A DNA stretch of 64,000 nt from Neoarius graeffei (Eukaryota > Chordata > Actinopteri > Siluriformes > Ariidae): positions 51,620,797 to 51,684,796 of the forward strand of contig NC_083571.1 in NCBI RefSeq assembly GCF_027579695.1, in the 5' to 3' direction. Positions 1 through 64,000 of the stretch are shown piece by piece. The position numbers and the translations under genes are program-made. The notes beneath the pieces were generated by a model, which was given only the letters and a program-made list of their open reading frames with translations, did no database searches and had not been told where the DNA came from. How positions within the stretch are numbered: position 1 is the first letter of the stretch; every line of letters begins with the position of its first letter.

Positions 1-144
1 CTGAATTACCCATACTCAAAAACCTATTTTTAGACACCAAGATCATTAAAAATGGATTATCCAATCATAATGGAGACAGAAAACACATAGAAGGGCGTAT
101 GTAGTGAAAATTCATTATGTCTGATTATTATAACTATTCTTTAA

Positions 145-1905
145 GTGCGTTTCTTAAGACACGTTATCATGGACACTAATCAATATGAAAAACAAATGAA
201 TGAAATGCTCACGGACCCATACACATATGAAATAATCAAAAAAGACCCGACAGAGGAAAAGAAAAAAAGACTAAAACTATTACTCAAACCGTTAATGGAC
301 AACAACAAAATCGATAAACAAACATACAACCACTTCATCCCCACAGCAGACATCACCCCCCGGATATACGGCACACCAAAAATTCATAAACCTGGAGCAC
401 CACTAAGACCCACAGTAGACAGTATAGGATCAGTTACTTACAACCTTTCCAAGACACTGGCAGACATAATTAAACCACTCCTCGGACTCACGGAATACCA
501 CTGCAAAAACTCAAAACAACTGGCGAAAGAACTAAAGGAAATCAAGATAAAAAAAGGATGAAATCTTTGTATCACATGACGTCATATCCCTCTTTACAAA
601 AACACCGGTCACAAACACTCTCAACATAGTAGAAAACCGGTTAAAAGCAGACAGAACCCTGAAAAAACGTACAAAACTTACAGCACAGGACATAACAAAA
701 CTATTACATTTCATTTCCACGTCCACATATTTCCAATTCAGAGGTACAATCTACAGACAAAAAGAGGGATTTGCAATGGGGGACCCACTATCTGCCACTC
801 TATGCAACTTTTTTGTGGAGGATCTGGAAACCCGAGCCATAGAAACAGCACCGGACGAATGCAAACCTATCTTCTGGAAAAGATACGTTGATGACATTCT
901 TGAAATAACCAAAACAGGCCACACACAACAACTCACGGATCATTTAAACTCCATAGACAAGACAGGCAACATCAAATTCACACATGAAGAGGAAACAGAC
1001 AAGACAATAGCGTTTCTGGACCTAAAAATACACCACCCAGAAGAAGGTAATATCAGAATTACAACATACAGAAAACCTACACATACCGACCAATATCTTA
1101 TCTGGACATCTGAACATCCCATCGCACACAAAATGTCAGTAATCAGAACATTATACGACCGAACACAGAACATCACGGAGGAGAAAGACAGACAGGAAGA
1201 GGAACAACACATCCAACAGGCATTAAAAAACTGCCAATATCCACCGTGGGCAATTCGAAAAGGAAAATTACAGACACAAAAAAAGGAAAAAAACAAACAA
1301 ACAAGAAAAAACACAGAAAAAACAAGCCGGGGCTTTGTCACATTACCATACATAAAAGGAGTTACAGAACGCATCCAACGATCCATGAGGAAATACCACA
1401 TCAGCACCCTGGTCAAACCATACAAGAACCTCCGACAGCTGCTAGTTCACCCCAAAGACAAAATACAACTGGACAATAAATGCAATATCATATATGAAAT
1501 CCCTTGCCGTTCATGCAATAAAGTCTATATTGGTGAAACGGGCAGATGCTTCCACACTTGCAGGAAAGAACACCAATTAGAATGTGAAAAAGAAAAAGAC
1601 TCACAAGATCCGAAAAAGAAAAAGTAAACCAAGAAAACTTAAAATCAGCCATTTCAGACCACTGCAAACGGCAAAATCATATTATGAATTGGGAAGAGGC
1701 CAGAGTCATTCGCGCTGAAGAGAATAGATACCAGCGTTGGATTTTGGAGGCAGTGGAGATACGTAAGCGGGCGCAGAGGACTATGAACCGGAATGAGGGA
1801 GCGTACGCGCTGTCACACACCTGGAGCGCAGTCCTAGGGCAGCGACCTGACAGCAGGAGGCATGGACTACCTGTCAAATTGGGCGGGACGTTCACGCCTC
1901 CATAG
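145..1905 (+). pseudogene. Penelope-like reverse transcriptase / GIY-YIG endonuclease, broken by two frameshifts
   Basis: Three consecutive frames together give a PLE protein. The first (to 561) holds an N-terminal RT block ending in PRIYGTPKIHKPGAPLRP, the second (about 559-1627) holds MGDPLSA and the RT active site YVDD, and the third (about 1630-1905) holds the end of the nuclease. The GIY-YIG part begins with IPCRSCNKVYIGETGR followed by an R and EH motif, and continues as INWEEA-like and RYQRWILEA segments. The first frameshift lies in an A-rich run near 555-560 and the second near 1610-1630, also in A-rich sequence. There is no initiator ATG for the full domain. By family, the product copies RNA into DNA and nicks the target. 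This copy is dead. Confidence 0.85.
149..164 (+). repeat. Left arm of 16-bp inverted repeat flanking the PLE
   Basis: GTTTCTTAAGACACGT is the exact reverse complement of 2015-2030. The similarity extends about ten bases further outward with three mismatches. Confidence 0.85.
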
Positions 1906-2014
1906 AGTACATCAGCTGATAAGGCACGTCACCACTCGACATCTGGTGACTGTTTTGAAGAAGGTGGAAGTGTTCGCCGAAACTGTCAACAAACGAGGTA
2001 ACATCCTAAAAAAT

Positions 2015-2030
2015 ACGTGTCTTAAGAAAC
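2015..2030 (-). repeat. Right arm of 16-bp inverted repeat flanking the PLE
   Basis: ACGTGTCTTAAGAAAC pairs perfectly with 149-164. It lies just inside the right target site duplication. Confidence 0.85.
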
Positions 2031-2056
2031 AAACTTAAATAATACATAGAAGGGCG

Positions 2057-3024
2057 GCCATCTTGGAAAATGGTGGCTTTTTTTTTTTTGCGTGGCTAAC
2101 GGGCTTTTTGGGTAAAGTAGGTCTAGAAGATTTGTGCCAAATTTCATGCTTGTATCACAAAGTGAATGATTCTTGCACTAATCTGCTGCACTATTACACT
2201 CCTGGCTGTTAAGAGGACAGCAGGTAGAGAAGGCAACAGAGGCAATATTACTGTGCAGCTCAGGTTTGGTTTTCTAGATTGAAAAAGAAAAATGATAAGA
2301 AAGGAAATATAATATAGCACAGCTGTTTTTCTTGCTTGTGATAAGCTAGCTAGGCTAAGTCTAAGAAAAATTGAAGCAAGATGTTTTACACCTGTAGTTT
2401 ACAGGTTTTATAAATGATATCAACTGGCCTGTGTATATCAAGTATACACAGTATATTAAGCACTATGGTGTAGTCGATGTAGATTTCCATGTAAAGATGC
2501 ACAACTGTTTTAGTGACACAGGTTGGAAAGGATAACATTAATACCAGTGTGCAACTTTGATGCATTCATGTAATTTCCTAAATGTCATCAATAAGATCTT
2601 TTTGTAGGTCTACTAGTGTACATAACTAAATAAGTAAGATGACAGCCTGTTCCACATAGGTTATTTGCCTGATATTGGTATTATAAACCTATCAGCATAA
2701 AAGTAAGGGGAAACAATGCTACAGGTATCTAGTGTAATGCAGAGTGTTAGTTATCTGCTTATGCAAGTCTGTAAACTGTATTAACTGAGGACTGGGGCAG
2801 AATTGTGAGCATGTTTTTTTTTTGTTACACAGTGTTAAATCAAATATAAATAATACAGTTATGAGCACATCATCTGGCTTCTGTCCAGATGTTCCTTGTA
2901 GATAACTATGTTTAGAAGTTATAGTCCTTTTCTGTTCCCATCATCTTTGTCTTACAAATGAACTTAATAATAATGACGGTCATTTACGTTGGTAATAAAT
3001 GCTTTTGTCACATGCCAGGAAAAC
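2057..3024. other. Non-coding stretch upstream of the SET-domain gene
   Basis: AT-rich sequence with short poly-T tracts. I see no open frame, repeat family or clear core promoter. It is the place to look for the promoter of the SET-domain gene. Confidence 0.5.
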
Positions 3025-3723
3025 ATGAAAAGGTGAAGACGCATTAATCCAAAAGAAGATGCAAAATTTTATGTGAGCAATGGAAGGGACAAAGTGGGAC
3101 TCGATGTAAAATACATTAATGCCTTCAAAGGTCAGTTGAATCCTCTGATTTTTTCATTCATGACAAAACTTTAAATATGTCACCTTACTTTTTGTGAGTT
3201 ATTTGTTGTGTGTGTTAACTAGGTCATGGCATCTTCACTACCACTCCATTTGCAAAAGGTGACTTCCTGTTGGAGTATCAAAGTGAACTAATAAGCAAGC
3301 AGACAAGCGAGAGGAGACGGAGAATATACCATGACTGCCTTAAGGTGTTCATGTTCGAGTTCCAATTTAATGGGACACTGTGGTGGTGTGTTTTACGTTA
3401 TTATTTCATCCAATCAGAATTAAATGTCATGTTGCTCTTGGTTTACTGAAAATGCAAGTGTTGTTGACAGAAGGCTCTTAATTTAGGCTAATTAATACTG
3501 CCCAACTATGTGTTACTTGTGCTTTTGTAGTGTTGATGCAGCCAGTGAGGATGGGTCTCTTGGAAGACTTGTTAATGATGACCATATAAACCCTAATGCC
3601 AAGATGAAGTACTTGAGCGTGGAAGGGAAGCCCCATCTGTGTCTATTTGCTATAAGAGACATAAGTCCAGGGGAGGAGATCACCTATAATTACGGAGACT
3701 CAGACTGGCCATGGAGATGCAAG
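3025..3723 (+). pseudogene. SET-domain (KMT5A-like lysine methyltransferase) exons 1-3 of a SET/tyrosine-recombinase gene
   Basis: Three exons join in phase: 3025-3130, 3223-3385 and 3531-3723, each with AG/GT borders. The product starts MKR and soon reads INPKEDAKFYVSNGRDK, then GHGIF (the AdoMet-binding GxG region), GDFLLEY, GRLVNDDHINPNAK (where canonical SET domains have N-H-S) and GEEITYNYG (usually YDYG). This is the KMT5A/SETD8-like SET fold, which transfers methyl from AdoMet to a lysine. An in-frame TGA at 3034-3036, three codons after the ATG, would follow from C-to-T change in a CGA codon, so this copy is probably inactive unless a later start is used. The Asp for His and Asn for Asp changes may reduce activity or may be normal for this fish family. 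Exon 3 ends in phase 0, matching the exons that follow. Confidence 0.8.
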
Positions 3724-3819
3724 GTGATCAGATGTTTACTTTGTGGAATTGATAGTTCTTGTATTAGATTTATTTGTACTTAATGTCATTGGCCTGATGT
3801 TTGTCAATAAATTCTTCAG

Positions 3820-3897
3820 AATCCAGGAGGAATGTCCACAGAGGGTCAACACGGAGAGGTACCACATACAGCAGAGCTTTCTAGGAGTGCTCAGAAG
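3820..3897 (+). pseudogene. Exon 4 of the SET/recombinase gene (probable)
   Basis: A 78-nt open stretch between a TTCAG acceptor and an AAG|GTATCA donor encodes 26 residues beginning NPGGMSTEGQHGEV. It continues the phase-0 frame from the SET exons. There is no recognised domain. It is a symmetric 0-0 exon like the next four. Support is splice signals and frame only. Confidence 0.45.
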
Positions 3898-4219
3898 GTA
3901 TCAGCAAGTCGGCGGCAAAAAAAAGGCATCTACTGGTGCATCAGCTGGTTGTCTAAAAGGCTTCGATAGAGTAAGTGACATTTTCATACAAGATAAACGC
4001 AGCTGCACTGTCACATGCATGAAACAGAAATGACGTGTTTGGTGGGTTGTAGAACTACATCTACTGGATCTGTTAGTTTAATGTGTATAGTAAGTTGTAT
4101 ATAGTAAGTCAAAATTACAAGCTTATAGTTTTCGTGGTCATTTGACCTGTTGAGTGCCTAAAACAGTGTTTTTTCCCCACATAATATTACACAGGGAACA
4201 ACATGTCTTCAAGATATTT

Positions 4220-4583
4220 CATCTCATCTCATTATCTCTAGCCGCTTTATCCTGTTCTACAGGGTCGCAGGCAAGCTGGAGCCTATCCCAGCTGACTACG
4301 GGCGAAAGGCGGGGTACACCCTGGACAAGTCGCCAGGTCATCACAGGGCTCACATAGACACAGACAACCATTCACACCTACGGTCAATTTAGAGTCACCA
4401 GTTAACCTAACCTGCATGTCTTTGGACTGTGGGGGAAATCGGAGCACCCGGAGGAAACCCACGCGGACACGGGGAGAACATGCAAACTCCACACAGAAAG
4501 GCCCTCGCCGGCCACGGGGCTCGAACCCAGGACCTTCTTGCTGTGAGGCGACAGCGCTAACCACTACACCACCGTGCCGCCCC
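4220..4583 (-). repeat. Full-length tRNA-derived SINE
   Basis: On the - strand the repeat has a tRNA-like head with A box TGGTGTAGTGG and B box GGTTCGAGCCCC, a body, and a tail rich in ATGAGATG. A perfect 12-bp target duplication, TTCAAGATATTT, flanks it (4208-4219 and 4584-4595). It lies in the intron between exons 4 and 5 of the SET gene. Other copies in this window are at about 21.6, 31.4, 51.4, 52.1, 60.7, 61.7 and 62.9 kb. Confidence 0.85.
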
Positions 4584-4622
4584 TTCAAGATATTTATGAT
4601 ATCTTATTTTTCTTTAATGCAG

Positions 4623-4694
4623 GGTCTTGATGAGGAAATGCCTCAGCAAGGTTCTGAGACCACAAATTCCCCATCAAAAGCTGAAGATTTTGAG
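4623..4694 (+). pseudogene. Exon 5 of the SET/recombinase gene
   Basis: A 72-nt exon between TGCAG and GAG|GTATGT, phase 0 at both ends, encoding GLDEEMPQQGSETTNSPSKA and four more residues. It is acidic and serine-rich, likely a disordered linker. A decayed copy of the same exon lies at about 13345-13380. Confidence 0.6.
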
Positions 4695-4735
4695 GTATGT
4701 GTATAATAAGTTATGTTACATCTGATGGTTGGGGA

Positions 4736-7700
4736 TAGGGCTGCACGATATATCGAAAATCTATCGTTATCGCAAAATCAAGGCTTGCAATAGACATATC
4801 GCAAAAAATACTTAAATTTCGATATACGCCATAATTATTACCATAAATATCACCAATTATTGCCATAATAATCTGCGCCATTTGAACATTTTGAATGTCA
4901 ACAACTGGTTCGGGAAAAGACCGCCCCCTCGGAAGTAATTGCAATGCATGGCCTACTGGTTTAATAGAGAGTGAAGTCGTGATGGCTGAAGGTGGTAGCG
5001 AGCCAAGCTTGTGCGAGGAACTGGTGCCAAAACGAAAAGGCACGTCTTTGATTTGGAAGTATTTTGGTTTCAAGAGAGACGACGTGTTGCAAGCACAGGT
5101 ATTTTGCAAAACATGTAATACAATGGTAGTAACCACCAGAGGAAACACTACGAACCTCTATAGTCACCTACAGCACAAACACAAACCATTGTATGAAGAG
5201 GTTCATGCTAGCAATAGTAGCAAACAAGCAGGCGGTACGCCAAGTTTAACACCTAAAATTAAAATAAGTTCAATTGAGCAGAGCTTTGCAGCCGTCACCC
5301 CTTATGAAAAACATTCTAAGCGTCATAAGGAAATAACGGGGGGCATTGCACACTATTTAACAAAGGACATGATCCCTATGAGTGCAGTAAGCGGAGCTGG
5401 TTTTGTGGACATGATTGGGATACTTGACCGAAGGTATCAAATTCCCTCGCGGAACTACTTTTCTCAAGTTGCCATCCCACAAATGTATGACACGTGTCGA
5501 AAATCGGTTATGCTTGAATTAAGTGGAGTTGACTACTTCGCGAGTACCACAGACCTATGGTCAAGTCGTAATACAGAGCCCTACATGAGTTTCACGGTCC
5601 ATTTCCTCACACAAGATTTTGAGCTCAAAACACGGTGCATGGAGACTATGTACTTCCCAGATGCACACACTGGGGAAAATATAGCGCTCGGATTGCGTGA
5701 AGTATTAGCCAGTTGGAATTTACGCGAAGATCAACAAGTGTGTATAACCACCGATAACGGAGCCAACATAGTGAAGGCCACTGAATTGAACAGCTGGCTT
5801 AGACTTCAGTGTTTCGGCCACAGGCTGCACCTGGCCATCGGTAAGTAACCTAGCTCTAACTGCTTGTTTCTATGCATATACTTTATTGTTTTGTGAAAAG
5901 GGTAGGCCCCTACAAGAAAGAAAGTAACAAACTAATTTTTCAATATTAAGAATTTTTATTGCATTGCACATTGTACAGTTGTATAGCAGCCTATAGTGTA
6001 GTAATTCACATGGAATGCCTCGCTGTTTACAGAGGCTTTGGTCCAGTATCAGTGCATATCCTATTGTAGGCCTACCACAAGAATTAATACCGTTTATTTT
6101 TGTCTCTACAATTTAACATCCCTCCAGCTCGTAGCTCAAATTTTATTCTCTCTGGTTCCAATTCGAGTAGCTGTAACATTACGGAGGCTCCCCCTACTGT
6201 CATTTACTAGTTAGTGTTTAAGCATCGTCTTGTTCAGATCATTGACGATTGTGGAGGCACGGCATATTCTGTTATATCTACGCACTATGCACACATACTA
6301 TGGCTAGTTTCTACCGTTGTTATTTCGATTCTATATTCATTGCAGAATTACCAAATCACACTTAAGGTGTGTTTAGTGTCTATTTTAATAATTAAATTAG
6401 TGATTTTACTTGTAGGGACTAGGGAATGATGTAGGGTTATTTTTTTGGGTTTTTTAAACTGTTAATCATTCATGTTGCCTACGTTTTTTTCTTCTGCCTT
6501 CTCTTTAGAAAACGCAGTAAAAGATGATGGCCGCATTGCTCGAGCAACTGGACTTTGCAAAAAGATAGCGAGTCATTTTTCCCATAGCTGGAAAATGAAA
6601 ATGGCTCTGAAAAAGGCACAGCAGGAGCACAACCTCCCAGAACACTCTCTCATCACAGAATGCCCCACAAGGTGGGGGTCCAGGCAAAAGATGATAGAGA
6701 GAGTCCTTGAGCAGCACCGGGCTTTATCAGACGTCCTCTCAGAAGACAGAAAGTCCAGGCATTTGGTTCCAACCTGGCAGGACCTGGATGTGCTCGAATC
6801 TGTGAATCAGGCATTACAGCCTCTTGAAGAATTCACAGATGCACTCTCAGGTGAAAGTTATGTAAGTGTTTCGTATGTGAAACCAGTTCTTCATCTGCTG
6901 AAGACATCCGTTCTGGCCGAGAAACAAGAAGACTCTGAATTAACAAGATCCATTAAAATAAAAATTTTGAACTACATGATCTGTAAATACGATGACTCTG
7001 CAACCCAGGAACTTCTGGATATGGCATGCTTCATGGATCCAAGATTCAAAGCAAACTATATACACAGCGATAAAGTTTCACACATAAAGACAAGAGTTAT
7101 GGCAGAAATGCAAACAACAACATTGAAGGTGCTTTATATTCTTCATTACACATGCTTATTGCATAATGTTGAAACATGGCATATGACCAATATGTAGTGG
7201 GGGACTTTTTTCACTCTGTATTTTCTGTATTGTAGGAAGGACAGCTGTCTGATACTGGGGCCCAGAATGTGGATCCACCTTGCACCACTTCAAAGAAAGC
7301 AAGAAAATCACTGGGCAGTTTCTTCAAAAAGGCCCCAATCCCCGTTTCACCTTCTGCACAACTGGAACAAGCCATAGAAGCTGAGCTGAACAGCTACTTG
7401 CTGTCTCCTACCATAGACAGTGAGGCAGACCCCCTAGCCTGGTGGAGACTACACATGGTGAACTTCCCACAGCTAAGTAAACTGGCCAGAAAGTATCTCT
7501 GCATACCTGCAAGCAGTTCACCTTCAGAAAGACTGTTTAGCACATCAGGGAATATTGTGACATGCGAACGCACATGCTTAAAGCCAAGCAAGGTGAACAT
7601 GCTTGTTTTCCTTGCCAAAAACCTGCCTTAACGTAAGCGCACACATGCACACACAATTTGTTCTTATAGTATTACAGTTGGTAATCCATGTTGTGGCTGA

Positions 7701-8085
7701 TTTCCCGTTGCACTAGCCGTTTCGGCCAAGAATTCACCATTTATATATTATTTTTATTGATATTTTATGTTGTTTTTTGTTTAATGTAATTTCATGTAAT
7801 GTAATTTCATTTGAATGCTTTAAGCTGTTTTCAGGTTTTTGTTTATTGTTGAACATTCATGGATTTGTGGACATAATTGTAGGTGTAGCCACGTTTTTCC
7901 AAATAAAAATAATAATGGAAACAATGCATTCATTTTTTAATGGCATAGCAGGTACAGTGCAGGATGGTGATTAAAAAATATAATTATTTTTTGTTAAAAA
8001 TTTACATATCGCAAGTCATATCGCAATCGCAGTAATCAGTAATGTTATCGCATATCGCAATTTTTTCCAATATCGTGCAGCCCTA
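4736..8085 (+). mobile_element. hAT DNA transposon, complete and possibly autonomous
   Basis: The 3350-bp element starts TAGGGCTGCACGATAT and ends with its reverse complement, a perfect 16-bp terminal inverted repeat. It is flanked by a perfect 8-bp duplication, GTTGGGGA, at 4728-4735 and 8086-8093, as hAT transposases make. It contains a three-exon BED-type transposase with no stop or frameshift that I can see. It sits in intron 5 of the SET gene. The empty site is preserved in a duplicated copy of that intron at about 9415-9440, which reads straight through GGTTGGGGACCCAGTC. Confidence 0.93.
4895..7631 (+). CDS. hAT transposase, BED zinc finger plus hATC dimerisation domain, three exons
   Basis: Exons 4895-5840, 6509-7128 and 7236-7631 join in phase (1, then 0) through GT/AG introns, giving about 653 residues. 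An ATG at 4982 would give about 624 and may be the true start. The N-terminal BED finger has CKTCN and the HLQHKH pair (near residues 70-90 from the first ATG). Catalytic-core landmarks are TTDLWSS, ITTDNGAN and CPTRWGS. The C-terminus has PASSSPSERLFSTSGN and VFLAKN, typical of hATC dimerisation. The protein cuts and pastes the host element using the TAGGGCTGCACG ends. The closest known group is the ZBED1/Ac-like transposases. I see no inactivating change, which makes it one of the few intact reading frames here. Confidence 0.9.
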
Positions 8086-8255
8086 GTTGGGGACCCAGTC
8101 ACTCGTAGATATAGTAGGTATATCTTCATAAAAGATAGATTCTCCTCAGTATTTTGCATTCTGTATCTTAATAAATTATCTAATGAGGATCAAAGCAAAC
8201 TTTTCCTCTCATAATTTTTGTGAAAAGGTGGATTCTTAGTTTATTCAATTCTTAA

Positions 8256-8853
8256 AGGAAAACTCTGGAGTGAAATGCTTTTTAGGTCCATTTTCGCATT
8301 ATTGGCAGTGCATACGTTGAGTTGCTATCACAACCACGTCAATCGGATGTGTTTTGAGAAAATTCGTTTTTTGTGATTTCAACCGGAAAGCACTAACACG
8401 GCAGTGCCCGGGGCATGTCTTTTTGCCGATACAATTCCCACTGGAAATGCACAATGGGCTCGACACTCGACTTTTACGGACTGTCCACTGAAGATGGCGT
8501 CTGAGGAAGCCCAACTTCAGGTAAGGTCACTGGCTTTGTATTTACTCTTCTACACACACTATCCGTGCACTTGCAGAGCCAGGGACACTTCGTTTTGTTT
8601 GTAGGAACCCTCTGCTCACTTCCACAGAACTGTCATGTTGTTTTGAGCTTTGCAATGGTTTTAAAACTAGCGTTTTGTATCGGCAAAAAGACATGCCCCG
8701 GGCACTGCTGTGTTAGCGCTTTCCGGTTGAAATCACAAAATACGAATTTTCTCAAAACACATCCGATTGACGTGATTGTGGTAGCAACTCAACGTATGCA
8801 CTGCCAATAATGCGAAAATAGACCTAAAAAGCATTTCACTCCGGAGTTTTCCT
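8256..8853. mobile_element. Palindromic fold-back MITE with TTAA target duplication
   Basis: TTAA occurs at 8252-8255 and 8854-8857. The element begins AGGAAAACTC and ends GAGTTTTCCT. Its left arm (8256-8442) and right arm (8677-8853) are near-perfect inverted copies, so the transcript would form a long hairpin. The 234-bp centre is unique. TTAA duplications are made by piggyBac and Kolobok enzymes; the AGGAAA terminus fits Kolobok better, but that is inference. The homologous intron copy near 12775-12790 lacks it and shows the empty site. Confidence 0.8.
8485..8522 (+). other. Exon-like core of the fold-back MITE (start codon plus splice donor)
   Basis: Inside the unique centre of the MITE, a good initiation context (AAGATGGCG) opens a short frame MASEEAQLQ that runs directly into a CAG|GTAAGG donor. 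It resembles a captured 5' first exon. No other exon follows within the MITE, so this could be chance. Confidence 0.3.
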
Positions 8854-8931
8854 TTAAATATACTCTTAAGTGGTACATTGTCAGTACCTGTGTATTTATT
8901 GTCCCTCTCCTCCATGGTTTATCTGCTTCAG

Positions 8932-9045
8932 ATGATGACTGAGGGGAACCAGATTCAGACAGCTGAGGGGAACCAGATTCAGACAGCTGAGAGGAACCAG
9001 ATTCAGACAAGTTCAGTACTTAGTCCACTTGGCAGAGTTGGAAAG
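8932..9045 (+). pseudogene. Exon 6 of the SET/recombinase gene, with octapeptide repeats
   Basis: A 114-nt exon between CTTCAG and AAAG|GTAAAT, phase 0-0. It reads MMTEGNQIQTAEGNQIQTAE and then a third repeat and a short tail. The 24-bp unit (EGNQIQTA) occurs three times. The exon and its flanking introns are duplicated as exon 7. The repeats are probably disordered. Confidence 0.65.
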
Positions 9046-9082
9046 GTAAATTAAATTCAATGTGCAGATTAATGACAATACT

Positions 9083-9134
<52 letters not shown>

Positions 9135-9251
9135 GTTACCTGAGTGTGATATGATTTATATGGACAATGGTATGGAAGGACATCCTCATCACATACTTCT
9201 CAAAGTGTAGGTCACTGCAACATCTGTGTGTGTGTGTGTGTGTGTGTGTGT
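9083..9251. repeat. GT microsatellites
   Basis: Two long (GT)n runs, at about 9083-9131 and 9226-9251, in the intron after exon 6. Confidence 0.9.
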
Positions 9252-10465
9252 ATCAAGCTGTGAACCACCCAAATGTGACTTAGGAGGTCCATACAGTTAA
9301 TTAGGACCTTCCTGGTGGGGTCGATGGTGGCATTACTTTAGTTTTTAAGAATACCTGGACACCCTGCATTTGATCTGTGTTAGTTTAATGTGTATAATAA
9401 GTTATGTTACATCTGATGGTTGGGGACCCAGTCACTAGTACAACCCCGATTCCAAAAAAGTTGGGACAAAGTACAAATTGTAAATAAAAACGAAATGCAA
9501 TACTTTACAAATCTCAAAAACTGATATTGTATTCACAATAGAACATAGACAACATATCAAATGTCGAAAGTGAGACATTTTGAAATGTCATGCCAAATAT
9601 TGGCTCATTTGAAATTTCATGACAGCAACACATCTCAAAAAAAGTTGGGACAGGGGCAATAAGAGGCTGGAAAAGTTAAAGGTACAAAAAAGGAACAGCT
9701 GGAGGACCAAATTGCAACTCATTAGGAACAATTGGCAATAGGTCATTAACATGACTGGGTATAAAAAGAGCATCTTGGAGTGGCAGCAGCTCTCAGAAGT
9801 AAAGATGGGAAGAGGATCACCAATCCCCCTAATTCTGCGCCGACAAATAGTGGAGCAATATCAGAAAGGAGTTTGACAGTGTAAAATTGCAAAGAGTTTG
9901 AACGTCTCATCTACAGTGCATAATATCAAAAGATTCAGAGAATCTGGAAGAATCTCTGTGCGTAAGGGTCAAGGCGGGAAAACCATACTGGGTGCCCGTG
10001 ATCTTCGGGCCCTTAGACGGCACTGCATCACATACAGGCATGCTTCTGTATTGGAAATCACAAAATGGGCTCAGGAATATTTCCAGAGAACATTATCTGT
10101 GAACACAATTCACCATGCCATGCGCCGTTGCCAGCTAAAACTATAGTTCAAAGAAGAAGCCATATCTAAACATGATCCAGAAGCGCGGACGTCTTCTCTG
10201 GGCCAAGGCTCATTTAAAATGGACTGTGGCAAAGTGGAAAACTGTTCTGTGGTCAGACAAATCAAAATTTGAAGTTCTTTATGGAAATCAGGGACGCCGT
10301 GTCATTTGGACTAAAGAGGAGAAGGATGACCCAAGTTGTTATCAGCGCTCAGTTCAGAAGCCTGCATCTCTGATGGTATGGGGTTGCATTAGTGCGTGTG
10401 GCATGGGCAGCTTACACATCTGGAAAGACACTATCAATGCTGAAAGGTATATCCAGGTTCTAGAG

Positions 10466-12051
10466 CAGAGGTCACCAACCCGTCAGTCGCGATCGACTGG
10501 TCGATCTCGGAGGCTTTCCCAGTCGATGTTGGGGGATGAGGAAAGAAATTGGAAGATTATACAGAAATACACTGCAGTATATCTGATTGGCGTTCATATT
10601 ACATGTCTTCCGATAGGCCCACTACAGCTTTCCCCCTCTGTGTCGCAGGGTTCTTTTTTTTTTTAACTCCTGCTGCTTACGTCTTGCGTCTCTGAGCGTC
10701 GTCACCATGGTGATAGCCTCGCAATACAGTTCAGGGTTCTCCACGAGGGGTTTTAGAGGTGCGGGCCGCCCCCCTTTCTGTGATTCCCGCCCCCATTTAA
10801 TTTCTGCCGCCCCTTTACAAAAGGAAGCATGATATTGCCTATAAAACCGTGAGGATATAACCTGGCTGTCAGTGTTACTGTAGCTCTTGAAGTGTTTCCG
10901 CGGAGTGGTGGATCGGACTCGAGCCTGGCATGAACCGCTCCGACGCGCTATAATGACACCAATCTATCACCAGCCAATCAGGAGACTTAATCAAACGCAT
11001 CCCCCGCCCACCAATCTATCACCAGCCAATCAGGAGACTTAATCAAACACATCCCCCGCCCACTCGTGTCCGCGTCTGAGACGTTGAATTTTCACAGAAG
11101 TAGGGGAGAACATGACTGAGGTAAGACTGTGTGATAAATTAACGAACAAGAGAGGAATTTCAACATATAGGGCTCAAGTTTGTTACCGTTAAATAAGCAT
11201 TGCTTGTACAGTAACGTTATGTTGTTACAACGCTGACCCACTTTTAACGTGCCGAGTACCGACTGTAGCCGCTAACATGCTAATTAGCTTGCTGTCAAGT
11301 TTTTCCTTTGTCGAGCTTTAAGCGTAAGGTCATGGATGTTACTGCTGCTTGTTCCTGCCGTAATATGATACGTGATATGAACCTAACTATAAGGCACTCA
11401 CTGACCGTGTTCAGTCACAGCCATCACATTGACTTGAGTTGCGTGATGAACTGTAACCTCTGTAGCATGACAGCAGTCATTGGTAGTAGCATCACTGCAA
11501 GTTCATATTTGTCTTTATTGTGTATGTATGGTTAAAGAAAATCAGTTCATGTTGAATTGAAGTTGTCATTTTGTCACTTAAGTTACAATTTGTGATATAT
11601 CATCACTGTTGTGTTGTAATTTCAGTTGACAATTTCCATTTTATGTTGCTGTGAAATTAATTAATTTAGTGTTACAATACAAACAAGACAGTGCAACTGA
11701 CAGTTCAGCTTTCTCATTACAATATTATTAATTGATTAATAACAATCTGAGTCATTGGTGGTTCATTCATTCTGCTCACTACTGATATAGGCCTATATAT
11801 TTTTTTGTGTATAGTTAATTTCCATTGTATGTTGTACTGAAATTAAGTCATTTAGTCAGCTCTCACAAGAAATTAAAAAGTTGGACCAGGGTCTTAAATC
11901 TTATTCAGTTAAAATTAGGCTAAATAAAAAGCCTCAACTTGAAACAGTCTAGTCTGGATTTCTTTTTCTGTCAACGCTTCAAAGGGTAGATCTTGCTTGC
12001 CATCTAGGCAGAGGTTAGGGATCTCGGGCATAAAAAGGTTGGTGACCACTG
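10466..12051. mobile_element. Non-autonomous hAT nested in the Tc1 transposase
   Basis: The 8-bp duplication TTCTAGAG flanks it (10458-10465 and 12052-12059). The ends are CAGAGGTCACCAACC and its near inverse GGTTGGTGACCACTG, a Charlie-like hAT terminus. No transposase domain remains. It does keep what looks like a 5' control region: two tandem 52-bp units with CCAAT boxes (10958-11061) followed by an ATGACTGAG|GTAAGA start-plus-donor at about 11112. Confidence 0.88.
10958..11061. promoter_or_regulatory. Tandem 52-bp CCAAT-containing units in the nested hAT
   Basis: The unit starting ACCAATCTATCACCAGCCAA occurs twice with a period of 52 bp and one mismatch near the end. Each unit carries two CCAAT motifs and a GC-rich CCCCCGCCC box. 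A short exon-like ATG plus splice donor follows about 50 bp downstream, so this may be the former transposase promoter. The function is inferred. Confidence 0.45.
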
Positions 12052-12854
12052 TTCTAGAGCAACATGTGCTCCCGTCCAGACGACGTCTCTTTCAGGGAAG
12101 ACCTTGCATTTTCCAACATGACAATGCCAAACCACATACTGCATCAATTACAGCATCATGGCTGCGTAGAAGAAGGGTCCGGGTACTGAACTGGCCAGCC
12201 TGCAGTCCAGATCTTTCACCCATAGAAAACATTTGGCGCATCATAAAACGGAAGATACGACAAAGACCTAAGACAGTCGAGCAACTAGAATCCTACATTA
12301 GACAAGAATGGGTTAACATTCCTATCCCTAAACTTGAGCAACTTGTCTCCTCAGTCCCCAGACGTTTACAGACTGTTGTAAAGAGAAAAGGGGATGTCTC
12401 ACAGTGGTAAACATGGCCTTGTCCCAACTTTTTTGAGATGTGTTGTTGTCATGAAATTTAAAATCACCTAATTTTTCTCTTTAAATGATAAATTTTCTCA
12501 GTTTAAACATTTGATATGTCATCTATGTTCTATTCTGAATAAAATATGGAATTTTGAAACTTCCACATCATTGCATTCCGTTTTTATTTACAATTTGTAC
12601 TTTGTCCCAGCTTTTTTTAAATCGGGGCTGTAGATATCGTAAGTATATCTTCATAAAAGATAGATTATCCTTAACATTTTGCATTCTATGTCTTACTAAA
12701 TTGTCTAATGAGGATCAAAGCAAACTTTTCCTCTCCTAATTTTTGTGAAAAGGTGGATTCTTAGTTCATTCAATCCTCAAATATACTCTTAAGTGGTGCA
12801 TTGCCAGTGCCTGTGTATTTATTGTCCCTTTCCTCCATGGTGTATTTGCTTCAA

Positions 12855-12995
12855 ATGATGACTGAGGGGAACCCGATTCAGGCCGCTGAGGGGAACCCGA
12901 TTCAGGCCGCTGAGGGGAACCCGATTCAGGCCGCTGAGGGGAACCCGATTCAGGCCGCTGAGGAGAACAAGATTCGCCTCAGCAGAGATGGAAAG
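12855..12995 (+). pseudogene. Exon 7 of the SET/recombinase gene, expanded octapeptide repeats, acceptor lost
   Basis: A 141-nt, phase 0-0 exon homologous to exon 6, reading MMTEGNPIQAA with four near-identical 24-bp units (EGNPIQAA), then ENKIRLSRDGK and an AAAG|GTAAAT donor. The acceptor that is TTCAG before exon 6 is TTCAA here, so normal splicing into this exon is probably lost. The repeats are more homogeneous than in exon 6, which suggests recent expansion. Confidence 0.6.
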
Positions 12996-13344
12996 GTAAA
13001 TCAAGTTCCAAATCTGGGGGATCAGTGGGTCTAGTTCCAAAGCTAGCTTCAGCTCAATCAGCTGATCTCTGGAGTAAACAATGCGAGCAGCATATCCGAT
13101 GGGAAGTGGAAGTGAAAGTAGACCTTCCAACATGAAAAGTAAATAAAAACTCTCTCTACGACCAACTTTAGAGAGGGCGTGGCTTCAAAAAGTTACTACA
13201 GTACTTTCAGAGGGGAAAAAAGGAAGAAAGTTGTATAAAAGTAAGAAAAAGACGCGAAACAAGCCAGAGCAACTGCAACAGGCTGCATGCATGGTGCCTA
13301 ATGCTGCCTAATGACAATACTTGTGGCAAAATTTGAAGTTCCAG

Positions 13345-13380
13345 AGGTTCTGAGACCACAAATTTCCAAATATTTTGAAG
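13345..13380 (+). pseudogene. Decayed copy of exon 5
   Basis: GGTTCTGAGACCACAAAT matches exon 5, and the segment ends GAAGAG|GTATAT like the exon 5 donor. The following intron start also matches the other intron copies. It shows that the exon 5 to intron unit was duplicated more than once. Confidence 0.5.
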
Positions 13381-13673
13381 AGGTATATCCTCATGAAAGA
13401 TAGATTTTCATCAGTGTAATCTGTATCTTTTTTGAAAGTGACTGCTAGTTAACATCTTATTGTGCCACATTTGAGTCACTGTTTCATACTCGTTCCGTTG
13501 TCTGACAACAGTAACTGAAAAACGACAGATTAAGACATTCTTCATAGAATTTTAAAAGTTTTCTTGCTGCATCTAGAAAAGTTCTTTTCTTGATTTAACA
13601 ACATCTAAAATAAAACAGACAGTAATCACTGTGGTATTTTTTTTAAATTATCTGCTCTTGTTATCTATTTTAG

Positions 13674-13742
13674 ATAACTGAAAATAACCAGAATCAGTTC
13701 ACTAGTCCAAGTGAAATGGATCCAGTTGTCAACAGTGGAAAG
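13674..13742 (+). pseudogene. Exon 8 of the SET/recombinase gene
   Basis: A 69-nt exon between ATTTTAG and GGAAAG|GTAAAT, phase 0-0, encoding ITENNQNQFTSPSEMDPVVN and three more residues. It is a polar, probably disordered linker. Confidence 0.5.
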
Positions 13743-13793
13743 GTAAATTGCTTGTCACGTTGATATTGGATTGAAATGTATTGGCTCTTCTAG

Positions 13794-13991
13794 GACTGTG
13801 TAGATGTCAAAATGTGAATGTGAAATATTCTGCCACTAAAACTGTTTCACAAAAAATTAATGTTGCCATAAAATTTTGCCATCAGTGTCAAAATCATCGC
13901 CTTGTGTGCACAAGAGTATCCTCCTTGGACAAGTGCATTCAGTGCATAGGACCTGTATCCTCCTTCAAGTGGCTTGGCTATAAATGCAAAG
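13794..13991 (+). pseudogene. Exon 9: cysteine-rich, zinc-binding-like
   Basis: Between TTCTAG and AAAG|GTGAGA the open frame carries paired cysteines: LCRCQ, FCHQCQNHRLVC, DKCIQC and LGYKCK. The spacing suggests a small zinc ribbon or treble-clef fold. The frame needs phase 1 at its start while exon 8 ends in phase 0, and the phase-0 reading stops at once, so an indel or a missed exon lies between them. No named family recognised. Confidence 0.45.
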
Positions 13992-14860
13992 GTGAGATAT
14001 TCAGTGAATTTGTAGTGTGCAGCTAAGGGCAGTGGGTGGATATACACTCATTTGGCAGTTCATTAACAAAACCTAGCTAAAACTAATGCAGTCTAATACA
14101 GCAGTCCTGCAGTAAATTCTCTTTCATGAAGGTTAGTGTTTTTGCTGAAACAGTTTTAGAGAGTTTCAACTGTGTGATTATTTTAGAGGACAGCATTTGT
14201 ATTGTGCTGTATTGTGTTATACTGACAGGTGTTTATTACTTTGCCTAATCCATTTACATCAACTAGTGCAGGGCCCGGTCAAAACGTGTCTTTTATCTCA
14301 CTAATAGTTCAGCATTCAATTTGATAACTATCACCATCTAATTTCCATATTTCATGAAATTTCCATTTCCACAAATCCAAAAGGATTGTTGTGTCACATT
14401 GACTTGCCAGTGTATTAGGTACACCTAACTAAAACTAATGAGGTATAACAGAACGGGCCTGTAATAAACCTCCCTTTCTGAGGATCAAAATACAGTTTTT
14501 ATTGGATCTGTTTGACAGAGGTTTCTGTTTATTTTAATGGTTATTTTAGAGGCTCTTGAACTCTACTGGTATACTGGGGTGTGTTCCTAATATTTTGTTA
14601 ACCTTATTTAATATAAATGGGATGGACAAAATCTACCGCTATTAAACAGATTCATTAAAAACTTAACAGTGGGATCTGTGAGGTTGCCATGCTTGAGGTT
14701 TTCCTGAATCTACCTTTGAATTACTCTTATGCAAACATTCATATCAATTATGTATCTCTTTAACAGTGATTTTTTTTTTTTGCTGTTTTGTTTATTCCAA
14801 ATTACTGCCAACTTAAATAGACCAACAGAGTTAAAAATAATATATTCAAATGTGTTACAG

Positions 14861-14931
14861 TTTGTTCAGGCATCTGGCATAAATCCTGCCTCAGACAAAT
14901 TACGAATGAGAACTTCCACCACCTGTCACAG
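14861..14931 (+). pseudogene. Exon 10 of the SET/recombinase gene (tentative)
   Basis: Between GTGTTACAG and CACAG|GTGAGT, the frame reads FVQASGINPASDKLRMRTST and on to CHR. Splice signals are good, but the phases do not match its neighbours, consistent with decay. Confidence 0.35.
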
Positions 14932-15021
14932 GTGAGTATCCACTTAAGGGTTCTTTAATTTCTAAACTGTCTATAAAGTGTCCATCACTAGCTAAAATAA
15001 TTTGTTTTCTCAACATTTCAG

Positions 15022-18000
15022 GAGCAACAGCTTTCTAAGGCTACATCCACACGACAACGGCAACGAGATTTTTTTTTTTTTAATATCGCGTCCACATGGG
15101 CAACAGATCAGTAAAATTTCAGGTACATATGGCAACGCAACACTTGCTGAAAATGATGCAATACACATGCCACACCTCTAGGTGCGCTGTAAGACGGTCC
15201 CGTCGGAGACACCAGAACAATAGAAGAAGGGGTTTACGCATGCGCATAAACCCCTTTTTCTGTAGCATCAGCCACATAAAGTTTTGATTATTAATCAGTA
15301 GCATAAAATAGTATCTATTGTCTAAGACACTTATTTATATTTTATATTAAAACGTCTATGTAAATTAATACATAGAAAGCCTGGCCAGGCGCTGAACGTT
15401 CTTCTGCCTTCACTTTAAGAGAAATTCAGGGCGAGCATGAGCCTAGCTTCTTCCGTGTCACTCACCCTGTCACTGTCACACGCACACACCTTCTGCTCGT
15501 TTTTTGAATGGAGACGCGGAAAGAGGAATGAATGGGGATAGATGGAAGCCGGTATGCCAACATTCTGATATCCTCCAGAATTCTTTAATGGTCCAGAATA
15601 AATTGAATGCTACATGTTGATGGATTACTTTGTTGTTCTACGCCCTTTTTGAGGAATGTATTGTCGGACTTAAACCAACATCTGAAGAGGTGAGATCGCT
15701 CCTTTTTTTTTTTCCTTTTTTTCCTTTTTATTTGTTGACAACTCGCATCAAGTTCATTACACTTCTACCCGGCGTGAAGCACTCACAGTCATGTGGTTGT
15801 GACATCATCGTAAACAAATCCGTTCTACTCATCCAGACGAGTTCGCAACGGCGCCGTTGCCAGATTTTTCCACTCTGGAACCCGTTCTCAAAAGATTTCA
15901 TTTTGGGGCACCCAAAACGCCGGTGCTGTGTGGACACCAGGTCGAAATGATAAACAATTTTATCAGATTCACCTGAATCCGTTGCCATGTGGACAGGGCC
16001 TAAATGTTCTGGGGATGAACCTCTGTCAGATCAGGATAGCGCATCACATTCAGAACTGGATCAAGTATCAGATGATCTTCGGAACGTGTCTGATGAGGAT
16101 TGCATACCAGACTCTGAGTCAGAAAATGAGGACAATGAAGATTCAGATGCAAGCATCCCCTTTCTGCCTCATCAGATGAAAGCTAAACAGATTCACATAA
16201 AACCAGTAATACCAGATGATGGGACATCTTATGGGTCAGATACAAGCATCTCAGTTGTGCACAGCACAACTCTTGAAGATCACATGGTTTTCAGTGCTGC
16301 TGAAACATCAGAATCATCAAATTCTATCAAAAAGTTATCAAAGGAAAAGCCACAGGATTGAGCAGAGCGTAATAACCAAGAATCAGCATATCTGACAAGT
16401 AATAGAAATTACTGTTACATTTGTGGTAAGCCACAAAGTAAGATTTCCCACCACTTGAAAACACACACTACACATGCTGAAATTGTACATGCTTTTACAC
16501 TCCCTGAATGCTCAAAAGAGCGTAAAATATTATTAGAGAAAATGAGGAATAAGGGAAACTTTAAACATAACACTGCAGTTTTACAAGGTGGAACGGGATC
16601 ACTGAAAGTGAAGAGAAGACCAAAGGCTAAAGCAGTGGGAGGAAGGTTTATTCACTGTATACACTGCCAAGGGATGTACCTTCAGAAAGAGCTCTGGAGA
16701 CATGTCCGCAGATGCCCCTGCAAGCCAGAAAATGAAGATTTGACTAAAGAACCTGGGAGAACCAAAGTACTGGGTTTGGCTGCTGCTCTAGAGTCTGCAT
16801 CCTGTCATCAGATCTCAAGTGGAGTGTGGAAGCTCCTCACTGCCATGAAACAGGATGAGGTTGCTTCAGTTGTGCGAAATGACTTTTCTGTTATTCAGTT
16901 TGCCCAGTCACTGTACAACAAACAGGGACAAGACCCTACAAAGTATGAATACATGTGACAGAAGCTCCATGAAGTTGGGCGTTTGTTGCTATGTCTGCGC
17001 ACAGAATTCTCAGTTCATAACGTGGAAGAGGCTGTTAAACCTGCTAACTTCCAGAGAGTTGTGCAAGCAGTGAAGAAAGTTTCAGGTTTTGATGAGGAAA
17101 AACATTCCTACACAACAAAAAGCCTTGCACTGAAATTAGGACATACACTACACAAACTCTGTGACATCATCCATTGTCGGGCCCTCATGGCAGAAGATGA
17201 AGAACTGATCAAGTCCACTGATGTATTCAAGAAATTGTACAGTTCCAAGTGGTCCGAGTTGGTGTCTCACAGTGCCTTGAACACACTGAGCGATGCAAAG
17301 TACAACAAGCCATCAACATTACCCTTCACTGAAGATGTTCAGATTCTTCACCGGTACCTTAAGGAAGCTGCAGAAAGTGCCTTTTGCAACTTGAAGGAGG
17401 AAGCCACTGCTCAGAACTACGCTCAACTTGCAAAAGTTACACTTGCTCAAATCATTGTGTTCAATCGGAGACGTGCTGGGGAAGTTTCAAAAATGCGCCT
17501 CAGAAGTTTTTATGAAAGAGACAACACAAAGCTCCATGAAGATGTTGCCATGGGGTTGTCAAAGACACTGCAACTATTTCAGCCGTGTCAAAATCATGGG
17601 AAAAAGGGGAAGAAAGGTTGCAGTTCTGCTCACCCCAAGCATGGTGGATGCTCTCTCACTACTGACCAGTAAAAGGACTGAGTGTGGTGTTTGTGAGACA
17701 AATGTCTTCCTGTTTGCAAGACCCAAATCAGTGACCAATTACAGAGGACAAGATTGTTTGCGTGTTCATGCAAACCAGTGTGGGGCAAAGCACCCTGAGC
17801 ACCTGAGGTCGACACAACTTCGGAAACATGTGGCCACACTCTCAAGTCCTTAATTTAAAAAATAACGAACTTGACCAGGTTGCAGCTTTCCTGGGTCACG
17901 ACATCCGTGTTCACCGCGATTTCTACAGATTACCAGTTCCCACAACACAGCTGGCCAAGATTTCCAAGCTGCTTTTGTCAGTGGAGAAAGGACATCTTTC

Positions 18001-18041
18001 CAGCCTGCAGGGGAAATCACTGGATGAGATTGAAATTGAAG
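15022..18041 (+). pseudogene. Exon 11: zinc-finger and tyrosine-recombinase core, broken
   Basis: A large exon interrupted by a MITE (15039-16000). It starts acidic, then has finger-like CYICGKPQSKISHHLKTH and CIHCQGMYLQKELWRHVRRC motifs. The C-terminal third aligns with tyrosine recombinases: box I RRRAGEV (about 17466-17483), a basic hairpin KRGRKV followed by LLTP, box II LRKHVAT (17818-17838, Thr where HxxR has its His), LGHD (17888-17902) and the nucleophile in FYRLP (Tyr at 17924-17926), nine residues after the LGH His as in phage integrases. Decay: in-frame TGA at 16359 and 16956, both explicable as CGA-to-TGA, and frameshifts near 17580 and 17840. The frame runs into exon 12 in phase 1. 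The family would break and rejoin DNA through a phosphotyrosine. A Crypton-like or DIRS-like origin is inferred. Confidence 0.75.
15039..16000. mobile_element. MITE with TAA target duplication (PIF/Harbinger-like)
   Basis: TAA at 15036-15038 and 16001-16003 flanks a 962-bp insertion with imperfect terminal inverted repeats (GGCTACATCCACACGACAAC against GGCCCTGTCCACATGGCAAC). A 3-bp TAA target fits PIF/Harbinger. Removing the element and one TAA restores the exon frame: codons for EQQLS, then K-C-S-G. There is no transposase. A near-perfect 32-bp hairpin lies at about 15226-15257. Confidence 0.8.
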
Positions 18042-18572
18042 GTTTGTGCAGAAATTAGCGCTTGCAGATATTTTCTGAGAATATTTATTTGTTTTTTTCT
18101 GAATATTAATTTAGAGGCACATGGATGCTTTAGAACAGTGATCACCAAACTTTTCCAAGCAAACAAAAGGTCCAAATAAAAGCCAAAGTCTACAGCTCAG
18201 AAATACAAACATAAAAGCCTATAATAAGATTGGGCAAAAATTCAACATTATGGTTTAATGGCTCTCAGTTGTATTGTGTTAACAGCATCATACTGTGTAA
18301 TAATTTTACTAATGTTATTGTTATCCAGATTAATATTTCAATTGTAATGACCCAAATTATAGAGCCATCGAAGTCCTGATATTTTTATGATGTTAATCTG
18401 TGTGCACAAATGATTAAATCCTATCTTGTCCACACAACATAATGACAGGTCAATCACAAGTGGACAACATTACGTATACTACATAGATTGGGCTAAAATA
18501 CTATTGCCAATATTAAGTTATGAATTTTTTTGCCAAGCTGTTCATGTGAATTGTACTAATGCCATTTCCTAG

Positions 18573-18727
18573 ACGAAATTCCATTCAGTGACACTGACGC
18601 CAAGGAAGTGAGAGCGAATCCGATGACAGTGGCACAGCATTCACGGCATCAGAGTGTGGGACTAGTGAACCTGTGGATGCTCCCTCACACTCTATCACAG
18701 AGCAAGTCCATGACATGAGTGATTTTG
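18573..18727 (+). pseudogene. Exon 12 of the SET/recombinase gene
   Basis: Joins exon 11 in phase 1 (G|AC): DEIPFSDTDAKE, then a small indel, then SESDDSGTAFTASECG and on to HDMSDF before a TTG|GTAAGT donor. It is acidic and Ser/Thr-rich. The indel near 18605-18612 is further decay. Confidence 0.6.
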
Positions 18728-18812
18728 GTAAGTTACCTCACTTTATAGTTGTGTTTCTGTTGATAATTTTTTGCTCATTAAAAAAACTTTTGTCAAATTA
18801 TGTGTTTGGCAG

Positions 18813-18866
18813 GAACAGTGTCATCTGTTACATCGACAGTAACTGAGACTGTCCCTCTGTCTGAAG
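18813..18866 (+). pseudogene. Exon 13 of the SET/recombinase gene
   Basis: A 54-nt phase 1-1 exon between GGCAG and GAAG|GTAAGG: GTVSSVTSTVTETVPLSE. Ser/Thr-rich linker. Confidence 0.6.
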
Positions 18867-19802
18867 GTAAGGCAAGTTTGATTGTAAAGCACCTTTACAG
18901 AAGACACAAAAAGATAATATTAAAAGCAAAATGCAAATAGAAATTGCAAAAAGGATAAAAGATAAAAATAATGTAAAATGGAATAAATATAGGACTAGAA
19001 AACAATATTGCAGTTTCAGTACAGTGTATGATATATATACAGTATATGGGTGCCCCAATTGTCTTCTACTTAAAACACATATCACAATACAGCCTCCTAA
19101 ACTAAAATTTTAATTTAATTTGAAAAAAAAAAAAGGCAGTAGCAAACCGCACCACATCTGTACAACAAGTGATCCCAATTAATAAAGTAGATGACTGTCA
19201 AACTGTCAAAAAAGATTTTGGCACTTTAGATGTTTAGGTTCTTATCCATCATGCAGTACCATCAGTGAGGTGTCTTGTATGACAGCAGCCCCAAACATAC
19301 AGCCAGATTCATAAAGCATCATCAATCTGGGATTACATGACGAGACACAGTGCAGAGACACAGCTGTGCAACTTCTAGAGGTACCTGAAAACTGTGGGCA
19401 GGTGTACTAAGGAGAACTGATCCTGCTGTAGTGGTGCCAGAGATTGGTTTATAGGTCTTTTTCTGCTTACTGCACCTTGTATAGAATTAAGTGTTGAATT
19501 AAAAACTACATGCTATGCATTGTTTTTGAAAGCATCCTCACTGTACTTTAAGAGCTTTGTACAGTGCTTAATGTACAGTACTTGTATACCTTAAAGTCAG
19601 CTGCAGCTAATATGAAGACTTAGCCAAATCTAGGTGTAAAATCAAATAAAGTGAGTAGTCAACTGAAAATTAAAAAAAAAAAAAAATCACAGAAACAAGT
19701 TAACAGAAATCTGTGGCATTAGTTCAACTAAGGTTGTGATTGCTCCAACTGGCCAACTCATTGTGTTTTGTGTGATATTTTTTCACTTTGTGTATTTACC
19801 AG

Positions 19803-20056
19803 GACAAGACACTGGTCAAGAACATGAGTCCAGAAGATTGCCAAAGAAACCGTGGTCTAAGGCTGAGGTTGCTGCAGTCATGCGGTATTTCAGGGATCAC
19901 ATAAGTAAAGGAAAACTGGCCACAAAAAACGAATGTAGTCATTGTAAGCTGGCAGAAGACCCTGTTTTAGAACAACGAACAGTGCAAAATATAAGGGACT
20001 TTGTCAGAAACCGAGGAATAGCTGCAAAGAGGCAGTCACAGAAACAAAAGCTGTAA
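19803..20056 (+). pseudogene. Exon 14: terminal Myb/SANT-like basic domain
   Basis: Starts in phase 1 after TTTACCAG and runs open to TAA at 20054-20056. It contains KKPWSKAEVAAVMRYFRDHI, a cysteine pair CSHCK, and TVQNIRDFVRNRG followed by a Lys/Arg-rich tail, AAKRQSQKQKL. The W-x-x-x-E start and helical pattern suggest a Myb/SANT-like DNA-binding module; the Cys pair is an addition. This is the last exon of the gene; the exon itself shows no break. An AATAAA at 20743-20748 may end the transcript. Confidence 0.7.
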
Positions 20057-20742
20057 CTCCACTGGGAATCCACTCTGGGTTTTTTGTATACATGTTGTGA
20101 TTATGTTGATGGAGTCACTCATTTTATAAATCCATCTGTTTCCAACATGGGTTTTCTAAATTAGTTAAGGATCTGATTTTCATTGGAAAACTTGTGGGTT
20201 TTAAAAGGTTTTGTTGTGTAGCTGTTAGTCACTATCACTCCCTAACAAAATGATGTTTCTGCATCAAACAAATACACCTTTAAAATGAAACTGCTTGACT
20301 TTGGCAATTGGCTGTATGAAAAATTTCCATATGTAGCCAGATAACTTTTAAATGTTCATGCAAAAGGGCAGTCAAAAACTACTGCTGTAAACATATAGTT
20401 TGTTCTTTTTGTTGGGGTTGTGTTGATGCCTTAAGGTTTTATCAACCTTTGCATCCATTGTTCTAAAATGGGTCTTTGCAAGTTCGATAATGGGGTATTG
20501 GCAGGAAAGTTAATGTGAGCGTTCAAAGTTGTGACTGTGGTTGACTGTCTGTGTAACTACAGTTCAGTTTAACGTTCATTTTAACATGATTCAATTGGCA
20601 TTGCAAAAACAAATCATATATGCAGCCAGATAATTAATATAATTACGAAGTGCAGTTATTTTTATACATATTTTTGTTTATATGCTGATACATTTTAGTG
20701 TATACGTGCTGAATATTTCAAGTTTAAGAGCACTTTATAGTT

Positions 20743-20748
20743 AATAAA
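20743..20748 (+). terminator. Candidate polyadenylation signal of the SET/recombinase gene
   Basis: AATAAA about 690 bp after the stop codon, with no clear repeat family between. It is the first canonical hexamer I noticed downstream. Confidence 0.35.
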
Positions 20749-21100
20749 ATAACTATTCCAGTAATGCTTTGTGCTGTCAGGTGTATGTATTTATGTTAAT
20801 GATCAGCTATTTAAAAGTGATGTCACTGTCCCTTTAAAGACCCAAAAGTGTTTTGTTTTGTCCTCATAAGTCACACATTTGTCAAAAAGAGAACTGTCGG
20901 CATAAACCACAATACGATTGGGGTGCTGTGTATGAAGTTGTGTAGCTTGTACGTGAATGCTGAAGTGACCAAAATTTTTTTCAGATTTTTTGCAGTGTTT
21001 TAATCCAACTCCCAATTGCTCTAGGACCTCAGGAAAGGGTAGTCCATGTAAACCACCACCGGGCCTGTGCAGAGAAAAAGTCCGTTTAATCCATATAAAC

Positions 21101-21154
<54 letters not shown>

Positions 21155-21571
21155 ATTTCCAAAGAGGAATCAGTTCCGCGAATCTTGTGTGTATTGACTC
21201 CAAAGAGTTCAGTTCCTCAAACAAGTGTGTGCGTACTGATTCCAAAATTTCAGTTCCTTGAACATGGACAGGATGTACTCTTATGACTATTCTACCTGTT
21301 GTAGAGTCAACAGTATGGATACGCTTATCTGATATCTTGATGAACGAATCAACAAGTCAGGTTCCTTCTCTGGGACAGATGGCATGGTTGGCCACACCTC
21401 TTCCACGATCGTCTGGTCTCACTGGGCTGGGCTCACCATCTTGGATCCAAATTCTATCTAGTCATTCAAAAAACCAATCAGAGTTCCAATGACTGAAAAA
21501 CTCAACAAAACTGCTTCACCTTCATGCTCACAGCTGAATTTCTGGCAGAGGGTAAACTGAGAAGTACAGCG
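20749..21571. other. Non-coding DNA with a GT microsatellite
   Basis: Contains a (GT)n run at about 21101-21151. I see no gene or assignable repeat in the rest. Confidence 0.6.
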
Positions 21572-21581
21572 AAATGAAAAT

Positions 21582-21740
21582 CTCATCTCATTATCTCTAG
21601 CCGCTTTATCCTTCTACAGGGTCACAGGCAAGCTGGAGCCTATCCCAGCTGACTACGGGCGAAAGGCGGGGTACACCCTGGACAAGTCGCCAGGTCATCA
21701 CAGGGCTGACACATAGACACAGACAACCATTCACACTCAC
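21582..21740 (-). repeat. 5'-truncated SINE
   Basis: Tail half of the tRNA-derived SINE flanked by a perfect 10-bp duplication AAATGAAAAT (21572-21581 and 21741-21750). Truncation at the head with an intact duplication is typical of target-primed insertion. Confidence 0.85.
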
Positions 21741-21769
21741 AAATGAAAATAATAATTTAATTTATGTTC

Positions 21770-22162
21770 TTTATACTTTCATTCCAGAAACCAGGAGCTG
21801 ATTAAAGGCATGTTCACGGGAAAAAAGATTCAAGTGGAAGAGAGAGTGCAGAGGAAGCGCATACTTGAAAGATGCTCTACTCTGAGATGCATAATGTGCC
21901 CTCTATAGGAAGTTGCATACCACTACATCTATATTAGTTGCCCTATTGTCATAGGGGTTACAGAATTCACAGAACTGATGATGGTAACAATACCAAAGGT
22001 GAGGAATACCCTAGAATCCAAAAAGAATAGAACGATGGCATTAATTGTACATGCATCTAAGATCATGTTGCGTATATTGAAAAGAAGGGCAGAAACAAAA
22101 GCAATGAGTTACATCGGGATGACAGTTTGGGTTCAAGAAAGGATGTGGGACTTGAGAAGTAA
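21770..22162 (+). pseudogene. LINE reverse transcriptase, N-terminal part (RTE/CFDP2-type)
   Basis: The stretch ending NRTMALIVHASKIMLRILKR resembles the RT finger region of the fish LINE often annotated as craniofacial development protein 2-like. It is broken by many stops upstream. It continues beyond the Gmr1 insertion at 28663, where the palm domain resumes. Confidence 0.65.
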
Positions 22163-22167
22163 TAGGT

Positions 22168-22273
22168 TGTAGCAGTTCATAGGGGTGGAGCACAGAAAAG
22201 ACGGCAGGCCAGAATTAAGTTCCAGAAGAATACTCTTTATTTAGTACTTTTCAGTAACGATATTCACTCTCAG

Positions 22274-22312
<39 letters not shown>

Positions 22313-22494
22313 TCGTCAGGTCAGGGAGAGAGCTTCCTTCCTCTGCTCTCTCTCTCCTTATATAGGGCGCGGTCACTGGGGAAGAGACACAAACATAGAT
22401 TAACCAACATCAGGTGCAGTGATTCTGCCACTTACCTTCCCTGACTCCGCCCTCCGGTCACAGACCGATGCTTGACCACGCCCCCGCTGCCACA
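22168..22494 (-). repeat. 3' LTR of the Gmr1-like element
   Basis: 327 bp, starting TGTAGCAGTTCATAGG on the + strand and ending GCTGCCACA. It contains a CA microsatellite, AATACTCTTTATTTA-like sequence and a TATATAGGGCG core-promoter-like box read on the - strand. A purine-rich tract lies just upstream on the - strand. Confidence 0.85.
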
Positions 22495-24083
22495 TACCCC
22501 CACCGCCCGACTCAGGCCGGGCAGCTGTCCGGCCTGCAGCTGAATCCCCCCCCAAAACCCCCGATGGGAGAGGAAGTCCACCACAACCATCTGCGCCCCT
22601 GGCCTGTGGACCACTTTGAAGTTAAAGGGCTGGAGTGCCAGATACCAACGGGTGATCCACGCATTGGCATCCTTCATGCGGTGGAGCCACTGGAGGGGCG
22701 CGTGGTCCGAACAGAGGGTGAAAGAGCACCCCAGGAGGTAGTAGTGGAGGGCGAGGACCACCCACTTGATCGCCAGGCACTCCTTTTCGATGCTGCTGTA
22801 GCACCCCTCACGCACCTACAGCTTCCTGCTTATGTACAGGACGGGGCAGTCCTACACCTCCTGGGACAGAACGGCCCCCAGCCCTCTGTCCAACGCGTCC
22901 GTCTGCAATGTAAAGGGGAGAGAAAAGTCAGGGGAGTGTAACAGTGGCCCCCCGCACAGTGCAGCCTTCTCCTCAGAGAAAGCCCACTGGCATTGCTCCG
23001 TCCACTGGACCGGATCTGGTGCCCCCTTTTTAGTCAGATCAGTCAGCGGGCTGGTGACATCCGAATAATTAGGTATAAACCTACGATAGTAGCCAGCCAG
23101 CCCCAGGAACTGTTTCACCCCCTTTTTGGTCTTGGGCCTTGGGCAGGCCGCAATTGCTGCTGTCTTGTTAATTTGGGGACGCACCTGCCCGTTGCCCAAG
23201 TGGAAGCCCAGATACCGTACTTCCATCCACCCAATAGCACACTTCTTTGGGTTGGCTGTGAGACCCGCCTGTCTCCGCGACCTAAGGATGGCCCTCAGGT
23301 GTTGCAGGTGCCGCTGCCAGTCATTACTATAAATAATAATGTCGTCTAGGTACACGGCGGCATAGGTGGCGTGGGGGTGGAGGACCCTTTCCATCAGTCA
23401 CTGAAATGTAGCGGGCGCCCCAAACAGCCCAAAAGGAAGTGTGACAAACTGGTGTAAGCTGAACGGTGTGGAAAAGGCCATTTTTTTTCTTGGGATAATG
23501 GAGTCAAGGGGATCTGCCAATAACCCTTTGTCAAATCCAGTGTTGAGTAAAAGCAAGCCGTGCCTAGTTGATCAAGCAACTCATCAATACGAGGCATTGG
23601 GTACGTGTCGAATTTAGACACCGCGTTGACTTTTCTATAGTCCACACAGAACCGGACCGACCCGTCGATCTTGGGTACCAAGACCACCGGGCTGCTCCAG
23701 TCACTGTGGGACTCCTCGACGATGCCCCTTTCGAGAATGGCCTTGAGTTCTTCCCGAACCACTTTTTTCTTGTCTTCAGGTAACCTGTAAGGATGGCTGC
23801 GCACTACCACCCCCGGGGGCATCTCAGTGTGGTGCTCTATGAGGTCGGTGCGGCCGGGCAGGGGTGAGAACATGTCCGAAAACTCGGTCTGCAACTGGGC
23901 GACCTCCACAAGTTGGGTCGGGGAGAGGTGGTCTCCACAGGGGACCGGAGAGGTACGCGATGCCAGTGTTCCCTTTTGAATCTCCGGCCCCAGCTCTGCC
24001 TTCTCCGGAACCACTGACACCAACGCCATGGGGACCTCCTCGTTCCAGAGTTTGATCAGATTGAGGTGGTAAATCTGTAGCAC
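22432..24083 (-). pseudogene. Gmr1-like reverse transcriptase and RNase H
   Basis: On the - strand the RT begins after an integrase-to-RT linker and shows VPKIDGSVRFCVDYRKVN, STLDLTKGYWQIPL, then in another frame YLDDIIIY (catalytic YLDD) and FLGLAGYYRRFI, followed by RNase H pieces such as CSDHAPLQWLH. Frameshifts near 23400-23470 and 22815-22850 break it. The protein would copy the element RNA and degrade the template. Confidence 0.85.
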
Positions 24084-24678
24084 CCCACCCCGTCCCTTCG
24101 CCTCACCTTGTAGTCAACGTCCCCGACTCACCGTGTGACCTCAAAGGGTCCTTGCCACTTGGCGATTAATTTGGAGCTCGATGTGGGCAACAGTACAAGA
24201 ACTTTATCTCCCGGTGCGAACTCCCTAAGGCGCGTACCCCTGTCGTACAGGCGGGTTTGTCGTTCTTGGGCCTGCCGCAAATTCTCCTGGGTTAGGTGTG
24301 TGAGTGTGTGGAGTTTTGCGCGCAGGTCCATAACATATTGAATTTGATTTTTACTGGGTGAAGGTCCCTCCTCCCAATTTTCTTGCAGCACATCTAGAAT
24401 GCTGCGCGGCTTACGCCCATATAACAATTCAAATGGGGAGAACCCTGTAGAGGCTTGGGGGACCTCTCGCACTGCAAATAACAAGGGTTCGAGACATTTA
24501 TCCTAATTACGTGCATACTCACTTATGAATTTTTTTATTATATTCTTGAGGGTGCGATTGAACTGTTCAACTAAACCGTCCGTTTGTGGGTGATAAACGC
24601 TGGTGCAGATCGGCTTAATAACCCATACAGTTCATTCAGTGAACGTGACATAAACGAGGTGCCTTGGTCAGTCAGAAT

Positions 24679-25500
24679 TAGAGGTCTGCGCGGGACAGAA
24701 TTTTCAGTCCCGCTCCCACCCGCGCCTGCCATATTTTGTCCCGCTCCCACCCACAAATCCCGCATGATGCAGACGTTCGCGTTGTTTCTCATGAAAGTTC
24801 TTGTCATTGGCTTGGGGAATTAAACATGCTGAGCTTAGCTGAGCTCTCCACTGACCGATCCTTCACCTAGCGCACGTAGCGAGGGTGCGCGTTGCCAGGC
24901 GGCATGCGCAGCTGAGGCTTTACAGAGATACCCAACACACCTACCAAAATCTACAGTGGATATTAAGAGTATTGTACATTGCACATAGCTTATGTCACTC
25001 CTCACGTTTACATTCTAGGAAATACAAGTAGGCCTATAAGAAATTAATATAATTTAAAGACACAGCATGATGGTGCCCTGCCCCCTACTTTCTTTTTAAA
25101 GCAGCACTTACTTCTGAAGCACTATGAGCTTCACTAGAGGAGCTCTGCTCTTCTGCCATGATCGGAGATCTCAAACACGGAAGAGCGGAAAGGAATCAGA
25201 AACGTACGCGAGATTAGACCACATCCGCAAATTTAGGCATCTTAAAATGTTTTTATTAATGCCAAATAAAATATCCAGCACAAATTATATATGATAGACT
25301 GGCAGCGGGGGCATGGCCAAGCAGCAGTCTGTGAATGGAGGGCGGGGTCGGGGAAGGTAAGTGGCGAGGTCATTACACCTGATGTCAATTTGTGTGTGTG
25401 TGTGTGTGTGTGTGTTGCAGGGATGGAGTATAAAGGGAGGGGGAGAGGAGAGAAGAAGCTCTCCCTGACCACAACACTTGTGTGAGTGAGTGAGATAGAG

Positions 25501-25562
<62 letters not shown>

Positions 25563-26103
25563 CTGAAAAGCCGAATAAAGTGCGTGTGTGTAAACGCAAA
25601 CTCTCGCCTACCGTGCTTCTGTGCTCCACCCACACCGGGGTTTACTACAGTGGTGCTGAAACCGGGGACTGTAGTAAACCCCGGTGTGGGTGGAGCACAG
25701 AAGCACGGCAGGCGAGAGTTTGTGTTTACACACACGCACTTTATTCGGCTTTTCAGCTTTCTCTCTCTCACGCAAGTGTTGTGGTCGGGGAGAGCTTCTT
25801 CTCTCCTCTCCCCCTCCCTTTATACTCCATCCCTGCAACAAACACACATACAAATTGACATCAGGTGTAATGACCTAGCCACTTACCTTCCCCGACCCCA
25901 CCCTCCATTCACAGACTGCTGCTTGGCCACGCCCCCGCTTCCACATACACATAAATTAATAATTTATAAATTTTATTTTAAACACGTTTTTAGTTAGTGG
26001 GACTGCAGCTTATCACCACTCCCGCATTGTGCACTCCCCCTCCCGCCCGCGCCCACAATGAGCTTTCAAAATTTGTCCCGTGCCGTGGGACTCCCGGGCT
26101 CTA
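24679..26103. mobile_element. Non-autonomous hAT inside the integrase, carrying an inverted LTR pair
   Basis: The 8-bp duplication GTCAGAAT (24671-24678 and 26104-26111) flanks ends TAGAGGTCTGCGCGGGAC and GTGGGACTCCCGGGCTCTA. There is no transposase frame. Its middle is occupied by a foreign palindrome of gypsy-type LTRs (25297-25945). Confidence 0.85.
25297..25945. repeat. Head-to-head inverted LTR pair joined across a primer-binding site
   Basis: LTR copy one (about 25297-25649, + orientation) has TATA-like GTATAAAGGG, AATAAAGTGC and ends TTTACTACA. Then 20 nt (25650-25669) hold the 18-nt primer-binding-site candidate TGGTGCTGAAACCGGGGA. LTR copy two (25670-25945) is the same LTR inverted. 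Copy one has expanded GT (about 25391-25416) and GAAA (25501-25562) runs; copy two lacks them. No gag or pol is present. The two LTRs are very similar elsewhere, so the structure arose as one event or from one source. Confidence 0.8.
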
Positions 26104-26570
26104 GTCAGAATCTCTTTCGGGATTCAAACTCGGGAGATGATGCAGAAGAGCACTTCCGCAATACTGCGTGCTGAGATATTGCGAAGAGGCACTGCTTCTG
26201 GGTAGCGCGTTGCATAGTCCACCAGAACTAAAATAAAGCGGTACCCTCGTGTTGACCGATCTAATGGCCCAACGAGATCCATCCCAATTCTTTCGAACGG
26301 GGTCTCGATTAATGGGAGAGGGCGCAAAGGCGCTTTTGGAATGGCCGCTGGATTTACTAACTGGCATTCGCGGCACGCCGTACACCATCTACGGACATCG
26401 CCGCAAATCCTTGGCCAATAGAACCGGGCCATTCGTCGGGCTAGTGTCTTATCCTGCCCTAAGTGTCCAGCCATGGGATTAAAGTGCACCGCCTGGAATA
26501 CCAACTCCTGGCGGCTCTTTGGAATCAAAAGCTGCGTGACTTGCTCTTTAGTCTGAGTGTCCTGCGTCAC

Positions 26571-26980
26571 TCAGTATAACCTATCCTTCATAATAGAAAA
26601 ATAGAGGAAGGACGGGGTGGCGTTTGGCTGGAGCATTTGACCATCGATTACTCTCACTTGGTCAAACGCATGCCGCAGAGACTTGTCTCGCGATTGCTCT
26701 AACGGAAAATCCACAAGGAATTCCCTGAGAGAGGGAGGAGGAGCCTGCTGCTCCTCACTCTGATGCAAAGATGACATAGACGGCTCTGTGACAGCTGCTC
26801 CCGCCAAAGCGACACCGGGACCTCCCCCTGCTAAACTACGGCAGGACCTACTCTTCACTAAATGGCTCATTAACTCCCCGAATCCCGGCCAATCAGTCCC
26901 CAAAATTATCGAGTGGGTGAGGCGAGAATTAACCGCTGCCTTTACTCAAGTTTTCCCCTCGAAAAATAATGTGGACCGAC
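26571..26980 (-). pseudogene. Gmr1-like region between protease and integrase
   Basis: Open on the - strand from about 26903 down to 26571, reading LGTDWPGFGELMSH near the start and ending MKDRLY just before the integrase zinc domain. Likely the protease C-terminal extension and linker. No catalytic motif seen. Confidence 0.6.
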
Positions 26981-27160
26981 ACCAAGTCAAGTCAACTTTA
27001 TTGTCAAATATGCTATACATGCTCGACATACAGCACACATGAAATTTCAGTCCTCTCTGACCCACGGTGCAAACAGGCAATGCAATAAATAAAAATAGAA
27101 TAATTGAAAAAAACAAACAAAATAAACAGTATAAACACTCTAGATAGGAACAGGTAAGTG
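26981..27160 (-). repeat. 3'-end fragment of an L2-like LINE
   Basis: Contains ACTTTATTGTCAAATATG and GACCCACGGTGCA, similar in order to the 3' end of the LINE at 46369 onward. It interrupts the protease frame of the Gmr1-like element. Boundaries are approximate. Confidence 0.5.
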
Positions 27161-28305
27161 TAGCTGTGAACATCCCCGTGCACACACAACACCTTCACCC
27201 CCTGTGCTCCCCCCAATGCCTCGTCTTGCACCAGGCTTTGGTGAATTGAGGTCTGATTACAGCCAGAGTCCATCAAAGCCTGATACGTATCCCCTTGGAT
27301 ACTCACCAGTATGTGATACGCTCCAGCCCGATTGAGGGCGGCTTCTGGCGCGTCGGGGAGCCGAACCACCGCGCCCACTTCTATCGCCGAGCACTGCTGT
27401 TGGAGGTGGCCCGGCAACCCCGCAGCGCCAGCAAACTGGCCCGGGCTTCCTCTCTGCACCGGCGCTCCGGGGCTCACTCACCTGGGGGGGGGAGACAGAC
27501 ACAGAAGGGAAAAATGGGCCGGCACCGCGGGTGGGGCCGGCCCCCGCCTCCGCGGTGGGGGAATGGGGCGAGGACAGAGGGGGAGAGAGAGAGAAGAGGG
27601 AAGAAGTGGATGTCCGCTGTCCTGCCGTCGGAACAGCCGCCAAATGGTCCTCCGACAACTCAGCGGCCTGATCCAGCAACGCCGGGCGGTGGCACTGGAC
27701 CCACTCCGCGGTTCCCTCTGGTTAGCGGGCAATGAACTGCTTCAGTACCACCTGATCAATGATCCCCTTGGCATCGCGGTTGTCAGCCCTCAACCACCGC
27801 CAGCAGGGGTCCCGGAGCTGCTGGCCAAATGCGAACTGCCGGCTGACTTCCTCCAGACACAGAGCGCGGAAGCACTGTTGCTGTTGTTCAGGGGTGCGCC
27901 CCACCCACTGGAGGACGACCCGGCGAAGGTCCGCGTAGACCAGTCGGCGGGTAGCTGTAGCACGGCCAGCTGCGCCTCGCCCATTAGCAGGGGGAGGAGG
28001 CATGCCGCGCGCTGTTCCACCGGCCAGTCCGAGGCCTCTGCTGCCTGTTCAAAGAGCGTGAGGAAGGCCTCAGGGTCGTCATGCGGGCCCATCTTAGTGA
28101 GGGTGAGGGGAGAAGGGCCTGTGGAGGTGGTGGACCCCGCCGACGCGAGGAGGTGCTGGAATGCCTGTCGGTCTTCCTGCTGCGCAAGCACCAGGGCCTC
28201 GAACTGGTGCTCCTGCTCCTTTCGGAGGGTGACTAGCACCGGGTGCTGGCTCTGCTGGGCTGTGGCGAGGGCGTGGACCAGGTCCGCGAAGGGGGATGAC
28301 TCCAC
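27013..28305 (-). pseudogene. Gmr1-like gag and protease
   Basis: On the - strand gag opens MESSPFADLVHALATAQQ, contains a capsid-like block with DDPEAFLTLFEQAAEAS, frameshifts near 27960, and continues with VVLQWVGRTPEQQQQCFRA and RPALLDQAAEL. A zinc knuckle (CWRCG then GHLQQQC in the next frame) leads to the protease with the active-site triad DSGCNQTS. A stop at about 27721 and further frameshifts make it non-functional. Confidence 0.85.
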
Positions 28306-28332
28306 GGGGCTGTTCTTTTTCCTGTGCTCGAA

Positions 28333-28350
28333 TCCCGGGTTTCAGCACCA
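28333..28350 (-). promoter_or_regulatory. Primer-binding site of the Gmr1-like element
   Basis: Read on the - strand, TGGTGCTGAAACCCGGGA starts one base after the 5' LTR. It differs by one base from the 18-nt site between the inverted LTRs at 25651-25668. The tRNA is not identified. Confidence 0.7.
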
Positions 28351-28351
28351 C

Positions 28352-28657
28352 TGTAGCAGTTCGTAGGGGGGGATGCACAGAAAAGACGGCAGGCCAGAAT
28401 TAAGTTCCACAAGAAAACTCTCTTTATTTAGTACTTTTCAGTAACTATATTCACTCTCTCAGCTGCACACACGAGTCGTCAGGTCAGGGAGAGAGCTTCC
28501 TTCCTCTGCTCTCTCTCTCCTTATATAGGGCGCGGTCACTGGGGAAGAGACACAAACATAGATTAACCAACATCAGGTGCAGTGATTCTGCCACTTATCT
28601 TCCCTGCCTCCGCCCTCTGGTCACAGACCGACGCTTGACCACGCCCCCGCTACCACA
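28352..28657 (-). repeat. 5' LTR of the Gmr1-like element
   Basis: 306 bp, the partner of 22168-22494, lacking most of the CA microsatellite. The same TATATAGGGCG box and terminal TG/CA are present. Confidence 0.88.
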
Positions 28658-28662
28658 TAGGT

Positions 28663-29770
28663 ATTATGAGAAGAGTATGTGAAAGATCATCAGAACATGA
28701 CAATGACATCTATGCTTTGTTGATTTTGAAAAAGCTTTCGACAGAGTGAACTGGGTCCAAATGATGGAAGTATTAAAAAGAAATTGGGATTGACTGGAAG
28801 GATAGACAGATGATCATGAAACTATCCCTTGACCAGAGTGCAAGAATAAAAGTGGGAGGAGAAGTATCACAACCACGCAGTGTAAGCTGAGGAGTGAGAC
28901 AGGGCTGCTTGTTGTGACCATTGTTATTTTCAATTGATGCTTAAACAAAAAGATGGAACGAGTTACTTGAAAAGTTGAAAATGAGTTTGATGGAATTAAG
29001 GTAGGTGGCAGAGTACTAACAGATGTGAGATTTGCTGATGAGCAGGCAATGTTAGCAACATCAGAAGAGGGGTTACAAAGAATCATGAATGCATTAATGA
29101 TGTGGCCAACAGATGGGGCATGAAGATTAACATCAAGAAAACAAACGGAATGAATGTGTCGAGACAGTGGTGGCACACTGAACACCTACATAGAGAGAGA
29201 GAAAGTGGAACAAGCAAGTTCAAATATGTAGGAGCACTAATGACAGATGATGGAAAATGTGAAGAAGAAATCAGCAAGAATTGCCATGGCAAATAATGCA
29301 TTTACAAAGAGAAAGGAACAACTAACTAAAGGTCTGAGTATGAAGTTAAAGAAAAGAATGGTAAAAACACTAGTGTGGAGTGTATTACTGTATGGTGCAG
29401 AGACTTGGCCCTTGAGGAAAGCAGATATCAAACAGCTGAAGGCTTTTGAAATGTGGGTTTGGAGATGAATGGGGAAATCAGCTAGAAGACCAATGAGGAG
29501 GTGCTACATATGGTAGATGAAAAGAGAACTATGTGAGAATAAGTAGAAAGAAAAACTGGGTGGGACATATCCTAAGAGGAAACGGACTATTAAAAAAAAA
29601 AAAGTGATTGAAGGTAGAACGACAGGCAAAAATCCCAGAGGAGAGAAAAGACTTAGAATGCTGGATGTGATAAAGGAAAACATCTACAGTGAAATGAAAA
29701 GGAAGGCAGAAGATAGAAAAGGATGGAGAGAATGGATGCCATGGACCTGCCATCAGGCATAACGCTAAAG
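28663..29770 (+). pseudogene. LINE reverse transcriptase, palm to C-terminus (RTE/CFDP2-type)
   Basis: Across several frames one can read LDFEKAFDRVNW, GVRQGC, an FADE-like catalytic remnant, INIKKTN, WSVLLYGAETWPLRKADIKQ and a C-terminal block ending MPWTCHQA. Many stops and frameshifts. It is the continuation of 21770-22162, separated by the Gmr1 insertion. Confidence 0.75.
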
Positions 29771-30849
29771 AAGAAGACATGCATGGCCAGTGTATGGGAA
29801 TAGTCATGTGAAATGCGTTTTCAGGTATGTTATTATGGATGAAGATTATTTCTAGTACAAAGCTAAAATACTCATCTGGACAGAGATCCTTTTCATTTTA
29901 AAATGCCATTTTAATTAAAGCATATGGACATAACCTATGTGTTTTCCTCCTAACCTTACTTGTCAGAATCACAAACATGGTCATTTGTAGCTTTGAGATC
30001 TAAGATCTTGTTTAAAATAAGGGGGGGGGGGGGCTGTCATAAAGATATAACTATAACTGGTTATGGGATTATGGGACTACTTCAGAACAAGTGTAACAGT
30101 TCTGGACAAAAGCATATGTGATTCAAAAGCATTGCTTCAGACCTGAACTGTTGCCGTTTTTGTTTGTTTGTTTGTTTGTTTGTTTGTTTGTTTTTTGTTT
30201 TGCTTTTTTACCAAAGATACAATTTTTTAATGTTGCTCACATACCTCAGTGGAAATCATTATATGGTGTGGAATATGTCATAGGATAATCCACTACTTTC
30301 TTCTTGAACATGTTTAACTGCCTCTGGGTGATCTGTACTGTAAAAAAGCAATACAGCTTCCATCTTCTATCATTGTGGGTGCAAAACCAGCAATGTAACT
30401 GAGAAATCATTAAATAGCTGTACTTATTCTTGTGAACAAGAAATGAATCACTGTTATAACTCAGTCTTACAAGATGATTTATCATCAGGCTGTGACATTA
30501 AAAGGAAATGAGAACACAAGTAAATGGACAGGATAAATAACCAAAACAAATGAGTGTCTCATCAGCCTGTGATATCACACCTTCTAGTCAGCAGAGGTCA
30601 CTCTTACCTTAGTATGAAGTGAGATGAGTATGAATGATGGCCTGCACTCATCCCTCCACCTGTCCTGCAGCTGCAGGGTTCTTCTTTGTGGGAAAAAAGG
30701 ACAGAGACTGCAGTAACAGTGAAGTACAGGTATCGATGGCCAGTGGTTCCATCAGCTCTCGAACAGATAAGAAGTGCTATCTTTGTAAAGTTACACATAG
30801 GAGGTTCATATAAAACATCTCAGAGAGGAATGAGTGAGAGCCTTCATTC
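29771..30849. other. Non-coding DNA with simple repeats
   Basis: A G run (about 30021-30033) and a (TTTG)n run (about 30160-30195). No gene seen. Confidence 0.6.
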
Positions 30850-31310
30850 CTACTTTCAGGCACTATGAATGTCAAGCAATGTCTCATGTTCTGACCAATG
30901 CCCCTTCCATCATCCAGGCTTTTGTGAATTCCTGAATGACCTTGGCATGACATATGATTTTATGGTCATCTTGTCCATTGAGCAAGAATACACAAATCAT
31001 GTATCAGAGAGGAGAAATGTGAATTTTCCACGCTTCAGTGAGTGGAGCTCAACCAAACAAAGGAAGAAGCAGTAATTGCATGGCCACAACCTGAAAAATG
31101 TTTTTGTTTTGATCATCACTGATAACAGAAACCTTGAATGCATTAAATTATTAAAGACACTAAATCCAAGAATCATGAATCTGAATGTCTTCATTAACTC
31201 AAGCTGGGGTCCAAGAACACCAAAACTGATGCCTTGTTGAGACTCCATAATGGCCCCAAACGACACCGAGCTGAACAAACAAAGAGGCTGTGCCCGAATA
31301 AGCATACCTA
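30850..31310 (+). pseudogene. Gypsy RT/RNase H relic
   Basis: Fragments in different frames resemble fish gypsy pol: LTNAPSIIQAFVNS (the RT motif before YLDD) and ITDNRNLECIKLLKTLNPR (the RNase H TDHKNLEYI region). Stops and gaps are frequent. An old relic. Confidence 0.5.
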
Positions 31311-31440
31311 CATACTATTAGCACGTAAAAAGCAGAATGAAGGGTGTCTTAATATCCAGTAGGCATTTAATAGTAGCTGAATGGTACCTGGATGATCCAT
31401 GACATCCACAGTATGCAAATGTACCACACTATGCTATAGC

Positions 31441-31580
31441 ATCCATCTATTCATCCATTAGCCATAACTGCTTATTCTGTGCAGGGTCACAGGCAAGCTG
31501 GAGCCTATCCCAAGTGACTATGGGTGAGAGGTAGGGTACACCCTAGACAAATCACTAGCTCATCGCAGATATGCTATAGC
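31441..31580 (-). repeat. Old SINE fragment
   Basis: GGGTCACAGGCAAGCTGGAG and following bases match the SINE body with several differences. Confidence 0.7.
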
Positions 31581-31662
31581 ATGCTATCCCATCTTCCAGC
31601 TGGAGCCTCTGAATAATGAAAGAAAAATTCCACTCGTAAAAATAATGCATCAGGAATTGTTT

Positions 31663-31663
<1 letters not shown>

Positions 31664-31725
<62 letters not shown>
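31664..31725. repeat. CA microsatellite
   Basis: Long uninterrupted (CA)n. Confidence 0.95.
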
Positions 31726-31730
<5 letters not shown>

Positions 31731-34207
31731 GCACCCAAACTGATGCAGTGAGTAGCTTCTCATTTCATGAACAAACATGTGGGAAAACGTATCCCTTGCT
31801 CATGGAAAAGATGTTACTGTGTTTTAGAAGAGTCAAATTATTGGCCTGCATTAAGCAAAGAAAACAACCCCATTTACTCGTGATATATACATTCACCACT
31901 CAAGCATAAGCTTCATCTCTTTGCGCCACCATGCAAAGGGCAGAGTCGAGTACTTCCACACCGACACTGGTTTAAGATGTCTAATGCTGTCAGATGAGAG
32001 GAAATGCTCAGAGCAACAAATTGTACTTGACAGTAGAGAGTGTAGCCTAAATTTGGGCAACTATACATTTAATAGGCCACTGTATAATACTATTTTATTG
32101 CAAGTAAAACATATCCTTATCTTAGTTTTAATATAACACCTTGTAATTATACTCATTCGTCAGTTTACAGTTATACCTGGTGTGTTTTGTATGTGTACGG
32201 TTACTGACTGTAATGGATCTATTGCTCTGCAGTATTTGTCACCCACCTTCTTCCTGTCCAACAGTGGAAAGGAACCACCACAGCTGACTAGATATTATTT
32301 TCATGGTGGATATTTCTTAACACAGCAGTGACACTGACAAGTTATTTGAATGTTAATGGATGTGGCACTGGTACAAGTGAATCTGAGATTTTTATCTTCA
32401 GTGTTATGGCTGAGCTGAGAAACAATCCACAAACAAAAATATGTGGTCAGGAGTGATGCTGTGCTTCGACACTGACCTCTGATGAAGAATCAGAGGAAAT
32501 TTAACATAAATTATGCTCTTTTCTTTTTAGTAGTGTTACATGTTTTATACCACTTTGTTTGATGACTGTATGAGAGCAAGATATTCCTGTATGACCTCAG
32601 AGAAAAAGGTGTGTGCATCTGGAAGGGAGGTCTTTGTGTGGCAGCATTTCAGCTGTGTACAAGCCATGTAGATACACGGTGCAAAATTAAATACACCCAG
32701 ACACACATACCCCTCTCTTTATTACCGCCAATCATTTTTCACATACACAAGTGTCTAAGAGTGCACGTATTGGTGCACTTTCAAAAAATAAAATAAATAG
32801 GTAACTCATGTTACTGATAGTAGTCATGGTGTTGATGTACTTACATTAACTAGGAAATTGCAAGTGAGAAAAGGAAGTGTGTGTTAATTTCTACCACTCA
32901 CCACTGAATTCAGGTAAGAGAAAACTTCAAACTTTTCATGATTCAAAATGTGTTGTATTTTTCTGAATATAAATATTTACTTAAATTAATTTTAAAATAA
33001 TCATTTTTTATATTTTTCAATATTCTTGTTATAATGAAAGCTTATTTTAGGCTTTGTAATAATTATTTCACTGATTCAATTTACCTCAATTTACCTTGCA
33101 TTTTAATGAACAAATTTACTCAAATCTAATATTCTGGGAATCTAAATATTATAGACAAAGGATTTATTTATATTTTCTGAAATTATGTTGCAAATCTTGC
33201 TGATTGTGAAACAAAGAACAACATCGAGTTTATTTTAGTCCGCTAATTTGATTGGACAAGTGCCATTCCATTGATGCTGGTATTTAGTATAACAGCACTG
33301 TTACATTTCACTGTTTGTGTCACTCAGCTTGTCTGTTCCCCACATACATTTCCAATTATAGCAAAAGATCTTTACATTGAAACTGTTAATACACTCACTG
33401 CGGGCTGTTAGTCACTCTTTGCATCTCATGGCAACCTGCAACTCTCTATCCAGCTGTGGCTTCATTGGGAACTATTTTAGCTGAAGTAGCAAAAATAAAC
33501 AAAATATTTAGCCATATTGTGTCTGAAATGTAAGTTACTGAATAATAAGTTCTTGTTTTGAGAACTGTTCTATCAAAGCAACATCACATTCACAACAATG
33601 CTGTTGTACTGAGTATTCACATGGCTGATTACCTGCAGCTAAATCACAGTCACGCTGTGCCATATTCAGTACAACAGCACTCTTGTTCATGTGATATTAC
33701 TTAATTCACTGGTTAGTGTGAATGCAGTTTGATAGCATTTTACCAAAATGTTATGAACTGAATGTTTCTTAAATATGTTTCATTGTGTCATGTCAAATAA
33801 CCATCGATGACTGACTTTAACAGTTTTTAATGTGTAGAAGCCTTTATGCTTTCTGTAGTAGACCATAATAGTTTTGTTAATAATCATTTGTCCATTTACT
33901 TATTTATTTTAACTCAGCCAGGAAAGGCATGTAATGTAAAATTTTACATGACATAATATGTAAAATTCAAAGAGCAGCATTTTTCCCCATGTCAATTTCA
34001 TTTAGGTTTCCTTGTGGTGCATCCTTCTCGTGGCTTCAGCAGATTTTCATCTCAGTGGCCTGTCTGTGACTTTAGTAAGTGGCCGTTATAAACTTGTAGA
34101 AACCTTGCACTTTACACACACACAAACTACACAGTACACACTCTGTCTCACTTTGATTTTGTTTTTCAAGGCTGCTCTGCTATGATACCACTTCACACCT
34201 TGTGATC
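31726..34207. other. Non-coding DNA upstream of the first receptor gene
   Basis: AT-rich. I found no convincing open frame or repeat family. A 5' untranslated exon of the receptor is possible here but not identifiable. Confidence 0.5.
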
Positions 34208-35092
34208 ATGGACGTCAGATATTCTGAGGACTATTATAACCCAAGTAACGACAGATATATTGGGGGACCATATTCAACCATTTGTCCTCCTGTTTATTAT
34301 GATGGCCTGATGATAAGCATCTCCCTCGTCGCTGGTGTGTGTGTAAGCCTGCCAGCTTTGATTTGGGCTCTTCATGTTCTTTACACTCTCCACAAACAAG
34401 GAGGCCAAATTTCAACCTTCATCATCCTCCTCATCATCAGTGACTTGGTTGAGCTGCTCCTGAGTGCAATTATAGCATCATATTTAATAGACAGCCTTGT
34501 AAAGTCCAGTGCTACAAGATCTTTCAATTCTTCCATTGAAGCGTATTTGAAAGATATCAGGATTTTTATTCATTTATTTATTACATTTAGAATCTGTGGT
34601 CTTTTCCTCCACCAGCTTGTGGCTCTGAAGAGCGTGCTTTCTCTCAAACACCAGCTCTGCTCTGCTCATGTCTTCTCTCCTCTCTGCTCCACCATTTCCT
34701 ACATCATTCTGTGGCTGATTGTCTTTGGATTGCAGTTCACAAATATGTGGTTCAATGTGATTTTTAGCTTTTTGCCTTGTTGCAGTTTAGTCATCACATG
34801 CATACTCACTTGCAAAGCCTCTCCTGCATCTGACCACATCAAGCCCAGCTCAGCAGTGCTGATCGTTTCCACATTCACACTTATCACTTTCTGCACAACA
34901 GCTGGCCTTGTGCTTATCTTCAAAAATACCTATGATGGATTTTACTTTGATGAACCGGAGTCACATCTCTCAGCCTATTTGATCAGAGTGATCTCGGACC
35001 CCCTGCTGTGTGTACTGGTCTGTAAGGAGCAACTCAGGGTTCATAAACAGCAAACTCACACAGACATGAACACTGATCAGAGATCAGTTTGA
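34208..35092 (+). CDS. Seven-transmembrane receptor-like protein, copy 1
   Basis: A single-exon frame of 294 residues starting MDVRYSEDYY. Seven hydrophobic spans are visible: SLVAGVCVSLPALIWALHVL, FIILLIISDLVELLLSAII, an IFIHLFITFRICGLF span, CSTISYIILWLIVF, IFSFLPCCSLVITCILT, VLIVSTFTLITFCTTAG and LIRVISDPLLCVLV. It resembles a rhodopsin-class GPCR: SD in helix 2, DP in helix 7 where NPxxY is usual, and LHQLV in place of DRY. Short N- and C-termini. The ligand is unknown. The upstream GTG at 34202 is not a plausible start. It is intact, with a related gene 4.5 kb downstream. I cannot name a family. Confidence 0.75.
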   Translation: MDVRYSEDYYNPSNDRYIGGPYSTICPPVYYDGLMISISLVAGVCVSLPALIWALHVLYTLHKQGGQISTFIILLIISDLVELLLSAIIASYLIDSLVKSSATRSFNSSIEAYLKDIRIFIHLFITFRICGLFLHQLVALKSVLSLKHQLCSAHVFSPLCSTISYIILWLIVFGLQFTNMWFNVIFSFLPCCSLVITCILTCKASPASDHIKPSSAVLIVSTFTLITFCTTAGLVLIFKNTYDGFYFDEPESHLSAYLIRVISDPLLCVLVCKEQLRVHKQQTHTDMNTDQRSV

Positions 35093-36748
35093 GGTGAAGA
35101 CCTGAGTCTATGAAGATATCAGAAAATACCAGAAATGTTCTTATGGTTGTCATCATCAGGCAGCTACCTTCTTGAGAACTGTGGATAAAATGGCAGTTTG
35201 TAAATGAAAAGAGAAGTGAAAAATCTATGACATATCAAACAACAGCAGCACCAGGAAAGAATCTTGTGTGTGTGTGTGTGTCATTGTAACTGTCTACATT
35301 ACAACATCGCAAATATTACAGCAGATATTTGCACCACTGGAACTTAAGCTCCCTCAGAGCCAAGATTGAATATAAATTTCCATCAAAATACTGCTTTTAA
35401 TTTTTAAAATTTTATTATTCTGCACATACAGTATTTATTCTTCCTCAGTGACTGGGATTATATCTACATTAAATTTTTTTAGTTAATCATAGGACAGGGA
35501 GATGGCTTAATTTGGGATTAGGGGACTCTTGATATGTTTTTTTTTTTAATTGTGTCAACAATGTGTGGACAGTAGAATTAATTACATGTGCTTTATGGAA
35601 ATTTTCACATTACCTTCATGGAAATTATGATTATTGTGTTTTAATTAACTTCAATTAACCACAATTGCCTGGCCAGATATTAATTCTTATAATCTTATTC
35701 TGCTTGCTATTCACATCGATTAATAGCAGTCCTTAGTGCTTTTAGGAACAGCATTTTCTTTCATCATTTGCAATTCTTCCTCACTTATAGTGACTGAGCG
35801 ATTGGCCAACATTTTACTGAGTTGCTCGAGGTGATTATTGAGAAATAGTCTGAATTTCTCAAACAATCAGTGCACACAATATTCTTTCATCGCTTGTGTA
35901 TTTCTACTAACACCAATTAATTTGATGTGGATGCCAAAAAATAAACATTTTATTTTATGATAGCGATGTATTTTTTATCACTGTAAGACGTGGCTTACTC
36001 CTTCTAACACAGTTATACCAACTCCCTCTGATTATTGCTTTCAAAAAGATGTGGAATTGTAACAAAAATAGATTTGCTCATTGGGGGATAAATGTTGATA
36101 TTTCACATCAAAAATAAAATCAGAAAATGTATAGGAGAGGATTGTATATTCAATGCTTGTGTAAATTGCTGCTGTTATGAAGGACATCCAGTCAATAAAC
36201 TGCTGTGTAAAAATGGTGTTGCACTTGAAGAAACCTGAACTAATTTTACTGATGTGTTGAAATTATTATTTACTCAGGACACAATACCAGAAAAGATTCA
36301 CCAATTACAGTCATTACATCTTGGAAAAAAAGGGGAAAAAAAGTTTCACAGGTTTGTCACATGGGACTGCACTGGTAGCTCAGAGATTTAGGTTCAAACT
36401 TAAGGTTTTTAACTCTCAGCCGCTCAGTTCTATTCTTGATGGTATTGTACCACACATAAGTTGTTTGTGATAAAATCATCTTCTGAATAAATAAACATTA
36501 GCTGTTGCTCAAGAGCATAAAGAGGTTACAGTGATCCCCAGAACACAACAAGACACAGAAGAGTTAAAAAAAGTGTATTTTATATAAAAAGGAGAAGAGA
36601 TGTAAAAGTAGAAAAACAAAACCAAACAAACAAACAAAAACAACAAAGTAATTTAGTCAGGTTTGGCTATAATTTTCGAGCAGTTGTCGTGTGGTTCAGT
36701 GAGGGACCAATAGGCTTTGGATCAACTGCAATAAAGTAGCAACTGAAG

Positions 36749-36797
<49 letters not shown>

Positions 36798-37295
36798 CCA
36801 CTGCATTACTAGTTATTCTCTTTTGTTCTGAGTGTTTTAAAATGCATCAATGACAACAGCTCTTCGAAACATTATAATCATTTACCATTTAATGTCACTG
36901 ATGCAAAGGGCAGATTAATGACGGTGTTTTATTTGAAACATAAACCCACAAATTCAGCAAGTATTTCATGCAGTAAATATCACAGATTACATTAAAAATA
37001 TATATTTAAAAACTTAACAAATGAATTTAAAATAAATTAATTTTGCAGAAATGGAAGTTGATAAATGAATAAAATAACACATGGATAATAATAATAATAA
37101 TAATAATAATAATTGTTGTTGTCTTCATTGTCATTATCATTTCCACTGCATATTTTTCACCCTCAAGTCTAAGGCTTTAATAAGTGTTTAAAAAATGATC
37201 ATAAGTATTTTGATAAACATCATCAGCACTAATACCTCTGAAAAAAAGAACACAACAACAAAATAAAACTATATTTAATTGATTATAAATATGTG

Positions 37296-37364
<69 letters not shown>

Positions 37365-37500
37365 CTTGGATTAGACTCTAATACACTGATACTGTATATC
37401 AGTTTATATAAAAGTGTTAGTAAAATGAAATATTTAGAAAAACACCACGATTTCACAAAAGTTGAATCACAGAATCAACAGTTTAAAGACATGTGGTTAA
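35093..37500. other. 3' flank of receptor copy 1
   Basis: AT-rich with (ATT)n at 36749-36796, (ATA)n near 37088 and a long (TA)n at 37298-37361. The segment at about 36050-36140 is clearly similar to 53890-53985 and marks a duplicated 3' flank. No gene seen. Confidence 0.6.
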
Positions 37501-37506
37501 GTTAAC

Positions 37507-37592
37507 ATGGGGCAGCCTTCGGCTGAGGCGCCCTTGAGTGAGGCACCTAACCCCAACTGCTCCCCGGGCCCTGTTAGCATGGCTGCCCACTG

Positions 37593-37631
<39 letters not shown>

Positions 37632-37700
37632 CACTGCTTCAGATGGGTTAAATGCAGAGAGGAATTTCACAAGTATACATGCGATGAATAAAGTTCTTTT
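37507..37700 (+). repeat. Dispersed repeat with GT run
   Basis: GCACCTAACCCCAACTGCTC and the trailing (GT)n and GGGTTAAATGCAGAG segment match a repeat common in fish genomes, family not certain. The open frame across it is not a gene. Confidence 0.5.
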
Positions 37701-39598
37701 TCTTTCTGACCAATCGGATTCAAGAATTCAGCAGTGGTGTGGTATAAATAACACATGATACCATCTTTCTCTTTTCCTCTTTCAAATTTTTATTCCATCT
37801 TCTACAGGCTTTCACTCACAGATGAAACATTCTGTTCGGTTTAAGTTCAATCCAGGTTACCAGAGTTCTGCACAAAACTGTGAGTTATTTCACATAACAG
37901 TGATTTTTTTAAATGAATGACTATTTGTAGACAGGATATCAAATCCTGATTAATTATTTTCAGAAATATGTTGCAAACAGTACTGATGAAATTGCATTGT
38001 GTTGATGTTTCGAATGACAGATTTTTTCAGCTATTAGAAAACAACTTTTGATTTGTCCAGCTCCATTTGTACTTACTTACATTACGAAGGTTTCATTGGT
38101 GTGCTTGTGTAGTGTGATGTGAATGTGGAGGTGAAGTGTTTTAAAGTTATCCAAAACAATTTATTTTAAATGACAAAAAAAGAAACTACTTTTAAATGAA
38201 TGCTCTTATTCTGGAACATTAAAAAACATGGGCATTTCGGCTAATATATACACACACACATTTGGACACACCTTGTTTTTTTTTCTCTTTATTTATATTC
38301 ATTAAAAGACATTTCATGTCTTAAAATTAGACTGTCATTTCTCTTTATTTAGTTGAGCGGCTCTTGACATCATACAAATTAATGCCGTTGTGGAACAGGG
38401 CTATTTACTGGATTTTATTATTCACTTTTTATTAACCTCAAATGCATTAAGAAGGCAAGAAATTACACGAATTAACTTTTGATTCGGCACACCTGTTATT
38501 TAAAACGTATTCCTGGTGACTACCTCATGAAGCTGGTTAAGATAATGCCAATAGTGTGCAAAGCAGCATCAAGGTAAACACTGGCAACTTTGAAGAATTT
38601 TAACTATGAAATATGTTTTGTTTTTAATGCTTTTTTTTTCTTTACCACATAATACCATATGTTATGTCATAGTTTTGGTATGTTTTCCAGGTAAACATAT
38701 TGTGTGACTCCAGTTTGGTTTTCAGTCAGTTATTTTCCTCTGGGTCATCAGTGGTGTTGGTAAGTGTTGTAACTGAAATACAAACATAATTCTAGATACA
38801 AGTATAATTGTAAAATTATTGTACCATAGCACTTTTGAATTCTTAAGTCTGATTGGTAAAGATTTTTGATTAATTTTCTGTATTGTAGCTCTGATGATAG
38901 TTCTGACTATAATTCAAATCACAGTTTATATTAATGCGCTCCTTTTAATCCATTATCATTTCCATAGTAACAGCTCTTTCACAGGGACCTGTATGTAGTA
39001 CATTCTACATCACTGACAGCTAATGATAAATTAATAAAATAAAGTTATGTCATTCAAGAAAGAAAAATGTAATTATTGATATGGTGAAGGAGACATTTAT
39101 TTAACATTAATGGAAACAGTTTTCAGTGTCAGGGCTTTGTAACCATGGGAAAATCCACAGGACAAAGACAAAGACCGCTTTACAATTTCTCTGTCTCATG
39201 ACAAGCTGCATTTTTCTGTTTTATTAACTTAAAACCAGAGAGAAAACAGAGGCTGCTGAGGGAATGTTTGTATACCGGTATAGCGACGATAACAGAAATG
39301 CACAGGATGTAGTCATGTGGACTTTCCACAACATGAAGTGGAAATAAAAATGTCTAAAAATAAGACATACCTTTCTTTCGCAAATTTAAAATGGTAAACA
39401 CTGCAAACTGCTGTGGTGTAAATGCAATAAAACACTTCTGAACATACTTTTGATAAAAAGTCATCAGCTTCATGTTATGTTGGTCTGTTTCAGGACTTAA
39501 GTATTGATTATTTATAACCATGTGTTCCAAAATGTTTTATTTCTTACACATACCATACTTTATTACAGCACAAAAAGAAGCAGAAGAGAGAACAAGCC
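37701..39598. other. Non-coding DNA between the receptor genes
   Basis: AT-rich, no clear repeat family. Splice-like GGTAAGTG at about 38759 might belong to an untranslated exon of receptor copy 2. Confidence 0.4.
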
Positions 39599-40465
39599 AT
39601 GGACATGTACAACTGTTACCAACCTTTTCCCAGATGGTATTTTTATGAAAACAAAATAATCCGTTCTTCCATCTTCTTCATCACTGGTGTGTGTGCGGGT
39701 TTTCCAGCTCTGCTTTGGGCTTTCAGTATTCTGTTCCAACATCATAAGAGTGGAGGTGGAACCTCATGCATTGCCATCTTCCTCCTCCTCAGTGACCTGC
39801 TGGAGCTGATTCTGAGTCCAGTTGTAATATACATTTGCAAAGGAGACAATATTTGTATAACTTTGAGAGAACTGTTATTGGGAGTGAGACTCTGTGGGTA
39901 TCTACTTCACCAGCTGGTGGCATTAGAAAGCATTCTTCCTCAAAAATATCCATCACTTGCTGTTCTTTTTGACCCAACCTGCTCTGTTATCCTATGCATC
40001 TTTGTGTGTGTGTTAGCAATTGGGTGCCAGTTCCTTCCAAGAAACTTGCTTGTTATTTTATTTTTGTGTTTGTTACCTGTAATTGTGTGTGTAGTCACAT
40101 GTATAGTGACTTGTAAAGCCTCTACTGACACCAACCAGGCCACAGACAGGAAGCCAGGCGTGTTAGTGCTAAGTGTTGCCATGTTTACTCTGATCATTTA
40201 TGTGCCATTTTACTTGCATTGTTCTTTTAATCTACCTTTTATGTTTGAGGTTCTGGTGAGTATGAGACTGATTTCAGAGCCCCTCCTCTGTGTTCTCGTC
40301 TGCAGGGAAAATCGCAGACATCCCAAGTCTCCTGGAAGTTCCGGGAGTCTCCCGCATATTGATAGTGGCTCCCTGATGCCCACAAATTGGAGAATATCTC
40401 CGGAATCTAGAGCAAGCGAGCAAGAGCGTGCACACGAAACATTAATGTCTGCATTTTTCATATGA
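39599..40465 (+). CDS. Seven-transmembrane receptor-like protein, copy 2, with repeat-derived C-terminus
   Basis: A 288-residue frame starting MDMYNCYQPFP. It shares landmarks with copy 1: TGVCAGFPALLWAFSIL, LLLSDLLELILSPV, GYLLHQLVALESIL, VTCIVTCKAS and SEPLLCVLVCRE. Seven hydrophobic spans are present. After about residue 240 (from about 40325) the sequence changes to a repeat-like stretch (PKSPGSSGSLPHIDSGSLMP onward), absent from copy 1, so the last 45-50 residues come from an inserted repeat. Whether a product is still made is unknown. The membrane core is intact. Confidence 0.7.
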   Translation: MDMYNCYQPFPRWYFYENKIIRSSIFFITGVCAGFPALLWAFSILFQHHKSGGGTSCIAIFLLLSDLLELILSPVVIYICKGDNICITLRELLLGVRLCGYLLHQLVALESILPQKYPSLAVLFDPTCSVILCIFVCVLAIGCQFLPRNLLVILFLCLLPVIVCVVTCIVTCKASTDTNQATDRKPGVLVLSVAMFTLIIYVPFYLHCSFNLPFMFEVLVSMRLISEPLLCVLVCRENRRHPKSPGSSGSLPHIDSGSLMPTNWRISPESRASEQERAHETLMSAFFI

Positions 40466-40657
40466 CGGAGTGCGAGAGAGACTGCGTGTGCGCCTGTTCA
40501 TGTAGCGCATGCTAGACAAAGAGCATCCTGATTGACTTATTTTGCTGAGTAAACCAATCAGCTTTTTTTTGGGGGGGCATTACTTTTTTCCCTTCGGTGG
40601 GGTCACGGCACCTCCCTGAAACGAGTTTCTGCAGGTTGAGATGTCTGAAATTGTTTG
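40325..40657. mobile_element. Unclassified repeat fused to receptor copy 2
   Basis: Begins AAGTCTCCTGGAAGTTCCGG, a small inverted repeat (CCGGGAG against CTCCTGG), and includes a run of G at 40571-40577. It is of dispersed-repeat type; its right border meets the hAT derivative at 40666. Family unclear. Confidence 0.4.
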
Positions 40658-40665
40658 TTTCAAAC

Positions 40666-42421
40666 CAGTGGCGGCTCCTGAATTTTTTTTCGGGGGGGGG
40701 GGGGGGCAATTTTCCCCCGTTATGTCTACACGGACCATAAATGTCCACAGGACTGAAGTAAATTGACCTAGGTAGCAAATCAATTGGCCGAACTTGTTTT
40801 TGCCTGGTAAATTCAGATATCAATATAGACGATATCTCTTCTCTCCACTAGGTGGCAACACTGAACATGTTAAAGGTGGCAAACTAAGGTAGCCTAGTAA
40901 ACTAGACCCACCCGCCTAGCGGCCAAAAATATTTTTGCCTACGAGTGGCAAATATTCACATTTAGTCTGGCTTGCCAGGCTAAAACTAAGGAAGATTCAT
41001 TGTGAAGTCTTCAAAGCAAAACATTTGGCATCACAATCAATTAATATTACATTACTCATTTATTTTCTCATATTTTTCCAGTATTCTATAATAAGTAGAC
41101 ACAAATTCTTAATTATAAACATATTCTAATGTCTTCATTCTAAAGAATGTAATTAAAGTGGCAGGATATAAATCCAAAATAAGTGTTTATTTAAGTTTTG
41201 AAAAAGATGAAGAAAAGCATAACCATCAAACAAACATGTGCAGCTTAATTATGTGTTTTTTTTAATATGGAATTGTACCATTTTAACAACAAATAATAAT
41301 TCTAAATAAATTCTGCAGTTTTTTTTCCCAAGAATTCCTCCAGAAAGCCATGCCTCAAAAGGAAATTTAAAGTATTACAAGCATGTCAATGAACACAAAA
41401 GGCTTTAGTTATTTAGCTATATACACACAAGGTTTTGTAGTCAGTGCAACTTGGTTTAACAAGTTGGAAAAAAGGTAAGGTGCTGCTGGCTCCAATGAAC
41501 ACATATACTGTACAATATATAAAAACTGAAAATATGCTTAATTTACACCAAGTCAGAGAGAACTTGAGGCTACTGAAATATTCCAAGCATGGCAATGTTA
41601 AACTGCCATTGGTAAAACAAAAACATGGCAATGTTAAACTGCCATTGGTAAAACAACTGCCATCGGTAATACACACACACAAAAAAAACTTTTGCCTAGT
41701 AAATTCAAATATCAGATATCACTGTACTGTCTGCTGTGCTACTTCCAGGGTGGAAGAGAACGCAAGGGTAGCAAAAAAGAGCATTGACTACATCACAGCC
41801 AGCTAGCCAAGTTTTCCGGTGGTACCAGTTCTTGTTAAAACCTCTTGAGTAGGTCTTCTCCCCCTTCGTAGACACTTGCTTGATGTTTAAATTCGGTCTA
41901 GGAGGTCCTAGCTGTTTGACTGCTGTTTTCTCCTCATTGGTACGACGACTAAAGGGAACTTCTTTCAGAGACGTTCTCGTATTGTTGCACTCAACACTTG
42001 CCGCCATCTTCATAGAATGTTCACACATTTCCCGCGCAAGTTGCGTTTTCCAGCCCAAAATTATGTTCAAAACCCGCCAAAATGCACTTAAAACCGCCCA
42101 ATCTGGCAACACTTGCGCGGCGCAACAGGTGTATGACGTAAGCACGCTGCTTGTGCGAGCACATAAAACCTAATAGAAAGTGCATTGGGAGCATGATTTT
42201 CGAAAAAAATGTACGTACCATTAGTGTCAATGGGAGATTTTGGGGCAAATCTGAACCTGACAGAAATCGCACCAAAAGGGCGTGGCTACACCAGGTGCGA
42301 CCTTAGCCTGATTGGACAATGACATTACTGTTGCCGTGGTAGTAGGAGTAGATAAAAAAAAAACTCCCTCCCTGTTTGGGAGTGCGTCGCCCAAATCGCC
42401 CCTATTAACAAGCCGCCAGTG
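40666..42421 (-). mobile_element. Internally deleted hAT (TTF/ZMYM-type)
   Basis: Ends CAGTGGCGGCTCCTG and AAGCCGCCAGTG. Flanking octamers TTTCAAAC and GTTCAAAC match at seven of eight positions. It encodes only the start of a transposase (41705-42145). Confidence 0.7.
41705..42145 (-). pseudogene. N-terminal fragment of a ZMYM1-like hAT transposase
   Basis: On the - strand the frame reads RGFNKNWYHRKTWLAGCDVV and NALFCYPCVLFHPG, the TTF-type zinc-finger block of hAT transposases annotated as zinc finger MYM-type protein 1-like. The catalytic core is absent. A stretch matching part of the neighbouring hAT at 42441-43039 lies within its 5' end (about 42040-42112). Confidence 0.65.
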
Positions 42422-42440
42422 GTTCAAACCAAAGCATGTT

Positions 42441-43039
42441 CAGTGTTGCCAGATTGGGCGGTTTCGAATTCTACTTTGCGGGCGAAAAATGGTTCGGGCT
42501 GGTTGACAAAAATTTGACGTTAGTTCGGCGGGTTTTTATCAGATGTTTATAAATATTTCGCACCAACGTTCTGTGTGAGAATGCAGCCAGAGACACTTGT
42601 ATAGCCTTAGAAGGACTTTGATGCAGCACATTCTATGTACTATCTATGTCCACTGGTCTACATCCAATCCAATCCATATTAAACACTCCTGTGACCCAAT
42701 CAGAGCCGACATAATATTCTGCGTGTGCATCACCTGCTGGTGCATGTAGGATTCAGAACACAGCAGATGATTGCAAAGTTATAATCTGATTCAACCATAC
42801 AGAGCCGAGTACCAGACAGCAGATTTTTCACCTCCAGCACTGACGGTCTCATGTTGCCATTTAGAAGTTGTTTGCATTGTTGTTCGATTTACAAATAGTA
42901 TACTGGTCTTTAGCTGCATATTTTTACTTTACAAGATAGGCATCGAGTACATTTTACATTTTGGGCGGTTTTAAGTGCATTTTGGCGGGTTTTGAACATA
43001 TTTTGGGCTGGAAAACGTCAGCAGTATCTGGCAACACTG
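42441..43039. mobile_element. Short non-autonomous hAT
   Basis: Perfect 8-bp duplication AGCATGTT (42433-42440 and 43040-43047). The inverted ends share CAGTGTTGCCAGAT. 599 bp, no coding content. Confidence 0.88.
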
Positions 43040-43106
43040 AGCATGTTTTGTCGCACAATGAGAGATCCCTTATTTACTGGTTGGTGATGAAATGAATGAT
43101 ATATGT

Positions 43107-44100
43107 ATGTTATTTACCAGCTGGGAGGTCCAACCTTAAGCTGGTAAATAATATATTTATTTTTTTCTTTCCCAAATTCTCACAGCAAACGAGAGCGCCC
43201 GAAAGGGAAAATTGAGCCAAGCCGCCATTTTGAATCCTCATTCACGGCTGTAATGCAAATGGTTTCCTCCTCAGTATACAAGTGCACTTCCATGGCAGGA
43301 AAAAAAAATACATTTTGCTGCCTATGTAGTCCCCTATTTATACAAAATTGAGTCATTCAGGATTCAGCCATGTTTTTGCTCAGCGTTAGCAACCGTTACA
43401 GGTTTAATTAAAAAAAAAATTAATGAAATAAATCATTTTATTTTTTTCACGGTCCGGTTTCCATCAAATCCTGCGCCCTGATCGGCTGATGAGCGGGTCC
43501 ATATCCTACGATACGGACCCCGGTTATGGACCTCTGGTGACTCGCTCGTTCACAACAACAACAAACACAGTAGCAATTTTTGTCAACATTTTATTTTTGC
43601 ATTTCTCAGGAGAATATCATTAATTTTTCATCATGGATAGCAATAACGACAGTCTTCACAGCAAAAGCGAGTTTTACTACCCTGAGGAAGAAGAAATAAA
43701 ACAAAACATTTCAGGAGAAAGCTAAAAACCTTGGCTAAATCCTGAATGACTCAATTTTGTATAAATAGGGGACGACATAGGTGGCAAAATGAAGGGTTTT
43801 TTTCCTGCCATGGAAGTGCACTTGTATACCGAGGAGGAAACCATTTGCATTACAGCCGTGAATGATGATTCAAAATGGCGGCTTGGCTCGATTTTCCCTT
43901 TCGGGCGCTCTCGTTTTCTGTTAGAATTTTGTAAATAAAAAAATAAATATATTATTTACCAGCTCAAGGTCGGTCCGTACAGTAAAATACCGTGACCTCG
44001 GCCTTGAATACTGACCTCAGCCCAGAGGGCCTCGCTCAGTACTTTCAAGACCTCGGTCATGGTATTTCACGATATGGACCTCCCAGCTGGTAAATAACAT
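43107..44100. mobile_element. Fold-back element with 25-bp perfect terminal repeat
   Basis: The terminal 25 bp, containing TATTTACCAGCTGGGAGGTC, are exactly inverted at 44076-44100. Inside, a second inverted pair of about 250 bp (about 43165-43385 and 43720-43945) includes a GCCATTTTGAATC motif. The centre between about 43390 and 43715 is unique. No coding frame. The family is common in fish but I cannot name it. Confidence 0.75.
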
Positions 44101-44940
44101 ATTTATTTCCAGGAGAAATGAAAAGTTACTGTTTAAACTGTTCATGTTTATTGTTCATGCAATAAATATTAAACAACAATACGATATTAAGTATTATGGT
44201 AAATAATATTACTGTACATTAAATGTCACTTCCATTGCTCTTTTTTCCACATTTAGTGGCTTCTAGTTTGATGGTTCCTTTGTAAGCTTTTGCTTTACCA
44301 CAAATATGCAATACGTATTCTGACATTAATCTGTCTGTGTTAAATTGTCATAATAAACATTGCCATAAGTCCTGTGTGTTATTCCCTGCATGATATAAGA
44401 GGCTAAAGTCTAAAAAAAAAATTATTTAACCCCCTGATCAATGAATTGCAGGACATTGTTTTATTTGATCAGGATGTGAGTCCGAGCTTCTTTCTTCTGG
44501 AATATACCTTGAAGTGTGGGATGGGCAGTCAGCCAAATGCCAAAGTAGACTTCATTTTCGTAAATTACTGTGTGGGGGGTTATAAAATAAAATATCTGTA
44601 TCGATGTGTTTCTGACCCACATTCCTCATCATTATCTGCTTTAATACTTTACAAGTTACACTTGTATGCGGACTGTCAAAGCACTTATTCCAGTGTTTAT
44701 GGAGGTTGCAGCAGTGGTACTGCAGGTTTCATTTATTTATTTAACATATCATTTGGGGACCATTATTTTCACACTCTTCTAATGTGCACCCACTAACATT
44801 TTATAAAGGTGTTAAAAAGAAGGAATACAACAACAACAAAAGTCACCAAGAATGTTGTTATTGGGAATCAGGAGTTCAGTCTGTGGTGCAATTTATCCTG
44901 CAGTATTTTGAAAAATAAGGATTAATGTCAGGCTTTTCTC
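44101..44940. other. Non-coding, AT-rich stretch
   Basis: A 117-codon open frame at 44446-44796 has no recognisable domain and lacks supporting signals. No repeat family seen. Confidence 0.4.
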
Positions 44941-44947
44941 ACTTACT

Positions 44948-45118
44948 TTGTATAATTTGACATGTGTCTTGGGAGTCTCATAGCATTGTTCTGCCAAAAT
45001 CTTCACTGAGTCTTTCAGCTTTTTTACCTGGTACTTCAGTATGAACTTCTTATACTTCAGCTGACCACTGGACTCAAGAGCAATCTTTGCTCCTTCCTCA
45101 GCTCCAGCCTGAGAGTCC
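44948..45118 (-). pseudogene. Orphan exon-like open stretch
   Basis: On the - strand, a CTTCCAG acceptor is followed by an open frame, DSQAGAEEGAKIALESSGQL, then KYKKFILKYQVKKLKDSVKI and on to HVKLYK, ending in a perfect AAA|GTAAGT donor. Lysine-rich and helical, possibly coiled coil. No neighbouring exon found and no family recognised. It may be a real exon of a - strand gene or a fragment carried in by a repeat. Confidence 0.35.
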
Positions 45119-45589
45119 TGGAAGCTCAGTGAATAAATAAAAGCTTTATTTACTTCAACACACGTTCATTTTGAAGGGCAGTATCATCACCCATGAAAAT
45201 AGCTGAAAGGTATTTTCATGGTTACAGTTACATGTTTACAGACTGTTACAGTGTTACAGACTGTTACAGTGTTTAGAGACTGTTCACTATTACCTAACAG
45301 ATTTTCTGAAATAAAAACTGAATAATAGTACACATCGACTGATCAGATCAGTTCCTCTTCAGTCACAACATGGCAAAGATGATTTTGTGGAGCAATTCAG
45401 TTTGGGGATATGGATTCTCCTCTCAAAGACCACTTTTTTCTTTCTTTTTTTTGGCCATGGTGTGATGGTGTCACAAGAAAAACACAACTGAAGGCATATG
45501 AACATGTCAACCAAAAGAAAACTATAGCACATCATCCGTTGTGCGGGTCAACAAAGGGCATGTCTCTCAGTGACCAGCCAGGCTGAGGT

Positions 45590-46368
45590 TGGCGGAAAGC
45601 ATGCTACTGACTGTGACAGCTTGTCCCTGTCCTCCAACCATCTGGTAATGAGAACTCGAAATGGAAACAAGTTAACAAGCATAACAGGTTAAGAATAGCA
45701 TCCATAAATGTTTGAACACTGCATGATGATATCAAACTAGCAACGATCATCAAGGATACGGAGCCACTTGGTATTGATGCATTAGCCCTGCAGGAAGTCA
45801 GACGCATGGGAAAAGGTAGCTTTGAGCTTGATGATGACTCAATGAAAGGATGGTAAATCATCTGGAATGGATACGACTGTAAAAAGGAGCATGGTGTAGC
45901 CATACTATATGCTCCTAATGTGGCAATGGATGAGTCCCAAGAACACCTGAAAGGTAGAATTATATCTACTACTGTTATCATCAAAGGGATCCATCTTGCA
46001 CTACTGAATCCATATGTGCCAACAGACAAGGCTTCTGAATCATCAAAACTGTTGTTCTATCATTGCTTGACAAAGGCAAAAAAAATCTCAACAAAAATTG
46101 TTCCAAATTCAAACAGATAATTTTAGGTCACGTCAATGCCACTATCTATTCAAAGAGTAAGGATTCCGATGCATGGGACTCTGTTCTAGGTCACAACAAC
46201 TCTGACAGAGTAGAAAATAATGATAATGGAGAAAGATTCCTTACCTGGTGCCATCAAAATCAATTGATTATGAACACAATATTTAGATGCAAATGGATCC
46301 ACCATGGAACATGGTTTGATCCTGCAACTTGGAAGTGGAAACATGTAGATTATATATGTACTACAAGA
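45590..46368 (+). pseudogene. LINE endonuclease (APE-type), CFDP2-like
   Basis: Frames carry DIKLATIIKDTEPLGIDALA, LQEVRRMGKGSF, ILYAPNVAMDES, a degraded GDFNA motif, and FDPATWKWKHVDYICTTR. These match the apurinic-type endonuclease of fish RTE/CFDP2-type LINEs. Stops are frequent. The reading resumes at 49716 after the L2-like insertion. Confidence 0.7.
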
Positions 46369-49300
46369 TCAAGGTCTTTTTATTTGTCATTTCAACCATA
46401 TACAGTTGGTACAGTACACAGTTTAAATGAAACTACATTTCTCCCGGACCATGGTGCTTCATTAAACATCACAGGACTGCAAGTCTACATATAACAACAT
46501 AAAGTGCAAGAGTGCAACAAGTGCAACACTGCAGACAGTAAATGACACAATCGACAAACAATAAACAGACAATAAATGACACAAACAATATAAAGTGCAG
46601 ACACAAGCAACATAAGGTGCAGAGTTGAATGTGCCTATTGAGGTAGTATATAAAGGGAAATAAATAAATGTAAACTTTGTGTGCGTGAGAGACATTGTAA
46701 ACATTCTAAGGCAATAGTGCATTACTGTCCACTGTGCAAAGATTGCAGTGTGTGTGGTGTGTTCAACAGTCCATGAGAATCAGTCTAGTCCCTCAGAGTT
46801 GAGGAGTCTGATGGCATGTGGGAAGAAACTGTTGCAGAGTCTGGCTGTGAAAGCCCAAATGCTTCGGTACCTTTTTCCAGATGGCAGGAGGGTGAAGAGA
46901 TTGGGTGAGGGGTGTGTGGGGTCAACCACGATGATGGTGGTTTTCCAGATGCAGCATGTGGTGTAAATGTCCGTGATTGAGGGAAGAGAGACTCCGATGA
47001 TCTTCTCAGCTGTCCTCACTGTACGCTGTAGGGTCTTCTGATCCGAGATGGTGCAATTCCCAAACCAGATTGTGATGCAGCTGCTCAGAATGCTCTCAAT
47101 AGTCCCTCTATAGAATATTGTGAGGATTGGTGATGGGAGATGGGTTTTCCTCAGCTTCTGTAGGAAGTAGAGGCGCTACTGGGCTTTCTTGACTATAGAG
47201 CTGGTTTTGAGGGACCAGGTGAGGTTCTCTGCCAGATGAACACAGAGGAATTTGGTGCTCTTGGCATTCTCCATGAGGGAGTCACCGATGTATAGTGGAG
47301 AGTGGTCACGCCATGTTCTTCTGAAGTCAACAACCATCTCTTTTGTTTTGTCCATGTTCAGAGACAGGTTGTTGACTCTACACCAGTCCAATAGCCATTG
47401 CAGCTCCTCTCTGTATGCTGACTCATCGTTCTTACTGATGAGACCTACCATAGTCATGTCATCAGCAAACTTGATGATGTGGTTTGAGCTGTGAGTTGCT
47501 GCACAGTTGTGAGTCAGCAGAGTGAACAGCAGTGGACTGAGCACACAGCCCTGGGGGGCCCCAGTGCTCAGTCTGGGGGTGCTGGAAGTTCTGCTCCCAA
47601 TCCAAGTCAGGAAATCCAAGATCCAGTTGCAGAGGGAGGTGTTCAAGCCCAGCAGGCTCAGCTTTCCAATTAGTTGCCAAGGGATGATTGTGTTGAAAGC
47701 TGAACTGAAGTTGATGAACAGCATTCGAACATATGTGTCCTTGTTGTCCAGATGGCTAAGGGCCAGATGAAGAGTGGTGGCTATGGCATAATCTGTGGAC
47801 CGGTTATGGCAATAAGTGAACTGCAGGGGGTCCAGTGGGGGAGGCAGCAGGGTCTTTATGTGCCTCATGACGAGCCTCTTGAAGCATTTCATAATGGTGT
47901 CTGTGAGTACAATGGGACGGTAGTCATCGAGGCAGGATACTGAAGACTTCTTCGGCACAGGGATGATGGTAGTGGTCTTGAAGCATTTAGGAACAATGGC
48001 TTTGCTCAGGGAGGTGTTGATGATGTCAGTGAGAACATCTGCTGTCAGGTCTGCTCATCCTCTGAGCACTTTACCAAGGATGTTGTCTGGTCCAGCAGTC
48101 TTCTGTGGGTTGACTCCGTGTAGAGTTTGCCTCACATCAGCTGTGGTCAGAAACAGCACCTGGTCGTTGGGAGGAGGGATGATCTTTCTCGCTGGCACAC
48201 CGTTCTGTGCTTCAAACCATGCATAGAAGCTGTTCAGTGCATCTGGAAGGGAGGCATCACTGTCATAGGCAGGTGGTGTTGTCCTGTAGTTCGTGATGGC
48301 CTGGATGCCCTGCCACATGCGTCATGTGTCACTGCTGTTCTGGAAGTAGCTGCAGATTCTTTGGGTGGGTGTGTGCTTTGCTGCTCTGATGGCCCGAGAC
48401 AGTTTGGCCCTAGCTGCTCTCAGGGCCGCACTGTCACCCGCTCTGAAGGCAGCATCTGGGGCCTCAGTAGTGCACACACCTCTGCAGTAATCCACGGCTT
48501 TTGGTTGGGGTGATTGGTGATGGTCTTAGAGACAGTAACATCATCAATGCACTTGCTGATGTAGCTGGTCACTGATGCTGTGTACTCCTCTAAGTTAGTG
48601 CAGTCACCATTGGCTACAGCCTCCCTAAACATGTCCCAGTCAGTTCTCTCAAAACAATCCTGGGAGAGCAGAGATAGGTCCTTCTGGCCAGGTTTTCATC
48701 AATCTTAGAACTGGTTTGGAGCATCTGACTAGCAGTCTGTATGCTGGAAATAGCATAACAGAGATGTGGTCTGAGTAGCCGAGGTGGGGCGGGGCTCCAC
48801 ACGGTATGCACCGGGAATGTTTGTGTAAACAAGATCCAGTGTGTTTGTCCCTCTCGTTGCAAAGTCCACATACTGATGAAATTTAGGGAGCACTGACCTG
48901 AGATTTCCATGGTTGAAATCTCTGGTGACAATAAACAGTCCACCTGGGTGTGCATTCTGCAGTTCGCTGATAGCACCATACAGTACACAGAGCACAGTGG
49001 TAAATAAAATGGGCTACATCTAACAGTCACAAACTCCACTAACAATGAGCAATAACCAGAGACTATCACTGAATTCCTGCACCATTGTGTGTTAATGTAA
49101 ATACACGAGCCACCTCCAGAAGTCTTACCGCACAGAGGTACATCTCTGTCAGCTCGGAATGAAGCTAGCCCATCCGGCTGAATGGCGGTGTGTGGAACTC
49201 GGTTGCTGAGCCACATCTCCATGAAAACAAGGATACAGCAGTCTCTAAACTCACACTGGGTAGTCCATTGGAGTCGGATGTAGTAGAGTCTATTTTCTAG

Positions 49301-49715
49301 GGAACAGACATATGAGAGTAGAATGGATGGGAGAGCCGGCCGGCTAGGGTTAGCTGCTAGCCTAGCACAAACATCCCCATGCTTGCCACGTTTCTGCCTC
49401 CTTGCACACTGCTTCCGATGACTCCTCCCCATGTCATGGGCCTCAGGCGAGGCCGAGGACTGGAGGCCTGTTCCTCGCAGCCGGCTGAGGTTGCGTAGTT
49501 TCTCCAGCAGATCATCTTTTATGATGTTTTCTGCATGGTATCTGTATGGTAGGAGTGTCTGGTGATGGTAGACATGAACACCAGTTGATCTGGGGTCCAT
49601 GTGCTCTACAAGGTCGATCAAAGGATCAAAATGACACAAAAAAAACCCACCATTTTGGATCCGGAGAGGCCGCTGTGTACGTGTTACCACCATGCCGCTA
49701 TCTTGGATTTTCACC
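46369..49715 (-). mobile_element. L2/CR1-like LINE inserted into another LINE
   Basis: Oriented on the - strand, with endonuclease (48614-49717) and reverse transcriptase (47176-47958) fragments and a 3' end containing TTTATTTGTCATTTCAACC and ACCATGGTGC. It splits the CFDP2-like LINE between its DYICTTR and WVTNYVTKC segments. Target duplication not resolved. Confidence 0.75.
47176..48318 (-). pseudogene. L2-like reverse transcriptase
   Basis: On the - strand [31 protein letters not shown] (usually DFSSAFNT), [32 protein letters not shown] with the catalytic ADD, and [11 protein letters not shown] are in order. The upstream piece (48055-48318) gives [14 protein letters not shown]. Frameshifts separate it from the endonuclease. 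Confidence 0.82.
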
Positions 49716-49717
49716 AT
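48430..49717 (-). pseudogene. L2-like endonuclease region
   Basis: On the - strand ANPSRPALPSILLSYVCSLE, CCILVFMEMWLSNRVPHTAI and SGGGSCIYINTQWCRNSVIV appear, then in another frame GAISELQNAHPGGLFIVTRD and DFNHGN, the APE-type active-site region. At least two frameshifts. Confidence 0.75.
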
Positions 49718-49885
49718 GGGTAACTAATTATGTAACAAAGTGTCGAGCATATCCTGGCCCCTTGCATCTATTTGAGACAGATAATAGATTGTTAGCAATG
49801 GATATCAGTTTTCCATCATCAAAAAGGAAGTTAAAGCAAAAACTGAGCAGAGCAAAAGCATGCAACCCAAAGCCAAGTTGACTTT
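49716..49885 (+). pseudogene. Continuation of the CFDP2-like LINE
   Basis: WVTNYVTKCRAYPGPLHLFE and KLKQKLSRAKACNPKP resume the frame interrupted at 46368. Confidence 0.65.
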
Positions 49886-50815
49886 AGTTGTTGACTTTAA
49901 GCCTCACTCACAACCCGCCATATGTACTGCTACGGGCAGTCCACAGTAAAAAAAAATTGGCAAAACCGTGCTTGAGACTTGCGCGACACTTGCGTGTGTT
50001 CAGCGCCGTAGAAGGTCGCAGACTGCCCGTGGAGACTTTTGGTCCTGCACATGCAAATTCTATGGGTCTTGCGACAAATCAAGAACGCATATACTACGTA
50101 CGGGACCTGTACTCCTTTTGTACACCTGAACCAAGTCAGCAGAATGGCTAGTAGAGGCTTTTTGCAATGACAGTAAGACAAAGGGTGATGCATGGTCATT
50201 GTATGAGTGACGTGCCTCAGAAATACTACACAATTATTCCACACTTGCTATGTGTGCGGCCCGCAAGACAGAGATACATCTCACTTTCTACCCCTATGTG
50301 TGGCATGTACGCAGTGCACGCGACCTGCATGCAGCGCATGCAACCCGCACGCGACACAAGGGGCAAGACTCTGGGTATATATATTGGGGAGAAACCAAGG
50401 AACCGATCATGTAGCGTGTAGCATTGTAGAAAGTAAGACCACCTCATTTGCTCTTCTTATGTGCGTATATGTTAATTTACCATGCAAACATCAAATAATA
50501 AAACATGAGTATAAGGGAATAACACATTTTATTACATTGTAAAAAATCCCAACTAAATAGCCCAACAGTTTGAGCACTGAAACACACTTTGACTCCAAGC
50601 TACTGTCCTGCTCCTACTCCTGCTGAGTGGTGGGACGGGGTGTCGGGATGTCCTTGTCCTCATCACTGAGCATGGCACAATGGCCTGACAGCGATGATGG
50701 GATTGCAATGTCCTCACTTCTGGGCATCGTTAACTGAAACATACATGAAAATCAGCAGATATAATATTAATTACATAATCATATAGATCCTGAAATGAAT
50801 ATTTAAAGCATATGT
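49886..50815. other. Unassigned, possibly a decayed element
   Basis: CpG-rich 5' half. On the - strand near 50610-50740 a short open stretch begins MPRSEDIAIPSSLSGHCAML after a splice-like site, which may be a leftover element exon. I cannot assign a family. Confidence 0.3.
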
Positions 50816-50819
50816 ATTT

Positions 50820-51905
50820 ACAGTATATGCTCATTTTGAAATTGACATCAGCAACATGTTTCAGAAAAGTTGGGACAGGGGCAACAAAAGACTGAAAATG
50901 TTGTGTAATGTTAAAGTTAATTGGCAACAGGTCAGTTACATGATTGGGTATAAAAAGAGCATCCCACAGAGGCTGAGTCTTTAAAGATGGAGAGGGGTTC
51001 ACTGCTCTGTGAAAGACTGTGTGGGCAAACAGTGCAACAATTTAAGCATAATGTTCCTCAATGTAAAATTGAAAAGAATTTGGGGATCACATCATCTATG
51101 GTACATACCGGTAATAGCATGAAAAAATTCAAAGAATCTGGAGAAATGCAAGAGACAAGACTGAAAACTGACATTGGATGCTTGTGATCTTCAGGCCCTC
51201 AGGTGACACTGCATTAAAAGCAGAAACATGTCTGTCATGGAAATCACTGTATGGGCTCAAGAACACTTCAGAAAACCATCATCTGTGAAAACAGTTCATT
51301 GCAGCATCCACAAATGCAAGTTAAAACCATCTATAAAAAATACCCAGAAACACTAACACCTTCTCTGGGCCTGAGCTCTTCTACGATGGACTGAGGTAAC
51401 ACGGATGGCATGGTGGTGTAGTGGTTAGCACTGTCGTCTCACAGAAAGAAGGTTCTGGGTTCGAGCCCAGCGGCTGATGTGGGCCTTTCTGTATTGAGTT
51501 TGCATGTTGTGTGCATGGGTTTCCTCCACAGTTCAAAAGCCAGCATCTGTGATGGTATGAGGGTGCATTAGTGCACATAACATGGGTAGCTTGTATATCT
51601 GGAAAGGCATCATTAATGCTGAATGATATACTGTATACACGTTTCAGAGCAATATGCTGCCATCCAGACAAAATCATTTTCAGGGAAGGAAAATGATTTT
51701 CACGGAAAATCATTTTTTCTTTCAGCAAGACAACGCCAAACCAACCAAGAATGGGACAACATTTCTCTTTGGTCTCCTCAGTTCCCAAGTGTTTACATGG
51801 TGTTGTTTAAAGTAGAGGTGATGCAACACAATGGTAAACTTGCCCCTGTCCCAACTTTTTTGAAGCATGTTGCTGACATTAAATTCAAAATGAGCATTTT
51901 TTCCC
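50820..51905 (+). pseudogene. Old Tc1-like element with a SINE inserted
   Basis: Inverted ends share TGCTCATTTTGAA, CAGCAACATG and AAGTTGGGACAGGGGC. The transposase start MERGSLLCERLCGQ and a VHTGNSMKKFKESGE stretch remain. A SINE head (51399-51532) interrupts it. Confidence 0.7.
51399..51532 (+). repeat. SINE head fragment
   Basis: A box TGGTGTAGTGG and B box GGTTCGAGCCC are present. The 3' half is missing. Confidence 0.75.
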
Positions 51906-52061
51906 CAAAAAACAATAAAATCTCAGTTTCAACATTTCATTTCTTTATAGCATTATGTGTATTTATTTATTTACAACCCCGATTCCAAAAAAAGTTGAGA
52001 CAAAGTACAAATTGTACAAATTGTGAACATATTTTACAAGTGACTGTTGAAAATGTTTTGC

Positions 52062-52337
52062 ATGTTCTCCCCGTGTCTGCGTGGGTTTCCTCTGGTTTCC
52101 CCCACAGTCGAAAGACATGCAGGTTAGGTTAATTGGTGGCTCTAAATTGACCGTAGGTGTGAATGTGAGTGTGAATGGTTGTTTCTCTCTATGTGTCAGC
52201 CCTGTGATGACCAGGTGACTTGTCCAGGGTGTACCCCGCCTCTCGCCCATAGTCAGCTGGGATAGGCTCCAGCTTGCCTGCGGCCCTGTAGAATAGGATA
52301 AGCAGCTACAGCTAATGGATGGATGGATGGATGGATG
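52062..52337 (+). repeat. 5'-truncated SINE with ATGG tail
   Basis: Starts within the body (TGCATGTTCTCCCCGTGTC) and ends in (ATGG)n. Confidence 0.85.
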
Positions 52338-52467
52338 TACAACCATGTACAACCATGTACAATCAAATGTTTAAACTGAGAAAATGTATCATTTAAAGAG
52401 AAAAATTAGGTGATTTTTAAATTTCATGACAGCAACACATCTCAAAAAAGTTGGGACAAGGCTATGT

Positions 52468-53486
52468 TTACCATTGTGAGACATCCCCTTTTCTCTTTAC
52501 AACAGTCTGTAAACGTCTGGGGACTGAGGAGACAAGTTGCTCAAGTTTAGGGATAGGAATGTTAACCCATTCTTGTCTAATGTAGGATTCTAGTTGCTCG
52601 ACTGTCTTAGGTCTTTTTTGTCATAGCTTCCATTTTATGATGTGCCAAATGTTTTCTATGGGTGAAAGATCTGGACTGCAGGCTAGCCAGTTCAGTACCC
52701 AGACCCTTCTTCTACGCAGCCATGATGCTGTAATTGATGCAGTATGTGGTTTGGCATTGTCATGTTGGACAATGCAAGGTCTTCCCTGAAAGAGACGTCG
52801 TCTGGATGGGAGCATATGTTGCTCTAGAACATGGATATACCTTTCAGCATTGATGGTGTCTTTCCGGATGTGTAAGCTGCCCATGCCACACGCACTAATG
52901 CAACCCCATACCATCAGAGATGCAGGCTTCTGAACTGAGCGCTGATAACAACTTGGGTCGTCCTTCTCCTCTTTAGTCCGAATGACATGGCGTCCCTGAT
53001 TTCCATAAAGAACTTCAAATTTTGATTCATCTGACCACAGAACAGTTTTCCAATTTGCCACAGTTCATTTTAAATGAGTCTTGGCCCTGAGAAGACGTCT
53101 GCACTTCTGGATCATGTTTAGAACGGCTTCTTCTTTGAACTATAGGGTTTTAGCTGGCAACGGCGGATGGCACGGTGAATTGTGTTCACAGATAATGTTC
53201 TCTGGAAATATTCCTGAGCCCATTTTGTGCTTTCCAATACAGAAGCATGCCTGTATGTGATGCAGTGCCATCTAAGGGCCCGAAGATCACGGGCACCCAG
53301 TATGGTTTTCTGGCCTTGACCCTTACGCACAGAGATTCTTCCAGATTCTCTGAATCTTTTGATATTATGCACTGGAGATGATGATATGTTCAAACTCTTT
53401 GCAATTTTACACTGTCGAACTCCTTTCTGATATTGCTCCACTATTTGTCGGCGCAGAATTAGGGCGATTGGTGATCCTCTTCCCAT
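52468..53486 (-). pseudogene. Tc1-type transposase, second copy
   Basis: On the - strand MGRGSPIALILRRQIVEQ starts it. Catalytic blocks [21 protein letters not shown] and [12 protein letters not shown] are all present and it ends GDVSQW. It keeps the CGA that is TGA in the first copy, but a one-base deletion near 53118-53125 and a frame break near 52621 inactivate it. Confidence 0.88.
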
Positions 53487-53849
53487 CTTTACTTCTGAGA
53501 GCCGCTGCCACTCCAAGATGCTCTTTTTAAACCCAGTCATGTTAATGACCTATTGCCAATTGACCTAATGAGTTGCAATTTGGTCCTCCAGCTGTTCCTT
53601 TTTTTACCTTTAACTTTTCCAGCCTCTTATTGCCCCTGTCCCAACTTTTTTGAGATGTGTTGCTGTCATGAAATTTCAAATGAGCCAATATTTGGCATGA
53701 AATTTCAAAATGTCTCACTTTCGACATTTGATATGTTGTCTATGTTCTATTGCGAATACAATATCAGTTTTTGAGATTTGTAAATTATTGCATTCCGTTT
53801 TTATTTACAATTTGTACTTTGTCCCAACATTTTTGGAATCGGGGTTGTA

Positions 53850-54146
53850 AATAAACAAGGTGGTGCTTTAGCTCTTGTTTCCACAAAAAAAATCCAAAAT
53901 CAAATACATTTGCTCATTACGAGGATAAATTCTGACATTTCACATAAAAAGTAAAATCAGAAAAGGAATAGAAGAGCATTATATGTTCACTGCTTTTGTT
54001 GTTAAAAACAGTCAAACACATTATTAAAGCCTGGAAGGAAAGTAGTGGATTATCAACTCTATGGAAGAGATGTGCTCAGAAAATAAATAAAAAAATCTTG
54101 ACTGACCATGATTAGACCTCACTTAAATGCCTGACAAAGTTGAATC
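53850..54146. other. Displaced 3' flank of a receptor gene
   Basis: ATTTGCTCATTACGAGGATA and the next 80 bases are about three-quarters identical to 36070-36150 in the 3' flank of receptor copy 1. Probably the original 3' flank of copy 2, pushed away by insertions. Confidence 0.6.
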
Positions 54147-54779
54147 CAGGGGTGTAGCAAGGACATTATTTCTGGGGTGGCCAGCTCTGGCCAGTCTTTT
54201 ATTTGGGGTGGCACTTGATTGTCAAAAACTACTATATTAAAACTCACACACTGCATCACTCACAGCAGCAGTTTTCTAACGGCTCATCTAGCCATAAACA
54301 ATGGATTGAACCTTCTTATGGACACTAATGATGTCTTATTGATAATCCCATGTTATTGGAATGGTTGCTTAGATAATGTGCGAGTGCGATGTGTCATGAT
54401 CGAGGGGGTTTGGGACCTTAACATGAGATGGGGATGTTTTTAGTGCAAATGACAGAAAGACACGATATGAATTGTCATTTTAGGCGATAATTTATTTAGG
54501 TAAACTGTAGCATTTTAAGTGCAATATTCCATTCATTTGCAATAATATATACATAAACATATGTATATATAAAGGGAGAGAAAAGCAAAAACATTACATC
54601 ACACACACATGTCTCATAATACATAAAGAAAAACAAATATCAACAATATGTGCAATGTACATTGAACAGTATCACTACAAACAGTGAACAATATCACTAG
54701 CTTACTACATCAAACAGATTGTGGTGCTGAATGAAAACAGAGCACTGACAAATCAGGTCTAGAAGGGGCACTCTTTGTT

Positions 54780-54780
<1 letters not shown>

Positions 54781-54818
<38 letters not shown>
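54781..54818. repeat. GT microsatellite
   Basis: Uninterrupted (GT)n inside the ZMYM1-like hAT, 3' of its transposase. Confidence 0.9.
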
Positions 54819-56083
54819 CTGTGAGTGAGAGAGAGTAGGTAGATCCATGTAAATAATTTTACATAATTGTCTTTTGTGTTTCTTAGCTTATTTGTTATTC
54901 TCGAGAACATATCTGAGAGTGTCTGTCTGGGAAGCTGACCAGATACTGTATGTCTAAATAGAACAGACATGTATTAACATTGCAATACCCATGTCCCATA
55001 ATACACTCTTGGAAAAACTAAAGATGTAAGATGAACAATATCACTACCTCTTTATTGTTGAGGCTGTTTATGATCCAGAACTGGCAGGTATAACAAATGG
55101 TTACTTAGCTGTTAGTTTACAGCAGCTGTATTCTCTGGTTGTGATGATTTCTAGCAAATCGATCAACAAAAACTCATCTAAATTTAAAGATGCTGCCCTC
55201 CTGTGTTCTATGCTCAACACCCCAAGATCACTCAGCCTATCCTCTCCCATTGTAGTTCTCAGGTGTGTTTTGACAAGCTTCAAGCAGGAAAAACTGCATT
55301 CACAAGCAGCTGTGCTGACAGGTATTGCCAGTGCAATTTTGCAAAGCCTGGAGAAAACATCAAAGACCTCCTGGTATGGTTCAATAAAAGCTGCCAGGTC
55401 TACAATTGTAGGTGGTCTCTGCATCCCTTGTTTTACCTTACGATCTAAAACTCTTTTAATTTGGTAGAGCTCATGCTCAAGGTCGACAAGGTCACACCCA
55501 TACAATTTGGCAAATGCAAAAAGGCTATCTTTGTCACACAAAGCTTTTGCTACTTCGATTTAAAGCTTGTATTCCACACATTATGTCACAATTCTGATTG
55601 CAGAATCTGTTCCTGAGCTCACTGAGCATCCAGTCCAAAACCAGAATAAAGATTCCTGTCCTGTAATAATCTTTGCCATTGCCTGTTTCTTGGCTGCCCA
55701 CAGTAGACAGAACATGGTATCCCTGTAGCTTTGAACTTAGTGTTCTCTTACGTTTTGGAGCAGCGTGAGACATCACATTGCTTTGCAAGCTCCAAAACAG
55801 TGTCCCATAAATCACCAAACACCTGCTCACTCCTGTAAAATTCAAAAGTACTTATAAGTGCCTCCACAAGATCCACTGCTTTGGCCAAATCAAGAGAGAA
55901 AGACTGGAGCATGTCTGACAGTAATTTTGCATCTCCCAGAAGTTTCTTAAATATGTCGAGAAATACAATGAATTGGAAATGAATCTGAGGCAAAAGCCCT
56001 CTAGCACCTACTGACCTCTCACCAGGGGCGCAGATAGGATTTTTGAACTGGGGGGGACTGAGCTGTCAGCAAATGATTCCATT

Positions 56084-56843
<760 letters not shown>

Positions 56844-59800
56844 TGTATACATGTTATTTCACCTCCCTCACTGCCATCACCAGGAACTACCTGCAGGCCA
56901 GGACAATGATAACATTTTAACATAGCCTATGGAAATCCAAAGTTTACACATTATCATCATGCACAGAAATTGAAAAACTGCAAAACTAGTTTTAAAACCG
57001 CTAAGTTCCAACTGTTAAACATAGCGAGAGGCTGGGCTACGTGTGTGTGTGTAAGGTGTAAACCAGTGCATCCTGACTTTCTGACTATGCCTGTGTGTTG
57101 CGTGAGCGGCAGTCAGTCAACAACTCTTCGCAAAGTTTCCTTATGAAACAATATGCTCGCTGAAATTATGGCAGGGAACGCCAGATTAAACATTAAAACT
57201 GCCTTCTGAGCACTGTATCTACAGGCTACCACCAAAAGAAGGAGGCTACCAGAAAGGCATCTCTACTCCGTACGATTTTACTTTCACTACGACATTACTT
57301 TGAACAGACTATCAAAAAATTGCAAGGTGATATGATAAAGTAAGGCACAGTTTACTTACAGCCGTTTTTTTTTTTTTTGAAAAAACGATGCAATTGTTTT
57401 CTGCCTTTTGGTACCCTTCATCATGCCGTGTTGGGGTCCTGAACTAGGAGGAGCTGTCCCCGATATGCCTGTCAAACTTGTTGTGGGTAACCATAGCAAC
57501 CAAGCTCGAGCTCGCAACCCGTGCAGTCTGCGCAGTTGCAACTATGTATGTACTGCTGTGCACCTCAATAAACCAAATGGTAATTAGTGTTTTGATTTTT
57601 CCGTGAGGTTTGCCTTATGCAAAGAAAGACAGCATAGACGTTTTTTCCTCCCTATAAGTGGGGGGGACCGAACGAGGTGAATTTAAATCTGGGTGGGACA
57701 AATCCCCCCATCCCCCCCTCTATCTGCGCCCGTGCCTCTCACCACTGTTCTCATCACCCAGTTCCTCAAGCACCTTTACAACTGCTGGCAACCTATCCTA
57801 CAAATTATGGCAGGAATAATATCTGGAGGCCCACCGTGTGTCACTCAACACTTGCAACTCTCTGGGTGCACCTGTATACATCTCCTGTTGCACCTGTAAC
57901 CATTTGGGATGCACTGCCGACCCAGACATGTAGATGTACAGCTGTTTTAACAAGGAAAAGAAGCATTCAGCCTCTGGGATCCCTCTCACGGTGTCCACAA
58001 GCACCAGATTAAGGCAATACACGTTACAGTGAATGTAGAAAGCCAGCTTTGCTACTTCCTTAATTTGGGCCTGCACACCTCTGTGCTTGCCACTCATGAC
58101 TGCAGCCCCGTCATAAGACTGCCCAACAAGGTTACTCTTATATTCTAGACCATATCTTGACAAGAGGTGAATTATTTTTTTTTGTCAAGCTCTCCGCATC
58201 TAGCTTCTCTGCTACCTTGAATTCCAAAAAACTTTCAAGGATTTCACCATTGTAATAGTATCTCAAAACAAAAGACATTTGTTCCATTTTTTTTTGTCTT
58301 TAGTCTCATCCACAAGTATGCTAAAAGAACCACTTTCCTTGACTTATTTTATTATTGATGTGCGCACCATCTCTGCTAAGCATGACAAAATCTCATTTTG
58401 TATGTCAGGACTTGTATATTTAGCATTTCTGGGACCATCCATCTTTTTCAAAATCTTTTTGTCATGGTTTGCTATGAGATTCAACATACGGTACCCAAAA
58501 AGTTCCCTTTCCTGCTTGAGGCCACAGATTCACAATGCCCTCACAGAGCAATGTTCTCGGTTGCACAATGAAGAACCACTTCAGCAAGAGTTTTGATGTA
58601 CCCCCTGTTCTCTTCTACAGTTTTGTTGTACTCTTTATTTAATTGTCCCATTACAGATCTCTGATTTTTTTCTGCGATTTGGTGTTCTTTCCATGCTAGC
58701 ATGGTATTCTTGTGATGCTCAGATCTACTATGTGCAGCATACCCTCCACCTGTATAGGTAGCTTTTTTCCAGTTTTTGAAACCTGAACCTGAAGTAAATG
58801 TAGACTCAACATGGCCAGGTAAACTGAAATGCCTGCAAGCATAGCAAAAGGTAGAGTCTTCACTCATGGAATATTCTAACCAGGGGTGGACTGCATACCA
58901 CTCACCCTTGAAGCTCCTGTTTCGGTCTCCCTGGAGTGTCTTGGGGAAATTGAGTTGAGGTTGCACTGGAGCTTCACCCCTGGACTTGGAAATGTCTGTA
59001 AAACACCAGAGAATTCCATTAGTATCAGCTTTTAACATAAATGCTATCCACTTCCAATTACATGTTGTTCTTTTGTTGTTTTTTTAAGACTAAACATGCA
59101 ATCATTAACATTTTACAGATTGAATAAATATATGTTTATTATATTGCCAGCCTTAAAATTATTTTTGTTTGCCATAACCCGACTGACCCTGTCCCATTCT
59201 TCAGCTACTGATAACCACTCACCTGGAGGGCAGACTTGTTTATCATTCAGTTCTCTTCTCCCAGAATTAATCTCCTCCTCCTGCTCTGTCTCTGACAACT
59301 TGTCTCCTGAAAATTCACTGGCTTCTTCCCTTTCTGCACCTGTTCTGCTTTCTTCACTAGCTCCTTCTGTTTCCCTTACATCTCTTTCTGCGACATTCTC
59401 TGTTGTGCTAGTTGCTGCTTGCGGGTCTCTGGTGCGCGTGCTGGCAAAAAAAGCATGGATTTTCCTGTCTCCCCCTGAGGCACTTATCCTTTTCATTGTG
59501 TCATCTTTAAAGAAAAGTTTTACACAACATTAACTATAGACTGCTTTTATTTCAATTTCAAGTGTAAACTAGCGACAGTGTGTTATCTATGACTAAGTGA
59601 GACCTGGGAATGGACTTAAGCTAACTAGCTAGAGCTAGCTCGCTAGCCAGAGATAATCTTACAAGTTTGCAAAAAAACAGCGGCAGCCTAACTCAACTCA
59701 CTTTGCCACAATTCCTCAATGTCGACACATTCTTACACATTAAATTGAGTGTGAAGATACTCGTAATTATATGATCTTATAATTTCAGTGATCCTTTCAA

Positions 59801-60211
59801 GCATCACCAACTTACTCACCTGTTAGTTACAGTGGTATCCCGTGGTTAACTGCTAGTCTCCATTGAAGCGCTGTCAGAATGCAGGCACATTGGTTTGTGT
59901 CTTGCACTGTTGATGGGGGCGTGGCCCAACATGTTGTGAATATGGGGCTTGTAGCGTAAGTTACAAATGACAATATAAGACGACTTGATTAAAAAAATAA
60001 TAATGCATTTATTTCAGCTTTATAGGCTACCGTTTCTGTTCAGGAGGGTTTTTTGTATTTATTTATTTTTTTTATTTTTTTATTTTTTGCCATGCCGTGA
60101 GGTTGGGGGTGCCAGCAGGGTGGCAATTCTCTGACCAATGGTGGCCGTGGCCCCCCCTGGCCACCACGTGGCCACACCCCTGTCTGTGCTCGCCCCGGGT
60201 TTCGGCACCAC

Positions 60212-60524
60212 TGTGACAGTTCGTATGGGTGGGTGGAGCACAAAAGGATGGCAGGCCAGAACTGAGTTCACAAAACTCTTTTTATTTTCACTTTTCATTG
60301 CAAAGTTTTACTCTACCAGCCACACACACACGCACACACACAAGTCGTCTGGTTGGGGAGAGAGCTCCCTCTGCTCTCGCGCTCTCTCCTTAAATAGGGC
60401 ACGGTCACAGGAGAAGACACACAAGCACATTAATTAACATCAGGTGCAGTGATTCTGCCACTTACCTTTCCTGACTCCGCCCTCCGGTCACAGACCGACA
60501 CTTGATCACGCCCCTGCTGCCACA
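60212..60524 (-). repeat. Isolated gypsy-type LTR with leader remnant
   Basis: TGTGACAGTTCGTATGGG to GCTGCCACA, related to the Gmr1-like LTRs by shared blocks (GGCAGGCCAGAA, GTGATTCTGCCACTTACC). A remnant of leader with primer-binding site (CGGGTTTCGGCACCAC, 60196-60211) remains upstream, so it is not a simple solo LTR. Confidence 0.75.
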
Positions 60525-60664
60525 CTGTGTTATTGCGTCTGTGGTTAAAATGCTGGCAGTGATGTTGAACACACACAGGCCTCAGCCTTCCCTTCTAACG
60601 TAAGATTTTTCCCCCATTAGTTCCACTGTGTAAAGCTTTTTTTCATGCAGTTCTGCAATACTGA

Positions 60665-61031
60665 TCTCATCTCATTATCTCTAGCCACTTTATCCTGTCC
60701 TACAGGGTCACAGGCAAGCTGGAGCCTATCCCAGCTGACTACGGGCGAAAGGCGGGGTACACCCTGGACAAGTCGCCTGGTCATCACAGGGCTGACACAG
60801 AGACACAGACAACCATCCACACTCACACCTACGGTTAATTTAGAGTCACCGGTTAACCTAACCTGCATGTCTTTGGACTGTGGGGGAAACCGGAGCACCC
60901 GGAGGAAACCTACACGGACAAGGGGAGAACATGCAAACTCCACACAGAAAGGCCCTCGTCGGCCACGGGGCTCGAACCCTGACCTTCTTGCTGTGAGGCG
61001 ACAGCGCTAACCACTACACCACCGTGCCACC
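60665..61031 (-). repeat. Full-length SINE
   Basis: Same head, body and ATGAGATG tail as 4220-4583, - orientation. Confidence 0.88.
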
Positions 61032-61056
61032 AGGGGGAAAATATAAAAGATAAAAA

Positions 61057-61488
61057 GGTACAATAAGCTGGTTGCATAAGTGTGCACACCCTTAAACTAA
61101 TACTTTGTTGAAGCACCTTTTGATTTAGTTACAGCATTCAGTCTTTTTGGGTCGGAGTCTATCAGCCTGCCACATCTAGACTTGGAAATATTTGCCCACT
61201 CTTCCTTGCAAAAGTGCTCCAAATCTGTCAGATTGCGAGGGCATCTCTTGTGCACAGCCCTCTTCAGGTCACCCCATAGATTTTCAATTGGATGTAGATA
61301 CAGTTTGTAAATTTTTTTCTTTTTTATGTTTTTCCCCCTAACAGATTTGTTTTTCAATTGAATTGTACAGGTTATAGGTCACATTAAAATTGGGAAAAGT
61401 TTTGAAATTATTTCTTGTGGTCTCTTTTTTTTACATCAGAAAAACCTATCATTTTAACGGGGTATGTACACTTTTATATCCACTGTAT
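61057..61488 (-). pseudogene. Tc1-type transposase C-terminus
   Basis: On the - strand HPIENLWGDLKRAVHKRCPR carries the catalytic Glu and is followed by the C-terminal segment ending KGASTKY. The right terminal repeat AAGTGTACATACCCC lies at 61459-61473 (inverted). The front part is missing. Confidence 0.75.
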
Positions 61489-61691
61489 AAACACATAAAT
61501 TAACCAAAATGTAATTTTATTTCAGTGATATCTCATACTTCTATGTAAAGGAGCAGCCTATTAATATTGGCTGTTATACTCTTTAGCCTTCTACTATCCA
61601 CTTTTTTTAATCTTTGTAATCTGTGAATTCCCTCAACCGAAGTATTTCCAAAGTTTCTCGAACAGTGCTTTGATCCTCCATGCTTAATTCT

Positions 61692-62055
61692 TATCTCATT
61701 CTCATCTCATTATCTCTAGCCACTTTATCCTGTTCTACAGGGTCGCAGGCAAGCTGGAGCCTATCCCAGCTGACTACGGGCGAAAGGCGGGGTACACCCT
61801 GGACAAGTCGCCAGGTCATCACAGGGCTGACACATAGACACAGACAACCATTCACACTCACATTCACACCTACGGTCAATTTAGAGTCACCGGTTAACCT
61901 AACCTGCATGTTTTTGGACTGTGGGGGAAACCAGAGCACCCGGAGGAAACCCACATGCAAACTCCACACAGAAAGGCCCTCGCCGGCCACGGGGCTCGAA
62001 CCCTGACCTTCTTGCTGTGAGGCAACAGCGCTAACCACTATACCACCGTACCACC
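61692..62055 (-). repeat. Full-length SINE
   Basis: A further copy of the tRNA-derived SINE with a small internal deletion in the 5' third. Flanks ATGCTTAATTC and ATGCTTTATTC are a probable target duplication. Confidence 0.85.
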
Positions 62056-62059
62056 CCCC

Positions 62060-62848
62060 ATGCTTTATTCATCCATGTTAATTCGCAGTGCCAATCTGTC
62101 TTTCTTTATTTTCTACAGGCTCACCGCCACTCCTTTCAACTCCTTTATTTTCATGAATTTCTTCATCCAAATTTTCCTTGTTACTGTTATCAACTTGTAT
62201 TTTCCTTTTTATCCCTTCCAATGCCAGTTTTGTCAACCATCCATTTTTCCTTATTGCCTGATCACAGAGGCGCTACTCAGTTGTTGGGAATAGCCCTCTC
62301 ATATTCCACTCTCTGAATAATCTCTGTCTGTATCCGATTAGCACAATATCATTTTCATCAACTGGGTTATGCCGAAAATACTCCATAACAACCACTGGTC
62401 CACTTTTTTCTCATCACAGTTGCTTGATGATGGTCGGGCCCACCCTGCGGGTCAGTGAGACACCTACCAAGTGAGGCACCTTCACCACTGGTTCCAGCCC
62501 TGTTCACTCCATTATTTCCATTATTTGTAATAGACTTTTCACTCATAACTGAGGTGAGTTTTAAGATTACCACCAACCGGTATTTTTATTCAGACACCAT
62601 TTCTAGGAGGGATATCAAACAAGATTAAAGGGTCCCTCCTACCATAAGACATGGCTATGCCCCGCCGGGCACCAACCTGGTATTTCTCAGCCATGGGGTA
62701 TTGGACTACTCTGTGTCTGTCCTCTCACCTTCGACCTGTCTTGCTTGAGTGGCCCTACCAGGAGCACTTGCTCCCACTAGCACAGCTCTCAGGATCATCA
62801 AGGTACGCAAGGCCCACCAGCACAACAAGGTGGAAGCCCAAGACTGGC

Positions 62849-62880
<32 letters not shown>
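62060..62880 (+). repeat. Probable LINE 3' end with AAT-type tail
   Basis: GGTATTTCTCAGCCATGGGG and following non-coding sequence end in (AAT)n at 62849-62880, the usual tail of some non-LTR elements. No RT remains, so this is tentative. Confidence 0.35.
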
Positions 62881-62894
62881 CCAAGTTATTATTA

Positions 62895-63023
62895 CTATTG
62901 GGGCGGCATGGTGGTGTAGTTGTTAGCGCTGTCGCCTCACAGCAAGAAGGTCCGGGTTTGAGCCACATGGCCGGCGAGGGCCTTTCTGTGCGGAGTTTGC
63001 ATGTTCTCTCCGTGTCCGCGTTG
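62895..63023 (+). repeat. SINE head truncated by an LTR element
   Basis: The head (A and B boxes) and part of the body end exactly where TGTTAGGACTGGGACTG starts. Confidence 0.8.
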
Positions 63024-64000
63024 TTAGGACTGGGACTGTTTTGGCCTCTAGAAGCCGCTGTTATTTCATTTTCTTGTCATGTTTGTTTTGGCCTCTAGAG
63101 GCTGCCACTGTTTCTGTGTTTTATGTTTGTTGTTTTCCATGTGTCTTGTGCCCCGCTTAGTCCTCATTAGTGTCACCTGTGGCCTATTTTAGTTTGTGTA
63201 TTTATATCCCTGAGTTCAGTCCTCTTGTCACGGAGTCTTTGTGCTGTTATGTTTAGCTCCTGTTCCTGCTCCAGTGCCTCCCGCCACACTGTCTCCTTCA
63301 CCTCGCGAACCCAGCCTTCCTGCACCACAGAGGTATGACGGCAAGCACGGTGAGTGCCGGGAGTTCCTTACCCAGTGCCAACTCACCTTTGAGCTACAGC
63401 CTACCACCTACACTACGGATCGCCGCAAGATCGCCTTTGTGATAACCTTGTTAGCTGGTAAGGCACGAGCTTGGGCAACAGCTATCTGGCAGAGACGGGG
63501 ACCCGAGTGCTCTGATTTTGAACTATTTACTGAGGAGATGCTTCGGGTCTTCGACCAGGTGGACATCAGTACCAACGCAGCCAGAAAGCTCATGTCCATC
63601 CGGCAAGGAGGAAGCGTCGCAGATTACGCCATCTCGTTCCGGACGCTCGCAGCAGTAAGTGGATGGAATGAGACTGCCCTGGTGTCAGCCTTCCACCATT
63701 GTCTGTCTGACCCCATCAAGGACGGCCTGGCCTCTATTGGATGCCCAAGTGACCTCGAAACTCTCATCTCACATTCTACTCATCTGGACAACAGGATGAG
63801 AGAACGCCGCCAAGTCCTGAGCCCCCCCAGCCTCCCTACCTCTACCTGGAGCCCGTCTACCTCCTCCAGTGACTGTCCAGAACCCATGCAAGTGGGTCGT
63901 ACTCGCCTCTCCGCATCTGAGAGGGAGCGCAGAAGGAGGGACAAGTGCTGCATCTACTGTGGTAAGCCTGGTCACTTCTGAGCATCATGTCCCGAACTCT
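63024..64000 (+). mobile_element. 5' part of a second gypsy element, running off the window
   Basis: TGTTAGGACTGGGACTG probably begins the 5' LTR. A GGCCTCTAGA block occurs twice (about 63042 and 63093). Gag follows from 63241. The LTR end and primer-binding site are not clear. Confidence 0.6.
63250..63981 (+). pseudogene. Gypsy gag, partial
   Basis: An open frame with PQRYDGKHGECREFLTQCQL, LLAGKARAWATAIW, FDQVDISTNAARKLMSIRQG, and a zinc knuckle CIYCGKPGHF, typical of fish gypsy gag of the RTL/LDOC1-like group. No in-frame ATG precedes it, so the start is missing or altered. It ends at a TGA (63979-63981) where the following codons still read ASCPEL, most simply a CGA-to-TGA change inside the CCHC motif. 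Gag coats the element RNA. Confidence 0.75.

Follow-up and report, generated by a model that had tools for sequence, protein, structure and literature searches.

SETMAR is a primate host gene in which a SET methyltransferase is joined to a DDE mariner transposase, and chromoviruses are LTR retrotransposons with a chromodomain, a reader, fused to the integrase. We analyzed a 64,000-nucleotide stretch of Neoarius graeffei DNA (the window; NC_083571.1, positions 51,620,797 to 51,684,796). With a probability of about 0.8, a SET-carrying tyrosine recombinase (YR) DNA transposon with (GT)n microsatellites as its insertion sites has left a dead copy there, within a cluster formed by segmental duplication. 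In contrast to SETMAR, SET lies here within a mobile element and its partner is a YR; in contrast to chromoviruses, the chromatin-related domain is a predicted methyltransferase, not a reader. KMT5A/SETD8 is a host enzyme without a recombinase, and the fish SET domain has ND for its NH motif. The presence of SET and YR in one apparent gene looks like an unusual pairing in mobile DNA.

Cryptons are YR-encoding DNA transposons with non-autonomous derivatives, and CryptonA is also present in medaka (Kojima and Jurka, 2011; PMC3212892). In the parts of that paper covered here, animal Cryptons lack both a C-terminal domain and terminal repeats, and microsatellite targeting is not mentioned for CryptonA, CryptonI or CryptonF. 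The fish element differs from these three, as described there, in its multi-exon gene, its C-terminal SANT-like exon and its SET domain. Some CryptonV families, reported from cnidarians, inserted specifically in microsatellites (Kapitonov and Jurka, 2012, as cited in the part of PMC8869645 covered), and the fish element, when compared by description, is alike in being a YR DNA transposon with microsatellite insertion. Endogenous nimavirus YRs, which reside in large DNA virus genomes, combine a C2H2 zinc finger with the YR and insert into crustacean telomere repeats or 28S rDNA (PMC10871703). They share with the fish element the zinc finger joined to a YR and the insertion into simple repeats, and no SET domain is mentioned in the sections of that paper considered. 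PMC9945428 and PMC8455134 mention Crypton and SET domain, and neither describes a SET-carrying YR element in the portions covered. Among the papers searched, none joins Crypton, microsatellite and SET domain, or treats proteins with a tyrosine recombinase and a SET domain or KMT5A with a tyrosine recombinase.

All features of the window copy lie on the + strand. Exon 1 (3025..3131, its 5′ edge as set in the initial annotation) encodes the N-terminal flank of the SET domain, ends with YINAFK in phase 1, and shares stretches of 12–13 aa with two other copies, L022 and L015. The SET domain is split between exon 2 (3223..3385, phase 1 in and 2 out) and exon 3 (3531..3723, phase 2 in and 0 out; LVNDDHINPN…GEEITYNYGD). 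These exons had been called KMT5A-like, and they match PF00856 with an E of 7.8e-21 (74.9 bits against a curated cut-off of 22.4), with KMT5A/SETD8 as the best solved-structure match (E 3.7e-23). The catalytic Tyr motif ITYNYGD is present, and RLINHS of KMT5A aligns with RLVNDD. The product is a predicted KMT5A-like methyltransferase. Between lineages the SET domain has a dN of about 0.2–0.4, with dS saturated in most pairs, and the YR has a similar dN/dS pattern, suggesting that both domains have been kept under purifying selection.

Linker exons 4 (3820..3897) and 5 (4623..4694) are symmetric by their splice borders (phase 0-0), as annotated initially. The Cys-rich exon region (13874..14002, approximate edges) recurs in a divergent copy (49% identity over 43 aa to L026:612-740). 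Exon 11 (15022..18041, phase 0 in and 1 out) encodes the zinc fingers and the YR. It is broken in the window copy: stop codons interrupt it at 16359-16361 and 16956-16958, and the frame shifts near 17570 and again near 17850; this copy is dead. The exon is also interrupted by a MITE-like insertion of 962 bp (15039..16000) with inverted ends, flanked by TAA at 15036-15038 and 16001-16003, which from its TAA target we take to be Harbinger-like. In L008, the C2 copy, the exon 11 sequence runs on without these 962 bp. The initial annotation had reported that the phases of exons 8-9-10-11 do not match; this mismatch is only apparent, because the MITE was inserted in the YR exon, and once the insertion is discounted the true start is at 15022, in phase 0. 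Exons 12 (18573..18727, coordinates by eye; 155 bp, a length not divisible by three, with 1-1 borders) and 13 (18813..18866, phase 1-1 from splice borders) lead to the last exon, 14 (19803..20056, stop codon included), joining in phase 1. GT/AG borders were observed at exons 2–5 and 11–14. An Rfam search of the window gave no match at the gathering threshold.

The C2H2-like zinc finger region (16404..16700; YCYICG…H…H and CIHCQG…H…C) has Cys/His columns that are invariant across five relatives. The YR catalytic region (17334..17990, approximate edges) contains R (FNRRRAGEV), K (GKRGRK), LRKHVAT, LGHD and FYRLP, which the initial annotation had placed in the order and spacing of tyrosine recombinases. 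Compared as profiles, this region and E. coli XerC, XerD, FimB and FimE align at the K, LxxR, LGH and Tyr positions; the first Arg falls outside the profile alignment and was assigned by eye. The match has an E of 3.7e-4, yet an HH probability of just 37%, and a wider set gave an E of 0.0052 and a probability of 7%; in both cases 0 of 200 column shuffles scored as well. Among eight members, the first R is kept in 7, K in 7, the second R in 8, the LGH His in 8 and the Tyr in 7, and the His of the tetrad HxxR is replaced by Thr (7/8) or Trp (1/8). Pfam Phage_integrase matched one piece of the window YR weakly (E 0.096) and two of eight relatives (best E 0.0074), a level that the unrelated family MOM1 also reached (0.0042, likewise 2/8); five long YR relatives did not match the integrase at E up to 1. 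Solved structures searched with the YR profile gave no match, and the six PHROGs families recovered (best 0.016) include no integrase by listed name. Relatives were absent from phage records, and pattern matches in viral contigs (46, outside the genome) and in other genome contigs (19) yielded none that was confirmed. The sequence evidence for homology to tyrosine recombinases consists of these weak scores. The last exon, which had been described as Myb/SANT-like, is indeed conserved (29 matches in the genome); since Pfam gives no Myb/SANT match, 'SANT-like' is the name used by the initial annotation.

The YR, SET and last exons were searched for separately in 2.34 Gb of genome, and linkage was scored from all 59, 72 and 29 hits, giving 44 ZnF/YR loci. 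SET lies upstream on the same strand within the 50 kb limit at 21 of these (six of the 21 in the duplicated C3 cluster), when compared with 0.07 pairs expected by chance, and the SANT-like exon lies downstream on the same strand at 20/44. No nearest neighbour was on the opposite strand. The order SET, YR, SANT-like exon is repeated at several divergent loci. The other 23 of the 44 loci lack an upstream SET, and none was found in the 10-kb stretches searched for the young C16/C24/C26 family; therefore, SET is not needed for movement.

In a rival reading, SET and the YR belong to two distinct genes that travel together in one element, unfused. In L015 and L022 an ATG directly follows the YR-exon acceptor, YR loci without SET exist, and YR-deleted copies retain SET, as this explanation would predict. 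However, in L025 (by eye) the YR exon has no ATG after its acceptor, an in-frame stop precedes the acceptor, and the exon joins in phase 0. L015, L022 and L025 have in common a linker exon of VPRLRRTKSI type that separates SET from YR and ends in phase 0, and the phases fit throughout (exon 3 ends in 0, the linkers are 0-0 and the YR exon enters in 0). We consider unfused co-travel unlikely, and the SET, YR and SANT-like exons would make one spliced protein. The concern in the initial annotation that two adjacent genes are involved is weakened by the matching phases and the common linker, and the exons probably belong to one transcript. No copy was seen with a frame unbroken from SET through YR, and the nearest to intact, L015, has a 670-aa YR frame that, judged by eye, is interrupted close to where the exon begins.

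The extent first proposed, 3025..20056, proved too short. The window element continues through a 3′ terminal region (20963..21102), which matches the C14 copy to 21102 with diverging flanks beyond, up to a (GT)25 microsatellite (21103..21152) that adjoins the terminus and is the insertion target; at the 5′ side the element extends upstream beyond the window. Shared borders among multiple copies, proposed as a check, were found in a sister family. Its 5′ terminus occurs at exactly seven places (≤3 mismatches; 0 for the reversed control), with 5–18 perfect GT units directly before it in 7/7 copies. The 3′ terminus occurs at six places (control 0), with 5–21 TG units directly after it at 5/6; the exception, the C8 copy, has no GT unit right at the terminus, and the 3′ ends of the C18 and C11 copies were not found at ≤3 mismatches. 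These termini lie in (GT)n at unrelated sites, and GT runs of at least 5 units cover 0.2–0.7% of sampled DNA, by strand and sample. In the C4 sister copy, matched ends 14.8 kb apart enclose SET and a broken YR.

The window-family 3′ terminus pattern is present at 12 places (control 0), and the 3′ ends of both this family and the SET-less family meet (GT)n. Between the SET and SET-less families, the 3′ ends share a 15-mer that lies comparably far from the terminus (0/1000 shuffles as good); for SET vs. window family, 5/1000 shuffles were as good, and for SET-less vs. window family sharing was not significant (378/1000). The C24 and C7 copies match to both ends, with 98% identity across 13 kb and 97% across another 4.8 kb, and their flanks share just one 370-bp stretch, 1.5–2.6 kb outside. 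The bordering (GT)n might be a tail made by the element rather than its target, as GT units abut 12 of the 13 sister ends found. Against this, both flanks at C3:69.3 Mb are one compound GT/GA repeat, which is therefore older than the insertion, and the C18 5′ flank bears its own interruptions; a tail is very improbable.

Seven copies, including that of the window, cluster in C3:50.3-52.3 Mb. The first exon 11 stop is common to 7/7 and the second to 4/7, and therefore these copies descend from an already broken one. Such clustering, with purifying selection on SET and YR, would suit a family of host genes derived from a Crypton and spread via segmental duplication, not transposition, as would a 1753-aa open frame at C11:24.5 Mb that has three zinc-finger units and looks domesticated. 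For the sister family this origin is disfavoured, since the family's 5′ termini are exact and sit in (GT)n at seven chromosomal sites, five of which carry a YR-deleted derivative with SET kept, and overall we regard it as improbable. The repeated ordered unit, the sharp (GT)n termini and the C4 copy holding SET and YR argue, at the level of sequence, for the SET-carrying Crypton-like element that the initial annotation had put forward. The lineage consists of YR transposons residing in GT microsatellites; a sub-lineage carries SET, and some copies have lost the YR and retain SET.

A working model for the transposon is that (i) the zinc fingers and SANT-like exon would bind either the ends of the element or its GT target; (ii) the YR would cut the element out, probably in circular form, and join it into (GT)n without visible target duplication; (iii) SET may methylate a histone or other protein, helping insertion, expression or escape from silencing; and (iv) copies that lack the YR and carry SET and the SANT-like exon could be mobilised in trans. 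That one vertebrate transposon protein both recombines DNA and methylates chromatin, the mark readying GT microsatellites or blocking silencing, is a tentative proposal that we think has the odds against it. That SET has been kept under purifying selection within a mobile element suggests that chromatin modification is something the element exploits and not just something done to it. The YR-deleted derivatives raise the question of whether SET is required at all and, if so, in cis or in trans. GT repeats are abundant, and interrupting one may rarely be harmful to the host, so that an element aiming for them would follow a safe-harbour strategy. As a guess, the lineage may explain some multicopy KMT5A-like fish genes, e.g., setdm of gibel carp.

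Other elements were noted in or beside some copies. The C24 copy has retroelement-like frames, Gypsy-like and nested by eye, and in the YR-bearing stretch L026 the opposite strand carries a LINE-like frame (by eye). The C2 copy, whose match begins at the YR-exon acceptor and which keeps the intron that follows the YR exon, may or may not be a spliced retrocopy.

The 2.34-Gb genome (38 contigs) was examined with the window placed at C3:51620797-51684796. SET exons 2 (3223-3385) and 3 (3531-3723) together match PF00856 (E 7.8e-21), and KMT5A/SETD8 are the nearest solved structures. In the tyrosine recombinase (YR) exon, exon 11 (15022-18041), a YR-like core is encoded along with C2H2-like fingers. 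The last exon (exon 14, 19803-20056) carries the sequence described as SANT-like in the initial annotation, and gave no Pfam match above the cut-off. The phase mismatch reported at exon 11 was due to an insertion of 962 bp (15039-16000) shortly after the exon begins, bounded by inverted ends and flanked by TAA on both sides; uninterrupted exon 11 sequence, free of this insertion, is present in the C2 copy (L008). The true acceptor (15021/15022) gives entry in phase 0, as for linker exons 4 and 5, and exons 12-14 are joined in phase 1. In the window copy, exon 11 is broken by two frameshifts as well as two stops, and exon 12, at 155 bp, shows a length error (by eye).

The window family, which is dead and has been duplicated, comprises 11 close copies including the window (94-100% identical), seven of them within C3:50.3-52.3 Mb and the others on C2, C3:15.46 Mb, C14 and C17. 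The first exon 11 stop is common to all seven C3 cluster copies, and the second to four of the seven. No SET match was found within 50 kb of the C2 copy. There, the match to the window starts at the YR-exon splice acceptor (L008:1126), and the in-frame sequence before it is unmatched.

Across the genome, the zinc-finger query gave 59 matches, SET 72 and the SANT-like exon 29, which were clustered into 44 zinc-finger/YR, 38 SET and 28 SANT-like loci. At 21 of the 44 zinc-finger/YR loci (6 of the 21 from the duplicated C3 cluster), a SET match on the same strand preceded the locus by no more than 50 kb, against 0.07 SET pairs expected by chance, and a SANT-like exon lay downstream at 20. The nearest SET or SANT-like neighbour was on the opposite strand at none of the 44. 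One further SET, on the same strand 47 kb downstream of a zinc-finger/YR locus, probably belongs to a neighbour. Seventeen of the 38 SET loci had no zinc-finger/YR match within 50 kb. In five of these (C18, C24, C3:69.3, C7 and C8) a SANT-like exon follows 8-10 kb downstream; they are YR-deleted copies of a sister family. Another (C6) has a SANT-like exon on the opposite strand at a distance of 2.8 kb, and some of the remainder may be host kmt5a genes. The analysis shows an ordered unit of SET, YR and SANT-like exons, its termini, its target and YR-deleted derivatives; the exons would be read as a single transcript.

The sister family has moved. Both SET and YR are present in L015 (C11) and L016 (C4), and the closely related L017-L021 (C8, C18, C3, C24 and C7) jump from L015:6070 to 9332 (9373 in L017), thereby losing the YR exon. 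The 5′ ends are alike in all seven copies, each directly after perfect GT units (12 in C8 and C3, 5 in C11 and C18, at least 18 in C4, 8 in C24 and 16 in C7). A genome search allowing ≤3 mismatches found this 5′ terminus at those seven places alone, and the reversed control at 0. The 3′ terminus was found at six places; the search pattern ended in TGTGTG and so favours GT flanks. By direct reading, the TG units after this terminus number 6 in C4, 17 in C3, 5 in C22, 21 in C24, 19 in C7 and 0 in C8. Paired ends delimit ∼14.8 kb with a broken YR inside in C4, and 18-20 kb without YR in C3, C7, C8 and C24. A single compound GT/GA repeat forms both flanks of the C3:69.3 Mb copy, which shows that the target repeat was already there. 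By eye the two element ends look like imperfect inverted repeats; blast of the ends gave short matches only. The C24 copy contains Tc1-like and Gypsy-like frames (by eye), and ∼4.8 units of a 739-bp tandem repeat occupy positions 6261-9787 of the element.

In the window family, the 3′ end adjoins (GT)n at 21103, and the C14 copy is alike, with flanks diverging beyond. The match to the window ends earlier in the C17 and C3:15.46 stretches than in C14. A terminus pattern, itself ending in GT, was found at 12 places (control 0), lying further downstream at C17 and C3:15.46. A SET-less pair on C16 and C26, with 99.8% identity across 10 kb and open frames of 747 and 749 aa, likewise ends in (GT)n on its 3′ side, with unrelated flanks. 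The YR regions of this pair and of the window family share 44% identity, so that GT targeting appears ancient in the lineage and SET appears to mark a sub-lineage, whether by gain or by loss. In the SET-less YR family, the 5′ regions of L009, L010 and L011 hold tandem repeats (∼2.4 kb, and with 506-bp spacing in C26) that vary between copies.

Assignment to the tyrosine recombinases is weakly indicated by sequence scores. The best PF00589 score was 0.0074, in two of eight members (MOM1 scored 0.0042); five long relatives gave no PF00589 match, and the YR profile none among solved structures. The best evidence is a profile comparison with XerC/XerD/FimB/FimE (E 3.7e-4, probability 37%), equalled by 0 of 200 shuffles; when lambda Int, P2 Int and Cre were included to widen the set, the result was E 0.0052 at a probability of 7%, above all 200 shuffles. 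Among the eight members, the first Arg (placed by eye), Lys and Tyr are kept in seven, and the second Arg and the LGH His in eight; the tetrad His is replaced by Thr in seven. Precise ends in a repeated target, with no evident longer duplication, fit a recombinase but do not establish its class. L027 (C11:24511500-24521499, minus strand) is a candidate domesticated gene: its single open frame of 1753 aa combines three zinc-finger units with a YR region in which the catalytic motifs are altered (HKYVAT, VGDD).

Comparison between lineages gave a SET dN of ∼0.2-0.4, and in most pairs dS is saturated. Its dN/dS is 0.16-0.19 between distant lineages with measurable dS, and 0.25 and 0.76 in two close pairs. 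For YR, dN is 0.14-0.68, and dS is saturated or >1. SET was therefore maintained as a working protein while the element lineages diverged. We propose that YR would cut and join element DNA, that the fingers and SANT-like exon would bind DNA, and that SET would methylate, possibly aiding with chromatin at insertion, expression or protection from silencing.

Microsatellite-specific YR transposons are a known kind, CryptonV being so described in PMC8869645. In the literature searched, no report of SET joined to YR in a transposon was found. Some SET and Tyr-recombinase proteins of fish may share a grouping in protein-family databases.

Upstream of the window, in L043, and in L042 (C17), a Cys-rich, CXC-like ORF that may belong to the element ends ∼1.2 kb before the SET exons, a distance that leaves out the element inserted at 96-2036; a genome search for relatives of this ORF gave 1087 first-look candidates, of which 150 were scored. 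The insertion at window positions 96-2036 is not present in the C14 and C17 copies, and its ORF looks Penelope-like and has a GIY-YIG end. Between the window SET and YR exons lie hAT-like (∼4895-7631, named by eye) and Tc1-like (∼9877-12410) transposase open frames, the latter with a similar frame in the C24 element (by eye). At C8:43.36 Mb, an open YR frame is immediately preceded, on the same strand, by long open frames of what looks like another mobile element (L012:807-3625).
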